The notes under the pieces: generated by a model
What the model was told of the DNA's origin: nothing
Database searches by the model: none
Seen by the model: only the letters and a program-made list of their open reading frames with translations
NCBI RefSeq assembly: GCF_000332095.2
Contig: NZ_KI913950.1
Coordinates: 80,125 to 144,124 of the forward strand
Source: Leptolyngbya sp. PCC 6406
GTDB lineage: Bacteria; Cyanobacteriota; Cyanobacteriia; Phormidesmidales; Phormidesmidaceae
DNA: 64,000 bases
Reading direction: 5' to 3'
Translations under genes and position numbers: made by a program
Shown here: in pieces, positions 1-64,000 of the stretch
Numbering within the stretch: position 1 is the stretch's first letter
Layout: every line of letters starts with the position of its first letter

Positions 1-48
1 TGAAGGGGTGAAGGGTCGTAGCTTAGAAAAGACTTCATGGCGTTGAAC
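1..48 (+). repeat. Dispersed repeat, copy A (inverted partner at 25346-25390)
   Basis: About 45 bp around GTCGTAGCTTAGAAAAGA and CTTCATGGCGTT recur in inverse orientation at 25346-25390 with a few mismatches (GGCGTAGCTTAGAAGAAA). Both copies sit in gene-free DNA beside acquired or broken genes. The two copies face each other across about 25.3 kb. No open reading frame or transposase is associated with either copy. Confidence 0.7.
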
Positions 49-105
49 TGGGGAACCAGTGAAGATTTAGACCTGCATTAGCATAATAACAAGTCCCGAG
101 GGCGA

Positions 106-285
106 GATTCCCCGCTGCGCCGAGCTGCCGCCGTTAGCTTGATCTATGGTCTGCGGCGAGGACTTCTGCTGGCAGAGGCATTGATGGTAGCGGAATGCCT
201 GCTAGAGGAAGAGGTAGCGCAGGGTTGCCTATTGTGGCGGGAGCTTGAAATCTCTGGCATCTCCCCAACATGGATGCGATATTAG
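106..285 (+). pseudogene. DNA alkylation repair (AlkD-like) gene fragment
   Basis: Reading + from about 115, the frame gives LRRAAAVSLIYGLRRGLLLA, then EALMVAECLLEEE, before diverging and stopping at TAG 283-285. This stretch matches the middle of the complete alkD-like protein at 29104-29844 almost residue for residue, and the DNA is clearly similar. Only a HEAT-like helical segment of about 40 residues remains, with no start codon and no N-terminal or C-terminal part, so it is a dead fragment. It was probably left by a duplication or a rearrangement whose breakpoint lies near 240. A misread frame of an intact gene is unlikely because both flanks lose similarity abruptly. Confidence 0.8.
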
Positions 286-317
286 AGGGAGTGCTGGGTG
301 ATGATTGAAACCTCAAT

Positions 318-2780
318 ATGCTGGAATGGTTGGCAGCTACAACCGGAATAGAGCTCGGCAAGTTAGTGCTAGAGCAGGTTCTCGACTTGAGCAAACCTGT
401 CCTGGAGGGGTATGTTCAAGACTTTTTTAAGGATTGCCTAAGTAGCGGAGTCAGCCAACTCAATGCCTCAGCATTGAAGACGCCAATGGCAGAGGCAGTT
501 GGTTACTTTATCAAGCGATTTATTAAAGAACTTCAGATTAACGACGTTCCTGAAACCAGTATTCAGCATCACTATCAGGCAGAAATCAAGAAGTTTGTGC
601 AGGATAAGACAGTGCGTCCCATCCTGGGAAAAGCCTTTGACAAGGATTGCAAAAACATCAATTATGGGCAGTTAGAGCAAATTTGGGTACAACAGTATCA
701 AGATTCTAAATGGCAATTTCCTTCAGAAGAGTTTGATTGGCGGGGGGTCTGCAAAGAATATGTGTATGAGGTCAGGGGTATTGTTAAAGCGAATTCAGAG
801 TTGCGGGAAGTTCTGAACTCTGACCTGCTAGAAGACATTGCTCGCAATACGGCCCAACTCTCGCCCGGATTTGATGTTGAAACCTATCGAGCCAGCTTGC
901 AGTCCAGCTATGGCTACCTGAAGCTGTATACCCTCGACAGTACTGACCGAGTTGATGCCATCAAGCTTTGGGCAATGTTCATTGAACAAACGGTGCGAGA
1001 AGCCTTGCCCCCCATGCGCTACGACCTGCCTTCGGACTTGAAACGGCAACTGCAAGCCGAAGGGCGACTTGAAGCAGATCTATCTCCTGAAGCCCTAGAG
1101 TATGACCGTCGTGAATACTTTCAGCAACCTGCTCGAAAGGTTTTAGAAGTGGTAGCTGACTCGCAGCGGGCAGTGATTTTAGGCGATCCAGGCTCGGGCA
1201 AATCCAGTCTGTTGCAATACCTAGCCCTGGAATGGGCTGAGGCTCAGACCTCGGAGGGTTTCAAAACCTCCGAGGTCTTAAGGCTGCCGCTATTGATTGA
1301 GTTGCGGGAGTTTGCCATTACTCCATCTGCGAACTTTCTGGAATTCTTGCATCGCGGTCGCGGTGTAGATTGGCAGTTTGATCAGCAGCAACTTCATCAG
1401 CATTTGCTGGAGTCTCCTACGCTGGTCATGTTTGATGGATTGGACGAGGTATTCGATCGCGCCACTCAATCGACTGTCATTGATGACATCATTCGCTTTT
1501 CCCAGCAATACCCTAAAGCTCAGGTGTTGGTCACGTCTCGCATCATTGGCTACAATCCCGATCGCCTCCAACATAGTGACTTCCGACACTTCACAATTCA
1601 ATCCCTAGATACCGACGAAATTCATGAATTCATCGATCGCTGGTATGACCTTTCTATGGGCAGCGATCCGGATAAAGTGCGGCTGAAACAGCGATTGAAG
1701 GATGCGATCGCAAATTCCAAAGCGATCGCTAACCTGGCAGACAATCCGCTGTTGTTGACAATGATGGCAATTCTGAATCGGCGGCAAGAGTTACCCCGCG
1801 ACAGAGCCGACCTGTATGACCAAGCTTCGCGGGTGTTGCTCTACCACTGGGATGTGGATCACAAGCGATTGCAGATTCCGATGGATGCGATCGGGCGACG
1901 GGAAAAGCAGGAAATGCTGCGTCTGATTGCCTATGAGATGCAGGCCGGGGAAGACGGGCTGAAAGGAAATCTCATCAGTGCAGAATGCCTCACTCGAATT
2001 TTGACCGACTATTTGCGCGATCAGGGCTTCAGCGACCCCCGCGAAAAAGCCAATCGGTTGATTCACCAACTCCGAGAGCGCAACTTCATCCTCTGCTATC
2101 GCGGAGCCGACACCTACGGCTTCATGCATCGCACCTTTTTGGAATATTTTTGCGCCGTTGAGATCGTCCATCGTTTCGAGAAACAACGCACTCTTACCTT
2201 TGAACAATTGCGCGATGAGGTGTTTGGAAAACACTGGCAAGATGAAACCTGGCATGAGGTTTTGAGGCTGATTTGCGGTGCGATTGATCCTAAGTTTGCG
2301 AGTGAGTTAGTTGAATATCTCAGCAAGAATAGCTTGGATCCATATCTATCGCATTTATTCCTTGCTGCGAATTGCATCTCAGACATAGAACATTCCGCTT
2401 CGAGAGATAAAGTATCAGCAGAATTAATTGATATTTTGAAGCGAGAAATAGATAATATTTATTATTTTACTGGCAGTATACCAATGTTCTATTCACTAGT
2501 GTCTGCCCACATACCCCATGCGATTGTAGAAGCAATAAGTCAAATTGGCAAAAACGATCCTAGAACTTTAGATTGGTTGAAAAAAATTGCTACAGACTTT
2601 ATAGATCGTGAAGTAAGAGGAGAGGCGATTTATCAAATTACTAGTAACTGGGCAAACATTCCTAGTACGCAAGATTTTTTGGGAAATGTTTCCCTCAATG
2701 ATCCCGATGAAAAACTTCGAGAATGGGCACAGGAGCAGTTGTTCAAACAGGAGAATATTAGGGATTTAGATGCCATTTAG
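318..2780 (+). CDS. NACHT-domain STAND NTPase
   Basis: An 820-residue signal-transduction NTPase of the NACHT/STAND class. A helical N-terminal effector-like region (residues 1-270) precedes a NACHT domain with Walker A GDPGSGKSS (about 289-297) and Walker B LVMFDGLDEV (about 369-378, catalytic D373). Sensor-type motifs follow, such as TSRIIGY and NPLLLTMMA. The C-terminal 250 residues contain FMHRTFLEYFCA and then an alpha-helical sensor region, but no obvious WD40 or TPR repeats. Such proteins in cyanobacteria are usually regulatory ATPases, and many bacterial NACHT proteins defend against phage; here that role is inferred. No effector enzyme domain is recognisable at the N-terminus. A toxin-antitoxin pair follows 32 bp downstream on the same strand. 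The ATG at 318 gives the family-typical N-terminus MLEWLAATTG. Confidence 0.9.
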   Translation: MLEWLAATTGIELGKLVLEQVLDLSKPVLEGYVQDFFKDCLSSGVSQLNASALKTPMAEAVGYFIKRFIKELQINDVPETSIQHHYQAEIKKFVQDKTVRPILGKAFDKDCKNINYGQLEQIWVQQYQDSKWQFPSEEFDWRGVCKEYVYEVRGIVKANSELREVLNSDLLEDIARNTAQLSPGFDVETYRASLQSSYGYLKLYTLDSTDRVDAIKLWAMFIEQTVREALPPMRYDLPSDLKRQLQAEGRLEADLSPEALEYDRREYFQQPARKVLEVVADSQRAVILGDPGSGKSSLLQYLALEWAEAQTSEGFKTSEVLRLPLLIELREFAITPSANFLEFLHRGRGVDWQFDQQQLHQHLLESPTLVMFDGLDEVFDRATQSTVIDDIIRFSQQYPKAQVLVTSRIIGYNPDRLQHSDFRHFTIQSLDTDEIHEFIDRWYDLSMGSDPDKVRLKQRLKDAIANSKAIANLADNPLLLTMMAILNRRQELPRDRADLYDQASRVLLYHWDVDHKRLQIPMDAIGRREKQEMLRLIAYEMQAGEDGLKGNLISAECLTRILTDYLRDQGFSDPREKANRLIHQLRERNFILCYRGADTYGFMHRTFLEYFCAVEIVHRFEKQRTLTFEQLRDEVFGKHWQDETWHEVLRLICGAIDPKFASELVEYLSKNSLDPYLSHLFLAANCISDIEHSASRDKVSAELIDILKREIDNIYYFTGSIPMFYSLVSAHIPHAIVEAISQIGKNDPRTLDWLKKIATDFIDREVRGEAIYQITSNWANIPSTQDFLGNVSLNDPDEKLREWAQEQLFKQENIRDLDAI

Positions 2781-2812
2781 TAAAATTTTCTGGTTCATTT
2801 TGGAGTATCGCT

Positions 2813-3031
2813 ATGACTGAACAATCCTCTACTTTTCAGAGAGCAATTGAAACAATTGAAACCTTGTCACTGAATGATCAGGAAGCTCTACTTGAACTTT
2901 TCCAGAAGCGACTCATCGAGCAACGGCGAAAAATACTGATGGATGAGATTGCCGAAGTCCGTCAAGAATACGCTCAAGGTCAAGTGCAATTTGGTTCTGT
3001 TGCTGACTTTATGGCCGAGTTAGACGAATGA
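2813..3031 (+). CDS. Type II antitoxin (RelB/ParD-like, small)
   Basis: A 72-residue, largely helical acidic protein directly ahead of a toxin gene. Its last codons overlap the toxin start (ATGA, 3028-3031), the usual translational coupling of type II toxin-antitoxin operons. The sequence ends VADFMAELDE, typical of the toxin-wrapping tail of cyanobacterial antitoxins of the addiction-module (RHH/DUF2281-like) groups. The expected role is binding and neutralising the 95-residue toxin and autorepressing the operon. Which antitoxin family it belongs to cannot be fixed by eye. Confidence 0.75.
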   Translation: MTEQSSTFQRAIETIETLSLNDQEALLELFQKRLIEQRRKILMDEIAEVRQEYAQGQVQFGSVADFMAELDE

Positions 3032-3315
3032 GACAAATTGGTTGGACTCCCAAATCATTGAGAGCCTTTAAGCGCTTGGTAAAGCGTAATCCAAATTTGC
3101 GCTCTGCAATTGAACAAACGCTGAGTCAACTCTCTGAGAATCCATTTCATCCCAGCTTACAAACCCATAAACTGACAGGCGACTTGGCTGGAATTTGGTC
3201 GGCTTCAATTGACTACAAACTGAGGATTTTGTTTGAATTCGTGAATAATAATGTGGAGACGCAAGAGCCATCAATTCTGCTTTTAAATCTTGGTTCTCAT
3301 GATGACGTGTACTAA
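3028..3315 (+). CDS. RelE/ParE-superfamily toxin (YafQ/HigB-like mRNA interferase)
   Basis: A 95-residue basic protein with the compact RelE/ParE fold signature. It opens with IGWTPKSLRAFKRLVKRNP, the core is HKLTGDLAGIWSASIDYKLR followed by ILFEF, and it ends LLLNLGSHDDVY. YafQ/RelE-type members cleave ribosome-bound mRNA and are held inactive by the upstream antitoxin; ParE members target gyrase. The terminal HDDVY resembles the catalytic His/Asp/Tyr cluster of the YoeB/YafQ side of the family. The ATG at 3028 overlaps the antitoxin stop by 4 bp. It may serve plasmid maintenance, given the conjugative genes nearby, or act as a defence module with the NACHT gene. Confidence 0.85.
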   Translation: MRQIGWTPKSLRAFKRLVKRNPNLRSAIEQTLSQLSENPFHPSLQTHKLTGDLAGIWSASIDYKLRILFEFVNNNVETQEPSILLLNLGSHDDVY

Positions 3316-3590
3316 TGATTGCTAGCTGATCGGCAACTATAGATATGATTAGTATCTTAATCGAAAATTATGAAGCCGAGCATATTCCTGAGCTAGATGA
3401 GGTTGCTTGATTCGGTACTAGTCTTCTAACGGGTGATGAAAGCTCCCCAGCCTTGAGCAGCAAGTATTTTCATGATTTTGTCGAACAAAAGGAGGTTGAC
3501 GGATTATTCGGGCTAATATAGACAAACGCTTGATCTGGATAGCTTAAGCACAGTCCCTTGTGATTGACGCTCTACAATCAGAGGTTTTTT
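3316..3590. other. Intergenic, short coding remnant only
   Basis: Nothing convincing lies between the toxin and the next operon. A 21-codon reading frame (MISILIENYEAEHIPELDEV, from 3344) looks like the beginning of a lost gene. The sequence AAGTATTTTCATGATTTT near 3465 is nearly repeated at 49114 (AAGTGTTTTCATGATTTT). The AGAGG at 3580-3584 is the ribosome-binding site for the ATG at 3591. Confidence 0.5.
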
Positions 3591-4310
3591 ATGATGGCGC
3601 TGGCGATTCGTCCCCTGATTGAAGCCCAATATGCTGCCCAAGTACAGGCGTTTGAGCGCTCCCCCTGGTTTGAGCGCCTAGAGCAAGGACAGGCATCTGC
3701 CCAAGAGTACGATGCTTTAATTTTTAACCTCTGTCAGACCCATCTCAAAAGCCCCCAAATCCTGGCTTTTCTCTACGCCGTGGCACCGCCAGCCGCAGCG
3801 CCCCAAATCAAACACAATCTGCTCGAAGAACTGGGGCTGGATGAGGTGGCGATCTGCCACCCCGATTTGCTGTATCTACTGGCGACAGCCGCCGGGTTTG
3901 ATGACGATCGGCAGGCCCGTTTAGCCCAAGCGGCCCAGGCTCAAATCCGGCAGCTTTGCACCGATCCGCTGCTGTTTGGCACGATACAGGAACTGGGGCT
4001 GTCGGTGCTGCTAGAGGTGACCTGCTTCGAGTGGATGCTCTCTCGGTTGGCTGGGCGCATGGGCCATGCCTTGGCAACCTATCGCGGCTTGCCCCCAGAG
4101 AGTCTGGTCTGGTTTCATCACCATTCTGAGGTTGATATTCGCCACGCCGAGGAAGGGTTAGACAGCGTTGAGCAATACCTGGCCTATTACGAGATCGAGG
4201 CTGAGGATCTAGAGACGATTCTCGACATTACCTTCCGCGAAAACATTTTTATCAAGCGATATTTCGCCGACCTGCCCCAGCTTGCCGGATCTGCCCATGA
4301 AAATCGTTGA
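3591..4310 (+). CDS. Haem-oxygenase-like diiron oxidase/oxygenase (HDO; iron-containing redox enzyme family)
   Basis: About 239 residues, all-helical, in the TENA/haem-oxygenase-like superfamily that includes the N-oxygenase and desaturase/lyase enzymes of the HDO group (UndA, BesC and SznF are characterised members). Candidate metal ligands are visible: the acidic helix IKHNLLEELG, CFEWML, and the late HHHSEVDIRHAEEGLD segment with the paired His/Glu expected for a cofactor built from Fe and O2. Substrates of known members are fatty acids or amino acids, so the substrate here is not predictable. The start is set at the ATG at 3591 because AGAGG stands 6 bp upstream; an in-frame TTG at 3564 is less likely. 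It is the first gene of a five-gene operon and its stop lies inside the next gene (14 bp overlap), so the products should act together. Confidence 0.8.
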   Translation: MMALAIRPLIEAQYAAQVQAFERSPWFERLEQGQASAQEYDALIFNLCQTHLKSPQILAFLYAVAPPAAAPQIKHNLLEELGLDEVAICHPDLLYLLATAAGFDDDRQARLAQAAQAQIRQLCTDPLLFGTIQELGLSVLLEVTCFEWMLSRLAGRMGHALATYRGLPPESLVWFHHHSEVDIRHAEEGLDSVEQYLAYYEIEAEDLETILDITFRENIFIKRYFADLPQLAGSAHENR

Positions 4311-5487
4311 GGCTACCCTGTTTGCCCTGGGGATTCCCTTTGTCGAAGCCTTTGCCCACAGCGTTCGCTCCCGCAATAGTTCAGATTCAATCGTGGTGCG
4401 GCTCCGGGCTGAGGACGGCACCGTCGGCTATGGAGAAGCGGTGGCTCGGCCCTACGTCACAGGAGAAACCGTGGCGAGCTGTTTGCAATTTATGGAAAGG
4501 ACGCTATGGCCTGGAGTGCAAGCGTTCGACTATCCCAATTGGTCAGGCCAGGAGCCGATTCCTTGGCTCAGGGCGTTGGCGGTGCCGACAGGGCACTCTG
4601 ATAAGGTCGTTGTCAATGCTGGGGGTATGGCTGCTGAAAGTGTAGTGGCCTGGAATGCGGCTCGGTGCGGCTTTGAGCTGGCCCTGGTCGATTGTTTGCT
4701 GAAATCTGCCGGGGTTTCCCTGGGGGAACTCTTGCCGCCTCGGCGCTCGGTGACCTACAGCGGCGTGATCACAGCTAGCAGCATTGAAGGGGCAGTGAAA
4801 CACGCCAAGCGGTTTAAGCAGTTTGGTTTGCCCCACTTGAAGGTGAAGATTACAGGGGAGGCGGATTACGAACGGCTGGCGGCGATCCGGGCGGCGGTGG
4901 GGCCGCAGGTGTCGCTGCGGGTGGATGGCAATGGAGCCTACACCGTAGAAAGTGCGATCGCGACCTGTGAGGCTCTGGCAGAATTTCAGATCGACAGCGC
5001 CGAGCAAATGATTCCGCGCGGTGACCCCCAGGATTTAGCAAGGGTACAAGCGGCCTCAGTCATGGCCCAAATGGCGGATGAATCCTTGATTACCCTGGCG
5101 GATGCCAAGGCGCTGATTGAGGCTGGGGCCTGCCGAGGCTTCAATCTGCGGCTGTCGAAATGCGGGGGGCTGGGGCCAACCCTTGCGATCGCAGATTTAG
5201 CCCAGACTGCTGGCATCCAGGTGCAAGTAGGCTGCCAGGTGGGCGAGACGGCAATTCTCTCTGCTGCTGGACGACACCTGGCGGCCTATTTGCCAGAGAT
5301 TAGCTTTTGCGAAGGGTCCTACGGCAGCCTGTTATTGCGGGAAGATCTGAGTCGTCGCCCGATTCACTTTGGCCATCAAGGCTTGGCTAAACCCCTAAAG
5401 GTGCCAGGGTTGGGGGTCGAGATTCAGGATGCCCTGCTAGAAAAATATGCTGAGCAGATAATTACCCTTCCAACCCAGGTGGCGTGA
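4297..5487 (+). CDS. Enolase-superfamily enzyme (muconate-lactonizing/dipeptide-epimerase type)
   Basis: A 396-residue protein with an N-terminal capping domain and a C-terminal TIM-barrel. It shows the superfamily catalytic set: Lys182-x-Lys184 (LKVKITG), metal ligands Asp210 (RVDGNGAY), Glu236 (SAEQMIP) and Asp261 (MADES), and Lys288 (LSKCGG). Two opposed lysines with three carboxylates mean it can abstract a proton alpha to a carboxylate. Relatives racemise or epimerise amino acids and dipeptides, cycloisomerise muconate or dehydrate SHCHC (MenC), and sequence alone does not tell which. The start at 4297 (MKIVEATL) fits the family and overlaps the upstream HDO stop; an ATG at 4282 is also in frame. 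The GH3 gene follows after 4 bp. In context it may set stereochemistry or isomerise an acid before GH3 conjugation. Confidence 0.87.
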   Translation: MKIVEATLFALGIPFVEAFAHSVRSRNSSDSIVVRLRAEDGTVGYGEAVARPYVTGETVASCLQFMERTLWPGVQAFDYPNWSGQEPIPWLRALAVPTGHSDKVVVNAGGMAAESVVAWNAARCGFELALVDCLLKSAGVSLGELLPPRRSVTYSGVITASSIEGAVKHAKRFKQFGLPHLKVKITGEADYERLAAIRAAVGPQVSLRVDGNGAYTVESAIATCEALAEFQIDSAEQMIPRGDPQDLARVQAASVMAQMADESLITLADAKALIEAGACRGFNLRLSKCGGLGPTLAIADLAQTAGIQVQVGCQVGETAILSAAGRHLAAYLPEISFCEGSYGSLLLREDLSRRPIHFGHQGLAKPLKVPGLGVEIQDALLEKYAEQIITLPTQVA

Positions 5488-5491
5488 AGTT

Positions 5492-7141
5492 ATGGCGAGA
5501 CTGTTTACCCTCGGCCTGCGCTGGCAGGGGCGAGCCCTAAAGCAACGGCTAGAGGCGGCCACCCAGGCCCCTGACCTGGCCCAAGAGCGGCTATTGCGCC
5601 AGTTGCTCAGCCATCATGGCACCACCCAGTTTGGTCGCGAGCATCGGTTTGATCAGATTCGCACCCTGCTGGATTACCGTCAGGCAGTGCCCGTGCGCGA
5701 CTACGAAGGCTTTCGGCCCTACGTCCAGCAGATGATGGCGGGTCAAGCCAAGATTTTGCTGAATGAGCCGGTGCGAATGTTCACCATGACCAGTGGCACC
5801 ACCGGGCAGCCCAAATATATTCCTGTCACCGCCAGGGTAGAGCAAGGCGGAGCCCGACTGATGCGGCAGTGGCTCTACCGCATTTTGCAAGATCATCCGA
5901 CCTTTTTGAGCCGCGCGGTGGTAGGGATTGTCAGTCCGGCGATTGAAGGCTACACCCCTGGCGGCATTCCCTACGGCAGTTTGTCGGGGCGGATTTACCA
6001 ACAGATTCCGGCCTTGATTCGTCGCACCTATGCCGTCCCCTATGGCGTGTTCGAAATTCCTGATTACGATCGCCGCTACTGGGCCATTGCCCGCTGCGCC
6101 TTGGCGCGGCAGGTATCTTTTTTGTGTACGCCCAATCCCAGTACCCTCAAGCGGCTGGCCACGGTGATGACGCACCAGGCTGAATCGTTGATTCGAGCGA
6201 TTGCCGATGGTGCAGGGGGTGAGGGCATCCCCGCCCAGCGGCCCCTGCCGGAACGGGCCAAACAACTGGAGCAGATTTTCAATACCACCGGAGCACTGCG
6301 GCCTCGGGACTGTTGGCCCCACCTGGAGCTGTTGGGCTGCTGGACGGGCGGGTCGGTGGGAGCCCAGGCCCGACAGCTCACGGCTGACTATGGCCCGTTG
6401 CCGATTCGAGATTTGGGCTATCTGGCCAGTGAAGCCCGGATCACCCTGCCCTACGAGAACAATACGCCTGCGGGGCTGTTGGACTTGACCCTGAATGTCT
6501 ATGAATTTATTCCAGAAGCCTGTGCCGACCAGGCGAACCCGCCGATTTTGCTCAGCCATGAGCTAGAAAAGGGGCAACAGTACCAGATTTTGTTAACCAC
6601 CCCTGGGGGGCTCTACCGCTATCACATCAATGATGTGGTGGAGGTGACGGGGTTCTATCATCGGTCGCCGATCATTGCCTTTTTGCGCAAGGGCCGCGAC
6701 ATGAGTAACCTGACGGGGGAAAAACTGCATGTCAACCATGTCCTAACTGCGATCGCAGCCTTACAACGCCAGTTTCACCAGCCGGTCGGCCCCTACCGAC
6801 TGGTGGCCAATGCCCAGGCCATGCGCTACGAGCTGTACTGGGAAATGTCAGACATCCCCAGCCCGGAGTGGATTGAGCAACTGCTGTCAGCCCTGGATGT
6901 GGCTTTATCGCTGAACAACACGGAATACGCCCAAAAACGGGCTTCTCAGCGGTTGCAGTTCCCCTGTCTCCATCGGATGCGCCTGGGCTGGGCAGAGGCA
7001 ACCCAACGCTGGGCCATTGCCCAGGGCCAGCGGGAGGTGCAGTACAAATGGCCGGTGCTCACCCAGCAGCCCCTACCGCTGGATACCGAAGCGATCGTGC
7101 AAACCTATGAGCTGACACTGCCCCATGCCCACCCCCACTGA
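5492..7141 (+). CDS. GH3-family acyl-acid amido synthetase
   Basis: A 549-residue member of the GH3 auxin-responsive promoter family, a branch of the ANL adenylating enzymes. Plant GH3 enzymes adenylate jasmonate or auxin and join it to an amino acid. The ATP-binding motif TSGTTGQPKYIP lies at residues 100-111. Further on are the family blocks GYLASEARITLPYENNTP and YRYHINDVVEVTGF, and the hinge region FLRKGRDMSNLTGEKL. Bacterial members are scattered and mostly uncharacterised. It is co-transcribed with an HDO oxidase, an enolase-superfamily enzyme and a CocE hydrolase, so a pathway making and possibly trimming an amide-linked acid is the natural reading. The start follows the enolase stop by 4 bp. 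The following membrane-protein gene overlaps its end by 17 bp. Confidence 0.9.
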   Translation: MARLFTLGLRWQGRALKQRLEAATQAPDLAQERLLRQLLSHHGTTQFGREHRFDQIRTLLDYRQAVPVRDYEGFRPYVQQMMAGQAKILLNEPVRMFTMTSGTTGQPKYIPVTARVEQGGARLMRQWLYRILQDHPTFLSRAVVGIVSPAIEGYTPGGIPYGSLSGRIYQQIPALIRRTYAVPYGVFEIPDYDRRYWAIARCALARQVSFLCTPNPSTLKRLATVMTHQAESLIRAIADGAGGEGIPAQRPLPERAKQLEQIFNTTGALRPRDCWPHLELLGCWTGGSVGAQARQLTADYGPLPIRDLGYLASEARITLPYENNTPAGLLDLTLNVYEFIPEACADQANPPILLSHELEKGQQYQILLTTPGGLYRYHINDVVEVTGFYHRSPIIAFLRKGRDMSNLTGEKLHVNHVLTAIAALQRQFHQPVGPYRLVANAQAMRYELYWEMSDIPSPEWIEQLLSALDVALSLNNTEYAQKRASQRLQFPCLHRMRLGWAEATQRWAIAQGQREVQYKWPVLTQQPLPLDTEAIVQTYELTLPHAHPH

Positions 7142-7601
7142 TGGTTGGCGGCTGAAGGGTCTATGGCCCAGTCAGCATCCGGTGCCCTGGCTGTGGGCGC
7201 TGACGCTGCTGTTTTTGCTGCGGGTGCTGGGGCAGGGGCTGGTGGCCTGCTGCCAGGTGCCCTTTTTGCCCCCCATGGCCCATTGGTATTCGGGGCTGCT
7301 GCCCTACCCGCTGCTGTTGCCCAGCCAACTGCTGATTTTGGCACTCCAGGTCAAGATCAATCGCGACCTGGCCCAGGGGCAGGGCTGGTTTCAACGGCTC
7401 CGACCCCGCTTGGGTCAGGGTCTACAGTATGTGAGCTACAGCTACGCCCTGGTGATGGTGATTCGCTACGGCGTCACCATGAGCCTCTATCCAGAACGCC
7501 GCTGGCTGGGGGAGGGCACGATTCCCATTGTGTTTCACTGGGTGTTGGCCGCTTATCTCTGGCTCTGGGGCTGGGGTCATCGTCATAGGAGGCAGCCATG
7601 A
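7125..7601 (+). CDS. Small integral membrane protein of unknown function
   Basis: 158 residues with about four hydrophobic segments (roughly 20-45, 50-75, 100-120 and 135-155) separated by short charged loops, and a His/Arg-rich end GHRHRRQP. No family is recognised. It overlaps the GH3 gene by 17 bp and the CocE gene by 4 bp (ATGA), so it belongs to the operon. It may handle transport or membrane anchoring of the pathway product, which is inference only. A competing frame at 7145-7588 is Ala/Gly-rich and is judged a shadow. Confidence 0.7.
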   Translation: MPTPTDGWRLKGLWPSQHPVPWLWALTLLFLLRVLGQGLVACCQVPFLPPMAHWYSGLLPYPLLLPSQLLILALQVKINRDLAQGQGWFQRLRPRLGQGLQYVSYSYALVMVIRYGVTMSLYPERRWLGEGTIPIVFHWVLAAYLWLWGWGHRHRRQP

Positions 7602-9421
7602 GGGCAGGAGGTTTTCGTCATCGCGTGCAGTGTTTCTCCCACCGACGGGTCTGGCTGTGGCTGTTGGCGGGGCTGACTGCACTGCTGCTGTTGGTCATTG
7701 GGCGGGGCAGTGCGATCGCCGCTGCCTGGTTGGGTCACCAGTTAGACTATCCGCCCAACCGCTATGGCGTTCGACTGGAGCGCCGGGTGACCGTGACCGC
7801 CCCCGATGGCACAGCCCTGGTTGCCGATGTCTACCATCCCCGCACCGCCGCCGCTACCCCCACCATTCTGGTGCGCATTCCCTACTCCAAACAGATCAAA
7901 CACATTCTGTTTGCCCGCACCGTGGGCCACCTCTGGGCCAGTCACGGCTACATCACGGTGATCCAGGGCACCCGAGGTCGCTATGAGTCGGGCGGCAGCT
8001 ACGATCCGCCCTTTGTGAACGAGGCCCAGGATGGCCGAGCCACGCTGGAGTGGATCGCCCAGCAGCCCTGGTACGACGGGCACATCGGCATGTGGGGCGG
8101 CTCTTACTTTGGCTATACCCAGTGGGTGCTGGCCGACCAGGTCGATCCAGGGTTGTCGGCCCTGATACCGCAGATTTGCAGCACCGACTTCTATGGCATG
8201 TTTTACCCCGGCGGCGCGTTTTCCCTGGAAAGCGCCCTCTACTGGGCGACCCTCAGCTACGGCCCCCGCGATATTCCTGTCCCCCCAGAGCAGCTACAGC
8301 AGGGCTTTGAGGGGTGGCCCCTGCTAGAGGCCGATGACCGAGCGGTGCAGAATATTCCGTTTTTTGATACCTGGGCTAGCCACACCGAGCGCGATCGCTA
8401 CTGGCAATCGGTCGATGACCGCGATCGCGCCCGCCAGCTTCAGGCTCCGGCCCTGCTGATGGCAGGCTGGTACGATCCGTTTTTGCCCACCCAACTGGAC
8501 GACTTTGAACAGATTCGCGCCAGCGCTGCCCCCCAGGTAGCCGAAGCCACCCGCCTGGTGATCGGGCCTTGGACCCACGCCAACACCGTCACCTTCCCCG
8601 ACGGCAGCCGCCCCCGCAACTACCGCTTTGAGAGCATTGGCCCCAGCCTGCCCTGGTTTGATCACCAGATCAAAGGCGCTCCCGAGACGGCCTACCCCAG
8701 CCCGGTGCAAATCTATGTCATGGGCGCTAACACCTGGCGGGAAGAATCGGCTTGGCCCCTGCCCCGTACCCGCTATACGCCCTACTACCTGCACAGCAAC
8801 GGTCGGGCGAATACCCTCAACGGTGACGGCGTCCTCAGTCTAGAGCCACCAAGGGAAGAAGCCAGCGATCGCTTTGTCTACGACCCGCAAAACCCGGTGC
8901 CCAGTGCTGGGGGAACCATGCTTGGGCCAAACGCAGGCATTCAGCCTCAAAACGCAGTGGAACAGCGGCAGGATGTGCTGGTTTACACCACCCCGCCCCT
9001 GAGCGAGGCGATTGAAGTGACGGGGCCAGTGCAGCTACGGCTCCAGGTTTCGACCACGGCTCCCCATACCGATTTCACCGCCAAACTGGTGGATGTCTAT
9101 CCCGATGGCACGGGGTACAACGTTTCCGAAGGGATTCTCCGGCGGGGTTACGGCAATGCGATCGGCACCAATACCCGAGCAGAAACCCAGACGCCTACCG
9201 AAATCGAGATCGATCTCTGGCCCACCAGCCAAGTCTTCTTCCCCGGCCATCGCCTGCGCCTGGAGGTCTCCAGCAGCAACTATCCCCGCTTTGACCGCAA
9301 TCCCAACACGGGCCGCAACATTCCCACTGAGCGTCAGCCAGTCACCGCAACCCAGACGGTTTATCATCACACCGCCGCTGTCTCCCGGCTGATTCTGCCG
9401 ATCATTCCAGCCAAAGAATAG
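7598..9421 (+). CDS. CocE/NonD family serine hydrolase (X-Pro dipeptidyl-peptidase S15 fold), membrane-anchored
   Basis: A 607-residue protein with an N-terminal membrane anchor or uncleaved signal (residues 17-45, hydrophobic after HRRVWLW), an alpha/beta-hydrolase domain and a C-terminal jelly-roll domain (PepX_C type, EVTGPVQLRLQVSTTAPHTD). The catalytic triad is visible: Ser169 in WGGSYFG, Asp293 in GWYDPFLP and His327 in GPWTHAN. Family members cleave cocaine esters, glutaryl or alpha-amino acyl groups and dipeptides. As the last gene of the HDO-enolase-GH3 operon, facing the cell exterior, it could release or deprotect the finished compound, as prodrug peptidases do. That role is inferred. 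Confidence 0.9.
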   Translation: MRAGGFRHRVQCFSHRRVWLWLLAGLTALLLLVIGRGSAIAAAWLGHQLDYPPNRYGVRLERRVTVTAPDGTALVADVYHPRTAAATPTILVRIPYSKQIKHILFARTVGHLWASHGYITVIQGTRGRYESGGSYDPPFVNEAQDGRATLEWIAQQPWYDGHIGMWGGSYFGYTQWVLADQVDPGLSALIPQICSTDFYGMFYPGGAFSLESALYWATLSYGPRDIPVPPEQLQQGFEGWPLLEADDRAVQNIPFFDTWASHTERDRYWQSVDDRDRARQLQAPALLMAGWYDPFLPTQLDDFEQIRASAAPQVAEATRLVIGPWTHANTVTFPDGSRPRNYRFESIGPSLPWFDHQIKGAPETAYPSPVQIYVMGANTWREESAWPLPRTRYTPYYLHSNGRANTLNGDGVLSLEPPREEASDRFVYDPQNPVPSAGGTMLGPNAGIQPQNAVEQRQDVLVYTTPPLSEAIEVTGPVQLRLQVSTTAPHTDFTAKLVDVYPDGTGYNVSEGILRRGYGNAIGTNTRAETQTPTEIEIDLWPTSQVFFPGHRLRLEVSSSNYPRFDRNPNTGRNIPTERQPVTATQTVYHHTAAVSRLILPIIPAKE

Positions 9422-9464
9422 TCCCTAACGTTTTTTCCATGGGGAAATACCTGCTGTACTCTGG

Positions 9465-9799
9465 TCACTGCTTACCAGCTTTGTGGCTAAATCGGCTCAT
9501 GACATAGTGGAGCATGGCAACGATGCACTGAGTGCAACTGCTGAACACCTGAACAACATCCTGAGTCTGGGCTTCGGTATCAGGGATGATGTCGAGGACA
9601 ACATTGGGGGCAAGCGTTCAAAATCAGCTTTGAAGTTGGGGAGCTGATGACGCATGCCATAGAAATGTAGGACTGAGTCCAAGTTGCTGGTAATGGTGCT
9701 ACCTCGGTGAAACAGGGCAATTTCATGCCCTTGCGTCATTAACTGACGAGTGACACGCAATCCAATAAACCCTGTTGCACCAATTGCAAGAATTTTCAT
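9465..9799 (-). pseudogene. NAD-dependent epimerase/dehydratase, truncated and frameshifted
   Basis: The minus strand starts with a perfect Rossmann signature (MKILAIGATGFIGLRVTRQL) and reads about 50 residues of an NAD-dependent epimerase. It then loses frame near 9620. The downstream similarity continues in another frame as PNVVLDIIPDTEAQTQDVVQ, then VFSSCTQCIVAM, until a stop at 9465-9467. A full-length protein of this family is about 300 residues, so at least 60 percent is missing as well. It is a remnant with no likely function. Confidence 0.8.
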
Positions 9800-9842
9800 G
9801 GCATCGGATGAATACTCAGTAGAAATGACTGCATTTCAAGTT

Positions 9843-9928
9843 CTAGTGCTGAATAAACTCACGAGTGATACGGCGAGAATGAGAACGTTCTCCACGTGGA
9901 TTGGCATCAATATGTAGCAAGTGGCCAT
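9843..9928 (-). pseudogene. FMN-dependent NADH-azoreductase 5' fragment
   Basis: The minus strand carries a good Shine-Dalgarno (AGGAGG at 9934-9939), an ATG at 9926-9928, and then, after a one-base frame correction, LLHIDANPRGERSHSRRITR followed by EFIQH. This is the highly conserved N-terminus of AzoR-type flavodoxin-fold azoreductases. It breaks off at a stop at 9843-9845. One missing base in the second or third codon explains the shifted start. Only about 28 residues of roughly 200 survive, so it is dead. Confidence 0.75.
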
Positions 9929-10222
9929 CATTCCTCCTGATTGATGTATTGATTTTTCAAGACCTTTTTAGATTGGGAAGTCTTGCGATACTGTCACATT
10001 CCTGCGGTGACTTGCGAAAGACCTGTAGCGGAACAACGTATATAGCGGTATAGCGGGTTTCAGAATTATGGGTCACGGACCCGATCCTAAAACGCTCATT
10101 CATAGGGAATCCTAGAGTTCAGGACAATCCCTGACTCCCAAATCTGTTCAAGGTGTGCTAATTACCACTCGACTATTAGCTGCGCCGGAAGATGAGAAGG
10201 AGGGAAAACTTTGCGTTGTCAG
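9929..10222. other. Intergenic, nothing recognised
   Basis: About 290 bp between the azoreductase fragment and the coupling-protein gene. It has TATAGCGGTATAGCGG near 10040 and no convincing reading frame, hairpin terminator or repeat. It probably marks the junction between remnant chromosomal genes and the conjugation module. Confidence 0.5.
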
Positions 10223-12031
10223 TCACCTGATTTCTGCTTCAGCACCCTCCCCTGGCGGTTCAGGCAACAGTTGTTCTGCCTGCACGATGCGCTGCCGGAG
10301 TCCCGAGAGGATCGCCTCCGGGCTGATCTGAGTGCTGGCCTGGGTGAGATAGGGCATGAGGTAGGGCTCCCAAAGAGCGGTAGTTTCCTGGGCACGCCTG
10401 ATCTCACCTTTAGGCAAAGGAATGCGGAGACTGTAGGGAATCAAACCCTCATGGCCAGAGCGATAGGCGGGATTGGTAATGATGCACTGTCCCTCAATGA
10501 ACCGCAGGATTTGGTCCGGGGTAAAGAGGGGCATCTTTTGTAGAGACTCATTCCAGTTGATGCTCTGGGTCGCCCGAGCCGCCATAGTGCGGCCCCGAGA
10601 CCGCTGCTTGAGAGCTACATCCTTCTCTCCAAAGCGCTTGCTGTAGAGTTCTGCGGTCTTGATATCGCCTGGATTGAACAGAAAATGGGTGCCACAGGCC
10701 GCAGAGATAGCCTCCCCCATCTTGTCGCCATAGGTGTCATAGAGCTGATTCAGGGACTGCACCCCCAGGATGAAGCAACCGCCATTGGAGCGATACTCGT
10801 TAATCCACTGGGGTAAGCGGTCGAGGCGTAGAGAAGGCAACTTGTCGATGGCGATGGCAATGGGATCAGGGCGAGGACTGCTGAGGTTCTTGACCACACA
10901 GAGATGAATGGCGGCGGCCAGCAAAGGGCCAATGACACTGCGGCGGGCATCGTCAAGCTTGAAGATAATGATCTGCTTACCCTGGATGCGAGCAGGAATG
11001 GTGGAGGAACCCACAAAACTAGGTAAAAGGTCGCGTTGAATAAAACTGCTGAAGGTAGCGGCAGTCGTGGTGATGATGCCGGAGACCGTCTTCTCGGCAC
11101 CCTTCGCGCTGAGGAATTGATTAAAGCTAGCAGCGACCCAAGGATTGAGGCGCTGGGTCTGTACAGCGTAGTCAAGCCGATGAACCAAGTCGGGGAGCTG
11201 TAGAAAGGCGTAGACCATGGCCATATCGGGGAAAGGGGTATCTCGGGCCAACTGCATCAAGCCCTTCGCCAGTTGTTCCCCGGCCTTAGTGAAGAACTCA
11301 TCACTGCGCCCCCCTTGAGTAGATTGGGCATTGCGGGTGATGACCGCCCCCAGTTCCCCCGCCATGACGGCATCAGCAGAGTCGCGCAGGAATTCGATGG
11401 GGTTGAGCACCCCGCTATAGGGTTCACCGGGGGCAAAGACATGGACCTGGTAACCGTAGCGAGCGGCCAGAGGAGCGTGGAGGCGCATCTGGTCGCCCTT
11501 CTTGTCATAGAGCAAGACGGGAATGCCTTGAGCTAAGGCCGATTCCACCATAGGGTCGATAGCACTGGCGGTTTTCCCAGAGCCGGGATTACCCAATACC
11601 AGGACACTGCGCTGGGCATCGGGGAGCCAGAGTGCGGGCATGGCCCCCATCAAGGTTTGTAGCCTTGCCCCCAGCCCCCGCCAGCGGCCACCCCACCAGA
11701 ACTGAGGCATCTTGCCCGCCCAGAGGACAAGGCGGTTAGGGGGGACCGGGGGGTGTGGTTTCCTTGAGGGCGGGTTGAGCGTTCGGGGTTGACGGTGGTG
11801 ATGGCCCAGCTTAGGGGGGAGATAGGTGCTGGGTAAGCGCAATTGCTTCAGGGCAGTGCTGGTGGCCGCCAATCGTTCAGCCGTCCCGACAGTGCGACCG
11901 GTAGAGAGTTTTCCTGTGTTGTCATTGAGCAGCACCATCATTCCCACCAACGTGGCAAAGGCCCCCAACATCAAGAAGCCCTGGGGATTGTTGTACTGCT
12001 GAAGGAGCGCGCCGAGGTCAATGCCAAACAT
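10223..12031 (-). CDS. Type IV secretion coupling protein (VirD4/TraG/TraD-like ATPase)
   Basis: A 602-residue coupling ATPase that brings the relaxase-DNA complex to a type IV secretion channel. A hydrophobic N-terminal segment (about 19-35) anchors it. Walker A GNPGSGKT is at 147-154. LLYDKKGDQ, NPIEFLRDSADAVMAGEL and the C-terminal GVQSLNQL, FLFNPGD and ELYSKRFGE blocks are typical TraG/VirD4 elements. The Walker B segment reads IAIAIDKLPSL, so Lys stands where most relatives have the catalytic Glu (DE). Whether ATPase activity survives is uncertain, although this may be a lineage feature. It is divergent from the acidic-tailed protein at 12119. The relaxase that would feed it is at 44961-45857. 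Confidence 0.9.
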   Translation of the reverse strand: MFGIDLGALLQQYNNPQGFLMLGAFATLVGMMVLLNDNTGKLSTGRTVGTAERLAATSTALKQLRLPSTYLPPKLGHHHRQPRTLNPPSRKPHPPVPPNRLVLWAGKMPQFWWGGRWRGLGARLQTLMGAMPALWLPDAQRSVLVLGNPGSGKTASAIDPMVESALAQGIPVLLYDKKGDQMRLHAPLAARYGYQVHVFAPGEPYSGVLNPIEFLRDSADAVMAGELGAVITRNAQSTQGGRSDEFFTKAGEQLAKGLMQLARDTPFPDMAMVYAFLQLPDLVHRLDYAVQTQRLNPWVAASFNQFLSAKGAEKTVSGIITTTAATFSSFIQRDLLPSFVGSSTIPARIQGKQIIIFKLDDARRSVIGPLLAAAIHLCVVKNLSSPRPDPIAIAIDKLPSLRLDRLPQWINEYRSNGGCFILGVQSLNQLYDTYGDKMGEAISAACGTHFLFNPGDIKTAELYSKRFGEKDVALKQRSRGRTMAARATQSINWNESLQKMPLFTPDQILRFIEGQCIITNPAYRSGHEGLIPYSLRIPLPKGEIRRAQETTALWEPYLMPYLTQASTQISPEAILSGLRQRIVQAEQLLPEPPGEGAEAEIR

Positions 12032-12118
12032 GGTGTTAAGGGGGATAGGTGAGTCGGTGAGAGGGGTGGGGCTATCGCCTGGGGTGATGACCGTTGTGTC
12101 GTGATATCAAGGATCCCC

Positions 12119-13219
12119 ATGACCACAAAAAGAACGCCTCGCGCCTCAGCCTCAGGTGTAGGTCGGACGAACTCAGCTCGAACGAGCTCCCGTCGGGCCA
12201 ATGGTGCCGCTAAAGCCTCAGGTCGCAAAGGGGCCGCTATTCGTTTTGAAGTAGACCCAGAGCTGCTGAATCCGGAGTACAACCAAGCCCGCCGCCCCCG
12301 ATTGCCCTACGGCATTGTCATCAACGACAAGCCCGCAGGCATCCTGATTCCGGTGGATCAACTGGAGTCAGGGGGCTGGCTAGAGCTACCAGAGCCCGAT
12401 GCCTTAGATCAAGTCACCATTGGTGGGAACGAGGTAGACGGGGTATTGCTGAGGGAATGCCGGATGGTGGTGTTGCAGCACATCCCGCCCTACATTCGCT
12501 ACAAAGATGCGGATCAATTGGTGGAGCGGGGAGCAGACCCGGCCCTAGGCCAAACCTTTGTGGGTCCCTACGAGGAATACCGCGCCCAGCTCGACAAGGG
12601 TTTGATGGAGGTGTGCTCGGAACATGCCCTGGTCTTCCTGAGCGAGGACAATGATCCGCTGCATACGGTGCCCTTCATCGTGCGGTTCAAGAATGTAGCC
12701 CTGTGGAGCTTGATTAGCACCTACGAAGACTACTACCGCAAGCTAGAGCGAGCCTTTGCGGAGTACACCAACCAACCCTTTGCCAGCAAGTCAGACCGAT
12801 GGCGTTCCTTGGGGGTGCTACCGCTACGCTTTGAGGCCGAGAAAGAGGGCCAGGGCAGAAACAAGTCCTGGTGCTGCAAAGTAGAGGCAACGGTGACCCC
12901 TAGTGCCGAGACCCTGCCAGAGCTATTTCTGGGTACTCCCCAGGGCAAGGGATTGGTGTGGGGTTTGCAGGAGGAAGTCGCCGGGTTTGTGGAATCCTCC
13001 GCCCTGACGCTCCCCGCTGCAGAACCGGTCAAAGCCCTGCCGGGTGTAGTGCAGGCCACCCCTGCTGACCTGGCATTGGGAGATGAGGATGACGACTACG
13101 GTGATGACGACGACGATGCCGAAATCATTGATGTCGAAGCCGTCCATACCCTAGCCGAGGAAGACATAGAAGGAGAGGAAGAAGAGGACTTTGGCGAAGA
13201 CGAAGACGATGACTTCTAA
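12119..13219 (+). CDS. Acidic-tailed cyanobacterial plasmid protein (DUF5895-like; possible ssDNA-binding hub)
   Basis: 366 residues in three parts. First is a basic, Ser/Arg/Thr-rich N-terminal tail (about 1-45). Second is a globular domain (about 50-310) with beta-rich blocks such as LPYGIVINDKPAGILIPVDQ and WWLELPEPD-like segments. Third is a very acidic tail ending EEEEDFGEDEDDDF. The layout, with basic and globular parts and a disordered acidic tail ending in Phe, recalls SSB and T7 gp2.5, whose tails recruit replication partners. No OB-fold could be confirmed by eye. The DUF5895 name is from memory. The ATG at 12119 (MTTKRTPRAS) is preferred to 12101. It is divergent from the coupling protein and a bidirectional hairpin follows. 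Confidence 0.65.
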   Translation: MTTKRTPRASASGVGRTNSARTSSRRANGAAKASGRKGAAIRFEVDPELLNPEYNQARRPRLPYGIVINDKPAGILIPVDQLESGGWLELPEPDALDQVTIGGNEVDGVLLRECRMVVLQHIPPYIRYKDADQLVERGADPALGQTFVGPYEEYRAQLDKGLMEVCSEHALVFLSEDNDPLHTVPFIVRFKNVALWSLISTYEDYYRKLERAFAEYTNQPFASKSDRWRSLGVLPLRFEAEKEGQGRNKSWCCKVEATVTPSAETLPELFLGTPQGKGLVWGLQEEVAGFVESSALTLPAAEPVKALPGVVQATPADLALGDEDDDYGDDDDDAEIIDVEAVHTLAEEDIEGEEEEDFGEDEDDDF

Positions 13220-13239
13220 GGCTTAGTCCGAGTGCTGCC

Positions 13240-13266
13240 AGCCCAGTCCGGTATCAGGGCTGGGCT
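13240..13266. terminator. Bidirectional hairpin between convergent genes
   Basis: AGCCCAG and CTGGGCT form a 7-bp perfect stem around a 13-nt loop between convergent genes (stop at 13219 on +, stop at 13265 on -). There is no strong T-run on either side, so termination strength is uncertain. Confidence 0.5.
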
Positions 13267-14017
13267 AGGGTGAGCTTCCGGTCTCAAGGGGGAGACGGCG
13301 ATCGCTGGCCACTTGATAGCGCTCTCCCCGCAGACATAGGGTCAAGGCTTGCATGTGGTCGTCATCAAGCTGATTGATAGCCAGACAGGGCAAGGGTCGA
13401 GTTACCCCATCCTCTAGGTCAATCGGCTGGATCAGGGGGGTATCAGGGGGCAACTCTGGGCGCAGGTAGGTAGAGAGCACCAGACCTGCACCCACGGGAG
13501 TATCCCCCTCTAGCCAGAGGCCACTGTAGAGGCACCCGGCGCTGCCGCAGAGGAGATCGCTGTTGTAGTTGAGCAAGACTAAGCGGCCCTGTTTGCCCGG
13601 AATGCTCCAGGCCAGCATGTCCTCTTGCACGGCCTGGGCTTGGTCTCCCGTCAAGCTGGTTTCGGCTGCCATCACCTCCTCCAGCAAGGGTGCCGGTACG
13701 AGTTGAGTCGCCACCCGCCAAGGGGCACTGGCTTGGGCGCTACAGCCGAAGCTGGCTAGGGCGATGCTGAGGATGACGGCGAGGGCAAAGCCGATGCGGA
13801 GGCGCTGGGCCGCTCGCAATAGCCATCGGGGTGGGGTTGGCAATTGGGTGAGTATGGTTTCCAGGTCTGGTCCTTGACCCGCCATAGCGGCTTGGAGGTC
13901 AGTCCAGCGTAGGTGTAATAGCCCTGAGAGGGCATTGGCTAGAGGTGGGGGCAACGACAGCCCGAGAGCATGGGGTTGACGTAATTCACTGTGGACATTG
14001 GGTGTCTTGGTCAACAT
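13265..14017 (-). CDS. Hypothetical lipoprotein-like/membrane-anchored protein of the conjugation block
   Basis: 250 residues. The first 65 are soluble (MLTKTPNVHSELRQPHALGL), then come a hydrophobic helix (about 77-95, IGFALAVILSIALASFGCS) containing a lipobox-like LASFGC, and an extracytoplasmic domain with four or more cysteines (LCGSAGCLY, PCLAIN, LCLRGE) that could form disulphides. AAGGAGGT stands 9 bp before the ATG at 14017, fixing the start. No family is recognised. It lies between the acidic-tailed protein and the cell-wall hydrolase, so a role at the conjugation envelope is plausible but not shown. Confidence 0.6.
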   Translation of the reverse strand: MLTKTPNVHSELRQPHALGLSLPPPLANALSGLLHLRWTDLQAAMAGQGPDLETILTQLPTPPRWLLRAAQRLRIGFALAVILSIALASFGCSAQASAPWRVATQLVPAPLLEEVMAAETSLTGDQAQAVQEDMLAWSIPGKQGRLVLLNYNSDLLCGSAGCLYSGLWLEGDTPVGAGLVLSTYLRPELPPDTPLIQPIDLEDGVTRPLPCLAINQLDDDHMQALTLCLRGERYQVASDRRLPLETGSSP

Positions 14018-14101
14018 CGCAACTTAACCTCCTTGGCATTGGGAAGGGAACAAACTTGAGTCGGAAAAAAGGGAGTTGCTGCCTACGGTTGGGTGTTGTT
14101 T

Positions 14102-14599
14102 CTAGAACAAGGTGAACCCTATTTCCTGTAAAGCTCCGACTTCTTCTTCAGAGAGATAATCGGTGCCCCATTGCTCGATACTGTCTCTAAGCTCAGCCTC
14201 GAATTGATCTCGCCCGATATCATCAATGATGCTTTGGTATAGCGCGACCAACAAAGCCTGAGCGACAGAGCTGGGTAGGGTATCGGTTGCAGTGATGCGA
14301 ATATCTTGACCTGTAGGGTTCCAATACTCCAACTCACATTGGCTGTCGCTACGGATCGACTGAATAGCATGACTGGTAGTGTGCCCGTCAATGACGTTGA
14401 ATAGGCTAAAATGCCGCCCTTCATTCTGTACTTGAGCAATGAGTTCGAGGCCATCTACAGCCCCTTGACTCTGAAGTGGACAAGTCTCGAAGTTGGCTTG
14501 GGCATGACTGATCCTTGGCCTATAAACAGTCGCGGTAGTGATAGCAAAAGCCAAAAGTAATAGGCTGAGAAACTTGATTGTTTTTCGAGATTTACGCAT
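14102..14599 (-). CDS. Hypothetical secreted protein
   Basis: 165 residues with a clear Sec signal peptide (MRKSRKTIKFLSLLLLAFAI, cleavage probably after SHA at about 33). The mature part is acidic and contains a Cys pair (TCPLQS and QCELEY). GGAGAATTAACCC precedes the ATG. It has no recognised domain. It is 24 bp downstream of the hydrolase gene (14624-16867, same strand) and probably in its operon. Confidence 0.6.
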   Translation of the reverse strand: MRKSRKTIKFLSLLLLAFAITTATVYRPRISHAQANFETCPLQSQGAVDGLELIAQVQNEGRHFSLFNVIDGHTTSHAIQSIRSDSQCELEYWNPTGQDIRITATDTLPSSVAQALLVALYQSIIDDIGRDQFEAELRDSIEQWGTDYLSEEEVGALQEIGFTLF

Positions 14600-14623
14600 G
14601 GGTTAATTCTCCATGAAGGTGAG

Positions 14624-16867
14624 CTAAAAGTTGATATAGTCCCTGGGGTTACGGGGGACTCCGTTCTCCCGCACTTCAAAATGCAAGTGGGGTCCAGTGG
14701 AAGAGCCTGTATTGCCCGTGGTGCCGATCAATTCCCCTTGTCCGACCTGCTGGCCCTCAACCACATCAATGCGGTCGAGATGGGCATATCGAGTTTGGCG
14801 ACCATTGCCGTGGTCGATGTAGACGACCCTGCCGTACCCACGGGTGAGGGAACCGCTGATCCCCGCAAAGGTGATCGTGCCGCCATCAGCGGCAACGGTG
14901 GGGGTTCCTACTGGGGTGGCCAAATCGATGCCCGCATGGTTAGAACTGCATCCAGAACAAGGGGCAGGTCGGGGGCCAAACTCACTGGTGACTGGGAATT
15001 GTCCCGCGACGGGATAGACCAGTTCGCCATTGGCTTGACCTGCTGCTCCGCTCGCCCCCGTCGGACATTGACTGGAGCCGCCCCCTTGCTGATATAGCTC
15101 ACGGGTACGCTGGCCATAGTCGCGCAAGCTGAGACGACCATGGGCATCGGAGCTGCCACCATCAATGGCGCTACCGGGACCGCCGAAGTGCATCTGGGCG
15201 GCGCGCTCAATCAAGCGATCGCCTTGAAAAGGTTGACCGGTGGTGGGGTCGATTTGCCCTGAGGCGCGCTCAATGTTGCTGGCCAAAGCGCTTTCAAAGG
15301 CCCGGTCCTGGTCTTCAGGGGGGAAGAACTGCATCAACTCGTCGCTAGTCGGTCGATGGCCGCCATTGACCCGTGCCAAGAACTCAGAGCCCCCCGGTCG
15401 AGCGGAGATCAGTTCCACGGCATAGGGGTTGTAGGACATGAATTGATACTTGCCCAACCCCCGCCCACAGTTACGGCCCCCATCGGCACAGACATGAACT
15501 CCGACAGCGTTGTAGCCGCCACTGCCCTGGGACTCGATAGCGCCAATGGCATGGGCAAGCAAGCCCAGATCAATACCCTGAGGCGAGCGATTAGAGCCCC
15601 TTGGGGTAGAGCGAAGCAAGCAATTGGGGTCGAAGGTGCCCCCTAGTGCCAGATTGCGGACTCCCGGCATCCCTCCCCCCCGAGTGGCACCCGTGGGTGT
15701 AGACGGGGTTTGGCTGGGAGCATCCCCCTCAAGGGCACCGACAAAGATGGGGTCATTGATGCGATAGGTGATGAAAGGAAAGGGGCCAATCACATAGGGG
15801 GTACAGCCGCCTAGGGCACAGGCACGAAAGAAAAGGGCGCTAGAGACGGTATCGGTGGTTTCATCGGGCTCCCAGATCACCTGCTTAAAGAGGGGGCCAT
15901 AGGGATGTCTGCCGGTGGGCTCCTTGCCCCCATTGACAGCCCGTAGTAGGCCACTGCCGCCTTCCACCTCTTGGTACTTGCCCGAAACCCAATGGCTACC
16001 GTCGAGGGCCTGGGAGCCAGAGCCCAGGGTTTGCAACTCAATGGAACTACAGTCCTGCCGCTCCACGTAACAGGGCACGGCAAAGCCCTGTTGCTCAGAG
16101 CCAGAAATAGTACGGGTACGCTCCCCCTCCTTTGGCCCCCAGATGAAATCAATCTGCATAGTGGTGCCCCCTACCAAGGCGAGGGGACTGGGGAAACTGG
16201 ATAAGGGCAACTCAGGGATACCCGGAACTTGGTCGAGGGTAGCGGCCTCAAATCCAGGGAAGTCTCCTAGGGCAGTTTGGATCACACCGGGTAGGGTATT
16301 GATAGCCCATGCCCTCAAGTCAATCTGATTGAGGGAGCGCTGAGCTAGATCAGGGGTCTGTTGTAGAGCCTGAAAGAGCGTGAGACCCTGCCGCAGGTCA
16401 GTGTCTCTAAATAGGGCGGCAATAGGGGGGAGGGACTCTACTTCAAAGCCGCTGAGGGTAGGAACAGCCGTGAGTAGGTTAGCTACCGATTGCTGGGCTA
16501 GGAGGGGGAAATCGCTGAGGGGACTGGCCCCTAGATCCTGGGCTACCCCGCTGCCGATGGCTTCTAGGGTAAGCGCTTGGGGGTTGAGCTCAGTAATATC
16601 AGCAAAGGTGAGCACCTGGTCAGGGGTTTGGCCCGCTTGCCAAGTGCGCTGAGCAGAGCCTTCGAGGAAGCTGCCACTGGTGGTCAGGGGCGGGAACTGG
16701 TCAAAGGCCAGCTGATTGAAGTCGGGGTTGGATGGGGGATTCCCCAGAGATATAGAGGCGCTAGTAATGCTGCTGGCCTGGGTGTTGTCAGCCGCTAGAG
16801 TCGGCTGCCCCCCCATCAGCATCGTCAGAATTATGGCCAATAGCCATATCAAACACCGGAACAGCAT
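14624..16867 (-). CDS. Bifunctional cell-wall hydrolase (lysozyme/transglycosylase-like domain plus M23 endopeptidase)
   Basis: A 747-residue exported protein with a signal peptide at 1-25 (MLFRCLIWLLAIILTMLMGG). The long N-terminal region includes a PGVIQTALGDFPGFE-type module. A lysozyme-like domain follows, with the catalytic-type glutamate in HAIGAIESQGSGGYNAVG, the block GRGLGKYQFMSYNP, and AQMHFGGPG. The C-terminal M23 LytM domain has Zn ligands in NHAGIDLA and HLHFEV and the late YAHLDRI loop. Such dual hydrolases open peptidoglycan for type IV secretion channels (a VirB1-like role). Together with the coupling protein this supports a conjugation function. It is full length; downstream of it lie the secreted and lipoprotein-like genes. 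Confidence 0.85.
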   Translation of the reverse strand: MLFRCLIWLLAIILTMLMGGQPTLAADNTQASSITSASISLGNPPSNPDFNQLAFDQFPPLTTSGSFLEGSAQRTWQAGQTPDQVLTFADITELNPQALTLEAIGSGVAQDLGASPLSDFPLLAQQSVANLLTAVPTLSGFEVESLPPIAALFRDTDLRQGLTLFQALQQTPDLAQRSLNQIDLRAWAINTLPGVIQTALGDFPGFEAATLDQVPGIPELPLSSFPSPLALVGGTTMQIDFIWGPKEGERTRTISGSEQQGFAVPCYVERQDCSSIELQTLGSGSQALDGSHWVSGKYQEVEGGSGLLRAVNGGKEPTGRHPYGPLFKQVIWEPDETTDTVSSALFFRACALGGCTPYVIGPFPFITYRINDPIFVGALEGDAPSQTPSTPTGATRGGGMPGVRNLALGGTFDPNCLLRSTPRGSNRSPQGIDLGLLAHAIGAIESQGSGGYNAVGVHVCADGGRNCGRGLGKYQFMSYNPYAVELISARPGGSEFLARVNGGHRPTSDELMQFFPPEDQDRAFESALASNIERASGQIDPTTGQPFQGDRLIERAAQMHFGGPGSAIDGGSSDAHGRLSLRDYGQRTRELYQQGGGSSQCPTGASGAAGQANGELVYPVAGQFPVTSEFGPRPAPCSGCSSNHAGIDLATPVGTPTVAADGGTITFAGISGSLTRGYGRVVYIDHGNGRQTRYAHLDRIDVVEGQQVGQGELIGTTGNTGSSTGPHLHFEVRENGVPRNPRDYINF

Positions 16868-16920
16868 GGGTCATAGGGGTAAGGGAAACGGGGTGGTGTT
16901 GGAACGAGATTGAAAGGAAC

Positions 16921-17310
16921 CTAGAGCACGAGCTCGTCATCGTCGCCGTAGTCCTGAGCGGTGGGCCGCCGGTAGCCAGAGGTGGGCAGAACCGCCTTGC
17001 CATAGCCCTCCCCTTGGGGAATGGGGTTAGCGGAGGACTCAGTGTAGGGGGTGTCAAAGACGTTGGCCTCAAAGGGATTACCCCGATAGCCATCAGCAAA
17101 GCTGCGGGTGCGGTAAGGATTGTTGCCCGCCCCTAAACCGGTGTTGGGGGTGCCGTCGTTGGGGGTATCTTCGTAGCCCGATGTGCCATAGCCGGGGCCG
17201 GTGGATTCAGGGCTGCCGTAGGGGGCTGGAGGGGTGTCACCGCCATAGCCCGAATTGCCATAGCCCGAATCGCCGTAACCTGAATCACCGTAACCATCAG
17301 GGGAAATCAC
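16921..17310 (-). CDS. Gly/Tyr-rich low-complexity protein with acidic tail
   Basis: 129 residues. The N-terminus repeats GYGDS or GYGNS four times (DGYGDSGYGDSGYGNSGYGG) and continues as a disordered Pro/Gly/Tyr-rich chain to the acidic end DYGDDDELVL. The start is taken as GTG at 17310, because GGAGG lies 8 bp upstream and the longer upstream frame has no such site. Tyr/Gly-rich repeats of this kind drive self-association or phase separation in other proteins. Function is unknown. It is 53 bp upstream of the hydrolase gene, same strand. Confidence 0.6.
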   Translation of the reverse strand: MISPDGYGDSGYGDSGYGNSGYGGDTPPAPYGSPESTGPGYGTSGYEDTPNDGTPNTGLGAGNNPYRTRSFADGYRGNPFEANVFDTPYTESSANPIPQGEGYGKAVLPTSGYRRPTAQDYGDDDELVL

Positions 17311-17332
17311 AATCTTGACCTCCAATAAATGA

Positions 17333-18190
17333 ATGGAATGGGTTAATACCAACAATCATAAATTAGCGATTAGATATCTATACTGGGCTCATTCTTGGGA
17401 TAGAAATAAAACCCTATTTAGAAGCAAAATAAAGAATAAAATCTATCCTTTGACGGAGAGAGTTGGAGATAGGGGTATTGCTATCGCCATAGGGGGTGTT
17501 GTGACCTGCCTAACCGCCATGGCGAAAGTTCCTATTGCTAATCAATCCACCTTATTTGGGTTGGATACTGGCTCTGATTGTCAGGACGATAAATCCCAAA
17601 CCTTGAAGCGCTTAAGGATAATGACTGAGGTGCTTCCAGATGTGGGGTTTATGACGGCTTGTGTGGGGCTTCTGTATCACGAGAAATGGTTGAGTAATGC
17701 CCAAGTTAAATACTTCACAGGCCCGGTCATATTTGGCAAAACTGAATGGTCTTCTTCTCTACCTTCAGCGCAAACTCAAAAGTTGGTAAAAGCAGTGCGC
17801 CTAGAGCGATTCTGGCAACTGCTCGATGAGGTAGAGCAGGGGAAAGAAAGTGAACAATGTGTCCCCGCAGAGCTGGTGTGCGCCATCCAGCCCTATACCC
17901 TAGTGGCCCCCCTGAGCCCAGACTATCGAGACGCCTGTGTGTGGGCCTTTGCCCAGGTGCTAGAGCGTCACCCCACGTTGTTTCCGGCTAGCGCTGAATT
18001 ACGCCAAACCTTTCCCACGCACCTGCGCACTCCCGACCCCTATGTGCTCAGGGAGTTTTCAACCACCCTGCGGCGGCGGGTGGTGGCAAGGGGCAGTGGG
18101 ATGGGGTGTGTGGCGGCTAGCCCTGAAGGCGGTAACGCCGAGGCCGCTCCCTTGATGGAGCCTGAGCAAGTGCAAATGCAATTGTTCTGA
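17333..18190 (+). CDS. Hypothetical protein, start uncertain
   Basis: A reading frame of up to 285 residues. The first 60 residues are AT-rich, overlap the 5' leader of the opposite gene and do not look coding, so the true start is probably ATG 17519 (MAKVPIANQST) or ATG 17621 (MTEVLPDVGF, preceded by AAGGA). The rest is a soluble, mostly helical protein with YTLVAPLSPDYRDACVWAFA and a C-terminus rich in Ala/Glu. No family is recognised. It is convergent with the 18225-19292 gene. Confidence 0.5.
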   Translation: MEWVNTNNHKLAIRYLYWAHSWDRNKTLFRSKIKNKIYPLTERVGDRGIAIAIGGVVTCLTAMAKVPIANQSTLFGLDTGSDCQDDKSQTLKRLRIMTEVLPDVGFMTACVGLLYHEKWLSNAQVKYFTGPVIFGKTEWSSSLPSAQTQKLVKAVRLERFWQLLDEVEQGKESEQCVPAELVCAIQPYTLVAPLSPDYRDACVWAFAQVLERHPTLFPASAELRQTFPTHLRTPDPYVLREFSTTLRRRVVARGSGMGCVAASPEGGNAEAAPLMEPEQVQMQLF

Positions 18191-18224
18191 GGCAAAGAGG
18201 TCTAAAGCCGGTAGGATTTGGGGT

Positions 18225-19292
18225 TCATTGCAAGATGCGCTCTTCTACTGGCCGCACCCAGAGGACACAAGCCCCCTGGTCCGCCAACTCCCCTTGCAGG
18301 GCCAAGGTGATGCCCAGCTCTGCGGCCTGCTGTTCGCAGCGCCAATCGTGGAGGAGATCTTGGTTCCAATTCCACAGTTGCCGTGCCCGCTGACCGTCTT
18401 CACTCGTGGCCCAGTTCAGGGCATTAACCTCATCGAGGGTGAGGCGGACGGGGCCAGTGGCGTAGTTGGGGCGAACGGCAGCTTGGCGCAATTGGCCCAG
18501 CCAAAACCCAGCCAGGGCGGTCAGGGCCAAGATCACCCCAGCGGTGAGGATATTGCCAATGGTGAGGCCGTAGAGCACCTTGTCAAAGGAGGCTTTGAGG
18601 ATGAGGCGCTTCACGGCGGCGGCGATCTCTTTTTCCTGGGCTTTGACCGCGACCTGCTCTTGGTGCTGAAGGCGGTCTTGGCATTGTTCCAGGTGATGGT
18701 GCAGGCGTTCTGACCACCCCTCGAACATGAGCTTGAGGGTGTGGGGCTTCTCCATCAGCAACGATTCAAGCCTGCCCGTGGCAAAGAGTACCGCAAAGAG
18801 GGGGTCTTCAGGGCTAATGCCCAGCTCCAGAATGGCCTCATAGGTGTGTTGCTTGAAGGCATCGGATTGCTGCTCAAAGGCGGCATCCATGCGGGTATTG
18901 GCCTGAGCGATCCCATGGAGGCCAGAGCGTTGGACAGAGCGTTGCAAGGTGGTGACAATCCACAGGAACTCCTCAGGGCTGTAGGTCTGAGCCAGGGTAG
19001 GTTGGTCACTGATGGCTTGCCAAAGGGCATGGGCCTTGGCCTCCTGGGCCAGTTCTTGCACCCGCTGGGCGACGACGGGATTGACCACCCGCTTGGGCTC
19101 AGGGCTGTTCCCATTCCGATCCGGGTCGTGGGCGGGCCAATGGGCTGGGTCAGGGGGTTCCTGGAGCTGGGGTTGACGGTGCTGGAAGGGGGCGCTTAAG
19201 CGATGGAACCACCGTAGAGTGCTCTGGCTCAGGGAAGCTGGTGGGTCAGTGGTTGGCCTGGTCCCAGCATCTGGGGTGTGGGTATGGTCCAT
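18225..19292 (-). CDS. Hypothetical single-pass membrane protein of the plasmid block (DUF6753-like)
   Basis: 355 residues. A Pro-rich N-terminus (1-75) leads to a helical region with coiled-coil character (HHHLEQCQDRLQHQEQVAVK, about 195-230), one transmembrane helix (about 245-265, NILTAGVILALTALAGFWLG) and an outer domain with WNWNQDLLHDWRCEQQA and a Cys pair. It follows the ParA/MobD-like gene by 8 bp, so it belongs to the partition or mobilisation operon. Similar proteins are, from memory, common on cyanobacterial plasmids; the DUF number is tentative. It may tether the DNA-handling complex to the membrane. Confidence 0.6.
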   Translation of the reverse strand: MDHTHTPDAGTRPTTDPPASLSQSTLRWFHRLSAPFQHRQPQLQEPPDPAHWPAHDPDRNGNSPEPKRVVNPVVAQRVQELAQEAKAHALWQAISDQPTLAQTYSPEEFLWIVTTLQRSVQRSGLHGIAQANTRMDAAFEQQSDAFKQHTYEAILELGISPEDPLFAVLFATGRLESLLMEKPHTLKLMFEGWSERLHHHLEQCQDRLQHQEQVAVKAQEKEIAAAVKRLILKASFDKVLYGLTIGNILTAGVILALTALAGFWLGQLRQAAVRPNYATGPVRLTLDEVNALNWATSEDGQRARQLWNWNQDLLHDWRCEQQAAELGITLALQGELADQGACVLWVRPVEERILQ

Positions 19293-19300
19293 GGTGCCCC

Positions 19301-20350
19301 CTAGGATTTCTGAGTCTTGGTAGAGCGACGACGGGGAGTCTTGGCTTTAGGGGGACTGGCCCCATTGGGTTCTGTGGGGTTGGGTGCAACCTGTTCAGGG
19401 TGGAGCACTGCCTCTAGGGAAGGGATCTCCGCTAGCAGACCGCACTGCTCGATTTGTTGGGTGGCAGCCACGAGGAAACGGTCGATGCGGCTGCGGCTGA
19501 TCAGTTCCCAATCCGGGTGCATCACCCCGGCCACGTACTTGAGCTTTTCGCGTTGCAGCAGGTTCATCTCTCGGTGCTCTAGACGAGGGAATTCGATGTC
19601 GTAAAGGTCGGGACGTTGTAAGAACTCCCGAAAACCGGATACCGAATAAAGGGGATCCCAGTTAGGCCGGAGGGCATTGGGCAGGAGAGCATTGTTGCGC
19701 ACCAGGACATGGGTGAGGTGACCGGGATGGTTGTGGTCGTAGTACTCGACGGTGCGGCGGAATTCAGCGGCATCATCCTCGGTACAACCAGAGAGGAACC
19801 AACGCACGATGCGGGGAGAAGCGGATGGGGGAGAGGATTGCCCCCGGCGCTGGGCTTGGTCTTGGGCCTTAGCTTCCCCTTGCTGGAGTTGAACCACATT
19901 CAATGCCCCAAAACGGGGCTGGGTGACGAGGTCAAAGCAATGGTCAGGGGAATCGCTGGGGAGCAGTTGTAGGGCGGTGAGATTGTGGTCTTGCAACCAA
20001 TGGGAAGAGAACTCGAAACTAGAGCCGGGGAAGTTAATGAAGAGGCTCAATCCCCCCCGCAGGTAACGGGTAACCTCATCGGAGGTGTAGTCCTTGTTGG
20101 CGCGAATGTCGATTTCGAGGGTATCGGGGTAGTAGGGCTTAATGTTGTGACCGACATCGGCATCAATCACCTTGGCCGCCAGGAGGTGAAAGTCGATGTG
20201 ATGGGCAATAAAACGGGCAAAGGTAGACTTGCCCTTCCCCCCAGAGAAGGAGTCAATCAGGTGAATGGAGGGAATGGGGGCTGGAGTCGCACTGGACTGA
20301 GGAAAAGTAGGGTCTACCTCTGATGTTGAAATGGCAGAATTAGAACTCAT
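19301..20350 (-). CDS. ParA/MobD-like deviant-Walker ATPase
   Basis: 349 residues with the deviant P-loop SFSGGKGKSTFARF near residue 37 and VIDADVGHN as the switch-type Asp motif, features of the ParA/MinD/MobD group. The middle contains GCTEDDAAEFRRTVEYYD and the C-terminal tail is basic and disordered (PKAKTPRRRSTKTQKS). Such ATPases position plasmids or help mobilisation. Here it follows an actin-like ParM and a ParR-like gene on the same strand, so the locus encodes two kinds of partition-type ATPase. The C-terminal half resembles MobD-like proteins more than classical ParA. Confidence 0.75.
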   Translation of the reverse strand: MSSNSAISTSEVDPTFPQSSATPAPIPSIHLIDSFSGGKGKSTFARFIAHHIDFHLLAAKVIDADVGHNIKPYYPDTLEIDIRANKDYTSDEVTRYLRGGLSLFINFPGSSFEFSSHWLQDHNLTALQLLPSDSPDHCFDLVTQPRFGALNVVQLQQGEAKAQDQAQRRGQSSPPSASPRIVRWFLSGCTEDDAAEFRRTVEYYDHNHPGHLTHVLVRNNALLPNALRPNWDPLYSVSGFREFLQRPDLYDIEFPRLEHREMNLLQREKLKYVAGVMHPDWELISRSRIDRFLVAATQQIEQCGLLAEIPSLEAVLHPEQVAPNPTEPNGASPPKAKTPRRRSTKTQKS

Positions 20351-20407
20351 GATTTCAGGCTGTACTAAGGTGCTGAGGCTGTAGTAGGGAACACTGGCTC
20401 ACGGGAG

Positions 20408-20962
20408 TTAATTCAGCTGGTCACTGCTCTGGAAATGCTTTTCCAAATACTGACTAGCATCATCCGTTTGGAAGGTGACATCGGATAAATCAAAAAGGTC
20501 GGAGGGAGAGGATTGCTCTGTACTGTGACGGGTTTGGTGAGCCAAATCAACCTCAGGAGTGCTGGTTGAATCTGACTGATTTCCCTGAGAGTATTGAGCC
20601 TTGCTTGCGGATGAGGGAATCGGAGATTGGCTGGGATAGGATCTGGGCATTTTGTCTGGAATAGTGACTTGCTTGGCAGGATAGAAACTCCCACTGCGGC
20701 TTCGTATCAGCTCAGGAAATAGATTCTGAATCAACTCTAATCGAGCCCTAATATTTTCATAGGAGGACAGCACTAAATATTGTTGTTCCTGTGGGCTAAC
20801 CCGATCTGGGTTGAGATACAGATACTCTACTAAGTAGAAGGTGCTGAGGGTGCTAACGATGTGGGTATTGCTGATGGACTTGCTGTGCTTAAGGAATTCA
20901 AACAAAGATTGTTCGAGATCGGTTCCAGGGCGTAGTTGAATGCGATAGTTAGAAGGGGTCAT
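20408..20962 (-). CDS. Small ParR-like partner of the actin-like protein
   Basis: 184 residues from ATG 20962 (MTPSNYRIQLRPGTDLEQSL). The N-terminal 75 residues fit a short beta strand followed by two helices, as in ribbon-helix-helix DNA-binding proteins. The rest is a Ser/Pro-rich disordered tail ending in an acidic DLSDVTFQTDD segment. Position directly after the ParM-like gene and the two-part layout (DNA-binding head, filament-binding tail) suggest a ParR centromere-binding adaptor. Assignment is by context more than sequence. Confidence 0.6.
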   Translation of the reverse strand: MTPSNYRIQLRPGTDLEQSLFEFLKHSKSISNTHIVSTLSTFYLVEYLYLNPDRVSPQEQQYLVLSSYENIRARLELIQNLFPELIRSRSGSFYPAKQVTIPDKMPRSYPSQSPIPSSASKAQYSQGNQSDSTSTPEVDLAHQTRHSTEQSSPSDLFDLSDVTFQTDDASQYLEKHFQSSDQLN

Positions 20963-21015
20963 GGGTAATTTCCAGTGATGATGTTGCCTAAAAATCCAAA
21001 ATCCAAGCTTTAAGC

Positions 21016-22182
21016 CTAAGCACAACTCTTTTGGAGTGAAGATTCAAGTGAATGGTGAGCGGAGAACTTGAACCGATTTTGCAGGCTACTAAAGAGGCTA
21101 TAGATATCATCGAGACGATGGGTGAGAGCATCGGTGCTAAAGTCTGCCGGAATCTTGACCCCAGAACCGTAGTGGTGGGGTAGATCCGGTTGATATTCAT
21201 TCAAGGCTGGGGTGATGACATTGATTCCTCCTCCACAGAAGATGAGGTCAGGGGAAGACTCATTCATCAGGACATTATCAAACCATTCGGATAGAGTCTT
21301 GACGTAAAGTATTTGGGCTTGACGAAGGTGATAACGTAAGTCTTGGCCTGCTAATTCTCGTTGCTGAGGATCTCGATAGGGGGTAATGGCGGCATAGGGA
21401 TCCCCATGGCGATGTTGATGGTTGCTGAAGATAGCGTCCAGATACTTTTGGGGAGTCACCCCATGGGCACCACAGGCTTCTTCCAAACATTGATTAAACC
21501 CCAACATCGAGGTTCTAAACTGCTTAATGCGCCCTTCTCGAATGATGACGGCACTGGTATTGCGGTGACCCAGCATAAATACCACTGCATTCTGAATATG
21601 GGGATGACGGGTGATAAACTCAGTGGCCACTCCTGAGGCTTCAGGATAGCAGTGGAAGCTGAATAGCTCTGGTTGAATTACGCCAGAGGGAGTCAATACA
21701 CCCGTGGAAAGGATATATTGGAGTCTTTTCTCAAAACGAGAACCAAGCTGATATTCGTCGGCAGGCAACATGCATTGTACCGAAACTCGAAAGTCTGGCT
21801 TGAGCTTGTATCCCTGGTTGTTCAATCGTTGATGAATAACAGAGAGTGCCCCCATGAGTTTGTAGAGAGCCTTCTCATTCTTGGCAATATTCAAGCTATT
21901 GAAGCCTGCGATCTGAGCCCCCAAGTCTCCTACAGCACCGACTTCATCTGCAATGGGATGACCCTCATGGTCGAGGGGTTGAACCCAACAGAGAAACTCT
22001 GGTGGAACCGGGTTGATATTGAAGGCACAAATCTTGTCTACGGCAAAGCGAGTCGTGACGGTAGCCTCAGGGGACATGGTTAGAAGTTGAGGTTGGCCGC
22101 GTCGATGTTGATAGATCACCTTGGTGAGGGAACCACCAAAGTCGATGGCCACAATTACATGGGGTTTAGGGGTCCGTGGCAT
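21016..22182 (-). CDS. parM: ParM/StbA-like plasmid segregation actin homologue
   Basis: 388 residues from ATG 22182 (MPRTPKPHVIVAIDFGGS). The actin-fold phosphate-1 loop is VAIDFGGSLTKVIY, phosphate-2 is VFMLGHRNTSAVII and the adenosine motif is IFCGGGINVI, all in the right order. ParM-type proteins polymerise with ATP and push plasmid copies apart. Downstream lie the ParR-like and ParA-like genes with spacing that fits one operon. The centromere repeats expected upstream (22183-22310) were not identified. An upstream in-frame ATG at 22221 would add 13 residues. Confidence 0.85.
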   Translation of the reverse strand: MPRTPKPHVIVAIDFGGSLTKVIYQHRRGQPQLLTMSPEATVTTRFAVDKICAFNINPVPPEFLCWVQPLDHEGHPIADEVGAVGDLGAQIAGFNSLNIAKNEKALYKLMGALSVIHQRLNNQGYKLKPDFRVSVQCMLPADEYQLGSRFEKRLQYILSTGVLTPSGVIQPELFSFHCYPEASGVATEFITRHPHIQNAVVFMLGHRNTSAVIIREGRIKQFRTSMLGFNQCLEEACGAHGVTPQKYLDAIFSNHQHRHGDPYAAITPYRDPQQRELAGQDLRYHLRQAQILYVKTLSEWFDNVLMNESSPDLIFCGGGINVITPALNEYQPDLPHHYGSGVKIPADFSTDALTHRLDDIYSLFSSLQNRFKFSAHHSLESSLQKSCA

Positions 22183-22310
22183 GGCAATAGAAATATTGTT
22201 TACACCTATGAAAAAACACATCCCTACGAAATGACCTCTGTCAAAAGGGTTGTTTGAAGAGTTGATGAAGGGGTGAAATTTACAACTTTAGATAGAGGTG
22301 TGATGGCGGG

Positions 22311-22706
22311 ATGAAGCCAATGGGGTTGAGGCCCGTTTCCACGGGTGGGGAACGACGTGTTTCCTGGCTGCCCATGACTGCCCCGCTTACGACCTGCCCG
22401 TCCATCACCCCACGTTCCAGCGATAGTTACCAAGCCCTGGTGACCTTGGTGGGCTCAGACCTGCTGGAACAAGCTTTGAGTGAGTTGTCCGCCCAGATGG
22501 AGGTTCAGCAAGAGCCCGGTGGATCTCGGCCTGATGCCCTGACCATCCAACTGACCGCCCTGCGGTGGTTGACAGCGGAAATCGAAACGTTGGTGAGTGA
22601 ATTGCCCCATCGCCTTACCCCCGGCCCTGGCCGCGACGCAATTGCTTGCCATGATTTTCAGCGGTGGTTGGAGCAGAGGTCGCTGGCCTCCGACGAAGGG
22701 GCCTAG
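22311..22706 (+). CDS. Hypothetical small protein
   Basis: Up to 131 residues; ATG 22374 (MTAPLTTCPSITPRSSD) is the more likely start because the first 21 residues are not well supported. The body is helical and acidic (LVTLVGSDLLEQALSELSAQ; LRWLTAEIETLVSEL). No family is recognised. It precedes the DNA polymerase gene on the same strand by 72 bp. Confidence 0.45.
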   Translation: MKPMGLRPVSTGGERRVSWLPMTAPLTTCPSITPRSSDSYQALVTLVGSDLLEQALSELSAQMEVQQEPGGSRPDALTIQLTALRWLTAEIETLVSELPHRLTPGPGRDAIACHDFQRWLEQRSLASDEGA

Positions 22707-22778
22707 GTCATCCGTAGACGAAGGCCAAACTATGGGTGCTATCGCCCGGTAGGGGATGCCCATCCATCGTCCCTTCCT

Positions 22779-24641
22779 ATGGCTGCCCTTGACTTTTACA
22801 CCGCTGCGGAGACCGGCAATGCTCAAAGCTCTCGCCCGATGCCGGGAACCCCTCCCGTCAACTTGGCTTGGAGGGACATCCAAACTACTGCCCAACTGGA
22901 GGAAGGGGTTGCCCAATTGCAGGACTGCAAGGTGCTTGGCATTGACACTGAGACGACGGGCCTTGACCCCCACTGCGACCGGGTGCGTTTGGTGCAGGTG
23001 GCCAGCGCCCATCAGCCCACCCTGGTGATTGACCTGTGGCAGGTGGAGGACTGGAGTGCCCTAGCTGCTTTGTTGCAGGGTTCAGCTTTAAAGGTGGGCC
23101 ATACTCTGAAGTTTGATTGGCAAATGCTGAGGGCAGCGGGGTTGCCATTGCAGGGGCCATACTTTGATACCCAACTGGCCTACCAGGTGCTGAAGGCGGG
23201 GATTCGCTGCCCCTCGAACCTGAGGCGAGTGGTAAAACGGGTGTTGAAGGTGTCGTTGGATAAGAGCCAGCAGCGCAGTGACTTCAGCCGCTGGGAGTTG
23301 ACTGTTGAACAACGTCAGTATGCGGCTTGGGATGCGGCCTATGCCCTAGGGCTGCGGCGACGATTGGTGGCTTTGTTGAAGCAGTATTCGGCTCAATGGG
23401 GTCAGGCTCGGTTGCTGGCGATCGCTAAATTGGAATCGGCCTGCATCCCAGCCACCGCTTGGATGGAGTTCAACGGTATGGGTCTAGACCCATACCGTTG
23501 GCAGGAGGCCATTGCCAAGCTACAAGGGCAGCGGCAGCAAGCCTTTGTGGACTTTCACCAAGCCCTGGGGGTGAGTCTTCAGCAGCAGATTAGCTTGCTG
23601 CCCGAGCTGTCGCAGGCCACCCAGTACGGCATCAATCTGGGGTCGAGCCAACAGGTGAAGCAAGCTTTGGCGGCCCAAGGGCTAGACCTGAAGTCCACGG
23701 ACCAGCGCAGTGTGATCAAGGTGGTGGATCGTCACCCGGCGTTGCCCCCTCTGCTGGAATGGCGGCGGGTGGCGAAGGTGCTGGATACGATGATGGGGTT
23801 GCCTGCCCATCGCCATCAGCAGACCCAACGGTTGCATCCCCAGGTGTTCCAGATGGGTGCTAGGAGTGGTCGCTTTAGTTGTCGTCACCCGGCGCTGCAA
23901 ACCATGCCGCATCAAGCCTTGGTGCGGCGATGCTTTACCGCAGCCCCAGGCCATGTGCTGCTGAAGGCGGACTATTCCCAGATTGAGCTGCGCATCATCG
24001 CCAAGGTCACCCGTGACCCGCTGCTGGTGCAGGCATACCGCCGGGGTCGGGACGTGCACCGGATGACCGCAGGGTTGCTGATGGATAAGTCCCCCAACGC
24101 AGTCAGTGATGAGGAACGCCGTCTGGCTAAGGCCATCAACTTTGGGTTGATCTATGGCATGAGCGCGATTCGGCTTCAGCTAGAGGCCCAGCTCAAGTAC
24201 GGGGTAATTCTCAGCCATCGTCAAGCGCTACATTTCCATCGGCGCTACTTCGAGTTGTTTGAAGGGGTGCGGGAATGGCACCGCCGGGGCCGACGATTGC
24301 TACAGGGCAAACGCAGAGTACGCCAAACCTATACCTTGCTGGGTCGGGTGCGGCGCTGGCAGGAGCAGCCCAGCTTGAATGAATGGCTCAATTTCCCGGT
24401 GCAGGGAACGAATGTGGATATTATCAAGCGGGCCTTGGTGAAGTTGGTGCCGGTGTTGAGCCCTGAGGTGAAGCTGTTGATGGTGGTACATGATGAGATT
24501 GTGCTGGAGGTAAGGGCAGAGCTGGCGGAGACTGTGGCCCATCAGTTGGTGGCGTTGATGGAGCAAGCTGCTGCCCCGGTGCTCTCCCCCATCCCGGTCA
24601 AGGTGGCGGTGCAGGTGGGCCAAAGCTGGGCGGGGGAATGA
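22779..24641 (+). CDS. Family-A DNA polymerase with 3'-5' exonuclease domain
   Basis: 620 residues. The proofreading-type exonuclease has motif I DTETTG (Asp56, Glu58), motif II HTLKFDW and motif III YAAWDAAY. The polymerase has motif A LLKADYSQIELRIIAKVTRD, motif B RRLAKAINFGLIYGMSA and motif C VVHDEIVLE. It lacks the 5'-3' exonuclease found in the chromosomal Pol I (about 900 residues) and is in the size class of plasmid/phage polymerases. Its position between partition genes and a mobile-element junction fits replication or repair of a large plasmid. A hypothetical gene overlaps its stop by 4 bp. Confidence 0.93.
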   Translation: MAALDFYTAAETGNAQSSRPMPGTPPVNLAWRDIQTTAQLEEGVAQLQDCKVLGIDTETTGLDPHCDRVRLVQVASAHQPTLVIDLWQVEDWSALAALLQGSALKVGHTLKFDWQMLRAAGLPLQGPYFDTQLAYQVLKAGIRCPSNLRRVVKRVLKVSLDKSQQRSDFSRWELTVEQRQYAAWDAAYALGLRRRLVALLKQYSAQWGQARLLAIAKLESACIPATAWMEFNGMGLDPYRWQEAIAKLQGQRQQAFVDFHQALGVSLQQQISLLPELSQATQYGINLGSSQQVKQALAAQGLDLKSTDQRSVIKVVDRHPALPPLLEWRRVAKVLDTMMGLPAHRHQQTQRLHPQVFQMGARSGRFSCRHPALQTMPHQALVRRCFTAAPGHVLLKADYSQIELRIIAKVTRDPLLVQAYRRGRDVHRMTAGLLMDKSPNAVSDEERRLAKAINFGLIYGMSAIRLQLEAQLKYGVILSHRQALHFHRRYFELFEGVREWHRRGRRLLQGKRRVRQTYTLLGRVRRWQEQPSLNEWLNFPVQGTNVDIIKRALVKLVPVLSPEVKLLMVVHDEIVLEVRAELAETVAHQLVALMEQAAAPVLSPIPVKVAVQVGQSWAGE

Positions 24642-24925
24642 TGGCGATTATTTCTACGCTGGGCACGCCGCGAGACATCACCCTACAAGAGCTGCGGATA
24701 GAAACCCTGTTCCCCGCTGATGCCGCGACCGCCGCCATCCTGCAGGGGAAGTCGCTGGCCATCACGGATACGGCGTCTCCCCTGTTAGGTTATGACGGAG
24801 CCATAGCCACCTGGTGGCAAATGCAGACGAATCTGGAGTCAGGCTTGGGAAATCAGCGCTGGGGCGAGGCGTTCAAGCTTCGGACTCTTCTGTCCCTTGC
24901 ACCTACGAGGATTAACTTGGATTGA
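24638..24925 (+). CDS. Hypothetical protein, possibly truncated at its 3' end
   Basis: 95 residues, ATG overlapping the polymerase stop (ATGATGG). It has ITLQELRIETLFPADAATAA and AITDTASPLLGYDG, and no recognised family. Its TGA at 24923-24925 is followed in the same frame by a GNAT acetyltransferase fragment. The last 20 codons (TLLSLAPTRINLD) may therefore already be beyond a recombination junction, so the original C-terminus is probably lost. Confidence 0.5.
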   Translation: MMAIISTLGTPRDITLQELRIETLFPADAATAAILQGKSLAITDTASPLLGYDGAIATWWQMQTNLESGLGNQRWGEAFKLRTLLSLAPTRINLD

Positions 24926-25222
24926 ACAGTTCGCTACAATCTGCGGGCGATCGATATTTGGATTGGGGAAGCCACAGCCCTAGGTCAAGGCTACGGCACC
25001 ACCATGATGCGGCTAGCCTTGACCCGTTGCTTTGCCGACCCTCAGGTCACAGCCATTCTGATAGATCCCCTGAGCAGTAATACCCGTGCCCACCGCTTCT
25101 ACGAGCGCCTTGGGTTCACGTTTTTGGCATACCGACAATTTGGCCCCAACCACTGTTCGGTTTATGGCCTAGATCGAGCCGCTTGGGCGATCGCACCCAG
25201 ACATGAATCCCAACCTTTATGA
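24926..25222 (+). pseudogene. GNAT acetyltransferase (AAC(6')-like), N-terminally truncated
   Basis: Open frame from just after TGA 24925 to the stop at 25220-25222. It encodes IDIWIGEATALGQGYGTTMM (acetyl-CoA loop), FADPQVTAILIDPLSSNTRA and HRFYERLGF, the C-terminal two-thirds of an aminoglycoside 6'-type N-acetyltransferase. The N-terminal substrate-binding strands are missing. An internal ATG at 25004 exists but would leave out the CoA-binding loop, so activity is unlikely. Confidence 0.75.
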
Positions 25223-25345
25223 ATCTGTACATGTATGAATATGGACATGAGTGGGATTGCTATTATGTTGCAACTGGCTGCAAATCCTTGATAGGCAACG
25301 CTAGCCTTACTGTATCTGCAATCCTGACCACCGTTAGCGCCCCCT

Positions 25346-25390
25346 TGAACGCCATGAAGTTTCTTCTAAGCTACGCCCCTTCACCCCTTC
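25346..25390 (-). repeat. Dispersed repeat, copy B (inverted partner at 1-48)
   Basis: The reverse complement reads GAAGGGGTGAAGGGGCGTAG, continuing into CTTAGAAGAAACTTCATGGC, matching 2-46 with a few differences. It lies in the 200-bp gap between the acetyltransferase remnant and the ABC-F gene. Confidence 0.7.
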
Positions 25391-25423
25391 CCAATGTCCA
25401 GGTGATTAGCTTTAGAAGTCAGC

Positions 25424-27028
25424 ATGGCCAAAACACTCTTATCTGCCCAGGATCTCAGCTACAGGTTTGACCCGATCGCCCCTCTGTTTGAGCAGATTAA
25501 CCTCAGCCTGCAATCCGGCGATCGCGTTGCCCTAGTAGGGCGCAACGGTAGCGGCAAGTCTACCCTGATGAAACTCTTGGCGGGGCACCTCCAGCCCAGC
25601 CGTGGATCGATTTCGCGGGATGGATCGGTGGCCTATGTGCCTCAGGTCAGTACCCTTGATCAGACCAAGCCGACGGAGACAGTCCTGGAATGGCTCAGTG
25701 CTGCCGCCGAGGACTGGTGGTGGATCGACGAGTTTTTAAGGACGCAATTAGAGACCGAACTGGATCTATCCTTACCCATTGTCAGCTTGAGCGGGGGAGA
25801 ACTAACGAAACTGTTGCTGGCGATCGCCCTTGCGCCTGAACCAGAAATCCTCTTGCTGGATGAACCCACCAACCATCTGGATTTGCTGGCCCTAGAGCAT
25901 TTACGGGCCTGCCTGGATCGGTTCCAGGGGGCATTGGTAATCGTCTCCCACAAGCCCTATTTCCTCGACCAAGTGGCCTCGACGACGTGGGAACTAACGC
26001 CCCAGGGACTGGATGAATACGGCGGCAACTACACCCTCTACCGAGAGCAAAAGCAAGCCCAGCTCTCGGCGGCGGAGCGCTCCCATCAGGTAGCCCAGAA
26101 AGCGCTGAAACGGGCTAAGGCGATGGCCCTAGCGGAGCAAAAGCGGGCAGCCCGATCCCAACGTGGTGGTCAGCAGAAAGCCGAGAGTAGTGGCATGGGC
26201 AAGATGGCCCAGCATTATTTTGCCAATCGAGCCTCTGGCAGGGCGGGGACGGCGGCTCAGCGCAACCAGGCGGCCATTGTCCAGGCGGCCCAACAGGTGG
26301 CTGAAACCAAGGTGAGAACCACTAAGGCCACCTCCCTGCAACTGGTAGAAAACAATCAAAAACGCCGGACGGTACTGGAAATCCGCGATGGCTGTCTCAG
26401 GGTTGGGGAGAATACTCTGATTCGGGACATTCAGCTACAGGTGGTCGCTGGCGATCGCATCACCCTGGCTGGAGCCAACGGCTCAGGCAAGTCTAGCCTG
26501 GTCAAAGCCATCGTTGCTGAAACCGATTCTGTTCGGCTCGACGCGGCCCACCTCCGGCTGGCTGACCCACTGGCGATCGTGTACCTCGATCAAACCTATG
26601 GGCTCATTGATCGCCGTCGCAGCCTCCTGGAAAACATGCAAGCCGCCAATCCAGCGCTGCCTTACCAACATCTGCGCCAGCAGCTCGGGCATTTCCTATT
26701 CTTCAACCAGGCGGTCAATAAACCTGCCTCAACCTTGAGTGGAGGGGAACTGGCGCGGCTGACCATGGCCATGATCAGCATTGCTGCCATTGACTTGCTG
26801 ATTTTAGATGAGCCTACCAATAATCTGGATATTGCCACGGTTGAGACCATCATTACCGCCATTAATGACTACCGGGGGGCGCTGTGGGTGATTTCCCACG
26901 ATTTAGATTTCTTGAGCCAAATCGAGATCGACCGCGCCTTTAAGCTCACGGATCACACCTTCCAGCCCATGACCTTTCTGCCCAGGGACACGGCGGCCTA
27001 TTCCCAAGAGCTGCTGGAGAGAACTTGA
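25424..27028 (+). CDS. ABC-F family ATPase
   Basis: 534 residues with two ABC domains and no membrane segments. Domain 1 has Walker A GRNGSGKST, signature LSGGE and Walker B ILLLDEPTNHLDL. Domain 2 has GANGSGKSS, LSGGELARL and LLILDEPTNNLDI. They are joined by a charged Arg/Lys/Gln-rich linker (about 210-300, QKALKRAKAMALAEQKRAAR). ABC-F proteins act on the ribosome; some confer resistance to ribosome-targeting antibiotics and others rescue stalled translation. The divergent second Walker region and the neighbouring acetyltransferase remnant hint at an old resistance region, but housekeeping use is equally possible. The start MAKTLLSAQDLS is family-typical. Confidence 0.88.
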   Translation: MAKTLLSAQDLSYRFDPIAPLFEQINLSLQSGDRVALVGRNGSGKSTLMKLLAGHLQPSRGSISRDGSVAYVPQVSTLDQTKPTETVLEWLSAAAEDWWWIDEFLRTQLETELDLSLPIVSLSGGELTKLLLAIALAPEPEILLLDEPTNHLDLLALEHLRACLDRFQGALVIVSHKPYFLDQVASTTWELTPQGLDEYGGNYTLYREQKQAQLSAAERSHQVAQKALKRAKAMALAEQKRAARSQRGGQQKAESSGMGKMAQHYFANRASGRAGTAAQRNQAAIVQAAQQVAETKVRTTKATSLQLVENNQKRRTVLEIRDGCLRVGENTLIRDIQLQVVAGDRITLAGANGSGKSSLVKAIVAETDSVRLDAAHLRLADPLAIVYLDQTYGLIDRRRSLLENMQAANPALPYQHLRQQLGHFLFFNQAVNKPASTLSGGELARLTMAMISIAAIDLLILDEPTNNLDIATVETIITAINDYRGALWVISHDLDFLSQIEIDRAFKLTDHTFQPMTFLPRDTAAYSQELLERT

Positions 27029-27070
27029 GGATGCTTTGAGGGCCTACCAACGGCACAGATCCACCCCTAT

Positions 27071-27221
27071 CTACCCTTCAAGAAGTTGGGTAAAAGGGTA
27101 TCAACTTAAGCCGAAACATCAAGAACCACGATGTTGTCTGGCACCCAGGCTCTGCCTGGGAACGAGAACAATCCGCCCCTCTCTACCCTTTAATCTCTAC
27201 CCTTTAAGAAGTTGGGTAAAA
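27071..27221. repeat. Pair of 25-bp direct repeats
   Basis: CTACCCTTCAAGAAGTTGGG plus TAAAA at 27071-27095 recurs at 27197-27221 with one C-to-T change. Between them lies CTGGCACCCAGGCTCTGCCT, a sequence with short inverted arms. They sit in the roughly 390-bp gap after the ABC-F gene (27029-27415), which shows no gene. A deletion or insertion scar is likely. Confidence 0.7.
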
Positions 27222-27415
27222 AATATTGGTCAGTTCGAGCGGGATTGAGTTGCTGAGCCTTAGGTGTGGACATCGGGAACGGTACTTCCTGGTTCTGGAT
27301 GGGACTCGGGACTCACGCTGAATATGATAGGTTGATCAGTAAGCTTCAGTAAGCTATGGTGCCGCATCACAACCCTCTGGATGACTGCCATAATCGTCCC
27401 AGCTAGGTTAGCCCG

Positions 27416-27988
27416 ATGGTTCAAACTCCTCCTCAATACCTGATCCAGCAAGACTTTGAGCAACTATGTCTGGATCATCCCGATCGCATGCTCGAACGCA
27501 CAGCCCAAGGAGAATTGGTAGAAGTGGCCCCGGTAGGCGGAGAAGGCAGCAGCCAGGAGGCTGATTTAATCGGCGACCTGATCATTTGGAATCGGCAAAC
27601 CAAGCTGGGGAAAGTCTTTAGCTCCCAAGGGGCGTTTAAGCTGCCATTTGGCTCAACCCGAGCAGCGGATGTCGCTTGGGTGCAGTTAGATCGTTGGGAA
27701 GCTTTAACTTCTGAACAGCGAATAGGCTTTCCACCAATTTGTCCTGATTTTGTGATTGAGTTGCGTTCTCAATCGATCTCGCATGGGGTGATTAAGCCGC
27801 AATCTTTGTCGGAGCTACGCACGAAGATGGCGGAGTACTTGGCCAGTGGGTTGCGCCTGGGTTGGTTAATTAACCCTCACGATCGGCAGGTCGAAATTTA
27901 TCGGGCTGGGCAAGCGGTGCAGGTAATCTCTATGCCCACGACGCTGTCTGGTGAAAACGTATTGCCTGGTTTTGAGCTACGGGTGTGA
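27416..27988 (+). CDS. Uma2 family protein (DUF820, PD-(D/E)XK nuclease-like)
   Basis: 190 residues. The Uma2 hallmarks are an N-terminal DRMLERTAQGELVEVAPVGG, the central AADVAWVQLDRW with Asp, the PPICPDFVIELRSQS strand (PDFVIEL, the E-x-K-like core), and LRTKMAEYLASGLRLGWLIN and ENVLPGFELRV at the end. The fold is a restriction-endonuclease-like one and the family is hugely expanded in cyanobacteria. Its in vivo role is unknown. It is complete. Confidence 0.88.
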   Translation: MVQTPPQYLIQQDFEQLCLDHPDRMLERTAQGELVEVAPVGGEGSSQEADLIGDLIIWNRQTKLGKVFSSQGAFKLPFGSTRAADVAWVQLDRWEALTSEQRIGFPPICPDFVIELRSQSISHGVIKPQSLSELRTKMAEYLASGLRLGWLINPHDRQVEIYRAGQAVQVISMPTTLSGENVLPGFELRV

Positions 27989-28014
27989 ACCTGCCCTCTA
28001 ATCATTCCCCCCCA

Positions 28015-28105
28015 CTCCCTTCCAACAACGCCTGGAATCGCTCGTCATCGCGAAGGGCATCGAAGTCAGTATCGCCACGTATCTGAGCAAGTTGCCGTGG
28101 ACACC
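28015..28105 (-). pseudogene. Possible 3' remnant of a TPR-type gene
   Basis: Reading minus just past the devA stop gives QLAQIRGDTDFDALRDDERF and QALLEG, which resembles the common C-terminal end of TPR proteins and adenylate-cyclase-associated TPR modules. There is no start and only about 30 residues. Kept as a low-confidence remnant. Confidence 0.4.
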
Positions 28106-28109
28106 CTGG

Positions 28110-28799
28110 CTACGTGGCGGAGTTGCGCTTCAACACGCCGTCTTCCATGTGAATGATGCGATCGGCAATGTCAAGAATGCGGGTGTCGTGGGTGACTAGC
28201 AAAATGGTGCAATTTTGCGCTTTAGCTAACTCCTGCATCAGAGTCACGACATCCCGTCCCGATTTACTATCTAGCGCCGCTGTGGGTTCGTCCGCTAAAA
28301 CCAACTGAGGACGACTGACTAGAGCACGGGCGATCGCCACTCGCTGTTTTTGTCCGCCCGATAGCCCCGCTGGGTAGTAGTTGAGGCGATCCGCTAATCC
28401 CACCTGAGCTAGCATATCGGCGGCGCGGCGATGTCGTTCAACCCTAGTTAAGGTGCCGTGAACTTCTAGACCCATCTGCACATTTTCTAAGGCAGTAAGG
28501 CTGTTGTGCAAATTGTGGGCCTGAAAGATATAACCATTGTGACGACGGGCTTTAACCAGCTTACGCTCACTGGCCTGGCAAAGCTCCAAGCCCACCACCT
28601 GTAGGCTCCCTTCTTGGGCCGAACGCAATCCACCGATCAGCGTCAGTAAAGTGGTCTTTCCCGAACCCGAGGGGCCAGTCATCAGCACGATCTCTCCTGG
28701 GAGAATCTCTAAACTAATATCGAACAACTCCTGCTTTTTAAGGCTGCCGCTGCCAAAGTAGTGATTGACTTTCTGGATAGCGATGGCAGGAGAAAGCAT
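28110..28799 (-). CDS. devA: DevA-family ABC exporter ATPase
   Basis: 229 residues with Walker A GPSGSGKTT, Q-loop, signature LSGGQKQRVA, Walker B LVLADEPTAALD and H-loop LLVTHDTRI. The specific blocks VNHYFGSGSLKKQELFDISL and RRHNGYIFQAHNL are those of the DevA ATPase of DevBCA-type exporters, known for heterocyst glycolipid export and present in non-heterocystous strains with TolC. Normally devB and devC precede devA; here only a devC tail remains upstream (28880-29090). This ATPase is therefore an orphan unless it works with DevBC encoded elsewhere. Confidence 0.85.
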   Translation of the reverse strand: MLSPAIAIQKVNHYFGSGSLKKQELFDISLEILPGEIVLMTGPSGSGKTTLLTLIGGLRSAQEGSLQVVGLELCQASERKLVKARRHNGYIFQAHNLHNSLTALENVQMGLEVHGTLTRVERHRRAADMLAQVGLADRLNYYPAGLSGGQKQRVAIARALVSRPQLVLADEPTAALDSKSGRDVVTLMQELAKAQNCTILLVTHDTRILDIADRIIHMEDGVLKRNSAT

Positions 28800-28879
28800 A
28801 GGTTTAAAAAGAATGAAGAGAGGTCTACGGGCAGAGATTGGTAGGGATGAACCGTAAAGTCACAGTTGGAAAATATCGG

Positions 28880-29090
28880 CTAGAAAATATCAGCGGGGTC
28901 AGCGGCCTGTAGACGGCGAGTCGCAATAGCCCCCGAAACATTGCACATTAAGAAAGTCAGTAACAGGACTAGCAGCACTCGACCCATGGGCATTGTCAGA
29001 GGCAAGGCAGTGGCCATAGCCGTGAGCTGGTAAGCGCCGAGGGAAATCAGAATTGCGGGGGCAGGCACTGTGACTTTCAAGGGATAGGAA
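28880..29090 (-). pseudogene. devC 3' remnant (ABC exporter permease)
   Basis: About 65 residues read ISLGAYQLTAMATALPLTM, then MGRVLLVLLLTFLMCNVSGA and RRLQAADPADIF before the stop at 28880. That is the last transmembrane segment and the signature C-terminus (ADPADIF) of DevC permeases, which are normally about 385 residues. The 5' five-sixths and devB are missing. The breakpoint lies near 29090, right at the end of the alkD-like gene. Confidence 0.8.
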
Positions 29091-29103
29091 GGAATGCATG
29101 GGA

Positions 29104-29844
29104 TCAATGGGAGGTCGCTTTGCGTCTCAGGACTTGCTGTCGTTGGGAATCTGGGAGTTTAGCGATCGCAGTGCGCACCACCGACCGGGGCAGTTGCCCC
29201 TGGTAGCGCAGCACAAACTCAGCCACATCGTCAGGGTAAGGCTTGCTGGCTTCCTTCAGCATCCAGCCACAGCCTTTTTGTACCAGCTCGTCCTCCTCCT
29301 CCAGCAGGCATTCCGCCACCATCAGCGCCTCTGCCAATAGCAGCCCCCGCCGCAAACCATAGATCAGGCTAACGGCAGCGGCCCGGCGCAGCCAGCGATT
29401 GGCCTCCCCCGTCCAGGGAATCACCCGCTGGGCCACCCCTGGAAACGTGGCGACTACCCAGCCCAGGGAGTGGGTACACAGGTCATCGCAGTCGGGCCAA
29501 CCGTTGACATACTGACGCAGCCAGGACTCAAATCGGTCGAAATGGTGGGTTTCTAGATCAGCGCTGCGGCGAAAGCTCCAGTTAAAGGCAATCAACCTGC
29601 ATTCGTATATCCTCGCCTCCAATAGGACTTCACAGCTTGTCAGCACTTCAGGCAGCGACAAGTGGCGCATCTGCTTGAAATACTGGCCAGCAAGTTGCCG
29701 CACCTTGGGGGTAGGCACCCCCAGAAAGTCCTGGACATCCACATTGAAAAGGGTGGCGATGCGGTCTCGATAGCTCGCATCCACTTGGGCATGCAAATCA
29801 GCCAATAGGGACTTTAATAGCGATTGGGGATCAGGGTGGGTCAT
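29104..29844 (-). CDS. DNA alkylation repair protein (AlkD-like)
   Basis: 246 residues of the AlkD/AlkC HEAT-like family that removes alkylated purines or handles alkylation damage. Visible features are the helical repeats and conserved blocks FLGVPTPKVRQLAGQYFK, FDRFESWLRQYVNGWPDCDD, CTHSLGWVVATFP, RRAAAVSLIYGLRR and LVQKGCGWMLKEASK with its Trp and Asp-containing loops. The start MTHPDPQSL at 29844 is chosen; a longer frame to 29907 lacks homology. It is followed downstream by the devC scar, and a fragment of a second copy is at 106-285. It precedes no clear operon partner, but DUF2164, GrpB and SRPBCC genes lie just upstream on the same strand. Confidence 0.88.
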   Translation of the reverse strand: MTHPDPQSLLKSLLADLHAQVDASYRDRIATLFNVDVQDFLGVPTPKVRQLAGQYFKQMRHLSLPEVLTSCEVLLEARIYECRLIAFNWSFRRSADLETHHFDRFESWLRQYVNGWPDCDDLCTHSLGWVVATFPGVAQRVIPWTGEANRWLRRAAAVSLIYGLRRGLLLAEALMVAECLLEEEDELVQKGCGWMLKEASKPYPDDVAEFVLRYQGQLPRSVVRTAIAKLPDSQRQQVLRRKATSH

Positions 29845-29907
29845 AGCAGGTCGGGAGTGCGCCAGCCAATCTACGGTACCGGCAAGATCATAAGCCTGCG
29901 GCCTCAA

Positions 29908-30180
29908 TTAGTCCTTTCTAAGCTTGCGATCAGACTGGGGCCAGTGCTGGAACTCTTCCTCGTGAAACTCAATGTCTAGATCCGATACGTGCATTTGCAT
30001 CCGTTGCTGAATGTCGGCTACGGCTTTGTTGTAGATACTGGGGCCAATTTCTTCCAAAAAGAAGCTCAGCAAGCCAGTTGCGGCAATGTTGCCAATTTCC
30101 TCTTCCCGCTGTTCCTGGAAGTAGCGCACGATGGACGCTATGGCCTCCCGGTGTTTGTCTTTTGGCAGCTCAATAGACAT
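29908..30180 (-). CDS. DUF2164 family protein
   Basis: 90 residues starting MSIELPKDKHREAIASIV. The family pattern is an N-terminal helix with SIVRYFQEQREEEIGNI, the block GLLSFFLEEIGPSIYNKAVA and a C-terminal EFHEEEFQHW. Its function is unknown; members are often near DNA repair or resistance genes. A longer frame to 30588 overlaps GrpB and is rejected as the start. Confidence 0.85.
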   Translation of the reverse strand: MSIELPKDKHREAIASIVRYFQEQREEEIGNIAATGLLSFFLEEIGPSIYNKAVADIQQRMQMHVSDLDIEFHEEEFQHWPQSDRKLRKD

Positions 30181-30235
30181 CGGTCCCCTCCTTGCATCAG
30201 CAATCTTGCCAACTATTAGAGCAAATGATCTGGTT

Positions 30236-30772
30236 TCAGGTTGGATTGCGGTTGGATTGCCGATACCACGCGAGTGCTTGAACCTCGACTGTTTGAATCC
30301 AGGCGTGTTTGCTGTCGCTGTAGGCGGCAATATCTGCCGGGTGCTGGGTGTAGGCGGCCCGCTTGATGGCGGCGTACTCGTCGCGCACCGTCGGGTGGGC
30401 TCTAAGAAAGTCTCGAAAGGCCAAGTGACGCTCGATATCCGGGTTGTCCTGGCCATAGATATGGATGTTGTGGGTGCGGTAGCCGCCGTGGTCTTGGGTG
30501 AAGTAGCGCCGCCCCGGCAGGCCGTATTCACCCCAGGCTTTGTAACCGGCGGATTCAAGTTGGGGAGTCTGCTCCTCAATGGCGGCAATGGACCGTGCTA
30601 CAGGCAACAGATCGATAATGGGCTTGGCTGCCAGCCCCGGTACCGAGGTGCTGCCGATGTGGTGAATAGCGATCAGCTCATCGGCTAACAGTTCTCGTAA
30701 CCGAGTCGCCGCTCGCTCAAAGGCCAGGGGCCAGTCGGGGGAGTAGTCGGTAAAGGTGTAGCAGCTAGGCAT
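30236..30772 (-). CDS. GrpB family protein (UPF0157, nucleotidyltransferase-like)
   Basis: 178 residues from MPSCYTFTDYSPDWPLAF. The hallmarks are HHIGSTSVPGLAAKPIIDLL (the GSTSVPGL nucleotidyltransferase-like strand with Asp at the end), GYRTHNIHIYG and ERHLAFRDFLRAHP. GrpB proteins are often fused to dephospho-CoA kinase or free-standing; their reaction is not established. It is 55 bp upstream of DUF2164 on the same strand. Confidence 0.9.
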   Translation of the reverse strand: MPSCYTFTDYSPDWPLAFERAATRLRELLADELIAIHHIGSTSVPGLAAKPIIDLLPVARSIAAIEEQTPQLESAGYKAWGEYGLPGRRYFTQDHGGYRTHNIHIYGQDNPDIERHLAFRDFLRAHPTVRDEYAAIKRAAYTQHPADIAAYSDSKHAWIQTVEVQALAWYRQSNRNPT

Positions 30773-30841
30773 GACTGACATCTCCCTTGGCCCCAGCCCC
30801 ATCGCCACGGTCGGTCAGGCGATCGCTGGTGATTCAAGCCC

Positions 30842-31282
30842 TTATGCTAACCCCGCCTCAGCTCGATCTTTAAGGGCCTGGTTCATGGCTTCAAAGCCCT
30901 GACGCACATTCGTATCCAGGCTTTTAGCCAGCAATGGCACCAGCACCCCCGAAAACTGTTCGCTGTGGATAAACTGCACCCGATTTTCTGCCAGGGGTTC
31001 TATCTGAAACCGATGTTCGCCGTCAAATAACCCCGGCAGGATGAACCGACCCCGCCAGCGAAACTCCCGTTCAGGATCTGCCACTAAAACCGTGGGTTTG
31101 AAGGTCATGGCCTGTCCCCCAGGGGGCTGTAGCCGTGCCACGAGCTGAGCCCCAAGTACAGCCTGTCCCTGAATTGAGCGAACGAAGGGGTTCCAGTCGG
31201 GGTAAGCCGGAAAGTCCATCAGGATTTGCCAAACGACCGAGGGGGTTGCGTCAATGGCGATCGCCGTTGTCAGTTCCTTCAT
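30842..31282 (-). CDS. SRPBCC family protein (START-like hydrophobic-ligand binding)
   Basis: 146 residues starting MKELTTAIAIDATPSVVW. The helix-grip blocks are WQILMDFPAYPDWNPFVRSI, PEREFRWRGRFILPGLFDGE and the long C-terminal helix LLAKSLDTNVRQGFEAMNQA. Free-standing SRPBCC proteins bind lipids or polyketide-like molecules. It is in series with GrpB. No ligand can be inferred. Confidence 0.85.
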   Translation of the reverse strand: MKELTTAIAIDATPSVVWQILMDFPAYPDWNPFVRSIQGQAVLGAQLVARLQPPGGQAMTFKPTVLVADPEREFRWRGRFILPGLFDGEHRFQIEPLAENRVQFIHSEQFSGVLVPLLAKSLDTNVRQGFEAMNQALKDRAEAGLA

Positions 31283-31427
31283 GGGGGTTTTGTAGGATTG
31301 CACCCATGCTACCGATAACCTGCCTTCAGAACAGCAGGAGTTAGCGCAATCTGGCGACGTTATTCAGCGGCCTGCCAGTAGATGCAGTAGATATAGCAGC
31401 AATTGAACCCATCCTCACCGCCCCTGC

Positions 31428-31913
31428 TCAGGCCCCCTCCCCCAGCATGGCGGGCACGTCGATCTCTTTAATGCAGGTTGCCCGTGACAATGAGAGCACG
31501 CAGTCGATAATCGCCAGCAGATCCCTGAGGGGAATTGCCTCACCACCGGTTAAGTTATCTGCGGCTCAATCAGCCAGCACCTCCGGCGTACCCACGTTGC
31601 CAGGATTGATCACCGTGATGCCAACTTGCTGGGCTCTCAACTCCTCTCGCAAGGCATGTACCACCCCCCGCAAACCAAACTTTGAGGCGCTGTTGGCCAC
31701 CTCCCGCCCTGGAAAGTTATCACGGCCAGAGCGCGCGCCCATAACGATGATTTTGGGATTCTGCGATGGCCCCTTTGGGCCGGTCTCTGACCATCGCCGC
31801 AAAGCAGGCAGCAGTGCCTTCACCAGCCGTATGGGGGCTACCAAGTTAACCGCAATCACGCGGGTAATGTCTTCATCAGAGCAGTCTTGAAACAGATCTT
31901 GTTCAATGGTCAT
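31428..31913 (-). pseudogene. SDR oxidoreductase, N-terminally truncated with an internal stop
   Basis: Minus-strand similarity to short-chain dehydrogenases starts at IEQDLFQDCSDEDITRVIAV. It includes the catalytic-region blocks VMGARSGRDNF and NSASKFGLRGVVHAL (the position of the YxxxK motif reads NSASK, so the tyrosine is missing) and INPGNVGTPEVLAD. After a TGA at 31566-31568 the same frame continues TGGEAIPLRDLLAIIDCVLS and IKEIDVPAML, the normal C-terminus, to the stop at 31428. The Rossmann N-terminus is absent. A palindromic repeat (31762-31798) lies inside the frame. It is a dead gene. Confidence 0.82.
31762..31798. repeat. Palindromic repeat, copy 1
   Basis: TGCGATGGCCCCTTTGGGCC followed by GGTCTCTGACCATCGC, an imperfect palindrome (arms GCGATGG/CCATCGC plus an inner GGCCC/GGGCC). 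A near-identical copy is at 48550-48586. Here it encodes the insert RRWSETGPKGPSQ inside the SDR pseudogene without shifting the frame. Confidence 0.8.
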
Positions 31914-32307
31914 CACCAGCGTATATCCACATCGGCTCTGTTTTTCCAGCCCTTGTAAAGCCACATTTCTCATAAAATGCGATCGCATCGCTATCTGCTA
32001 CAAGCATATGCATGTGCATTTCTTGATATCTCTGCTTCAAGATCTCCATGATTCGTTTGCCAATTCCTTGACCTTGATAATCTGGATGAACTAACAAATG
32101 AGGATAATACACCACTAAAAATCCATCTGAGATTGCATTGCCGATGCCAACAAGTCTTTCGCTATGCCAAGCCGAAACAAGTGCATGAGAATTAAGTAAT
32201 GCCTGATACAGTGCTTCAGGCTTTTGTGCTGAGGACCAACCATTCAACTCGTATATTGGAAGAATTTGCTCGATCCCAATATCCCGCTGCTCAGAGAAAG
32301 TAATCAT
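31903..32307 (-). CDS. GNAT family N-acetyltransferase
   Basis: 134 residues starting MITFSEQRDIGIEQILPIYE. GNAT motif A is LLVHPDYQGQGIGKRIMEIL and the final motif B/C segment is FYEKCGF. ELNGWSSAQKPEALYQAL is the usual N-terminal substrate region of the PanZ/YhbS-like subfamily. Full length for a small GNAT. Substrate unknown. Its stop overlaps the SDR fragment. Confidence 0.87.
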   Translation of the reverse strand: MITFSEQRDIGIEQILPIYELNGWSSAQKPEALYQALLNSHALVSAWHSERLVGIGNAISDGFLVVYYPHLLVHPDYQGQGIGKRIMEILKQRYQEMHMHMLVADSDAIAFYEKCGFTRAGKTEPMWIYAGDDH

Positions 32308-32455
32308 CTTTGCTGTGGCTATCCTACAACTTCCTAATCTATGACTCTTGGTTAAAAATATGCTGGGACTCCAGAGGACATCCTTTACAATCGCCCGTTG
32401 CAGCATTGACTAGATTACCACCAGTGATTTTCGACAATTCGTTGCAATAAGATTG

Positions 32456-33145
32456 TTATATCGCGATCGCTCCTCGACTAATTTTCAACATTTGATTTCC
32501 ACCCTTTTGAAATTCGTAAGCAACAGTTTGAACTTGTGCATGACAACCTTTGCTAGATAAGTCTTCCATCACTAGCTCAAGGTATGGAGATGTCTCACAA
32601 TTCAGTTTAAGCAACGGAAAAATTCTTATCTCTGAAGCAACTCGTAGGAGTTCATGAATCGAAGCCATGTGAAAATCAAGAGGCAATTGCTCTGAATACA
32701 AGAAGAGTAAATGAGAGCATAAACACAGATCGAACTGATTATCAGAGAATTCTAGATTTGGTAAAGATTGGTCTAAATATCGTTCTGAAGCTTTTCCTGC
32801 TTCATAGTCCGACAGAAACTTCTCCATTGCGTTAAGGCGGGCTTTACCAAGCTCATCAGCATCTTGAAAGTTTCTCCAAATATAGTTTTGAGGATTTTGC
32901 TTTACTTGTGAAATGACTTGCTCATAAGTCGCTCGAACACGCTGCTCAATTTGTTCGGCAGAAAACCGATAAACCGGATCGATAGACACGACAGAGTGTC
33001 CTAACGCAGTCATTTCGGCATTGAAGCTAGCTGGCCCATCACCACAGCCAAGGATTTTCGTGTTTAGATCTGTCTTCGACAGACTAAACATTGACTTATA
33101 TTCTTCCAGCGTTCTGCCCCAAGGGACAACTTCATCAAGCTTCAT
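32456..33145 (-). CDS. SAM-dependent methyltransferase-like protein
   Basis: 229 residues with a class I methyltransferase fold. The SAM loop is ILGCGDGPASFNAEM, the acidic end of strand 2 is VVSIDPVYRF, and NQFDLCLCSHLLFLY corresponds to motif IV. The middle carries an unusually long helical insertion (QRVRATYEQVISQVKQNP). The motif-I pattern GCGDGPASF is common in a small cyanobacterial/proteobacterial family whose substrate is unknown. It is bounded by a GNAT gene and a TetR gene. Confidence 0.8.
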   Translation of the reverse strand: MKLDEVVPWGRTLEEYKSMFSLSKTDLNTKILGCGDGPASFNAEMTALGHSVVSIDPVYRFSAEQIEQRVRATYEQVISQVKQNPQNYIWRNFQDADELGKARLNAMEKFLSDYEAGKASERYLDQSLPNLEFSDNQFDLCLCSHLLFLYSEQLPLDFHMASIHELLRVASEIRIFPLLKLNCETSPYLELVMEDLSSKGCHAQVQTVAYEFQKGGNQMLKISRGAIAI

Positions 33146-33352
33146 TTGAGAATAACCTCAAGACATCGATTTTACAAAAGTCCAACCTGTAGTGCCGGTG
33201 TCATCTATCAGATCTTCCCAAAAACAGTGGTTGAGGGGCGACAACGAAGCTTGATCATTTAATCTGAACAAGAAAGGGAATATCGGCAATCTTAGCCTTT
33301 CGAATTGTGATCAGCGCGGACATATCAACTTCTCTAAGACGGCCCTTGAAAA

Positions 33353-33423
33353 GATACAGTCTGTATGTATCTAAAAATAGAGCCCCTTTCTCGCCCTGTC
33401 AAGATGCATACTGTCTGAATGTC
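33353..33423. promoter_or_regulatory. Two TetR-type operator-like sites
   Basis: GATACAGTCTGTATGTATC (33353-33371) is an inverted repeat with GATACA/TGTATC arms. A related site, CATACTGTCTGAATGTC (33407-33423), repeats ATAC-N-GTCTG-N-ATGT 50 bp downstream. Both precede the TetR gene at 33438 and are likely autoregulatory sites. Confidence 0.65.
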
Positions 33424-33437
33424 TTTGTGCGATCGCG

Positions 33438-34025
33438 ATGCCTGCCAAGCTGACCAAGGCCGAACAAACCCGCCGCACCCGCCGCGCCATATTGGATCGG
33501 GCGCGGTACTTATTTGCCACGAAAGGCTATGCCGCCACTGGCACCGAGGAAATTATCAGTGAACTGGGGATTACCCGTGGGGCGCTATACCACCAGTTCA
33601 ACGACAAGCTGGGGGTGTTTAAGGCGGTGGTGGTGGAAGCCTATGGCGAAATCACCGCCCACATCCGTACCCGCATTGAGCTGTTGGAAACCAACTGGGA
33701 GCAGCTCGTGGTCGGCTGTCAGGCATTTCTGGAGGTCGCCCAGCAAGAGGATTTGCGGCGGTTAGTGTTTATCGAAGCGCCAGCGGTACTAGCCGCAGAC
33801 ACCTTGGTCGAGATTGACCAGTATGGGTTTGGCTTGCTTCAGGAGCCGATTCAGATGGCGATGGATGAGGGCCAATTGCAGGTGATCGATGGCGAAGGTT
33901 TTGCCCATGTGGTGAATGGGGCGCTGAATGAGTTGGCAGCCTGGGTGGCCCAGTCGGAGAGTCCGCAACGGCTGAAAACGGCTCAGCAATTAGTGGAGGC
34001 GTTGCTCATCCGGCATCGGAGCTGA
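33438..34025 (+). CDS. TetR/AcrR family transcriptional regulator
   Basis: 195 residues. The N-terminal HTH is TRRAILDRARYLFATKGYAA to LGITRGALYHQFNDK (residues 12-60), followed by an all-helical ligand domain. Family members repress neighbouring efflux or detoxification genes and are released by small ligands. No obvious target is adjacent: the downstream Rieske gene is convergent. Two operator-like repeats upstream suggest autoregulation. Confidence 0.92.
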   Translation: MPAKLTKAEQTRRTRRAILDRARYLFATKGYAATGTEEIISELGITRGALYHQFNDKLGVFKAVVVEAYGEITAHIRTRIELLETNWEQLVVGCQAFLEVAQQEDLRRLVFIEAPAVLAADTLVEIDQYGFGLLQEPIQMAMDEGQLQVIDGEGFAHVVNGALNELAAWVAQSESPQRLKTAQQLVEALLIRHRS

Positions 34026-34136
34026 CGGGATGTTCTGTAGTGGAGTGAACGGTTCTTGCTCAGTCTTTCACAATTGATCTGCCCCCCGTTTGGTTTCAGC
34101 CTTCATTAAATAAGAGCTATGAGTCTTGTGACAAAC

Positions 34137-35159
34137 CTAGATACAGTTGTCAACTTGAGGGCGATCACCTCTGGACAAATTGGGTTCGACTACCGCCGGA
34201 AAGTTGGCAAAATTGCGCTTCACCCAATCCATACCAACCTCATTGTTCAGCTTAATTTTCTGTGGAGTGTTGCTATAGAGCTTGCTCAGAATATCGACAT
34301 CTTGTTCCACTACCACCTTGCCAAACTTGAGATAGCTAGAGCCCAATACCTTAAACGCCGGATGTCTGGCTTGACCAAAAAGCAAAATGTAAGTGCGGGT
34401 ACGATACTCCGCTTCCGGCACAAAAAGATGACACTGGGCTACTTTCCCCAGAGATGTTTCGCCATGAAAGATGACTAGAGACGGAAAGTGGTTCTCCAGA
34501 TGAGCTTTGATTGTATCCGGCAGCAAAAACAAATCTGGCTTTCTCAGCTTTTCAGTCCAGGTGTAGGCAGCCGTGGGCATGTCATAAAAAGCGTGGGACT
34601 GGTGACCCTGGTCAATAAATTGGTGAAACTGCACCTCTGTGATTTGAAATAGGTGGCGATGGGTACCATTTTGGTGATTGTAATCGTGCATGTTGAGCAG
34701 CAGGGTCAGCAGATCCGTTGCCACGCTAGTATCGGCTGTATGGCCAATAAAATCGTAGGTATCAGCGATCTCCTTCAACCGGGTCGGAATCGGTACTTCA
34801 GGTTCGTAACCACCGTAGGACCAAATAAAATCGCCCTGAATCACCAACGCTAAGGGCTGAAGTTGCGGTAAAGTTTTCTGCTTTTTCCCTGGGAGCACTG
34901 TGCATCCCTGAGCATCAAAGGGCAGCGCATGAAAGGGGCAAACGACCTGACTACTGCCATCCTCAACCACGTCGCACCAGCCCTCAGACAGCATTGCTCC
35001 CATGTGGGGACAAGCATTGGGCAACGCTTGGACAGTCCCAGTCTCATCCTTCCACATTACATAATCATTACCGTGGAGAGATAGTTTGCGGGGCTGGTTT
35101 ACAGCCAGCATCGACTTATGCGCCAGCAACCAGGGCGCACCGGGCAACATTGAGGGCAT
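34137..35159 (-). CDS. Rieske non-haem iron oxygenase
   Basis: 340 residues. The Rieske [2Fe-2S] ligands are Cys50-Pro-His52 and Cys74-Pro-Phe-His77. The catalytic domain carries the mononuclear iron motif D-x2-H-x4-H in HDYNHQNGTH. This layout (alpha subunit alone, with no beta subunit gene nearby) matches the chlorophyllide-a-oxygenase/PaO-like and dicamba/vanillate demethylase groups. It oxidises an aromatic or hydrophobic substrate and needs a separate reductase or ferredoxin, which is not encoded here. The start is ATG 35159 (MPSMLPGAPW). It is divergent from a TetR-type regulator 52 bp away that presumably controls it. Confidence 0.88.
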   Translation of the reverse strand: MPSMLPGAPWLLAHKSMLAVNQPRKLSLHGNDYVMWKDETGTVQALPNACPHMGAMLSEGWCDVVEDGSSQVVCPFHALPFDAQGCTVLPGKKQKTLPQLQPLALVIQGDFIWSYGGYEPEVPIPTRLKEIADTYDFIGHTADTSVATDLLTLLLNMHDYNHQNGTHRHLFQITEVQFHQFIDQGHQSHAFYDMPTAAYTWTEKLRKPDLFLLPDTIKAHLENHFPSLVIFHGETSLGKVAQCHLFVPEAEYRTRTYILLFGQARHPAFKVLGSSYLKFGKVVVEQDVDILSKLYSNTPQKIKLNNEVGMDWVKRNFANFPAVVEPNLSRGDRPQVDNCI

Positions 35160-35211
35160 GATGGCCTCCACCAGAGATAAAATTGTGAGAAATTCGTCGC
35201 CTTTTCAAAAT

Positions 35212-35997
35212 ATGACAGATCTCTCGCATTCGTCAAGCCATCTGCGTCGCCAACCGAAGCAGCAGCGGGGTAAACAGCGGGTTGAAAAAATTCTGGCGGC
35301 AGCAGCCCTCGTATTCGATGAAGTCGGGTATGAAGCCGCGACGACTCATATGATTGCCGCTAAGGCTGGGACGGCGATTGGGTCGCTGTATCAGTTTTTC
35401 CCAGATAAAGCTGCCATCTTCCAGGCCATGGAACTGCGTCATCTGGAACGGGTTCAGGCGATGTGGACGCAGGTGAATGCTTCTGACATTGGGCGACGCC
35501 CCCTAGAACAGATGCTGGCTGCCCTAACGTCGGCTGTGGGTAAGCTCTTTGAAGACCCCGTCTCGCGGGTAATGTTTGTCCAGTTCTACACCTCTCGCGA
35601 GCTGTTTCAGTCCATTGATGAAGGCTTGACTCAGACGGTGATCACGTCTCTAGCCATGCTCTTGCAGCAGCGCAATCCAGCGTTGTCCAGCCCCAAGGCG
35701 AATGTATTGGCAGAGGTCTGTGTTCACAGCAGTAATGCCGTGATGCTGGCTGCTTTTCGCCAGGGCGATCAGGGGCATAGTCAGCAGCTTATGCAGGAAA
35801 TTCAGGCACTGTTGAGGGCTTACCTGGAGCCCCACGTCGGGGATGAGGATAGTGCTCATGTAATGAAAGTAATGATTTGTCCCCATTGCCAGTCAGATCG
35901 CCTGACTAAGAATGGTCATCGCCGTGGCAAGCAGTGCTATCGCTGCAAGGACTGCGGCAAGCAGTTTGTCAGCGTTCAAGCCATGGCTCAGAGTTAG
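35212..35997 (+). CDS. TetR-family regulator fused to an IS1-type zinc ribbon
   Basis: 261 residues from ATG 35212. Residues 1-220 are an ordinary TetR protein (HTH FDEVGYEAATTHMIAAKAGT to SLYQFFPDK). The last 40 residues switch to MICPHCQSDRLTKNGHRRGK and then QCYRCKDCGKQF, the InsA-type zinc ribbon (C-x2-C...C-x2-C) that begins IS1-family transposases. The join is in frame. Either an IS1-like fragment was captured at the 3' end of the gene, or it is a real fusion that adds a DNA-binding finger. It is divergent from the Rieske gene. It stops at 35995-35997 after AMAQS, where an IS1 InsA would continue. Confidence 0.85.
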   Translation: MTDLSHSSSHLRRQPKQQRGKQRVEKILAAAALVFDEVGYEAATTHMIAAKAGTAIGSLYQFFPDKAAIFQAMELRHLERVQAMWTQVNASDIGRRPLEQMLAALTSAVGKLFEDPVSRVMFVQFYTSRELFQSIDEGLTQTVITSLAMLLQQRNPALSSPKANVLAEVCVHSSNAVMLAAFRQGDQGHSQQLMQEIQALLRAYLEPHVGDEDSAHVMKVMICPHCQSDRLTKNGHRRGKQCYRCKDCGKQFVSVQAMAQS

Positions 35998-36066
35998 AGT
36001 TAGAGTCGTCGCATAACTCTTCCTTGACCACTGAGGGTTTGTCCCAATGTGGGCGCAATAGTTGAC

Positions 36067-36750
36067 TTATGGGTTGGTCTTAATCCCCGCCAATATCCCC
36101 GTCAAGATTAGAGCGATCGCAGACTCGGTCAGCCGCTCAATGGCTTCTGGAGTGAACCACTCAAACTCTGGCCGCACGTTTCGCATATTCGGCTGTGCGT
36201 TGAAGTAAAACGTGCAGATCGCCATAATGTGGTTCACCACCAGCCAGGGATCGACCGAGCGAAATGTACCGTCTTCGATCCCCTGTTCGACAACGGCCAC
36301 AACTCGATTGATGGGACCATCCCATCCGGTTAAGTGAAAATACTTCCCCTGATTCTCCATGGCTTCATGGAGGAGCACTCGCCCATAATCGGGATGACTG
36401 ACTTCATGGGCAATGGCTACCCGAATCACGGTCTTGATTGCTTCATCGGGAGGCATTTGCTCTAAGTCTAGCCCCTTAAAGGCATTAGCAAAATCTGCTG
36501 CGGGTCGTTCCAGGACCGCTTTGTATAGCTCATCTTTACTGCTGAAGTAGTAGTAAATCATGGCCTTGGTCACACCCGTTCGGGCTGCGATCGCATCCGT
36601 TTTAGCTCCAGCAAAGCCAAAGCGAGCAAACTCTTCTTCAGCCGCCGCCAAAATCTCTGCCCGAGTTGCCTCTGCATCACGGGTTTGCCGAATCGCAGTT
36701 CGCCCTGCCTTCGCCGCCAATGTGCCTAAAGTCCCTACCAAGCTACCCAC
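36067..36750 (-). CDS. TetR family regulator, divergent from psbA
   Basis: 227 residues. The HTH is TRAEILAAAEEEFARFGFAG to GVTKAMIYYYFSSKDELYK, followed by a helical ligand-binding domain ending LTESAIALILTGILAG. It reads away from psbA. The 282 bp between them contains two perfect inverted repeats around a promoter for psbA (36821-36885), so this protein is the likely repressor of that psbA copy. Regulators of this type respond to small hydrophobic molecules. Confidence 0.9.
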   Translation of the reverse strand: MGSLVGTLGTLAAKAGRTAIRQTRDAEATRAEILAAAEEEFARFGFAGAKTDAIAARTGVTKAMIYYYFSSKDELYKAVLERPAADFANAFKGLDLEQMPPDEAIKTVIRVAIAHEVSHPDYGRVLLHEAMENQGKYFHLTGWDGPINRVVAVVEQGIEDGTFRSVDPWLVVNHIMAICTFYFNAQPNMRNVRPEFEWFTPEAIERLTESAIALILTGILAGIKTNP

Positions 36751-36820
36751 TTAGGATACAGCGTAGGGCTCAGCCGCAACCACTGACCAAACCAAGATAC
36801 AAAGACAAAATGAGCCCGCT

Positions 36821-36885
36821 AACTAACTGGAAAGTTAGTTGTTGACACCCTGGAAGCCCTGGGTTACATTAACTAACGAGTTAGT
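36821..36885 (+). promoter_or_regulatory. psbA promoter bracketed by two TetR-type operators
   Basis: Operator 1 AACTAACTGGAAAGTTAGTT (36821-36840) has perfect 8-bp arms. TTGACA (36842-36847) and TACATT (36865-36870) are 17 bp apart, a near-consensus sigma-70 promoter reading toward psbA. Operator 2 ACTAACGAGTTAGT (36872-36885) overlaps the expected start point. The two operators share the ACTAAC/GTTAGT half-site, as expected for one repressor. Confidence 0.8.
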
Positions 36886-37044
36886 CAGTAGTGCGTCTGC
36901 CTCTACGGCTAACCTGCCTGTTTAGCCTGAGTGATGCTTTATCGCGTCAGATGTCGTCAGTAATTTGGATCGGCCTTTGACGCTCTAAAAAAGCAGTAAT
37001 TAGCCTGAACAGACGAATTTTGCTGTTTTTTAATGACTATCCAT

Positions 37045-38142
37045 ATGACGACTCTCTTGCAACGGCGCGATCGCGCCAGTCTTTGGGAGCAGTTTTGCCG
37101 TTGGATCGTCAGCACCGAAAACCGCCTTTATATCGGCTGGTTTGGCGTGGTGATGATTCCAACCCTGCTAACTGCAACCGCCTGTTTTGTGATTGCCTTC
37201 ATTGCGGCCCCACCCGTAGATATTGATGGTATTCGAGAGCCTGTCGCGGGCTCGTTGATGTATGGCAACAACATCATTTCAGGGGCAGTGGTGCCCTCGT
37301 CTAACGCCATTGGTTTGCACTTTTACCCCATCTGGGAAGCGGCATCATTAGACGAATGGCTCTACAACGGTGGCCCTTACCAGTTGGTGATCTTCCACTT
37401 TTTGCTGGGAGTATTCACCTACATGGGTCGGGAGTGGGAGCTGAGCTACCGTTTAGGAATGCGTCCCTGGATTTGTGTCGCCTACTCTGCCCCGGTTGCT
37501 GCTGCTACCGCCGTGTTCTTGGTCTACCCGCTGGGTCAAGGATCCTTCTCTGACGGTATGCCCCTGGGCGTTTCGGGCACCTTCAACTTCATGCTGGTAT
37601 TTCAGGCGGAGCACAACATTCTGATGCACCCGTTTCACATGCTGGGGGTCGCTGGGGTGTTTGGCGGGGCGCTGTTCTCTGCTATGCATGGCTCTTTAGT
37701 AACCTCCAGTCTGGTGCGAGAGACCACCGAAATTGAGTCTCAAAACTACGGTTATAAGTTTGGCCAGGAGGAAGAAACCTACAACATCATTGCCGCCCAT
37801 GGCTATTTTGGCCGCCTAGTGGGGCGCACTAATGAGGTCATCCTTGGTGTTAATGCCAATAGCCGCAGCCTACACTTTTTGCTGGCAGCTTGGCCGGTCG
37901 TGGGCATTTGGTTTACGGCCCTGGGCATTAGCACTATGGCCTTTAACCTGAATGGCTTTAACTTCAACCAGTCGGTGCTCGATTCTCAAGGTCGGGTGAT
38001 TGCGACTTGGGCCGATGTGATCAACCGCGCCAACCTGGGTATGGAGGTGATGCACGAGCGCAATGCCCACAACTTCCCGCTGGATTTAGCTTCGGGTGAG
38101 GCAACGCCAGTAGCGCTTAGCGATGTCCCTGTAATTCGCTAG
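37045..38142 (+). CDS. psbA: Photosystem II D1 protein variant with altered QB-site loop
   Basis: 365 residues from ATG 37045 (ATG 37033 would add four). Numbering matches canonical D1 up to His252. TyrZ 161, Mn-cluster ligands Asp170 and Glu189, His190 and Fe/QB ligand His215 are all present. After GYFGRL the usual stretch with Ser264-Phe265 is replaced by [13 protein letters not shown], five residues longer, and then NSRSLHF resumes with the second Fe ligand (now His277). The C-terminal ligands His337/Glu338/Asp347/Ala349 (canonical 332/333/342/344) remain, followed by a 16-residue cleavable tail. The altered loop is where plastoquinone QB and triazine/urea herbicides bind. The gene is controlled by a near-consensus promoter between TetR-type operators and ends at a strong terminator. 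It should assemble a water-oxidising centre but have changed QB chemistry or herbicide binding. Confidence 0.93.
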
Positions 38143-38181
38143 GTTAAGCATCGCTCAGTAGTTGAGCCAAAGTAGTTGAGC

Positions 38182-38210
38182 GCGCCTGCGATCGCAGGCG
38201 CACTTTTCTT
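38182..38210 (+). terminator. psbA rho-independent terminator
   Basis: GCGCCTGCGATCGCAGGCGC (38182-38201) is a perfect palindrome containing a HIP1 octamer, followed by ACTTTTCTTTTT. Confidence 0.85.
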
Positions 38211-38405
38211 TTTAGTCGATGGCGACTACCGATAACGTGACTCTCTTATCAAGTCTATTGCTCATAACATCGGATTGTTGATCATGTTTTGTTCCGAGTT
38301 TGCCATTACAGCTTTGTCGCAATAATAATTCCACTTGCCCAATCTAGTTTTGTGATGTTTAAATCGCTTCTATTGTCCAATTCTACGACGAGGGAAGCGA
38401 CTTTT

Positions 38406-39242
38406 CTATGACTTCGTCATCCCCTGCATCACGCCGCCCATAATGCGTACTCGCGCCCACCGAGGTAAGGGCACCAGGGAATACGTCAGCAGCTTGCTTA
38501 ACCATCCAGGTAAAACGACCGATTGACGACCTAGGGCTTGCAAGGTCTCTCTGGCAACTAACTCCGGATCGAGTGCCTTGCCCATGTTCATGCCAGCGCG
38601 CTCGGCAAAATTACTGCGAGTGGGGCCAGGGGCAGAAGCAATGACATCAATTCCCAGCGGTGCCAACTCCACATGTAACGCTTCCGCCAGTGCCTGAACA
38701 TAGGCTTTGGTCGCCGCATAATGAGCGGCATAGGGCATGCCCTGAAATCCAACGATCGAACTCATTAGCACCAGTCCGCCGCTGCGTTGTTGCGCAAATC
38801 GCTGCCCAAAGTGCCAGCATAACGCCATCAGCGATCGACAGTTGAGATGCAACATCTCTATCTCTCGACCCAATGAGGCATTGAGAAATAGTCCTGAAGT
38901 GCCAAAGCCTGCTGCTGCCACCAGTAAACCCACCTCTAAATCCTGAATGGCTGCCACTAAAGACTCAGCTCCAGTCGGCTCTGCTAAGTCCAGCCCGATC
39001 GTCCGTACTTTAATTCCATATTGCTGGGTCAGCTCTTGTTCAAGCTGTTCCAGTGTGGATTGACTCCGAGCCACCAGCACCAGATTCAGCCCCGAGATCG
39101 CGAGCTGGATAGCGATCGCGCGACCAATTCCAGAGGATGCACCCGTCACGACTGCCCATGCACCATATCGATTAAACAACCGCCACTGCCATCGGGAGTG
39201 CGTGCTCCATGGGTCTGACAGATGAGGTTTCGACAAATTCAT
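38406..39242 (-). CDS. SDR family NAD(P)-dependent oxidoreductase
   Basis: 278 residues. The cofactor motif is VTGASSGIGRAIAIQL, the second-strand NLVLVARS suggests NADP preference, and the catalytic set is LMSSIVG...YAATKAY (Ser and YxxxK). The hydrophobic C-terminal segment (LTYSLVPLPRWARVRIMGGV) suggests membrane association as in DltE/steroid-dehydrogenase-like SDRs. It is divergent from a PadR regulator; the shared gap holds an 18-bp inverted repeat. Confidence 0.9.
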   Translation of the reverse strand: MNLSKPHLSDPWSTHSRWQWRLFNRYGAWAVVTGASSGIGRAIAIQLAISGLNLVLVARSQSTLEQLEQELTQQYGIKVRTIGLDLAEPTGAESLVAAIQDLEVGLLVAAAGFGTSGLFLNASLGREIEMLHLNCRSLMALCWHFGQRFAQQRSGGLVLMSSIVGFQGMPYAAHYAATKAYVQALAEALHVELAPLGIDVIASAPGPTRSNFAERAGMNMGKALDPELVARETLQALGRQSVVLPGWLSKLLTYSLVPLPRWARVRIMGGVMQGMTKS

Positions 39243-39268
39243 ATCGTCCGCTTTAGTTCAATTATTTG

Positions 39269-39286
39269 TATTCAAGAATTTGAATA
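39269..39286. promoter_or_regulatory. PadR operator candidate
   Basis: TATTCAAGAATTTGAATA is a perfect inverted repeat (7-bp arms, 4-bp centre) between the divergent SDR and PadR genes. PadR regulators typically bind such AT-rich dyads. Confidence 0.65.
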
Positions 39287-39358
39287 TAGAAATTAGCGTA
39301 TACTTTGGGTTCAAATCCGTCAAGCTTTTTCAGATCTATCTCGTTCGACCTTACCTGT

Positions 39359-39904
39359 ATGGCTCTCAAGCACACGCTTCTGGCTTTTCTGTCCCGTCAA
39401 CCTCTCAGCGGCTATGAGGTGGCTAAGGAATTTGCAGAAGGGTTTGGTGGCTGCTTTTGGAAAGCCAGCCAGCAACAGGTGTATGCGGAACTGAGAAAAC
39501 TAGAGCAGCAAGGCAGCATCACCTATGAGGCGATTCCGCAACCGGGACGCTTGGACAAGAAGATTTACGCGATCGCCCCTCAAGGGCAACAAGAGCTGCT
39601 CGACTGGTTAAACCAACCGACAGAACCCACGGCAATTCGAGAAGACTTAGGCATCATGGGCTTAGCAGGCCATCTGGTGGACTGCCAAGTCATCCGTCGC
39701 GAAATTGAGCGCAGACGACAACTCCACGCAGCTATGGCACAACAAGCCAGAACGATGGATGAACATTTTGCCAAGAATTTGGAGTCATTGCAATTAAAGG
39801 ATCTCTATATGCATCTAATTATTCGCCGTGCGATTCGTTATCAAGAAGACTGGGTCGCTTGGTGCGATGAATCACTTCAGGCGATCGAGCGATCGGTGAA
39901 TTAG
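39359..39904 (+). CDS. PadR family transcriptional regulator
   Basis: 181 residues from ATG 39359. The PadR winged helix is MALKHTLLAFLSRQPLSGYE with the wing block QQVYAELRKLEQQGSITYEA and PGRLDKKIYAIAPQGQQELL. A Vir-C-like C-terminal helical domain follows (VIRREIERRRQLHAAMAQQA). The usual target is the divergent SDR gene. An upstream in-frame start at 39305 lacks similarity. Confidence 0.9.
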   Translation: MALKHTLLAFLSRQPLSGYEVAKEFAEGFGGCFWKASQQQVYAELRKLEQQGSITYEAIPQPGRLDKKIYAIAPQGQQELLDWLNQPTEPTAIREDLGIMGLAGHLVDCQVIRREIERRRQLHAAMAQQARTMDEHFAKNLESLQLKDLYMHLIIRRAIRYQEDWVAWCDESLQAIERSVN

Positions 39905-39908
39905 GGTT

Positions 39909-41534
39909 TCAATATTCAAACAGCTCCTGCTGGGGTCGAGCGAAACGAGAAGTATCGGGGCTACTGACGGGCTTAGCGTAGGTGGCATGGTTGCGAATCT
40001 CCAGCATCGGCCCCTCTTCCCGCACTAGGGCTGGGGTAAAGGCTTGGCGTTGGGCCAAGAGTTGCTCAAAGGTGACCTGGAGGGGCTGATCTCCCCTGCC
40101 GTCTTGCCAGTGTTGATAGAAGCAATCCTCAGCGACCCGGCGCACGGCATTGCCAATTTCATCGGGGATGCACAGCCGATAGGCCGTCAGCAGCTCCCGC
40201 CATTGCCCGTCCGTAAAGGGAGAGGGTTGCCCTGGGGCGAGGCGAAAGGCGGGGAAATACAGGGCCAGGTGAAGGTTAAAGATGTCATAGCGCGCCCCAT
40301 CGTGGGGCAGGTCAAAGAAAAAGACCTCGGGTAGTCGTCGTTGCAACTCCACCGGCAATAGGCCCAAACGGTTGACAGTGGCGAGCACCAAGACGGGGGC
40401 GGTGTGCTCCTGCATCCAGGTGAGAAGCCGCTGCGCCGATTGCTTGGCGGTGATGTCGGTGTCCCATCCCGCAAAGCCCTTATCGAAATCATCAAAGTAG
40501 AGGACACAGGGTGAGATGGCCTCAGCGGTGTCGAGCAAGAAGCGCAGGTTGGCTAAGCTCTCAGTGGACGTTGTCCCCCGCAACCCGTTCCAGTCAGCAC
40601 TGAGCAAGGGTACCCCCAACGTTTTAGCCGCTAGCTTAGCGCTGAGGGATTTGCCCGTACCCGGCAAGCCCCAGAGCACCATGCCAGTAGGGAATTTGAG
40701 GTGGTGTTGGGCTGCCGCTGGGTCAAGTAGGGCGGCAATGCGCTCCAGACGAGCATCCAACAAATCTAGACCCGCTGCTTGGGGCACGTCGGGTTGGCCA
40801 ATGAACTCCAGCCCCCGCCCCCGCAACTTAGCAATCTTGTAGTCCAACACCCGCTGAGCCAAGGCCGCAACCGAATCACTCCAGGGCGTCTGCTGGGCTA
40901 AAACCCAATCCATTTCCCCGCACCCCAGTCCTTGTAGAGCTTGGCGTAGACGTAGGCGGTCGCCCGGTTGCCCCTCACCCTGGGGCTGGAACTGGGTGAG
41001 ACATCGCTCCACTACCGCCTCAACTTGGGCCAAGTCGGGGTAGGGCAGCTTTAGCAGGGGGACCATGCCATGTAGGCCGACCGGGAGGGTAAAGTGCTCC
41101 GCCACCAGAACTAGATGACAGGGAATAGGGTTGACGCGCAACTGCTCAAAAAGATTGTGCAGTTGATGTTGCTCTGTGCCCTGCAAACTCAAGCCCTCGA
41201 CGATGAAGATGCCCGATTGGGGGTTTTGCTGGAGCTGGGTGAGGAGAGCGGAGGGATGGGATATGGGCGCAGGGAAAAGATTGGGAGTGGGTTGAACTTG
41301 GAAGCCGTTGGGGGAAGCTGAGATCACCTGTTGCAGTTGGGGAAAGCCGGGATTGATCAGGTACAGGGGCAGGTTACCCAAGTCGCGGCTCCAGGCTTGG
41401 AACTGGGCCAAGAGTTGGGGTCGGTCAAAGGGTTGGCACGCGATCGCGGTGATGTGGTTGTGGGCTTGGACGGCTAAGGGGTACCAAGCGCTGAGGGAAT
41501 CCACCATAGTGGCGCAGGATGACAGCTTTTTCAT
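39909..41534 (-). CDS. AAA family ATPase of the mobile-element backbone
   Basis: 541 residues. The C-terminal half has Walker A GLPGTGKSLSAKLA, Walker B CVLYFDDFDKG and the second-region/arginine-finger block LPVELQRRLPEVFFFDLPHD, the classical AAA arrangement (FtsH/spastin-like, without a protease domain). The N-terminal half (about 1-240) has a helical regulatory region with GIFIVEGLSLQGTEQHQL that itself resembles a degenerate ATPase fold. Related two-part AAA proteins of cyanobacteria occur next to small plasmid proteins as here. Substrate unknown; remodelling of replication or transfer complexes is possible. The start may be at MVDSLSAW (41507). Confidence 0.8.
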   Translation of the reverse strand: MKKLSSCATMVDSLSAWYPLAVQAHNHITAIACQPFDRPQLLAQFQAWSRDLGNLPLYLINPGFPQLQQVISASPNGFQVQPTPNLFPAPISHPSALLTQLQQNPQSGIFIVEGLSLQGTEQHQLHNLFEQLRVNPIPCHLVLVAEHFTLPVGLHGMVPLLKLPYPDLAQVEAVVERCLTQFQPQGEGQPGDRLRLRQALQGLGCGEMDWVLAQQTPWSDSVAALAQRVLDYKIAKLRGRGLEFIGQPDVPQAAGLDLLDARLERIAALLDPAAAQHHLKFPTGMVLWGLPGTGKSLSAKLAAKTLGVPLLSADWNGLRGTTSTESLANLRFLLDTAEAISPCVLYFDDFDKGFAGWDTDITAKQSAQRLLTWMQEHTAPVLVLATVNRLGLLPVELQRRLPEVFFFDLPHDGARYDIFNLHLALYFPAFRLAPGQPSPFTDGQWRELLTAYRLCIPDEIGNAVRRVAEDCFYQHWQDGRGDQPLQVTFEQLLAQRQAFTPALVREEGPMLEIRNHATYAKPVSSPDTSRFARPQQELFEY

Positions 41535-41750
41535 CCTGGAAGCTGTGTCCTAGCAATGCCCTCTGTCGGGGGATAGGAATTGGGGTGTTGAAGAGATGGG
41601 GAGATGGGGAGATGGGGTATTGGGGTATTGGGGTGCCCACCCACCCACCCAGGGGATGAAGGAGAGGGGTCAACCCCTTGAGGGTTACCTTGCGACTCAC
41701 GTCGCCCTGGGGTGAGCGTCAAGCTCAGTTGTGATTCATTGGATTGAACG
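41535..41750. repeat. Low-complexity G/C-skewed gap
   Basis: Runs of GATGGG and TATTGGG, then CCCACCCACCCACCC (41636-41650). No gene. Probably slippage-prone intergenic DNA upstream of the split gene; similar CCCACC runs occur near 42885 and 43550. Confidence 0.6.
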
Positions 41751-42293
41751 ATGACGACTAATACCAAATCCGAGTTGCATAACCCCGATTCCCAAACGGT
41801 CAAACTGTAGAGGCGAATGGCATTAGCCTTTTTGAATCGGGGGTAACTAAGCAGGATTTAGTATAAAACGCAATCTCGGGTCAACCCCTATGTCGATGCG
41901 CTGTCGCAACTGCCTCGATTTGAGGAACGGCAACGGTTGATGCTGTTAAATCTGTTGATTCAAAAGGTGGCGCAGGATCTAAATCGCCGCTTTCGGTTGG
42001 AGCAACAGGAAGAGCAGTTTGACTGGGCCGAGTGCAAAGCAACGCTGGATGAAGTGTATCGTGGCCTCAGCAAAGACCAACTGCTGGGTAAGCTGAACGA
42101 GTTCTATGGCATCGGCACCATGCAAGCTGCCTTGGAGGAATTCAGCCGATTACGCCGCCAACGCAATAGCCGAGTCAGCCGTAAATATGGCACTCGCGCT
42201 ACTGGCCTGTCCGCACCGTCTACGGGTTCAGATGGACTCATAGAGGGAGAGGATGAGTTCAGCGAAGATGACTTTGATGACTACGACGAATAA
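41751..42293 (+). pseudogene. Small plasmid protein (paralogue of 42465-42821), split by a MITE
   Basis: ATG ACG ACT at 41751 is followed by a 102-bp MITE (41762-41863). Removing it with one copy of TAA gives MTTKTQSRVNPYVDALSQLP, which runs straight into the open frame ending at 42293. That start aligns with the paralogue start (KVNPYLQALGEMVP). The remaining frame has QLNRRFRLEQ-type blocks and EQFDWAECKATLDEVYRGLS, then an acidic tail (EDEFSEDDFDDYDE). It could still be translated from ATG 41937 as a 118-residue shortened protein. Compared with the paralogue, the helical core is intact, so loss of the N-terminal 28 residues may or may not inactivate it. Confidence 0.8.
41762..41863. mobile_element. 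102-bp MITE with IS630-type termini
   Basis: TACCAAATCCGAGTTGCATA at the left and the inverse of TACTAAATCCTGCTTAGTTA at the right form imperfect terminal repeats of about 29 bp. Flanks 41759-41761 and 41864-41866 are both TAA (TA or TAA target duplication). The left end matches the left end of the IS630-like element at 60210 (TACCAAATCCGACTTGTATA). No coding capacity; it needs a transposase supplied in trans. Confidence 0.85.
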
Positions 42294-42312
42294 GGGTTAG
42301 AGCCGTTGGAGG

Positions 42313-42344
42313 TGCCCCCAGGTGTAATGCCTGGGGGCATTTTT
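42313..42344 (+). terminator. Rho-independent terminator
   Basis: TGCCCCCAGG and CCTGGGGGCA form a 10-bp perfect stem with a 7-nt loop, followed by TTTTT, 20 bp after the stop at 42293. Confidence 0.9.
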
Positions 42345-42450
42345 GGCCCACCCACCGGAGCCCAGGCGGAGCCAGCACCTAGCGGGGCTTGGGGATACCG
42401 GGTGAATGACCCTTGAGGTCAGGCGACTTATCGTCGCGCTCGGGTGACGT

Positions 42451-42468
42451 TCATTCAAAGGTGAATGA
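42451..42468 (+). promoter_or_regulatory. Inverted repeat over the start codon
   Basis: TCATTCAAAGGTGAATGA (7-bp arms around AAGG) spans the ribosome-binding region and the ATG at 42465. It could be an operator or an RNA hairpin that hides the start. A related GGGTGAATGACCC lies about 50 bp upstream. Confidence 0.5.
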
Positions 42469-42821
42469 TGGCTACCGGAACCAAATCCAAAACTCGCACT
42501 GCCCGTACTACTAAGGTCAACCCTTACCTACAAGCATTAGGGGAGATGGTGCCGAAGACGGAACGGACGCGACTGATGCTGCTGAGTGTGCTGCGCCAGA
42601 AGACGGGTCAGAGCCTCAGTAGCAAGTTTCGCTATGAGATGAATCTGGAGTTTGACTGGAGTGAATTCAAAGCCCAGTTTGACCAGGACTATGGCGAATT
42701 GGGTGCCAAGCAACTCTTGACGCTGTTGAGTCAATACTTCGGTATTAGCTCGATGGCAGAGGCAGAGGAGGCATTTGATCAGCAGTCTGACCGCCGCCGT
42801 CAACGGCAAACGCGCTACTAG
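42465..42821 (+). CDS. Small basic/helical plasmid protein
   Basis: 118 residues (ATG 42465 or 42468). A basic Lys/Arg/Thr-rich N-terminus (TGTKSKTRTARTTKVNPYLQ) precedes a helical core (LMLLSVLRQKTGQSLSSKFR, LEFDWSEFKAQFDQDYGELG, KQLLTLLSQYFGISSMAEAE). It ends basic (SDRRRQRQTRY), unlike its paralogue at 41751-42293, which ends acidic. The two align over about 90 residues. Function unknown; a nucleoid or replication accessory is plausible on a plasmid. Confidence 0.75.
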   Translation: MMATGTKSKTRTARTTKVNPYLQALGEMVPKTERTRLMLLSVLRQKTGQSLSSKFRYEMNLEFDWSEFKAQFDQDYGELGAKQLLTLLSQYFGISSMAEAEEAFDQQSDRRRQRQTRY

Positions 42822-42836
42822 GCGCAGGGTCGGGGT

Positions 42837-42869
42837 GCCGATGTCTAGCCCTTGAGCAGGACATCGGCA
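42837..42869 (+). terminator. Hairpin terminator candidate
   Basis: TGCCGATGTC/GACATCGGCA, a 10-bp stem with a 13-nt loop, then CCCTGCTTTT. The T-run is weak, so termination is likely but not certain. Confidence 0.65.
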
Positions 42870-43692
42870 TCCCTGCTTTTACCCGCCCACCCACCCAATG
42901 GACTGTCCTCAGTAGTCCCCAAGGGACACCACTAATACCGTCCTAGCCCCGTAGCCTGGACTGACCCATAGGAACAGTGTCGCCACGGGAATGGCCATGG
43001 CCCTAGAGATGCCCTTCATGGTGCAACCAGGGTCGAGATTGGAACCCAGTGCAACCTTAGCGATCCATAACGTTGTTGGAATCCCAATTTTGACGGTAAT
43101 CAAGACTCCATAGGGAGTTATCTGGAGCCCATTAGAGCCATTTGGAGTTAGGTGGAGCTAATGATAGTCAGGGGATGGGGCCAGTCTTGTGGTAATACAG
43201 GTGAGATTGGGCTTAAATGGCGTGACTTTTCAGTTCTGATGTACTGCCCCTAGGCCAAGGTGCTCAAACCTTGATGGGGTGCGAAATTCTGGCAAGAAAT
43301 GCCGTCGTGACCCACTCCAAAAATCAACCCCCCAATAGGGGTCTAGCCCAGGGGATGGCACCGGATTAAAACCGTAGAGATTCAGTCTCGTAATGATACT
43401 GACGGGTAAGGGCCAAGAAGAAGGACGGATCGGTGCCCATAAAGAATGCAACCGGGCTCTATCCGCACCGATAGGCGTAGTGGGGATGGGTGTTCTGGGG
43501 GGCAAGAATGCAGAGGCGAAGCCAGAGGTCAGCCGAACTCCCACCCACCCTAAGGCTGGAGTCATACCCCTATCGGGGTGAGGGGAGAAGTGATTCAAGT
43601 ACCACCCACCCTGACCCTGATGACCCCGATTGGGGTGTTGGGGTGACCTGGGGTGATATTGCCCTGGGTGTTGACCCTTACGGTGATTGCAA
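42870..43692. other. 820-bp non-coding region with three ACCCC-N4-GGGGT palindromes
   Basis: No gene. CCCCAATAGGGG (43330-43341), ACCCCTATCGGGGT (43566-43579) and ACCCCGATTGGGGT (43623-43636) are alike and lie upstream of the acidic-tailed gene. GGAGTTATCTGGAGC (about 43112) and GGAGTTAGGTGGAGC (about 43145) are near direct repeats. ATCGGTGC/GCACCGAT arms flank about 30 bp near 43428-43474. The set looks like a control or replication/partition region for the plasmid backbone. Confidence 0.6.
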
Positions 43693-44310
43693 ATGGCCAC
43701 TACTCAAAAACGCAGAACGACCCAGACCCGTCAAACGGCTGGGCGCACGACGGCAGCTAAAAGCCGTAGTACCCAGTCCCGCACCCCCAGTTCCATGCTG
43801 CGGGGCTGGGCGAAAAAGAGCCTAGGGCTAGTGCCCAGTACGGGAGAGCGGGCGATCGTCATCCAAGCCTTCTATGGCCTGCGGGAACTGCTGGGGCAAA
43901 AGCTCCAGACCGAGGCCAGTACAGTCAAATCCAGCAAACGCTTTGACTGGAGTACTTGGAACGCTCAAGTCTTCATCAAGATTGTGGGTGGCAACCCGGT
44001 GCAAGCCGAGGAAGAGACGGTGACTGCCATTGGAAATGCCCTGGCAGAACTGGCCCATAGCTTCTTGGCTCCCCGCTTTAGCCCAGAGCGAGATGAATGC
44101 CTAGCCCAGTTGGCAGCGGTCAACATCGAGTCCATCGAACGCCGTCAGGCTAATCGAGCCTTAAGCGATGCCATTGGAGCAGCGACTTCGACCATGGGAG
44201 GTGCTGACGGTTTTGATGCGGAGGACTTCGATGGCGATGACGAGGATGATGACGACGACTTCGAGGATGCCGCTGAAATCAGTGAAGCCGACGACGACGA
44301 TGACGATTAA
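43693..44310 (+). CDS. Basic-headed, acidic-tailed plasmid protein
   Basis: 205 residues from ATG 43693. The N-terminal 40 residues are strongly basic and Thr/Gln/Ser-rich (TTQKRRTTQTRQTAGRTTAA). The helical middle (55-150) includes LQTEASTVKSSKRFDWSTWN, with FDW as in the two neighbouring paralogues, followed by a 45-residue tail of almost pure Asp/Glu ending DDDDDD. This suggests a third, longer member of the same family. Basic head plus acidic tail suits a DNA-binding protein with a partner-recruiting tail. Confidence 0.7.
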   Translation: MATTQKRRTTQTRQTAGRTTAAKSRSTQSRTPSSMLRGWAKKSLGLVPSTGERAIVIQAFYGLRELLGQKLQTEASTVKSSKRFDWSTWNAQVFIKIVGGNPVQAEEETVTAIGNALAELAHSFLAPRFSPERDECLAQLAAVNIESIERRQANRALSDAIGAATSTMGGADGFDAEDFDGDDEDDDDDFEDAAEISEADDDDDD

Positions 44311-44328
44311 CAGCCAGTAGGTGCAATG

Positions 44329-44371
44329 GCCCTGCCTTGAGCCCAGTGGGGTCTTAAGGCAGGGCTTTTTT
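44329..44371 (+). terminator. Rho-independent terminator
   Basis: GCCCTGCCTT and AAGGCAGGGC form a 10-bp stem followed by TTTTTT, 19 bp after the stop at 44310. Confidence 0.9.
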
Positions 44372-44575
44372 GTGCGGCTCAGACCACAACGCTTCCATTA
44401 GTACAGGACAACTAAGGCTCTATCAAAAGTAATAGAAAGCGGGGGGTGGATCGGGGTTAAAAACCAACTTAGGGTAGAGCTGATTTTGGATTTTATTTGT
44501 CAGGATACAAACCATAGCTTTAGGGCTGTAAATAGCTTTTGTAGGATTGCCGATATAGCTTGAACCCGTAGATTG
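44372..44575. promoter_or_regulatory. Leader of the mobilisation operon, oriT candidate
   Basis: Contains GGTTAAAAACC (inverted repeat near 44454) and three ATAGCTT direct repeats (44514, 44532, 44555) just upstream of the MobC-like gene. oriT is normally next to the relaxosome genes, so this stretch is the best place to look. No nic sequence is recognisable by eye. Confidence 0.35.
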
Positions 44576-44971
44576 ATGGCAAAGCAGTACAAAAGAGTGA
44601 AGGCAGGATTTAGCCAGAGCCAGTATCAATACCTGATGCAGCAATCAGAGGCGTTGGGGTTGAGCCTTGCTCAAGTGATTGCCGCCTGTGTCGATGCCTG
44701 TCAACGGCAAGAGCCGAGGATAGGGAAACTCTATGGTGCTGTGACGGAGCTGAGGTTGCACCTAGAAGGGCTCCGTGCTGAGTTAGAACGCCTGGAATGG
44801 GGACATGGCCAGGGAGGGATTGTTCTTAACTTAGGGGATGTTGACCTAGGGGAATTGCTGAGTCAAATCCAACAATTACAACGGCAATGGATAGCGCTAG
44901 AGACGATTAGCCTTGAGCCTGAAGCTGACCTGAATCAACCTGATTTAGAGATTGGTGACGATGATTGTTAA
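44576..44971 (+). CDS. MobC-like relaxosome accessory protein
   Basis: 131 residues from ATG 44576. The N-terminal part (AKQYKRVKAGFSQSQYQYLM, then LGLSLAQVIAACVDA) fits the ribbon-helix-helix head of MobC proteins. A helical middle (AVTELRLHLEGLRAELERLE) and an acidic end follow. MobC binds oriT and opens it for the relaxase, whose gene overlaps this stop by about 11 bp. The assignment rests on order, overlap and fold pattern. Confidence 0.75.
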   Translation: MAKQYKRVKAGFSQSQYQYLMQQSEALGLSLAQVIAACVDACQRQEPRIGKLYGAVTELRLHLEGLRAELERLEWGHGQGGIVLNLGDVDLGELLSQIQQLQRQWIALETISLEPEADLNQPDLEIGDDDC

Positions 44972-45857
44972 ACATACAAAATGTCAAGAACCCTACGGTG
45001 TCCTGAAGTATGTGATGGAGAAGCCTGGAGCTGAGTTGATTGGCTCCAATATGGGCTATACCCAAGACCCGTTAATGGCGGCAAAGGAAATGACCTTTAG
45101 TTGTCATTGGGCCGATAGTCGTCTCAGAAACAAGGTCTACCATGCCTCCATAGCGGTGCAGCGGGGCGAGCGCCTCAGCCGCTGTCTTTGGTTCTTGATA
45201 GGGGCTAAGTACCTGACCAAGATGGGCTATCGCCATGTGCCCTTCCTGGTGGTTCGCCATACCGATACCGCCCACGACCACATTCATATCGTGGCGGGTC
45301 GGCACAACATGATGAGCAATACCTGTGTGCGGGACTCCTGGGACCATCCCAGAGCGATCCAAGTCATTCAGGACCTAGAAGATGCCTATGGATTGGCCCG
45401 CAGTTCCCAGCCCTGGTCAACGGAGCGGAATCATCCGACCGTGGGCATGATTCGCCAAGAGCGCTCAACGGGTAACCCGGCCATCAAGCCAGAACTTCAG
45501 GACTTGATTGATGGGACCTGTCAGGGTGCCCCCACCCTAGAGCAGTGGGCGAGCGCCCTGGAGGCCCAAGGGGTAGCGCTAGCCTTCAACCCCATAGACG
45601 AGGACACCACCGGACTGGTCTATGGCTACAAAGGCTTGTACTTCAGGGCATCGCAACTGGGTCGAGCCTATACCTTGCAGGGATTGAGGCAGTACCGGGG
45701 GGTCAATTCACCTGAAAGCAGCATTGCCGTAATGGCCTGGTGGCAACAGCATCAAGCGCAAGCGCAGGTGAATGCCCTATCCCCAGCCCCAAATCAGGTG
45801 CCAACCCAGCCCCCTGCTGGAGTCAGTCGCTACCGATCCCGGCAACTAGAGCTGTAG
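44961..45857 (+). CDS. Conjugative relaxase (MobA/VirD2-type)
   Basis: 298 residues from ATG 44961 (MIVKHTKCQEPYGVLKYVME). Motif III, the metal-binding three-His signature, is HTDTAHDHIHIVAGR, preceded by HASIAVQRGERLS and a likely nucleophile Tyr in the N-terminal YGVLKYVM. Relaxases nick oriT and lead the strand through the coupling protein to the secretion channel. It is shorter than typical relaxases because it lacks a helicase or primase C-terminus; the primase-like protein is encoded separately just downstream. Confidence 0.88.
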   Translation: MIVKHTKCQEPYGVLKYVMEKPGAELIGSNMGYTQDPLMAAKEMTFSCHWADSRLRNKVYHASIAVQRGERLSRCLWFLIGAKYLTKMGYRHVPFLVVRHTDTAHDHIHIVAGRHNMMSNTCVRDSWDHPRAIQVIQDLEDAYGLARSSQPWSTERNHPTVGMIRQERSTGNPAIKPELQDLIDGTCQGAPTLEQWASALEAQGVALAFNPIDEDTTGLVYGYKGLYFRASQLGRAYTLQGLRQYRGVNSPESSIAVMAWWQQHQAQAQVNALSPAPNQVPTQPPAGVSRYRSRQLEL

Positions 45858-45906
45858 CCCAGCCGCTGTCGCGCCCAAACGATGCCCCTTAGCCCAGGGT
45901 GACCCT

Positions 45907-47325
45907 ATGGTTTCCTTACCCGCTCCAGACCCCAATCCCTCTGCCCAGCGCCCTACTCCCTCGATACAGGAGCTGCGGCGCATGACCGTGATTTGCCTGC
46001 GTCGCCTTGGCTTTGTCGTGGGTCAACAGATCTGGGTGAAGTTGAGTTGGGACTTGCCCCTGGAATTGGCCCCCCACCATTGGGAGCGCTATCACCGAGG
46101 GGAGTGTGAATGCCTCAAGCACTATGTCTACCGGGGCCAGGTGACCCAGCGAGGATTCAAGTTGCAGCGGTGTCGGGCCGCAGGTAAAGACCCCCAGGGC
46201 ACCACCCGATGGCGGCCCCAGGGCAAGGTTTATCACGATGGTTGGCAATGGGTCTACCAAGCCTCCAGGCAGGGGGCGACGGTATCGTTCTATCCCAATC
46301 AACCCCAGGGGGGCATTGGCAACCATCACGTCCAACAATGCCATTGCCTGTTCTACGAAATCGATGATCAACCCCTTGCTGTCCAAGCCCAGGAAATCGC
46401 TCGCCTGGAAGCGGATACTGGCCTTGTCCCGGCAGCGGTGGTCTATAGCGGGGGTAAATCCCTGCATGTGTACTTCAGGAGTGACACCCCCTTGGCCCCT
46501 AAGGATTGGCTGCGGCTGAACCGCAAGTTGTGCATTCGCCAGAACTCAGACCCACAGATTTGTAACCTGGGCAGAGCCATGCGGATGCCAGGAATGGTGC
46601 GGCGCAGGGTGGTCAATGGTGCCCTATCGCCGCCTCGGGTAGTACGGCTCAAGGCGAATTCTCCCCAGTCCTATGGGCCGGATGAATTGGAACTTGCCCT
46701 AGACCAAGGGGGACTCTTTCCCCAGGGCTTAGACGATAGGCGCTGGCGGCGGTGGGTACAACTGAGGCATCAGGCCCAAAGAGATGCCACCCTTGAGCCG
46801 AGGGCAGCGCTCGTTGAAGAAAGGACGGGGCTGGGACCAAGACAATTCCCATCCCCGCAGCCTATACCCCCCCTGATGGGAAGCCCACCCTCTAGAAGGG
46901 GCACCCCCCACCGCGCTAGCGGCATCCCCCTACGACAATGCCTAAGTCAAGATGATGGCTATCTGATTGCCTATGGCGCAGAGCAGGGCTATCGCCATAG
47001 CAATGGCTATAAGCTGGCCTGCAACTTGGTGGCTACCGCTGCCTTCCTAGAGCAGGAAGGGGTGGGCTATGAGCCTAGTGCCGCAGCGTTGTTTTACGCC
47101 TATTGCGATCGCTGTTCGCCACCGATGGACTCAGTAGAGTCAGAGCAGATCTGGCAAGATGCGCAACGGCGAGCCACCTACCCCAGTCGCCCCCCGGAAT
47201 CAATCTTGAATACCGTGGCCTACTACCAAGGGCGCGCCCAGAAGCAGGCCCAGAGACAATCGCGCCTGCGGCACTTGATTCAACAGGTGCGCGCCCGTCA
47301 TCGACAAGGTAGGAGGCAGGGGTAA
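45907..47325 (+). CDS. Archaeo-eukaryotic primase-like (AEP/PrimPol) replication protein
   Basis: 472 residues. The AEP core is visible: acidic motif CLFYEIDDQ, VVYSGGKSLHVYFR (Ser/Lys/His motif) and RAMRMPGMVRR, followed by a helical C-terminal domain with LACNLVATAAFLEQEGVGYE. PrimPol proteins start DNA synthesis on plasmids and phages. Pro/Arg-rich linker and tail regions flank the core. It lies downstream of the relaxase and ends the mobilisation segment. Presumed partner: the family-A polymerase at 22779-24641. Confidence 0.8.
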   Translation: MVSLPAPDPNPSAQRPTPSIQELRRMTVICLRRLGFVVGQQIWVKLSWDLPLELAPHHWERYHRGECECLKHYVYRGQVTQRGFKLQRCRAAGKDPQGTTRWRPQGKVYHDGWQWVYQASRQGATVSFYPNQPQGGIGNHHVQQCHCLFYEIDDQPLAVQAQEIARLEADTGLVPAAVVYSGGKSLHVYFRSDTPLAPKDWLRLNRKLCIRQNSDPQICNLGRAMRMPGMVRRRVVNGALSPPRVVRLKANSPQSYGPDELELALDQGGLFPQGLDDRRWRRWVQLRHQAQRDATLEPRAALVEERTGLGPRQFPSPQPIPPLMGSPPSRRGTPHRASGIPLRQCLSQDDGYLIAYGAEQGYRHSNGYKLACNLVATAAFLEQEGVGYEPSAAALFYAYCDRCSPPMDSVESEQIWQDAQRRATYPSRPPESILNTVAYYQGRAQKQAQRQSRLRHLIQQVRARHRQGRRQG

Positions 47326-47573
47326 TGGAACTGTGGGACTACCCGCAGGGGAATCCGCTGCCCCCTTTTTGCAAACCTTTGAGGCCCTGTCGCCCCCCGG
47401 CACCCATACCGCATCCGCTTGACTAAGAACTGCCCTTGTCCCTTATTGGTAGGGTGTCTTAATCTAGGTGCTGTTGGCTCGTCACAGGTCTTGTGGAATA
47501 AGCATTTCGCCTATCCCGTTCAAATTGCCAAGATGGCTGTCGTGTACAACTCAGACCACTTCCTCGGTGCCTG

Positions 47574-48530
47574 ATGAACCTTGCTGCTTCTGCCTGTCAC
47601 CCGTTGCGGATTGTCTCGCTGATTCCCAGTGCTACCGAGATCGTAGATGCCTTGGGATTGGGAGGCTGTTTGGTGGGGCGCAGCCACGAGTGCGACTATC
47701 CCCCAGCGGTAAAGGCCCTACCCGTCTGCACCGCCCCCAAATTTGACCCGGCGGGTGACAGTGCTACCATTCACCAGCGCGTGACCGAGTTGCTCACCTC
47801 GGCTCTGAGTGTCTACCAGGTGAATCTGGAGGTGCTAGAGGCTCTACGCCCGACCCACATTCTCACCCAGGCGCAGTGCGAGGTCTGCGCTGTCAACTTG
47901 GCAGAGGTAGAAGCGGCAGCGGCGCAACTGACCGGCAGCCAGCCCCAGATTATTTCCCTGGAACCGAACTGTCTGGCGGATGTATGGGCCGATATTGAGC
48001 GAGTGGGTTTGGCTCTGGGGGCAGAGCAAACAGTGGCGGTAGTGGCTGGGTTGCAGGGTCGAGTGCAGACTTGCGTTACCCAGGCGGCGGCCTGTGCGCC
48101 CAAGCCTACCGTCGCCTGCATTGAATGGATCGAGCCGTTAATGGCGGCGGGCAACTGGGTACCGGAACTGGTGCAGATGGCCGGTGGCACCTCGCTATTG
48201 GGTACCCCAGGGGAGCACTCTCCCTGGATTAGCTGGGAGGACTTGATCGCCGCTGATCCTGAGATCATTGTGATTATGCCCTGCGGCTACGACCTGGCGG
48301 TGACCCGCCGCGAAGCCGAAACGCTAACCCATCATTCTGCCTGGTCTACCCTGAAGGCGGTGCGCCAGGGGCACGTCTACCTAGTGGATGGCAATCAGTA
48401 CTTTAATCGCCCTGGCCCGCGCCTAGTGGAGTCTTTGGAGATTTTGGCTGAAATTTTCCACCCCGAGGTATTTGGTACTGGCCACCGGGGGCAGGGCTGG
48501 GAACTGTGGTCACTGGAAGCGGCGGCGTAG
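47574..48530 (+). CDS. Cobalamin-binding protein (BtuF-like periplasmic-binding fold)
   Basis: 318 residues with the BtuF/TroA two-lobe layout: RIVSLIPSATEIVDALGLGG, LVGRSHECDYP, LRPTHILTQAQCEVCAV and IIVIMPCGYDLAV. There is no clear signal peptide, so it may be cytoplasmic or a partial family member; the cobalamin-binding signature (VGRSHECDYP) is the standard one. No riboswitch was identified in the 250 bp upstream. No BtuC/BtuD genes are near. Confidence 0.85.
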   Translation: MNLAASACHPLRIVSLIPSATEIVDALGLGGCLVGRSHECDYPPAVKALPVCTAPKFDPAGDSATIHQRVTELLTSALSVYQVNLEVLEALRPTHILTQAQCEVCAVNLAEVEAAAAQLTGSQPQIISLEPNCLADVWADIERVGLALGAEQTVAVVAGLQGRVQTCVTQAAACAPKPTVACIEWIEPLMAAGNWVPELVQMAGGTSLLGTPGEHSPWISWEDLIAADPEIIVIMPCGYDLAVTRREAETLTHHSAWSTLKAVRQGHVYLVDGNQYFNRPGPRLVESLEILAEIFHPEVFGTGHRGQGWELWSLEAAA

Positions 48531-48548
48531 TGAACTGAAAAAGCCGGA

Positions 48549-49019
48549 GTGCGATGGCCCTTTGGGCCGGTCTTCGACCATCGCACCCCATCTAAAGAAA
48601 TCTTAGAGTTGCTCAGTTGCGCCTGCTCTCACCATGTGGTTGCCGTCAACCAGGCGCTGCTGGCGGGCGATCGCTGTGCCCACGATGTGGCCTGTCTGAC
48701 CCGGTGGCAAACCTCGGCCCATGGGCACCCGGAGAGCAACGGTGGCCCCAAGAATGGCCACAGACCCACCGCTGACCGATTGAGTGCAGAAGCTGTAGAT
48801 CAGCTACGGCAACAACTCCGGCTAGGGCATCGGGTTGGCTTAGAGTATGCTGACCCGCGCCGATTTAAAGCAGGGTCTTGGCAGAGTGGCCCTACCCTGG
48901 CGGCGACTCAAGAAGCTGAGGTTTTGGCCCAGATCAAGCAGTTTTTAGCAGCGCACTCCGGTAACTATGTGCGCCTACTGGGGATTGACCCCAGGGCAAA
49001 GCAACGCCAGTTTGAATAG
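48549..49019 (+). CDS. Free-standing Rubisco small-subunit-like (SSUL) domain protein
   Basis: Up to 156 residues. The last 80 residues read LSAEAVDQLRQQLRLGHRVG, LEYADPRRFKAGSWQSGPTL and FLAAHSGNYVRLLGIDPRAK, the SSUL repeat that in CcmM (and in some Rubisco activases) binds Rubisco and builds carboxysomes. The first 50 residues are unrelated and a flexible linker (AHGHPESNGGPKNGHRPT) joins them. The start is unclear: no ATG lies in frame, and the first GTG falls inside the palindromic repeat. A GTG start at 48644 (VVAVNQALLAGDRC) or loss of a 5' end by the repeat are both possible. No carboxysome genes are near. Confidence 0.75.
   Translation: MRWPFGPVFDHRTPSKEILELLSCACSHHVVAVNQALLAGDRCAHDVACLTRWQTSAHGHPESNGGPKNGHRPTADRLSAEAVDQLRQQLRLGHRVGLEYADPRRFKAGSWQSGPTLAATQEAEVLAQIKQFLAAHSGNYVRLLGIDPRAKQRQFE
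48550..48586. repeat. Palindromic repeat, copy 2
   Basis: TGCGATGGCCCTTTGGGCCG followed by GTCTTCGACCATCGCA; nearly identical to 31762-31798. It lies 20 bp after the cobalamin-binding protein gene and contains the first codons of the next open frame. Confidence 0.85.
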
Positions 49020-49317
49020 GTGATTCAAATGCTTAGGTGAGTAATATATTATCGCAGCAAATTGGCACTGGTTCGCTAACAGGAGATGGATGGCTGAAAG
49101 CCTTGCTGGACAAGTGTTTTCATGATTTTAGGTTGAATCGCCTCAAACCATGACTGCATAAGAGCTTTGAAGGTTTATCACCGATTAAGAGACCAGTGCC
49201 GCAAATTTAACGGCAAAACGCAGCGGCGGCAGATAACCTTGGAACTATCACCAGCGAATTTCAACCGTTCGCTACCGTGACGTGTTAGGTGACTGGCCAC
49301 TGAACAGGCTTCTTTTA
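49020..49317. other. Intergenic, possible insertion-element scar
   Basis: No gene. AAGTGTTTTCATGATTTT (about 49114) resembles a segment near 3465. A short basic-coding-like stretch (about 49165-49230) suggests a decayed gene, but nothing is recognisable. Confidence 0.4.
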
Positions 49318-49689
49318 CTATAGTTTCAAGAGACGGATGCTTTCAATAATTAAAATTGCTGCCCATACCAGAATACTAAGTCCAGCCGCTGCTGCAGCAA
49401 TATCTTTACTGACTCGGATACGATCATTCTGCTGAGGCTCAACAAAGTCACACAGGACTTCAATCGCACTGTTAAACAACTCAGAAATGAGCATTAGCCC
49501 TATTGCAAGTAGTACCAAGCTGACATCCACCCATTGGCGAAAAAGGAAAGCGCTGACTAAAATGGGTCCCGACAAGACTATCTTATAAGCAACACTAAAA
49601 TCGGTGACTACCGCAATATGGAGACCCGCTAGAATCACTTTTAGCTTCTGGATTGGGTGATAACCAGGTGAACGAAATTTGTTGGGCAT
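49318..49689 (-). CDS. dgkA: Diacylglycerol kinase (DgkA family)
   Basis: 123 residues. The family core LISELFNSAIEVLCDFVEPQ followed by VSKDIAAAAAGLSILV is present, with the Glu and Asn residues of the active site. It has three transmembrane helices (about 38-52, 55-80 and 98-118). Recycles diacylglycerol or phosphorylates undecaprenol. It begins about 11 bp upstream of the end of the 958-residue gene on the same strand. Confidence 0.9.
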   Translation of the reverse strand: MPNKFRSPGYHPIQKLKVILAGLHIAVVTDFSVAYKIVLSGPILVSAFLFRQWVDVSLVLLAIGLMLISELFNSAIEVLCDFVEPQQNDRIRVSKDIAAAAAGLSILVWAAILIIESIRLLKL

Positions 49690-49700
49690 GACTGATCAGT

Positions 49701-52577
49701 TTAAAGGGGCTGGAGCTGTACCGAACGCACAAACCGCTGCAACTGCCGACTTTCCAATTCTAAAACCCGTCGAGCAAAATCAGGGTCATGGTCAAGTAAG
49801 TCGTCAAAAGCATCAACTGAGATTGCTAAAATGCGCGTCTTTTCACTGGCTGCAAGGATAGTATTTTCTGAGGTACTGTGTGCCAAGACTTCTAGCTCGT
49901 CCAGCGTTTGCCCAGGCTGAAGGCATTCAACTCTAACATCGTCACCAAGACGATAGTGAATCTTGGCATCACCCTCAATCAGCAGCAATAATTCCCGACA
50001 GGTATCACCGGCTTCTGTGATCACGTCACCGCTAGAGTAGACTCTTACTTCCGCTTGATGGGCAAGGGCAATTAGTGTTTCACTCTGCATCCGATGGAAG
50101 AAATCGCTATTAAATAAATAAACTAATTTCTCTAGCGTTGAGAATGCTGTGAGCGGAGGGCATGGAGTCGGTATAGACAGAAGCTGTTCGGCAGTTTCCC
50201 GCACGATTTCCGACTGTGCCGCATACTGTTGAGTCTGAACAATTGCCTGACTGCGTTTTGCATCTAATTGGGCAATCATATAGAGAGCTGCCACTTGAAC
50301 TAGCGGATTCTGATCCTGGAGCAGAGCTTCTAAATAACCCAGAATCTGTTGAGAAGAGAATTCTAGCGAACAGGAGACGGGAGTTTCTCCAGGTTGGGTC
50401 AGAAATCTCAAAATCTCTGGCGAGAGGTGATCGCCCCAGTCCTCTTCCTCTAAAAGCTCCACTAGAATGGCAGGCGAAGACTCTTGTAAAGACTGTGCAA
50501 GACTTGGAGCTACTGAATCATTTTGGAGGATCACTAGCGTTTCTAGAACCGAGCGCACGATCAGTTCTTTTTTGTGTTTTATATTTTCTCGCAGCAGCAT
50601 TAACACTGGCTGATATTCACGGAGCATGGGTTGATTTAAGGCGCGATAACTATCAATCAATCCTGATAATTGAGCTAGGAGAAACTCTGCCTTTTTGACG
50701 CTTCCTGCATTTGCAGAGAATCCACTTAAAATCCAATCTTCCTCTTGAGGTGTAATTGAATATTCACGTCGCAAAGAGCGAATCTCAGCCGAATTTTGGG
50801 TTGATAATTGCTCTAGAGTTGGGAGGTGACCGTCTTTCAATCGTAGACTATCGGACTGTTTGCTTTGCAGCAGCATGAGCCGCTCAAGCGATTTTCGATA
50901 GCCACTCAGACGAATCTGATTTTCTAAACTACGTTGACGGTTGGGGCTAAGTAACTCAGGATCTTCAATGCCCAATTCCTCTAAAACGATGCGATGTTCA
51001 TCATCGGTAATATTTAATTCTCGGCGCATTTGCTGTAAGACTTCCAAACTACTGGAGTAGTTTACATAGCCTTCTTCTAATGCTTCTCGAACCACTCCTT
51101 TATACGCTTGGTGGCGCTTTTCGCGGGTAAAACCAGGGAGAACTTTGGCTAAAACGTAGACTTCATGAGTATTGAGATCACTGAGCGTACGTCCGTCTAA
51201 AAACTGCGAAACATTGAGTTGCAATTTCTCCAATTGTTTGCGAAATCGACTGGCGAGATTTTCGCGAGAATAAATATCTGGACTCCGCCGCCAAGTTTTG
51301 TAGAGCCAGAGTGTACTTAACGAGATCAGACCTAGATCGTAGAGATATTGCACAGATAAAGGTAGGAGCTGAATCAAGGGACGCCCCCCAAAAATAAAGA
51401 AAAAGTTAAAAATTCCAAAGGTACAGAGAGTAAAAATTCGATGTCGAATGATCTCGATTTCTGTTCCGGAAGGCTTCGCCAACGATAGCGTTGAATGCTG
51501 TCGACGACTGTAAAACTTAGCGCGTTTCTCGATCCACCGCCCGCCCCAATAGCCGATCGCAGTAGATACACCCAGCACCAGAGGGACAGCAGCCAGTTTG
51601 GGAATGTTGATGGCTTGCCCAAATAGATAGAGGCCGGGGTCAAACAGCGAGGCTAGCTGATCGGTTTGTCGGATCCATGCTCCGGAAAAGTAGTAGTTCC
51701 AGTTGCCTGCATACAAATAGTAATAACCAAAATAGCCCACCACTAGCCCTACATACCCATATCGCAGAAATGAGGTTTCCGGCTTATTGAGGCTGTCCCA
51801 ATAGGTTCGTTCAGCGTCAATATCAATGCAAGGGTTTTGGCAGGCTACACAAGCACTTTGCTCTTTCCCATCCGGCAATACGGTACGACACATGGATTGG
51901 GTAATCGACTGATCACTCATGTGGGCTTTGCTACTCAATAAGCCCCCTGGCTCACTGTAAATACTTTGAACCGGTGCCATTGGGCAAAAGTATTGACACC
52001 AGGACTTGCCGCCGTAAAAATAACCGACGGCGATCGCTGCTGCAATGGTGAATAGTAACCAACCCCCCAACACCAGGCGATCGGCATTAAAAAATAAAAT
52101 TCGCCCACACAATCCCACAAATAGCCAACTAAATTGCACATAGGGATAGTTGCGACCCAGCCATGAATCGGAGCGAACCTTTGCCAATTCGTAACGCACC
52201 TTACCAGTCTTTTGATTCTCCCGCTTGAATTGGCGTTGCCAGCCTAAGGCGCGAGGAATCTGGGATAAAAAAGATAGAGGGCAGATCCGCCGCCATAGCT
52301 CATGGCCAAATACCAACAAAATAAAGATCGCACTGGGGACAATTGCTCCCCAGAAGAGGGTGGTTCCCAAGGGATAGGGTTGCTCAGATAAACATTTTCC
52401 TTGCACTTGCACACAGGTATCGGGGAGCCGCAAGAGACTCCAGGGATGATTCGGCTCGGTTAATGTCGATGTCCAGGGATCATAAAATAGGGAACCGATC
52501 ACTAGGAGCCACGTGATCGTCAATATCCATCGAATCCAGTGCATCCGAGGCTCTGGCAGTTGGGCAAACATAGACAA
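49701..52577 (-). CDS. Membrane polyferredoxin/HEAT-repeat/cyclic-nucleotide-binding fusion protein
   Basis: 958 residues. The N-terminal third has about six to eight transmembrane segments and a NapH/NosR-like [4Fe-4S] set: CQYFCP followed by GKEQSACVACQNPCIDID. The middle is cytoplasmic and helical, with HEAT-like repeats (ENIKHKKELIVRSVLETLVI and QNPLVQVAALYMIAQLDAKR). The end (about 820-950) is a cNMP-binding domain (RVYSSGDVITEAGDTCRELL, LQPGQTLDELEVL). It probably senses redox state or an electron flow at the membrane and reports it to a regulatory nucleotide, or the reverse. No partner gene is obvious. Similar fusions are rare, but ordinary cNBD-HEAT proteins are common in cyanobacteria. 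Confidence 0.8.
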   Translation of the reverse strand: MSMFAQLPEPRMHWIRWILTITWLLVIGSLFYDPWTSTLTEPNHPWSLLRLPDTCVQVQGKCLSEQPYPLGTTLFWGAIVPSAIFILLVFGHELWRRICPLSFLSQIPRALGWQRQFKRENQKTGKVRYELAKVRSDSWLGRNYPYVQFSWLFVGLCGRILFFNADRLVLGGWLLFTIAAAIAVGYFYGGKSWCQYFCPMAPVQSIYSEPGGLLSSKAHMSDQSITQSMCRTVLPDGKEQSACVACQNPCIDIDAERTYWDSLNKPETSFLRYGYVGLVVGYFGYYYLYAGNWNYYFSGAWIRQTDQLASLFDPGLYLFGQAINIPKLAAVPLVLGVSTAIGYWGGRWIEKRAKFYSRRQHSTLSLAKPSGTEIEIIRHRIFTLCTFGIFNFFFIFGGRPLIQLLPLSVQYLYDLGLISLSTLWLYKTWRRSPDIYSRENLASRFRKQLEKLQLNVSQFLDGRTLSDLNTHEVYVLAKVLPGFTREKRHQAYKGVVREALEEGYVNYSSSLEVLQQMRRELNITDDEHRIVLEELGIEDPELLSPNRQRSLENQIRLSGYRKSLERLMLLQSKQSDSLRLKDGHLPTLEQLSTQNSAEIRSLRREYSITPQEEDWILSGFSANAGSVKKAEFLLAQLSGLIDSYRALNQPMLREYQPVLMLLRENIKHKKELIVRSVLETLVILQNDSVAPSLAQSLQESSPAILVELLEEEDWGDHLSPEILRFLTQPGETPVSCSLEFSSQQILGYLEALLQDQNPLVQVAALYMIAQLDAKRSQAIVQTQQYAAQSEIVRETAEQLLSIPTPCPPLTAFSTLEKLVYLFNSDFFHRMQSETLIALAHQAEVRVYSSGDVITEAGDTCRELLLLIEGDAKIHYRLGDDVRVECLQPGQTLDELEVLAHSTSENTILAASEKTRILAISVDAFDDLLDHDPDFARRVLELESRQLQRFVRSVQLQPL

Positions 52578-53029
52578 ATCCTTGTTTAGGTCTTCATCAT
52601 TGTGTGGACATAGCTATGTCTCACCTGATTGCGGTTGCTGTGAGGATGCTGCCAAGTTCAGGCGGGAGTCTGCACCAAACTCGACTGGCACGGTGAGCGG
52701 GGGGTGAGTTTTCTGTAACTGGAGCTTCGGGAGATTGCTCGGCGGTGTTGTTAGCAACTGCGCTTGCCTACCCCCACGGTCCCAGCGAAGTCCTCCAAAA
52801 GCCTATGCTCTGAAGCACTATCGGCAGGCCAACGTGACGCCGCCGAACTCGCTAGATTGCTAGGTCGCATGGGTTACCTCTTAGCTCGTTCTGTTCCGGC
52901 AACTAAAGGCAAAAGTCTATGGTTCTGTCTTTAACCATATTCTTGAGTGTATGCTAAAGATCAGCGAATCCAACACCCTTTGGCGAGCAAGATTGCTTCA
53001 GATTAGCGAAAGTATTTTATAAAAAACAC
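52578..53029. other. Intergenic with coding-like scraps
   Basis: No intact gene. Near 52830-52920 the + frame reads AGQRDAAELARLLGRMGYLL, possibly part of a lost gene. It is AT-rich toward 53000. Confidence 0.4.
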
Positions 53030-53182
53030 TTATCCTTTTGGCGCTATGACCACCATCCAACCAGTAAATTTAGCTATAGGCTTAAGAATATCGTTCAAAG
53101 CCAAAGCATAGATTTCCATCTTCTGCTCGATATCTATGTCAGGTTTGAGATGCCCAGTCTCTGTCCCTGAGACACTCTCCAT
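53030..53182 (-). CDS. Possible small protein (50 residues)
   Basis: Open frame MESVSGTETGHLKPDIDIEQ to IAKFTGWMVVIAPKG. A plausible helix EQKMEIYALALNDILKPIAK and a hydrophobic end suggest a real small membrane-associated protein or a fragment. No family is recognised and the start is not supported by a strong ribosome-binding site. Confidence 0.35.
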   Translation of the reverse strand: MESVSGTETGHLKPDIDIEQKMEIYALALNDILKPIAKFTGWMVVIAPKG

Positions 53183-53272
53183 TCACAGGTGAATTTCTGA
53201 CAGGTGTTTCCGTCACGGGCGGGCTTTGGCTCGCCGCCACTACACACAACTGATCAGCATGGAGCAGACACC

Positions 53273-53518
53273 ATGAACAAGTTTGAATCAACTAACCTGC
53301 GAACTCGATTTGACAACACCAGCGAAGGCTGGCTATTGCACATATATAGCGGCGATCGTCGCCTGCTCTGCGTACTCGATTCATCTCATGCCTGGACTTT
53401 TTTATGGGGCGTCTTCTTCGGTCTCCTACTAGCGGTGGGGTGGGGTAACCTCGTCAGTTACAGTCCATCCGCGACCTATGGGCCGACAACCATTCCCCCC
53501 GAAATGTGGATTGATTAG
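53273..53518 (+). CDS. Small single-pass membrane protein
   Basis: 81 residues from ATG 53273. An N-terminal soluble part (RTRFDNTSEGWLLHIYSGDR) precedes one transmembrane helix (TFLWGVFFGLLLAVGWGNLV). The tail is Pro/Tyr-rich (ATYGPTTIPPEMWID). It lies 619 bp before sbtA on the same strand. No family is recognised. Confidence 0.55.
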   Translation: MNKFESTNLRTRFDNTSEGWLLHIYSGDRRLLCVLDSSHAWTFLWGVFFGLLLAVGWGNLVSYSPSATYGPTTIPPEMWID

Positions 53519-54137
53519 CTCCTACCGAATCCGAATTCAAAAACCCCTAATCAAGACGGGTATCCCGTAGGGGCAAACGACCGTTTGCTCCTACTCCTGT
53601 ATTTATGGCCCAACGAGAGCGATCGCAGCTCTCGTGAAATTTTGCAGCAGTGCGACCTTGATAATTCCATTGCCAAATACACATAGACTCTGGAACTGCC
53701 TCAGATCGGCCAGGGACGACAGGTCGCGGATGCTCTGATGGCCAACGCCATGACCCATTGAGAAAACTCTGCGATCGCGATTTGTATTAGCCAAAAATAT
53801 GTCAGGAGCTTTCAGTAAAAAGGAAAACTTATGATTTGGATTTGACATTGTGTTGCAAATCCATGCGGGAGAGCCAGAAAAGTCTGTGTCCTTCAGGATA
53901 GACTCAATCACATAGAGATTCAGGCATTGATAGACCAAACTCTATCGAAGGTGATGCAGAACACCGGCACCTTTCAGCCCTCTTCGGAGAGCGGCCCTCT
54001 CTAAAACCTTGTCGACAGGCATTTTTGTAACACCTGTGCTGTGGGGGTGAAGCGCTTCACCCCTACTTTTTTCAACTCTTTGAAGCTTACTCGTCACAAT
54101 AGTCACTCTTCGTTAGAGGACGCGAAAGGAGGTTTCA
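53519..54137. other. sbtA upstream region with a doubtful ORF
   Basis: About 620 bp. A 111-residue minus frame (53603-53938) has some protein-like segments (NPNHKFSFLLKAPDIFLANT, MGHGVGHQSIRDLSSLADL) but no start signal or family; it is probably decayed. The last 130 bp are the sbtA leader, with AAAGGAGG ending just before GTG 54138. Confidence 0.5.
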
Positions 54138-55346
54138 GTGGATTTCTTGTCCGAGTTCTTAACAAATTTTGGGGCGCAGTTGCAGTCCCCGACCCTTGGC
54201 TTTCTGATTGGCGGTATTGTCATTGCTGCCCTCGGTAGCGAGCTGCAAATTCCCGATGCAATTTATAAGTTCATCGTCTTCATGCTGCTGATCAAAGTCG
54301 GTCTGACCGGCGGCATGGCGATCCGCAATGGCAATCTGGCAGAGATGCTGCTGCCCGCGTTGTTCGCCGTGGTAACGGGGATCTTGATCGTGTTCATCGG
54401 GCGCTATACGTTTGCCAAGCTGCCCAACATCAGAGTCGTGGATGCCGTTGCGACTTCGGGCTTGTTCGGTGCCGTGAGTGGTTCCACCATGGTCGCTGGC
54501 ATAACGGTACTGGAAGGGCAAGGCATCGAATACGAGGCATGGGCTGGCGCACTCTATCCCTTCATGGACATCTCGGCGCTCGTGACGGCGATCGTCGTGG
54601 CCAGCATTTATACCGGCAAGCAGAAGCGCGAGAAGTATCTCAAAAACGAGAAGTATCTCAGAAATGAAGAGTATCTCGGCACGCAGCCGATTCCCACAGG
54701 CGGGGCTCCCATCAACCAGCCGGTTCCCGCAGTTGCCGTAGGCGGGGCTCCCATCGACCAGCGCAGTACTGCAGGCGGATATCCTGGCGAGGGTAGCGCA
54801 GGTGGGTATGCCAGCGGGTCGGGGGGCAGCATCCCAAGCAATCGAGTTCAAATCTGGCCCATCGTGAAGGAAAGCATCCAGGGTCCTGCCCTATCGGCAC
54901 TGCTGCTTGGTCTTGCCCTAGGCATCCTAACCCGGCCGGAAAGTGTCTACGAGAGCTTCTACGATCCCCTCTTCCGCGGCCTGCTTTCGATCCTGATGCT
55001 GGTCATGGGTATGGAGGCATGGGCCAGACTCAACGAGCTGCGCAAGGTGGCTCAGTGGTACGCCCTGTATGCCTTTGTGGCCCCCTTTCTGCATGGGTTT
55101 ATCGCCTTCGGTCTCGGCATGATTGCCCATTATGCAACGGGATTCAGCGCTGGCGGCATCGCACTCCTGGCCGTCATTGCCGCCTCCAGTTCAGACATTT
55201 CAGGGCCACCCACGCTACGGGCTGGTATTCCGTCGGCCAATCCCTCCGCCTACATCGGCGCGTCCACGGCCATCGGCACGCCGGTTGCGATCGCATTGTG
55301 CATACCGCTCTTCGTCGGGCTCGCCCAAGCGCTGACGGGTGGCTAA
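54138..55346 (+). CDS. sbtA: Sodium-dependent bicarbonate transporter SbtA
   Basis: 402 residues from GTG 54138, with AAAGGAGGTTTCA directly ahead. It is an inner-membrane protein with two repeats of five helices; the first five and last five flank a cytoplasmic loop (about 155-240) rich in Gly/Ser/Pro with the imperfect repeat GGAPINQ/GGAPIDQ. SbtA signature blocks SGLFGAVSGSTMVAGI and SSSDISGPPTLRAGIPSANP are intact. It imports HCO3- with Na+ for the carbon-concentrating mechanism. The partner SbtB gene follows by 84 bp. Confidence 0.95.
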   Translation: MDFLSEFLTNFGAQLQSPTLGFLIGGIVIAALGSELQIPDAIYKFIVFMLLIKVGLTGGMAIRNGNLAEMLLPALFAVVTGILIVFIGRYTFAKLPNIRVVDAVATSGLFGAVSGSTMVAGITVLEGQGIEYEAWAGALYPFMDISALVTAIVVASIYTGKQKREKYLKNEKYLRNEEYLGTQPIPTGGAPINQPVPAVAVGGAPIDQRSTAGGYPGEGSAGGYASGSGGSIPSNRVQIWPIVKESIQGPALSALLLGLALGILTRPESVYESFYDPLFRGLLSILMLVMGMEAWARLNELRKVAQWYALYAFVAPFLHGFIAFGLGMIAHYATGFSAGGIALLAVIAASSSDISGPPTLRAGIPSANPSAYIGASTAIGTPVAIALCIPLFVGLAQALTGG

Positions 55347-55352
55347 TCCTAA

Positions 55353-55763
<411 letters not shown>

Positions 55764-55780
55764 AGTTCGACGACGCAGAC

Positions 55781-55813
55781 CCAAAAAGCCGGGGCATGAC
55801 TCCGGCTTTTTGG
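55781..55813 (+). terminator. sbtAB terminator
   Basis: CCAAAAAGCCGG...CCGGCTTTTTGG, a 12-bp stem with a T-rich 3' arm. Confidence 0.85.
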
Positions 55814-55858
55814 GATTTGATCGGCTGGGTTTTAACCGTAATTCCGCCAATTCTAGAA

Positions 55859-56923
55859 TGAAGTGCATCACCTAGAAGCGTCCCGTAGAGAGGCTCATAG
55901 GATAGTCTGATGTTTCCTACAACAAAAAGACACCCTATGAGCTATATCCAGCTTAGCGCTTCTGAGCGAAATCAAGTTTACGAATTGAGAATGACAACCG
56001 CATTGTCGATGCGTGCTATTGCTCGGCAAGTTGGACGAGATCAGAGCACCATATCGCGAGAAATAGCCCGCAATCGAAGCGAAGGAGGACATTACTTACC
56101 CGACAGCGCCCATCAGAAAATGCAGGCTCGACGACAGCAATCAAAGACAGCTTTTAGTTGTGTAACAGAGAACTGTATTTTCGAGATCAAACAACGCCTG
56201 AAGCAGTACCACAGTCCTGAGCAAATCGCTGGACGACTGAAGCGAGAAGGCGGATCGCGGATCAGTCATGAAACGATTTATCAGATGATCTATGCCAACC
56301 ATGAAGGCTTGAAGGAATACCAGAAGTATTTACGGCAGGGGCGAGGCAAGCGTCGTAAGCGAGGGGGCTGTAACTCAAGGCGTGGGCAGATCCCAGGGCG
56401 TATAGGGATAGAACATCGGCCTGCGATAGCGGATGCCAAGACTGAAATAGGTCATTGGGAAAGTGACACGATGATTGGGGGGAACCATAATGGCGTGATT
56501 GTGACCCACGTGGACAAAGCATCGAAGTTTTTAGTGGCTGGGCTAGGTAAAAATAAAACGTCTTCCGAAGTCAATAAGGTGACGATTGAGCGCTTCACTC
56601 AGATTCCAAAAACACAACGAAAAACGATGACATTTGACAATGGCAAGGAGTTTAGTGGTCATGCAGAGTTAGGCAAGGAGTTAGGATTATTGTGTTATTT
56701 TACCAATCCTTATCATTCCTGGGAGCGTGGATTAAATGAACATACGAATGGATTATTAAGACAGTTTTTTCCAAAGCAAACAAACTTCAGAATAGTGAAG
56801 CCAGAAGCATTAGAAAAAGCAGTCATACTGATTAACAAAAGACCAAGAAAATCGCTTGACTACAAAACACCATTCGAAGTATTCTGTCTAGATACACCAG
56901 GCACTGATGCACTTCAGATTTGA
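55859..56923 (+). mobile_element. IS30-family insertion sequence
   Basis: TGAAGTGCATCA (55859-55870) and its inverse TGATGCACTTCA (56905-56916) mark the ends; the transposase lies between them and overruns the right repeat by 7 bp. Size about 1.06 kb, normal for IS30. Target duplication not determined. Confidence 0.8.
55937..56923 (+). CDS. IS30 family transposase
   Basis: 328 residues from ATG 55937. The N-terminal HTH is QLSASERNQVYELRMTTALS to STISREIARN, and the DDE domain has Asp in HWESDTMIGG, Asp in TMTFDNGKEFSG and Glu in ERGLNEHTNGLLRQFFP. Full length and apparently intact, so the element may be active. Upstream ATG 55910 is an alternative start. Confidence 0.93.
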   Translation: MSYIQLSASERNQVYELRMTTALSMRAIARQVGRDQSTISREIARNRSEGGHYLPDSAHQKMQARRQQSKTAFSCVTENCIFEIKQRLKQYHSPEQIAGRLKREGGSRISHETIYQMIYANHEGLKEYQKYLRQGRGKRRKRGGCNSRRGQIPGRIGIEHRPAIADAKTEIGHWESDTMIGGNHNGVIVTHVDKASKFLVAGLGKNKTSSEVNKVTIERFTQIPKTQRKTMTFDNGKEFSGHAELGKELGLLCYFTNPYHSWERGLNEHTNGLLRQFFPKQTNFRIVKPEALEKAVILINKRPRKSLDYKTPFEVFCLDTPGTDALQI

Positions 56924-56931
56924 ATTGGCGC

Positions 56932-57471
56932 TTAATCCAATTGCTCGTCAGCTTGTCTGGAAAACCAAGAATTCGCAATAAGCGCAATATCTTCCGGAAC
57001 AGAGGAAATAAAAACGGAGCTATTTTCGGCAATCTCCATCACAGCTTCCGGTGTTTCAGTACCACTGCCAAAGAAAAAGGGAATAATAAGAACATAATCT
57101 TTGGAGCTGATGTCTTTGAACAAAGCAATTTGCCTAATGACATTCAGATTGATGATAAATTCTCTGTAATTTTCCGAAAAATCAGTCACCGCCAGCGTCC
57201 AAGTTCGAGTTTGTTCATCATATTGATTGATAACCGAATCCGTATACTTACCTTCTGTCCAGTCACGCAACCATGAACCAACGGCAAAACCCCATCTGCT
57301 GAATTTGTCAACTGTTTCATTGGTAATTTTATCTCCGTAATACTCTGCCGTTGATAGCCAATCTTCCCAGTCTCCGAACTGTGACGGAGGTACAACTTTA
57401 TGGAGTAAAAATTGATCGAAAGCTCCTTTGCTGATTCGGATTTGAACAAAAAGTTGAGATGGTTCAGACAT
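56932..57471 (-). CDS. Hypothetical soluble protein (cassette-type)
   Basis: 179 residues starting MSEPSQLFVQIRISKGAFDQ, with no recognised domain. It has a globular composition with WEDWLSTAEYYGDKITNETV and DYVLIIPFFFGSG. Its AT-rich, cassette-like composition and neighbouring attC-like half-site (57693-57718) suggest an integron gene cassette in reverse orientation. It could be an immunity or stress protein; nothing shows this directly. Confidence 0.65.
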   Translation of the reverse strand: MSEPSQLFVQIRISKGAFDQFLLHKVVPPSQFGDWEDWLSTAEYYGDKITNETVDKFSRWGFAVGSWLRDWTEGKYTDSVINQYDEQTRTWTLAVTDFSENYREFIINLNVIRQIALFKDISSKDYVLIIPFFFGSGTETPEAVMEIAENSSVFISSVPEDIALIANSWFSRQADEQLD

Positions 57472-57494
57472 AGTTTCCTCCGAAGCAGATCACA

Positions 57495-57621
57495 TATAGG
57501 GCACCTCGATAAATCGGCCTTATTGAGAATATCTTGACCCCACTTGAGAATGGGCAACGATATTATGAGGCTTTTAGGCGACGCAATCCTTAAGCAGATC
57601 TATTGTTCAAGGTGCCCTATA
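57495..57621. mobile_element. 127-bp inverted-repeat element (MITE)
   Basis: TATAGGGCACCT at 57495-57506 and AGGTGCCCTATA at 57610-57621 are perfect 12-bp terminal inverted repeats; no coding inside. TA at the ends could be a target duplication. Confidence 0.7.
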
Positions 57622-57692
57622 GGCAATTGTCGAGCCTTCACATTGCTCAGCGGCTACCGAAGACTTGCACCATAACACCAACCAACTTTGTA

Positions 57693-57718
57693 GTCCGCTG
57701 CAACGGCGTTGTTCTGCC
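57693..57718 (+). other. attC-like half-site
   Basis: TCCGCTGCAACGGCGTTGTT ends an apparent attC right arm; the 19-bp core TCCGCTGCAACGGCGTTGT recurs at 59825-59843. The matching left arm is not clear, and the nearby MITE may have broken the site. Confidence 0.45.
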
Positions 57719-57770
57719 GCGCTTGGAGCGAGAGCTTTAACCACTCCAAACGATACCACAGACATATCTT

Positions 57771-57787
57771 GTCAAGTGACACTTGAC
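57771..57787. promoter_or_regulatory. Operator-like inverted repeat before the XRE gene
   Basis: GTCAAGTGACACTTGAC is a perfect dyad (8-bp arms, 1-bp centre). A further CTTGACA (57818-57824) follows near the start. Likely autoregulatory site of the XRE protein. Confidence 0.7.
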
Positions 57788-57839
57788 GCTCCGCCTAGTC
57801 AGGATGTAAAGTAATACTTGACAGTGAACAGGCAGCCCC

Positions 57840-58505
57840 ATGAAAAATCGACTGAAAGAACTTCGACAACTGCATCAATGGTCACAATCTGACCTTGCTA
57901 GAGAGTTAGGAGTCAGTCGTCAGGCGGTGAATGGGTTTGAGTCAGGTAAATTTGACCCCAGCCTAGATATGGCATTCAAAATTGCCAACCTGTTTCAAGT
58001 CGCAATCGAAGATGTTTTCATTTACGAGGCAAAGCACTCTATGCAGACACTAGTTGAGCGGGTTAAAAATTTCTTTGGCTTTGAGTTTGGATTCGAGCGG
58101 TTTACGGAAAAGGCAATCAACGCACTCAATTTTGCTCGCAATGAGGCGACACGATCGCAGAACTCGCAAGTTGAACCCGAACACCTCCTGGCTGGCTTGT
58201 TGGCTGATTCAACCACCACTTCTGCTCGTTTACTTCGGGCCAACGGTGTGACGTTGGATATCGAAACCAATGAGCATTCGTTTGAATTTCGTGAGAATTT
58301 AGAGTTCAGTCCACAAAGTAAGTTCGTTCTAGAGCTTGCCCTGCAAATTGTTCGGCTTCAGGGTAAGAAGTCGATTGGAACGGAGCATCTCTTGTGGGGA
58401 GTAGTCCGACTCGCTGAAACAGACAAAGCTACTTTGAGCGAACTGTTTCAACGTTACGAAATTGATGCCGTAGCCTTGAACAATCAGCTCACAGAAACGG
58501 TTTAA
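57840..58505 (+). CDS. XRE-type HTH regulator fused to a Clp-N domain
   Basis: 221 residues. The N-terminal 65 are an XRE helix-turn-helix of the YozG/small-repressor type (LKELRQLHQWSQSDLARELG to VSRQAVNGFESGKFDPSL). Residues 80-215 hold Clp N-domain repeats (ALNFARNEATRSQNSQVEPE, HLLAGLLADSTTTSARLLRA and IGTEHLLWGVVRLAETDKAT), the module that binds substrates in ClpA/ClpC. There is no ATPase. A repressor whose stability or activity is set by Clp adaptor or substrate binding is one reading. Probably a gene cassette: an attC-like site follows 120 bp downstream. Confidence 0.85.
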   Translation: MKNRLKELRQLHQWSQSDLARELGVSRQAVNGFESGKFDPSLDMAFKIANLFQVAIEDVFIYEAKHSMQTLVERVKNFFGFEFGFERFTEKAINALNFARNEATRSQNSQVEPEHLLAGLLADSTTTSARLLRANGVTLDIETNEHSFEFRENLEFSPQSKFVLELALQIVRLQGKKSIGTEHLLWGVVRLAETDKATLSELFQRYEIDAVALNNQLTETV

Positions 58506-58536
58506 TTCAGGCTAAAGAACGACTCAAACTACCCTA

Positions 58537-58575
58537 CACCTACTAGATCTTCAAGATCTTGGTAGGTGCTTTTTT
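58537..58575 (+). terminator. Terminator of the XRE-Clp-N gene
   Basis: CACCTAC and GTAGGTG arms plus an inner AGATCTT/AAGATCT stem, followed by CTTTTTTG. Confidence 0.8.
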
Positions 58576-58627
58576 GTTCATCCCACCAATAAGCTTCAAA
58601 TCACTGCCGTCACCCGAAACGTAAGCA

Positions 58628-58714
58628 GCAGAACGACCAAGTTCACCGGACGCAAATAACCTTTGCCACTCAATCAATCAATTTGGCACGTTCCGGTGCC
58701 GCGACTGGTTAGAC
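58628..58714 (+). other. Integron attC-like recombination site
   Basis: Right core GTTAGAC (58708-58714, fits GTTRRRY) and left GCAGAAC (58628-58634) enclose inverted arms CACCGGA/TCCGGTG. Size 87 bp, within attC range. It overlaps the 3' end of the reversed alpha/beta-hydrolase gene. No integrase is in the window. Confidence 0.65.
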
Positions 58715-59715
58715 TCACGGCGCATTTCACTGCTATGAATAAATTGACTTATCCCTTCAACGAGTTCAGGCACAACTGGCAGCGTTGGGTCAGAATAGGA
58801 AGCATTTTGCTGTTCAGGGTCTAATGAAACAGCTTTTAAGACGTGATTCATCCCCTCAATAATTCTAAGCTCCGCATCCGGCTTAGCTATTTTCAGGGCT
58901 TGCGCCTCACTGACAGGTACTTGGATATCAGTTGTTCCTTGAACAATTAGAACAGGTACAGTGAGACGCCTAATCTCTTGAGCAGGGGTGTAGCGGAACC
59001 AGGAAATGAGGTAGGGTTGGACGCTCGATCTGTAGAGCATGTTTAGTTCTGGTGGAATAGAGGTCACTATGTTACCTTGCTCCAGAGCAGCAAGAATCTG
59101 CTCATTCTGTTGCCATAATGCATCTGGCAAGCTAGGTCGCAGTTGATCTCGTAAAACTTGTGATGCAGTTTGGGCAATTCCGGTGATTGATACAAAAGCA
59201 TCTGCTCCGGTTTTTTGGGTTGCCAGCATTCCGATCAGAGAGCCTTCGCTGTGACCAATTACGGTGATGCTTGAGAAACGAGAATCTGCCTGCAATTGCT
59301 GAATCCAAAGTGCAGCATCTTCAACATAGGTATCGAAACGCAAATCAGCTTCTTCAAGTCCTGCGACTGCGCTTTCTCCAATCCCGCGCTTGTCATATCG
59401 GATTGAGGCAATGCCATGATCCGCTAATCCTTCAGCGAGGAGTTTGAGGCTATTATTCTGCCCAGCTAGAGGATTGTTTCCATTGCGATCAGTCGGACCT
59501 GAACCCGCAATGATCAGCACCACTGGCTCTGGCAGATTAGAAGTTGGAATAATCTGTGTGCCATAGAGAGTGCCTGTTGATGTTGTAATGTGAACCTCGG
59601 CAGGCGTTGAGGATTTTGTCATATAACCTACAAACAGCAGTGATAAAGGTAGAGCTATTAGACAGGGAAACAGACTTACAGAACGGCGAGAATTGGGGGA
59701 TGTAAAGTGAAGCAA
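58678..59715 (-). CDS. Alpha/beta hydrolase (serine aminopeptidase-like), membrane anchored
   Basis: 345 residues with an N-terminal hydrophobic anchor (about 10-32, SVSLFPCLIALPLSLLFVGY). The nucleophile is in VIGHSEGSLIG (GHSEG), the oxyanion loop is IIAGSGPTDRNG, the acid is in VQGTTDIQVP and the His in EGMNHVLKAV. YDKRGIGES is typical of the dienelactone/serine aminopeptidase S33 group. Its last codons lie inside the attC site, so this cassette was captured with its gene in reverse. Confidence 0.88.
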   Translation of the reverse strand: MLHFTSPNSRRSVSLFPCLIALPLSLLFVGYMTKSSTPAEVHITTSTGTLYGTQIIPTSNLPEPVVLIIAGSGPTDRNGNNPLAGQNNSLKLLAEGLADHGIASIRYDKRGIGESAVAGLEEADLRFDTYVEDAALWIQQLQADSRFSSITVIGHSEGSLIGMLATQKTGADAFVSITGIAQTASQVLRDQLRPSLPDALWQQNEQILAALEQGNIVTSIPPELNMLYRSSVQPYLISWFRYTPAQEIRRLTVPVLIVQGTTDIQVPVSEAQALKIAKPDAELRIIEGMNHVLKAVSLDPEQQNASYSDPTLPVVPELVEGISQFIHSSEMRRESNQSRHRNVPN

Positions 59716-59760
59716 TTTATATTGAATCCGTCAAATATTCTAATTTAATGAGATAAGGGA

Positions 59761-59841
59761 GTCTAACGGCTCGGTTCAGCGGACGCAGGTAAGCTTGACA
59801 ACTCAATTAATAGAACTGAACCGTTCCGCTGCAACGGCGTT
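59761..59841 (+). other. attC-like site, the insertion target of the group II intron
   Basis: Left core GTCTAAC (59761-59767) is a perfect RYYYAAC. Arms CAGCGGA (59778) and TCCGCTG (59825) are inverted. The right core stops as GTT at 59839-59841 because the intron begins there. Confidence 0.7.
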
Positions 59842-60209
59842 GTGTACGCCCAGCATGGGCGTGAACTAATGGGGTGAAAGTCCCCTGTGGGAGAACCAGC
59901 CATCCAAATGCTCGCAAGTCATAGGAGCCGAGAGATGGACAACCACTAGCTTAAGGCAAGGGCGTTTCCGCGAGGGAGGGTCTAGAGGAAGCCAGCGGCA
60001 AAAGTGCGAGCCGACGGACAGAAACGTCATATGAAGGCCGAGTCTCTGGGGCGAGTTGGCACAACACAACATAGGCGCAGCCTTCCCGAAGGGTAGCCCG
60101 TTGGTTCAGGGGATACGGTAAATGACGCGGTTGCGCATCGACAGTCCACGTTCTTATCTGGGGAGATCTGCCGCCTTGGCAGTCTTTGAGGCTAAGGGAG
60201 TCTGACTGA

Positions 60210-60790
60210 TACCAAATCCGACTTGTATACCTCCGAAATAGTATAGGGTTGAGAGATGCCAAGACCCCTGCATCTCGAACCTCATTTTTCAGCCGACGAG
60301 CTCAAAGCGCGATATCGCGCTAGCCAAGACCCCGTCGAGTCTCGCCGTTGGCATCTACTGTGGCTGGTTCACACGCAAACGACCTTGACGGATGCGGCTA
60401 AAGCCGTTGGGTTGAACTACGACTACGCCCGCTCCGTTGTGAGAGATTACAACCGTTATGGCGCTGATGGCCTACGCAATCGCCGCAAAGATCAGCGACC
60501 CCAGCAATCTCGTAGTCTGCTCAACGCTGAGCAACTCAGAGACCTGGAGTCTCGGTTGCAATCGCCCCCGGACGATGACGGGGTCTGGAGCGGGCCAAAA
60601 GTTGCTCAGGTCATCGCTGAGGTAACCGGAGTGGTGAAGGTCTGGCCCCAGCGAGGGTGGGACTATCTCAAGCGCTTAGAGCAATCCCTGCAAGTGCCTC
60701 GTCCCCGTCATCGAAAAGGTGACCCTGAAGCCCAGGAGGCGTTTAAAAAAACTCCCAGAACGCACGTCGCCGGAGGCAGAAGTCAGCCGA
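60210..60790 (+). mobile_element. IS630-family insertion sequence, 3'-truncated
   Basis: The left end TACCAAATCCGACTTGTATA matches the left terminus of the MITE at 41762. The right end and the catalytic DDE part are missing. It lies inside the group II intron, so it came later and was then partly deleted together with intron sequence. Confidence 0.75.
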
Positions 60791-60798
60791 GGCCATAG
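60256..60798 (+). pseudogene. IS630 transposase N-terminal ORF
   Basis: About 165 residues of an IS630 transposase (helix-turn-helix YRASQDPVESRRWHLLWLVH, TLTDAAKAVGLNYDYARSVV, RDYNRYGADGLRNRRKDQRP). Near 60747 a TTTAAAAAAAC run matches the slippery site where many IS630 elements shift frame; the other frame continues LPERTSPEAEVSRGHS. The DDE domain, normally in that second part, is absent. Confidence 0.85.
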
Positions 60799-60869
60799 TA
60801 GTCAAATGCTGGCCTGTAATGGGTCAGACAAGGCGAAGGGCCGAACCCAATTGAATCAAAGGAGGAGCG

Positions 60870-61199
60870 ATGGAAAACTCAGACGTTTTGCTGAACTCGT
60901 TCGGGGGAGAAACGGATTGGCGTGGAGTCATGCAGCCAGCCTTAGAGACGAACTTGATGGAGCGAATTCTTGCCCCAGAGAATCTGCACCGGGCATGGAA
61001 GCAAGTGAAGTTCAATAAAGGCGCACCCGGCATAGACGGGATGGTGCTGGACGAGTTTGCGTCCTATGCTCGGCTTCACTGGGACGAGATTCGCCAATCT
61101 TTGCGAGATGGCAGCTATCAACCTTCTCCGGTGCGGCGGGTCATAATCCCGAAGCTGAGAGGGAAGGGAGAGCGATTGCTGGGAGTCCCCACGATTGAC
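60870..61199 (+). pseudogene. ltrA: Group II intron maturase/reverse transcriptase, 5' fragment
   Basis: About 110 residues: MERILAPENLHRAWKQVKFN, KGAPGIDGMVLDEFASYARL and YQPSPVRRVIIPKLRGKGER followed by LLGVPTI, the RT0-RT2 blocks of LtrA-type proteins. It breaks off at 61199 before the catalytic YxDD; a full protein is about 430-600 residues. Start MENSDVLLNSFGG, with AGGAGGAG upstream. Confidence 0.88.
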
Positions 61200-61270
61200 A
61201 CAAACTACTTGACATACCCGATTCGTAAGAATTCTCCCTATCCCGATTCGACTGCGCCACTACTGTACTT

Positions 61271-61606
61271 TTAAGCTGCTCCATACTCTGTGTATGGACG
61301 TTTATAAGGAGGCTGCAAGCCCAACACAATATCCTCTCTGGGCACACCCATTTCAACCAACTCCTCAGCCAGATTCTGGTCGGTCAGGTTCTGCTGGAGC
61401 CAAATTTTTCCATCTTTGATATCGAAATGAATAATACAGCGATAAACCCGGTTGAACTGTTCCCAACCCACATTCATCCACTGGTAATGATCCCGCTCAG
61501 TGTCAAAAATGAGTTGGACTTCGACCACATCGTCCGAAATATCATCTTTGGCATACTGGCTGAGTAACGTCTGAACGTATTTCCGGTATTGAGCTATTTT
61601 GTCCAT
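61271..61606 (-). CDS. xisI: XisI family protein
   Basis: 111 residues. The fdxN excision controlling-factor XisI pattern is present: KYVQTLLSQYAKDD, LIFDTERDHYQWMNVGWEQF and IWLQQNLTDQNLAEELVEMG, then VLGLQPPYKRPYTEY. xisH and xisI were named for their part in excision of the Anabaena fdxN element but occur widely in strains without it. It overlaps xisH by 13 bp and is downstream in the same operon. Confidence 0.93.
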   Translation of the reverse strand: MDKIAQYRKYVQTLLSQYAKDDISDDVVEVQLIFDTERDHYQWMNVGWEQFNRVYRCIIHFDIKDGKIWLQQNLTDQNLAEELVEMGVPREDIVLGLQPPYKRPYTEYGAA

Positions 61607-62010
61607 TGCACAATCACCTCATTAGCTGGATCATACACAACTATCAAGACCTGATACCGTTTTACCGCACTTTGAGTGAACTCGTACTGAAAAAATGTTT
61701 GGTAAACATCCACTGGGATTGCCAGGTATAAACTTCGCTCCGGTTCAACAGACTCCAAAGCCAGACGGTAGCTGAGAAACTGCCCTAATGCAGCATAAAA
61801 ATCCGTAATTGCAGAGGGATTTAAGAAGCTTTTGATCTCGACTGCTATTTTCTCCCCCGCCCGTTCTGCTGCAAGCAATCGCTCTGCACCCAAATCAACT
61901 TGAAAGTTGACGTTGCCAAACTTAAACCGAAGCGGATCGTCAGTAATCGTCCACTGCTCTTTTTGCAACGCGCGTTTTACAGCCTCATGGAAAACATCTT
62001 TGGCAGACAC
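61594..62010 (-). CDS. xisH: XisH family protein
   Basis: 138 residues. It starts MSAKDVFHEAVKRALQKEQW, has DPLRFKFGNVNFQVDLGAER (DPL...DLGAE, nuclease-like core with K in AVEIKSFL) and ends YDPANEVIVQWTK. XisH has a PD-(D/E)XK-like fold and is always paired with XisI. Confidence 0.93.
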   Translation of the reverse strand: MSAKDVFHEAVKRALQKEQWTITDDPLRFKFGNVNFQVDLGAERLLAAERAGEKIAVEIKSFLNPSAITDFYAALGQFLSYRLALESVEPERSLYLAIPVDVYQTFFQYEFTQSAVKRYQVLIVVYDPANEVIVQWTK

Positions 62011-62134
62011 AGATCAAGCCTCGGTACTCCATTTTTATCATCATCCGTTTTCTGGTATGGACATCCTTTCCATTGCCAATAAATGAATGATTTGATACAA
62101 ATAATTCTCTTCGGTTCCCCAAGATCCACCCAAA

Positions 62135-62383
62135 TTAAGTTGTGCGAACATAATCGCGGAGCTGCGGATTGAGGAGAGCAACCATTAAATCAGCCACAAT
62201 GGCATCTAGCTGGCCGTGCTCAAAGGTTGGCATCTTGAGGGTCAGGTATCCATCAGCATATTTAAGAGGCGGAGTACTGCGATCGCCTCTGCTTGCAGCC
62301 AGTTGTTGGTAATCTGCCCAGCTCATGGGGATAGTTGCCACTGAGCCATCTGGTAAAGATTTGATAGGTGCGATCGCGATCAT
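62135..62383 (-). pseudogene. Uma2 family gene, C-terminally truncated
   Basis: 82 residues from ATG 62383. The Uma2 N-terminal pattern MSWADYQQLAASRG, KYADGYLTLKMPTFEHGQ and LDAIVADLMVALLNPQLRDY is present, then it stops at TT. About 100 residues, with the nuclease core, are missing. Confidence 0.75.
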
Positions 62384-62522
62384 ACCTTTGCACCAAAGCA
62401 ATTCTCTTTCATTGATTATAGGTTGCCCAACAGCGGCAACTGTTGCTGGAGTTTGGCCAAGGCTTTAACCTGCCCGCCTTGGTCGATGCGGGATAGGGCT
62501 GCTAGCGCCGCCGGGGGGAGAT

Positions 62523-63455
62523 GTGAATTCCCCCAATCCCATGGACCATGCCGCTGCTACCGCATTCCTGAACCAGCAAGGGCTCACCATCACCGAGTCC
62601 CAAACGACCCCTAAACGTCGGGGAAAACAGCCTAAACCCGTGTGGTTGGTGACCGGTCGGGTGGCTCCCTTCCGGAGCGTGCTCTATGACTTGGGGGGCA
62701 ATACCCGCTTCACGGGACGCAATACCTTTAGCTTCTGGGATGATCCCACAGTTGAACTGGCTGAGGCGATTGAGGAGCAAGGCGAAGAGACCCTAGAAGT
62801 ACAGGTAGAGGCCCGCAACCAGCGCTCAGCGCAACGGGCGCAGCGGTATCAAGAGCGGGCCGTCAAGCAACGTGCTGAGGGCGAAGCGGCTTACCGTCGC
62901 TCCAATGCGGCGGTGGAAGGGATTTCCGTGGGTCAGCCTATCCTGGTGGGACACCATAGCGAAAAGGGCCATCGCCGTGCCCTTAATCGTGCCCATAAAG
63001 CCATGGATCAATCAGTGGCTGCGGCTCGGACGGCAGAGGAATTGAGCCAGAGGGCAGCGGGTAGTGAGGGTCAGATCCGCCATCGTCAGTCGAAGGAGTA
63101 TATCGGCAACCGTCTGAAGGAAGCTGAGGCCAATCAACAGGAAGCACAGCGGTTGTTGGATCGCTACCCGAACCATACGCGCTATCAGCTCCAACTCCAG
63201 GATGCTCAAGCAGCGATCGCCCACTGGCAGCAGGCGCTAGCGGCAGCGGGTGGGGTGTTGACCAGAGCGGATATCGCCAAGGGGGATTGGGTGCAGTATA
63301 GCCATACCTGGTATGAGGTGCTGCGGGTAAATGCCAAGTCAGTGACGATTAAGGGTTGGTTGGGGGTGGAGACCATGACCTGGCGAGCGGAATATCACAA
63401 AATTCAGGCTCATGTGAGTCGGGCACAGCGGCAGGAAAAGGAGCGAAAGGAATAG
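62523..63455 (+). CDS. DUF3560 domain protein
   Basis: 310 residues from GTG 62523 (or ATG 62541). The N-terminal domain (about 8-75) is followed by the DUF3560 core (about 115-230: YRRSNAAVEGISVGQPILVG, HHSEKGHRRALNRAHKAMDQ), which is helical and coiled, and then a small C-terminal beta domain (KGDWVQYSHTWYEVLRVNAK). DUF3560 proteins are plasmid- and conjugation-associated with unknown function. GGGGGAG stands before the GTG. Confidence 0.87.
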   Translation: MNSPNPMDHAAATAFLNQQGLTITESQTTPKRRGKQPKPVWLVTGRVAPFRSVLYDLGGNTRFTGRNTFSFWDDPTVELAEAIEEQGEETLEVQVEARNQRSAQRAQRYQERAVKQRAEGEAAYRRSNAAVEGISVGQPILVGHHSEKGHRRALNRAHKAMDQSVAAARTAEELSQRAAGSEGQIRHRQSKEYIGNRLKEAEANQQEAQRLLDRYPNHTRYQLQLQDAQAAIAHWQQALAAAGGVLTRADIAKGDWVQYSHTWYEVLRVNAKSVTIKGWLGVETMTWRAEYHKIQAHVSRAQRQEKERKE

Positions 63456-63654
63456 GGGGGATTATACTGAGTCATTCTGTCTAGGTGACAGACCCTCTCT
63501 TAAGTATATCTACTCAGGTCACATGGCCGACTCTCGTTGCCCAACCGTGCCATTTACCGTCTCCCGTGAACCAGTGGAAGGCTCAGTTTAAACCCATGCC
63601 CAATCTATCTCGTCGTCACTTCACTTCCTCATGGAGTGGATTGCCCTAATCGCA
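63456..63654. other. Intergenic, nothing recognised
   Basis: About 200 bp between convergent genes, with no gene, repeat or clear hairpin. Confidence 0.5.
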
Positions 63655-64000
63655 CTACCGACCAGCATTCAAAATGAGATTGACAGTCAACTTGAGGTTA
63701 GGGAATATGGAAGAAATGATCTCTCCTTGTCCGGTAAACGCCTGTTCTTGGTAGACTTGTCCTTGAAGCGTTAATACCAGTATCACGTGGCGTTCGGGAT
63801 CGATTAACCAATATTCAGGAATGCCCCGATCAGCATATTCTTGGCGTTTTTCAATATAGTCTCTGTCGTAATTTGGCTCTCCAGGTTTGCCGGGTGACAC
63901 AACTTCAACGACGAGTAGCGGGGGGGCTTGGTCGTAGGCTAGAAGCGATTGCTTTTGGGTAATGACGGCATGATAAGATGCTTCAGAATGGACGGTTAAA
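63655..64000 (-). CDS. Uma2 family protein, partial (runs off the window)
   Basis: The C-terminal 115 residues of a Uma2 protein; the frame stays open to 64000. It contains APPLLVVEVVSPG (strand E), GEPNYDRDYIEKRQEYADRG, IPEYWLIDPERHVIL and a C-terminal beta strand. The nuclease core VVEV...K is visible. The N-terminus lies outside the window. Confidence 0.9.
   Translation of the reverse strand, partial: LTVHSEASYHAVITQKQSLLAYDQAPPLLVVEVVSPGKPGEPNYDRDYIEKRQEYADRGIPEYWLIDPERHVILVLTLQGQVYQEQAFTGQGEIISSIFPNLKLTVNLILNAGR

Follow-up and report, generated by a model that had tools for sequence, protein, structure and literature searches.

The D1 protein of photosystem II is among the most conserved proteins in biology, and the psbA genes that encode it are thought to respond to light and redox. 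Herbicide-resistant D1 mutants altered at Ser264 are known. On the regulatory side, ligand-triggered release is the normal mode of action of TetR repressors, and inducible resistance by target replacement is exemplified by MecI and mecA.

Ser264 and Phe265 of D1 form hydrogen bonds with QB, and Ser264 has been proposed, together with His252, to deliver the first proton to QB (PMC4030317). According to a 2025 survey of D1 structures, the Ser264/Phe265 region varies little in structure between D1 groups, and changes there would be expected to be selected against; the same survey describes the loss of several Mn-cluster ligands in the atypical groups G0-G2 (PMC12096807). The locus described here combines a psbA gene that lacks the Ser264/Phe265 loop with a divergent tetR gene. 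Taken separately, TetR switches and psbA paralogues are familiar; their combination, together with the loop, appears to be new, as our literature search returned no report of a TetR-linked psbA or of a D1 with this loop (subscription literature, including surveys of D1 diversity, was mostly outside its scope).

The tetR-psbA intergenic region

The window, that is, the whole stretch of 64,000 nt analysed, corresponds to G000:C2:80125-144124, where C2 is a 196-kb contig of a three-contig, 5.78-Mb assembly. A strong ParA match of its own (158 bits) makes C2 a probable plasmid, although no overlap is found between its two ends. The genome harbors four psbA genes, and the other three, located on contig C1, are 85-89% identical to the variant. 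The features of the locus are the following:

36067..36750, minus strand: tetR, divergent from psbA, encoding a repressor with TetR_N and TetR_C_29 domains and with orthologues at every variant psbA locus
36821-36840, no strand: upstream dyad AACTAACTGGAAAGTTAGTT, a perfect 8-4-8 dyad, probably a weakened form of the family operator AACTAACnnGTTAGTT
36842-36847, plus strand: psbA promoter, -35 element TTGACA, invariant in 19/19 aligned loci
36865-36870, plus strand: psbA promoter, -10 element TACATT, at a 17-bp spacer from the -35
36872-36885, no strand: downstream dyad ACTAACGAGTTAGT (AACTAACGAGTTAGTC, 36871..36886), over the expected psbA start point
36887..37044, plus strand: psbA leader, about 160 nt, with weak structural support
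37045..38142, plus strand: psbA, encoding a D1 with a variant QB loop, in an open reading frame that opens at 37033 (TIGR01151 match, alignments)
37822..37857, plus strand: codons of the replaced QB loop, 12 residues in place of the standard FQYASFN (alignments)

The start codon of psbA is probably the ATG at 37045 (MTTLLQRR) rather than 37033, since relatives start at that ATG. In turn, the start codon of tetR may be the TTG at 36718-36720 instead of the GTG at 36750, as several relatives appear to begin there. The tetR product scores above the cut-off for both PF00440 (57.9 bits) and PF17938 (41.4 bits), and its N-terminal HTH and TetR-type C-terminal domain place it in the TetR family.

A preliminary description had proposed a near-consensus TTGACA-17-TACATT promoter enclosed by two TetR operators, with a divergent tetR next to it. 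The position of tetR (36067-36750, minus strand) is as described, and so are the positions of the promoter elements, the 17-bp spacer and the complete -35. The -10, however, fits TATAAT at 4/6 positions, so that only the -35 is a full consensus match. The -10 elements of relatives at their variant psbA genes are TAAATT, TAAGCT, TATACT and similar.

The dyads bracket the promoter at the places where they had been drawn, and conservation at 19 loci (see below) provides the decisive support. The 3' end of the upstream dyad sits two bases ahead of the -35. Their standing as operators differs: the downstream dyad, AACTAACGAGTTAGTC, is a canonical family operator with one mismatch, whereas the upstream dyad is off the family register. 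When the family sequence AACTAACnnGTTAGTTAnTTGTTGACA is set against the window sequence AACTAACTGGAAAGTTAGTTGTTGACA, one AGTT unit is found as GGAA, and comparison with AACTAACnnGTTAGTTAnTTG likewise places GGAA where one AGTT would be expected. The upstream site is therefore probably weakened, and its 8-4-8 architecture looks like a shifted, decayed remnant of the 7-2-7 operator of the family. Chance was evaluated by dinucleotide shuffling of the 282-nt gap between tetR and psbA: a palindrome whose arms are 8 long and whose loop does not exceed 8 was seen in 4.3% of shuffles, and two dyads with a common 7-nt half-site in 0/5000.

The leader was also examined. Just 5' of the psbA start codon, nine relatives share without change the 12-nt sequence TTGCTGTTTTTT (37020-37031), which the other psbA loci of this genome lack. 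A possible long-range stem, CTGTTTAG..CTGAACAG, folds in five relatives. An RNA switch in the leader was considered and is recorded here as no more than a possibility, since covariation speaks against the stem (term +0.64) and the leaders of the remaining relatives differ.

Conservation of the operators and distribution of the gene pair

Variant loci were found through TetR relatives in genome contigs and by a peptide search with the QB loop, and 19 variant psbA promoters were aligned on TTGACA. A divergent TetR is present at all of them (19/19). Mean identity over the 19 promoters is 88% in the downstream dyad and 81% in the upstream dyad, compared with 43% in a 16-nt spacer segment, and the start-to-start distance between dyads is mostly 50 bp (51 or 54 in some loci). 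The Gloeocapsopsis promoter (L135) has the downstream dyad without the upstream one; this absence, along with the degenerate upstream dyad of the window, indicates that control by two operators does not hold everywhere. A TetR HTH was detected no farther than about 1.5 kb from the gene at 15/15 variant psbA loci and at none of 31 standard psbA loci (0/31); only three of the latter belong to the same order, so that their value as a control is limited.

The genome of the window contains five sites with two mismatches or fewer from AACTAACnnGTTAGTT, two of which are the psbA dyads; the same search with a reversed control pattern yields 14. The search for a wider regulon in this genome gave only three further 2-mismatch sites and a total below the reversed control, for which reason the switch looks local. 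The genome-wide scan detected no such operator near the other three psbA genes. Over the order (65 genomes), all of the exact AACTAACnnGTTAGTT sites listed precede a tetR of this kind; at one mismatch, the reversed control pattern is equally common.

Dyad operators in a divergent promoter, a trait of TetR regulators with a divergent target, are thus recognizable here by sequence and by conservation. Adjacency, operator conservation, promoter geometry and restriction of the sites to the locus provide comparative support for the earlier proposal of TetR control, which for this psbA copy can be considered strongly supported on comparative grounds. Binding, repression and induction by TetR are what we infer from these patterns.

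Among homologues about 40-55% identical to this TetR, a Rieske oxygenase gene is often found opposite, and others face an FAD_binding_3 monooxygenase or a P450; some Okeania loci have an extra small gene between the facing genes. The operator (up to two mismatches, up to 400 nt upstream) is found at 26 of 40 distant homologue loci, with 0.13 expected. Hence, it is a property of the TetR subfamily that does not depend on the target. A single clade (100/99) of the TetR tree unites 17 psbA-linked regulators. The regulators of L135 and L197 fall outside this clade, the latter grouping with Stenomitos regulators, one of which is Rieske-linked. These positions suggest, although not securely, that variant psbA genes were paired with such sensors more than once: the AU test is borderline, with p = 0.027 when both L135 and L197 are included and 0.115 without L135, and the branches are long. 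In the same tree, L018 carries a Rieske-linked label, although the Rieske gene adjoins its sister L021 and none was seen beside L018 itself.

Several neighborhoods of related regulators can be recorded. In Nostoc sp. XA010 (L026:2477-3838), a cytochrome P450 gene lies opposite a homologous TetR. In L201, L202 and L203, a paralogous TetR lies opposite a gene, from about 5430, for an FAD-dependent monooxygenase with weak similarity to tryptophan halogenases; the host genomes also carry a variant psbA. In the window, three different TetR-family regulators (TetR_C_41, TetR_C_15 and TetR_C_29) are found within 3.4 kb (33438-36750). A Rieske oxygenase gene at 34137-35171 (minus strand), homologous to those opposite sister TetRs elsewhere, forms a divergent pair with another TetR (TetR_C_15) and lacks an AACTAAC dyad there. 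The TetR-family open reading frame at 35086-35997 (plus strand) has a C-terminal zinc-binding domain of the IS1/IS1595 type and is possibly a fusion with a transposase fragment.

The peptide search detected the variant loop in 13 of the 65 genomes of the order. A fourteenth, G392, was missed by the search as its GRTNE loop is more diverged (AHGFLSRLLGRTNEIIGAKANSRTNHF; L197:4849-5943); this locus has exact operators at two sites, and its TetR belongs to a different lineage. In a fifteenth, G390, the contig breaks inside psbA beside tetR and the loop cannot be read. Outside the order, the tetR-psbA variant is found in Gloeocapsopsis crepidinum (L038/L135), and also in Leptolyngbyaceae M33_DOE_097 (L014) and strain CCP2 (L015), both provisionally counted as outside the order. 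Among 386 genomes evenly drawn from the phylum, a high-scoring loop occurs only in the genome of the window and in the Gloeocapsopsis-like G005. In viral contigs, the best 80 matches listed are only 69-71% identical to the query peptide, like standard loops, and the plasmid collection yielded no D1 above 90% identity.

Among the open reading frames around the loci, tetR and psbA alone recur everywhere. As they are the only genes common to all loci, the pair behaves as a two-gene cassette. Flanking genes vary by lineage and are shared among close relatives only, as in the group beside rbcL, and G429 has two copies of the cassette in different surroundings. Relics of tetR that have lost their N-terminal part, with psbA gone, are found at L199:432-776 (G413) and L013:4001-4528 (G420, contig 24), at what looks like the rbcL-linked site. 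The two genes are lost together at these sites.

Could TetR mainly regulate itself, with a constitutive or light-driven psbA promoter for which the dyads matter little? Autoregulation is common in TetR pairs, and an operator that lies upstream of distant TetR homologues whatever the neighboring gene would be in agreement with it. This explanation seems, however, extremely improbable, as the dyads bracket the -35 and -10 of psbA and are kept there at 18 or 19 of the 19 loci, loss of psbA is accompanied by decay of tetR, and the pair persists in unrelated surroundings.

The variant D1 protein

The product of the variant gene is a D1 (PsbA) by the TIGR01151 equivalog (757.8 bits vs. a cut-off of 596). 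It does not have the standard form of the QB loop: whichever side the alignment is anchored from, residues 264 and 265 are not Ser and Phe. The segment FQYASFN (260-266, including Ser264 and Phe265) is replaced by a 12-residue, GRTNE-type loop that is five residues longer, and the loops of all variant loci have GR[T/M]NE...ANSR in common. The changed QB loop noted in the preliminary description is therefore real, and is present in every full-length TetR-linked psbA found.

Ligand conservation was examined in an 18-row D1 alignment. The equivalents of the Mn ligands Asp170, Glu189, His332, Glu333, His337, Asp342 and Ala344 are invariant, and so are those of Tyr161, His190, His118, His198, His215, His252, His272, Glu244 and Tyr246. 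The variants form one clade in the D1 tree (support 99/98) and evolve under purifying selection, with a pN/pS of 0.095 for the gene as a whole and 0.228 for the loop; because of this, we consider the variant a kept form, not a decaying copy. A structure predicted from the 18-row alignment had low confidence (mean pLDDT 41, pTM 0.26).

One reading of the lost loop is that the variant does not support plastoquinone reduction and acts as a sentinel-like or non-photosynthetic protein that holds or silences photosystem II. The conserved Ser264/Phe265 loop is indeed missing, and atypical D1 groups with other functions exist (PMC12096807). We find this reading very unlikely: G0-G2 lose Mn ligands, whereas the variant keeps all of them plus the non-haem-iron and bicarbonate residues, and conservation over most of its length matches that of a functional D1. 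Identity with ChlF, rogue or sentinel D1 is ruled out by the retained Mn ligands.

Another reading, the main rival to inhibitor resistance, is altered QB chemistry without resistance. The gene would then encode a regulated D1 with tuned acceptor-side chemistry that protects photosystem II under stress; TetR would sense an internal signal (for instance, an oxidised quinone or a breakdown product of lipids or pigments), and the variant D1 would alter the redox potential, exchange or protonation of QB. Loss of Ser264 and Phe265 must alter QB hydrogen bonding and the proposed protonation route (PMC4030317, PMC12096807), and the water-oxidation ligands are retained. In addition, inhibitor genes are not linked to the loci: a search for an inhibitor biosynthesis cluster nearby found none conserved, as neighbors differ from locus to locus. 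However, the patchy spread (13/65 genomes of the order) and the cassette-like behavior are more in keeping with a challenge met now and then than with a core response to stress, and related TetRs adjoin monooxygenases typical of foreign aromatic compounds. On balance, we regard protective tuning as rather unlikely.

Proposed mechanism and comparison with known systems

The reading that we favor, and hold to be probable to a fair degree, is that a local ligand-responsive repressor holds off an alternative D1. TetR dimers would occupy the AACTAAC-type dyads, of which one adjoins the -35 and the other covers the start point, and would sterically block the strong psbA promoter. Binding of a small molecule to TetR, most likely aromatic or quinone-like, would open the promoter and allow synthesis of the alternative D1, which the usual D1 repair cycle would then insert into photosystem II. 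This D1 keeps the water-oxidation and non-haem-iron ligands and carries a reworked loop at the QB site that lacks the Ser264/Phe265 segment; the new loop might supply QB contacts of its own. Photosystem II could thus run with the standard QB site blocked, or with a changed QB chemistry.

A small molecule is the expected inducer, given what TetR proteins generally respond to and the monooxygenase genes linked to distant homologues. The simplest candidate is a compound of aromatic or quinone-like nature, possibly an inhibitor that acts at the QB site, because the sister sensors control monooxygenases of aromatic type and only the quinone/herbicide niche of D1 is changed. It is plausible that the inducer is a photosystem II inhibitor and that the variant D1 is resistant, the latter because the Ser264/Phe265 loop is lost. 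An extended version, which we put forward tentatively and judge to have somewhat less than an even chance, is that the TetR sensor detects natural or synthetic photosystem II inhibitors and switches on a D1 that escapes them, as a mobile two-gene target replacement; the oxygenases under sister sensors may destroy the same compounds.

Altogether, some filamentous cyanobacteria hold a spare D1 with a replaced quinone- and herbicide-binding loop, its gene being placed behind a repressor switch that is conserved. These observations suggest a D1 for emergencies, which a chemical, perhaps a photosystem II poison, would turn on. If true, cyanobacteria possess a dedicated chemical-response photosystem II. 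The loop would offer a natural rebuilt QB pocket for work on quinone binding and herbicide action, and the switch would provide a lead to natural photosystem II inhibitors in microbial mats, as well as a ready-made inducible promoter. Chemical warfare at the QB site would also pass from a loose idea to a test involving two genes and one operator.

Comparison with described systems places the locus as follows. The variant has the same cofactor ligands as standard group 4 D1 (the closest solved being Synechocystis D1 2, PDB 6wj6 and 7n8o) but differs in its 12-residue GRTNE-type loop in place of FQYASFN and in its TetR-linked promoter. Like the atypical D1 of G0, G1 (ChlF) and G2 (rogue/sentinel), it is a divergent psbA paralogue of restricted distribution; unlike them, it keeps all Mn-cluster ligands and is altered at Ser264/Phe265. 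With one-component repressors of the TetR, AcrR and TtgR kinds, it shares the divergent gene pair, the dyads across the promoter and the TetR_N plus ligand domain architecture; here, however, the apparent target is neither an enzyme nor a pump but a subunit of the photosystem II reaction centre. The QB/herbicide contact changed in Ser264 herbicide-resistant mutants is the same (PMC4030317), but instead of a point mutation the variant shows a conserved loop replacement that occurs in nature, and the gene concerned is a separate one with its own regulation. Lastly, the logic proposed would be that of MecI and mecA, in which a repressor frees an alternative, less sensitive target, the proteins of both systems being unrelated.

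Follow-up and report, generated by a model that had tools for sequence, protein, structure and literature searches.

A decayed group IIC-attC intron in a probable integrase-less cassette array of the cyanobacterium Leptolyngbya sp. PCC 6406

A stretch of 64,000 nucleotides from contig NZ_KI913950.1 of Leptolyngbya sp. PCC 6406 (the window) carries a group II intron beside attC-like hairpins, and raises the question of whether an intron of the group IIC-attC kind has settled in a cyanobacterial cassette array. The region is best explained as a remnant integrase-less cassette array (CALIN) on a plasmid-sized contig (196 kb), in which such an intron entered one attC site (attC_A) and then decayed (probability roughly 0.92). 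Features of the locus are collected in Table 1.

The pattern CGGACGC...CGTTCCG, tried as a general probe for attC, recovered nothing beyond the two known sites, and covariance models were therefore used. Model R1 was derived from the 5′ exons of 16 introns in relatives (none from the Leptolyngbya sp. PCC 6406 genome) and model R2 from 20 attC sites that neighbour intI genes in relatives, one of these sites being itself occupied by an intron. Hairpins covaried in both sets (intron exons: 43 cells changed on both sides versus 13.0 in shuffles; intI-linked sites: 61 versus 18.6), and the sites carry R and L boxes and two extrahelical bases. A search of 189,268 bases with R2 registered four sites in the window, all on the + strand. 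The two sites proposed in the sequence-only reading at 58628-58714 and 59761-59841 are both present (58625-58714 and 59758-59847) and score far above chance with R1 and R2. The half-site placed at 57693 also exists, but as a whole, weak site (57626-57716), and attC_D at 49202-49290 had been overlooked. Among cyanobacteria of other families, R2 gave matches in 11 of 19 and none in 8 of 19, which is a partial control of specificity because integrons may occur in these cyanobacteria too.

IntegronFinder calls a CALIN where at least two attC sites stand close together. Here three (beginning at 57626, 58625 and 59758 in our own model) lie within ∼2.3 kb. The array resembles a CALIN in being an attC cluster with no intI in the window and none intact in the genome. 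It differs in having a weak attC, another interrupted by the intron and an inverted cassette gene, and in that this genome also has attC sites scattered singly (34 matches over all three contigs). The earlier description of the array as lacking an integrase stands insofar as no intI anywhere in the genome exceeded the NCBIfam cut-off; two short intI fossils were nevertheless found, both on contig C1, and an attC match on the same strand (C1:693499) lies ∼2 kb from one of them. A candidate full intI at C1:1076229 was rejected: its 224-aa frame aligns to IntI over the C-terminal part only (38% identity over 66 aa), and we read it as another tyrosine recombinase. The scattered sites and the C1 fossils would fit off-target insertion of cassettes on the plasmid by a since-lost chromosomal IntI, one CALIN route proposed in the available part of PMC8618304. 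However, transfer of a ready-made array with the plasmid, or loss of a plasmid intI, explains the same data, and we place the off-target origin a little short of even odds. The conjugative genes said to adjoin the array come down, among 10 large window ORFs scanned, to a type IV coupling protein ∼47 kb off (10226-12031).

Table 1. Features of the cassette array and its intron, in window positions.
Feature	Positions	Strand	Evidence
attC_D, single attC site, bottom strand on +, R″ GTTAGGT	49202-49290	+	R2 57.4 bits, E 3.2e-13; R1 48.8 bits
DgkA-like ORF, 123 aa, cassette position, ends 28 nt from attC_D	49318-49689	-	PF01219, 66.2 bits
Transposase cutting left side of array, presumably IS30-like (named from HTH_38 and rve)	55910-56923	+	PF13936, PF00665
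ORF, 179 aa, possible further cassette gene	56932-57471	-	ORF call; no family above cut-off in profile search
attC_C, weak or degenerate	57626-57716	+	R2 25.1 bits, E 3.9e-4; R1 18.7 bits, E 0.031
XRE HTH and Clp_N protein, inverted relative to cassette direction	57840-58505	+	PF01381, PF02861
attC_B, bottom strand, R″ GTTAGAC	58625-58714	+	R2 44.5 bits, E 1.3e-9; R1 44.6 bits
Alpha/beta hydrolase, normal cassette orientation, attC_B at 3′ end	58678-59715	-	PF12146, PF00561
attC_A, whole model match	59758-59847	+	R2 46.1 bits, E 4.7e-10; R1 63 bits
attC_A, 5′ part up to ...GGCGTTGT (intron 5′ exon)	59758-59843	+	R2, R1, fold with rejoined R″
Group IIC-attC intron, decayed, both ends kept (GTACG ... 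CCCGAT)	59844-61247	+	Comparison with full-length relatives
Foreign insert within intron, borders approximate	60211-60765	+	Comparison with relative; transposase fragment
Transposase fragment ORF of insert, presumably IS630-like	60256-60798	+	PF13592 and other HTH families
IEP N-terminal 110 aa, remainder deleted	60870-61199	+	TIGR04416 positions 2-74 of 353
attC_A, rest of R″ (3′ exon, TCGACTG)	61248-61254	+	Exon comparison with relatives; fold
xisI, ends ∼20 nt from rest of attC_A R″	61271-61606	-	PF08869, 156.5 bits
xisH, paired with xisI	61594-62010	-	PF08814, 193.2 bits

A group II intron does adjoin the second of the two sites first proposed, but it starts two bases later than claimed (GGCGTTGT/GTACG, at 59844 rather than 59842), and comparison with full-length relatives moves its end from 61199 to 61247 (...CCCTATCCCGAT). 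The seat in the window is GGCGTTGT/intron/TCGAC. The sequence-only reading had missed that this copy is a dead fragment, with an IS-like insert, a truncated IEP that lacks most of the protein, and domain V gone. Rfam searches matched RF02001 at 59964-60152 and RF01998 at 60762-60841, with no match to RF01999. Over the aligned part, the remaining IEP fragment is 78% identical to the IEP of G037.

Class was read from a family member's intact IEP, which scored 469 bits against the GsI-IIC RT, 352 against the 7uim chain (another group II intron RT/maturase used for comparison) and 133 against LtrA. It contains RVT_1 and GIIM domains, and a domain search found no endonuclease domain; nearest to the GsI-IIC RT and without that domain, it places the intron in class C. 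Group IIC-attC introns, as characterized in the available part of PMC7923331, have a class C IEP, target the attC bottom strand with a TTGT/T seat in R″, run against the cassettes and also occur in CALINs. The attC scores, the class C IEP and the seat in the attC bottom strand support the targeting suggested earlier, and, by class, R″ seat and orientation, these introns form a new branch, in cyanobacteria, of this known type. They share class, target strand, seat, orientation and presence in CALINs with the IIC-attC introns of class 1 integrons (S.ma.I2; plasmid L180-L182). In contrast to those, the family has a cyanobacterial host, its IEPs are 51-54% identical, the window copy is dead and there is a sister lineage without an ORF. 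The three plasmid stretches read that encode IEPs at this identity lie in class 1 integrons, where the IEP is on the intI strand; the nearest plasmid IEP relatives read are integron-borne and may group with the cyanobacterial clade.

Of the 35 distinct family copies tested, 30 had an R2 match ending at the intron 5′ end (matches were absent at L009, L017, L053, L054 and L064). Family copies split GT/TRRRY on the attC bottom strand, and the exons of full copies rejoin into a GTTRRRY-like sequence. The family lands repeatedly in attC sites within this cyanobacterial group. A DNA search of the phylum found it in at least 7 of 386 genomes, a lower bound since two candidates were scored per genome. 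Insertion after terminators is the rule for class C introns (PMC4424553, available part), and the L009/L021 copy sits behind a terminator-like hairpin that has the same TTGT/T, as would be expected if the hairpins were common terminators or dispersed repeats, with the intron a usual terminator-seeking one. We consider this highly improbable, given how often a model made from sites beside intI matches the intron seats, the R and L boxes with two extrahelical bases, the strong covariation, and an ORF orientation that fits cassettes.

The R boxes are nearly palindromic, and the strand is therefore ambiguous from sequence alone. Around intI genes, R1 matches fell on the intI strand in 22 of 22 cases (weakest E 0.73), and in the intI-linked stretch L100 the cassette genes lie on the strand opposite to the R1 matches. 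In this genome, ORFs end on the predicted side at 17 of 25 free sites (14.4% at random positions; 4 of 25 in mirror image). That the window + strand is instead the attC top strand and was entered as such, as the sequence-only reading implied, could draw on the near-palindromic boxes, the XRE-Clp_N gene on + and one case in Enterobacter cloacae cited in the available part of PMC7923331, but is hardly credible: the intI-linked stretches rule out a top-strand reading of the sites, and at those 17 free sites the canonical ORFs are on the strand opposite. With the attC bottom strand on the window + strand, the hydrolase, previously called reversed, is in the normal cassette orientation and XRE-Clp_N is the inverted gene. 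On the minus strand the order is xisH-xisI, attC_A, alpha/beta hydrolase, attC_B, inverted XRE-Clp_N, degenerate attC_C and the IS-cut ORF; xisI likely belongs to the cassette owning attC_A. The intron, on +, runs opposite to the hydrolase and xisHI cassettes, with XRE-Clp_N as the exception.

By analogy with the known family, the intron RNP would have recognized the folded attC bottom strand, with EBS1 (ACAAC loop) pairing with TTGT and the EBS3 base with T. Reverse splicing would then have occurred between GT and TRRRY of R″, the IEP copying the intron into DNA. The window copy later decayed: an IS-like element inserted, and domain V and the greater part of the IEP were deleted. At the DNA level the intron splits the R box of attC_A, and it should lock this site against recombination. 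In the host's family, which includes Nodosilinea, attC matches occur in 58 of 60 genomes and intI over the cut-off in 28 of 60; intron targeting can therefore outlast the integron. IIC-attC introns are extended to a cyanobacterial family with near-universal attC matches, where they point to attC sites without recourse to an attC search.

The ORF-less introns comprise six full copies (710-734 nt) in four genomes, each at a different target, three of the six in Leptolyngbya sp. PCC 6406. They have a domain V match and a common domain IV of 145 nt that the ORF-bearing copies read lack. The Leptolyngbya sp. PCC 6406 genome yielded no intact cognate IEP; two RT genes considered as helpers (C1:1587766 and C2:36210, with ∼31% and ∼29% identity to the family IEP) are read as other kinds. 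We lean towards a retromobile IIC-attC lineage, SINE-like on attC, that would borrow its IEP in trans and here may have outlived both the IEP and the integron integrase. Bacterial ORF-less introns, according to the available part of a review (PMC4424553), are rare and nearly always accompanied by a related IEP in the same genome. The present introns are likewise ribozymes without an IEP, thought to depend on a related one in trans, but unlike those in the part of the review available they are class IIC, mostly attC-seated and present in several copies at different targets, in a genome where no intact cognate was found. The occurrence of such copies at different targets in several genomes bears on that part's statement about rarity and related IEPs.

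Of 63 family genomes, 22 contained copies of the intron; the family includes Nodosilinea as well as Leptolyngbya sp. PCC 6406. A first attC covariance model (R1) was trained on 16 aligned intron 5′ exons from family genomes (none from PCC 6406), whose common hairpin, with two extrahelical bases in its L box, shows covariation well beyond chance (43 cells changed on both sides versus 13.0 in shuffles; 0 of 500 shuffles as high). R1 was applied to the window together with 11 stretches that surround intI genes. Nine of these 11 yielded 22 matches in total (weakest E = 0.73), every one of them located 5′ of intI and sharing its strand; L104, which is truncated by a contig end, and L107 yielded none. 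In stretch L100, four ORFs that run opposite to intI each end near an R1 match, and in stretch L102 opposite-strand ORFs also lie between R1 matches. A second model (R2) was built from 20 of the intI-linked sites, one of which (G023a) is itself intron-occupied.

With R2, the attC-like sites that a sequence-only reading had placed at 58628-58714 and 59761-59841 were recovered with clear scores; a half-site suggested at 57693 does fall in an attC match, yet this is a weak match over a longer interval and not a half-site. Because all four R2 matches lie on the plus strand, this is the attC bottom strand; the alpha/beta hydrolase gene, previously called reversed, is therefore in the usual orientation and the XRE-Clp_N gene is the inverted one. 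The xisH-xisI pair stops ∼20 nt short of the remaining part of R″ (61248), and by this position it is the likely owner of attC_A.

Features of the window (positions in the window; scores from model R2)
Feature	Position	Strand	Remark
NACHT protein	318-2780		820 aa; N-terminal domain NNH2
Type IV coupling protein	10226-12031
attC_D	49202-49290	+	57.4 bits
Lone attC + DgkA-like gene	49202-49689		gene in cassette position
attC_C	57626-57716	+	25.1 bits; weak
XRE-Clp_N gene	57840-58505	+	inverted
attC_B	58625-58714	+	44.5 bits
Hydrolase gene	58678-59715	-	attC_B at 3′ end, usual cassette arrangement
attC_A	59758-59847	+	46.1 bits
Group II intron	59844-61247		boundaries from full-length relatives
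Candidate EBS1 loop	60061-60071

The group II intron proposed to sit in an attC core is there (5′ part matching RF02001, later part RF01998), although it does not start right after GTT: full-length relatives set its ends as GT/GTACG and CCCTATCCCGAT/T. When the exons are rejoined, attC_A folds as a single hairpin with R″ GTTCGAC opposite GTCTAAC, and the ACAACACAACA loop is a candidate EBS1 that could pair with TTGT. The intron carries a foreign insert with a transposase fragment, its intron-encoded protein (IEP) is cut down to the N-terminal 110 aa, and no match to domain V was obtained in it; we take this copy to be dead. Class C membership was borne out by intact family IEPs, taken from G037 and G061: that of G037 scores 469 bits with the GsI-IIC reverse transcriptase (RT) versus 133 with LtrA, and 352 with a further group II intron RT/maturase chain (7uim); an endonuclease domain was not detected in it.

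R2 was then applied to 37 intron loci, representing 35 distinct 5′ ends (L037, L059 and L152 are repeats; L116 holds two). A match on the intron strand ending at the intron was found at 30 of the 35 (one weak, E = 0.015) and was absent at L009, L017 (both in PCC 6406), L053, L054 and L064. At L009 a terminator-like hairpin precedes the intron and TTGT/T is kept. The two 5′ ends of L116 (G016:C25, near 1355 and 3181) belong to mini-copies of 95 and 143 nt, both in attC sites, with exact ends kept and nearly the whole interior deleted.

The defining features of group IIC-attC introns applied here are those given in PMC7923331, and integrons of cyanobacteria as such are already published (PMC8352920 and PMC8618304). 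Among the papers listed in a literature search, judged by titles, abstract openings or selected passages, none describes IIC-attC introns in cyanobacteria or ORF-less IIC-attC introns. The finding is real: the window intron is a decayed, new representative of a kind already known, and no report was found for its lineage; the more interesting part is the ORF-less branch to which it leads.

Full-length ORF-less copies number three in PCC 6406 (C1:2988894, 5081177 and 5108996) and one each in G030, G036 and G037. All six are ∼710 to 734 nt long and share a 145-nt domain IV, strong matches of which were, at all loci examined, ORF-less copies or their fragments (G040 has a 74% partial match). The three PCC 6406 copies end with a domain V match and contain no IEP frame; they are 90 to 97% identical to each other and 86 to 89% identical to those of other genomes. 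The 5′ exons of the six all differ; by R2, five of these introns sit in attC sites, and the seat of the sixth is terminator-like. We infer that a single ORF loss followed by movement in trans accounts for these copies better than six separate losses. No intact IEP of the family was found in the PCC 6406 genome. Two of its copies (C1:5080454-5081177 and 5108285-5108996; 96.6% identity) share their orientation and are separated by ∼27 kb; one is seated in an attC and the other behind a terminator-like hairpin. Such a pair is the arrangement required by a published model of cassette formation via recombination between introns (PMC7923331).

With 150 of its 982 first-look candidates scored, the PCC 6406 genome has at least 34 R2 matches with E no higher than 1; 33 were at 1.5 × 10−5 or better, the weakest being the weak window site. 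Thirty of the 34 were retrieved to assess orientation, and the five that are intron-occupied were dropped; an ORF of ≥80 aa ended on the predicted side at 17 of the 25 free sites, compared with 4 of 25 in the mirror-image control and a rate of 14.4% for random positions. A search for intI elsewhere in the genome found none over the cut-off, yet did reveal two fossils: C1:691562-691705 (65% identity over 52 aa, with a stop inside the aligned stretch), ∼2 kb from an attC match on the same strand (C1:693499), and C1:3634003-3634116 (80% over 44 aa, one stop). Among 60 family genomes, 28 have an intI over the cut-off and 58 carry R2 matches with E of 10−5 or lower; of 19 control cyanobacteria from other families, 11 had matches and 8 had none.

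Among the plasmid matches listed for the IEP, the best was on a Methylocalor plasmid (67%), the next being 51 to 54%; in all three of the latter whose stretches were inspected (H3, H9 and H15), the IEP shares the strand of intI and lies amid class 1 integron cassettes. A 35-row tree places the cyanobacterial IEPs in one clade (100/99; inner order open) whose sister is the Methylocalor row (99/99), and the fork between the cyanobacterial clade and the integron-borne rows is open. The 67% identity and the sister position hint at transfer between phyla. This gammaproteobacterial IEP (Candidatus Methylocalor cossyra plasmid, L183, 4001-5331) is in two pieces.

The PCC 6406 assembly comprises three contigs (C1, 5,473,176 bases; C3, 107,316; completeness 99.96%), and the window spans bases 80125-144124 of C2 (196,465 bases), which we infer to be a plasmid because of its size and the type IV coupling protein. 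Outside the window, C2:36210-37022 (L031) encodes an RT domain in a frame of 663 aa, the C-terminal part of which may be Cas1-like.
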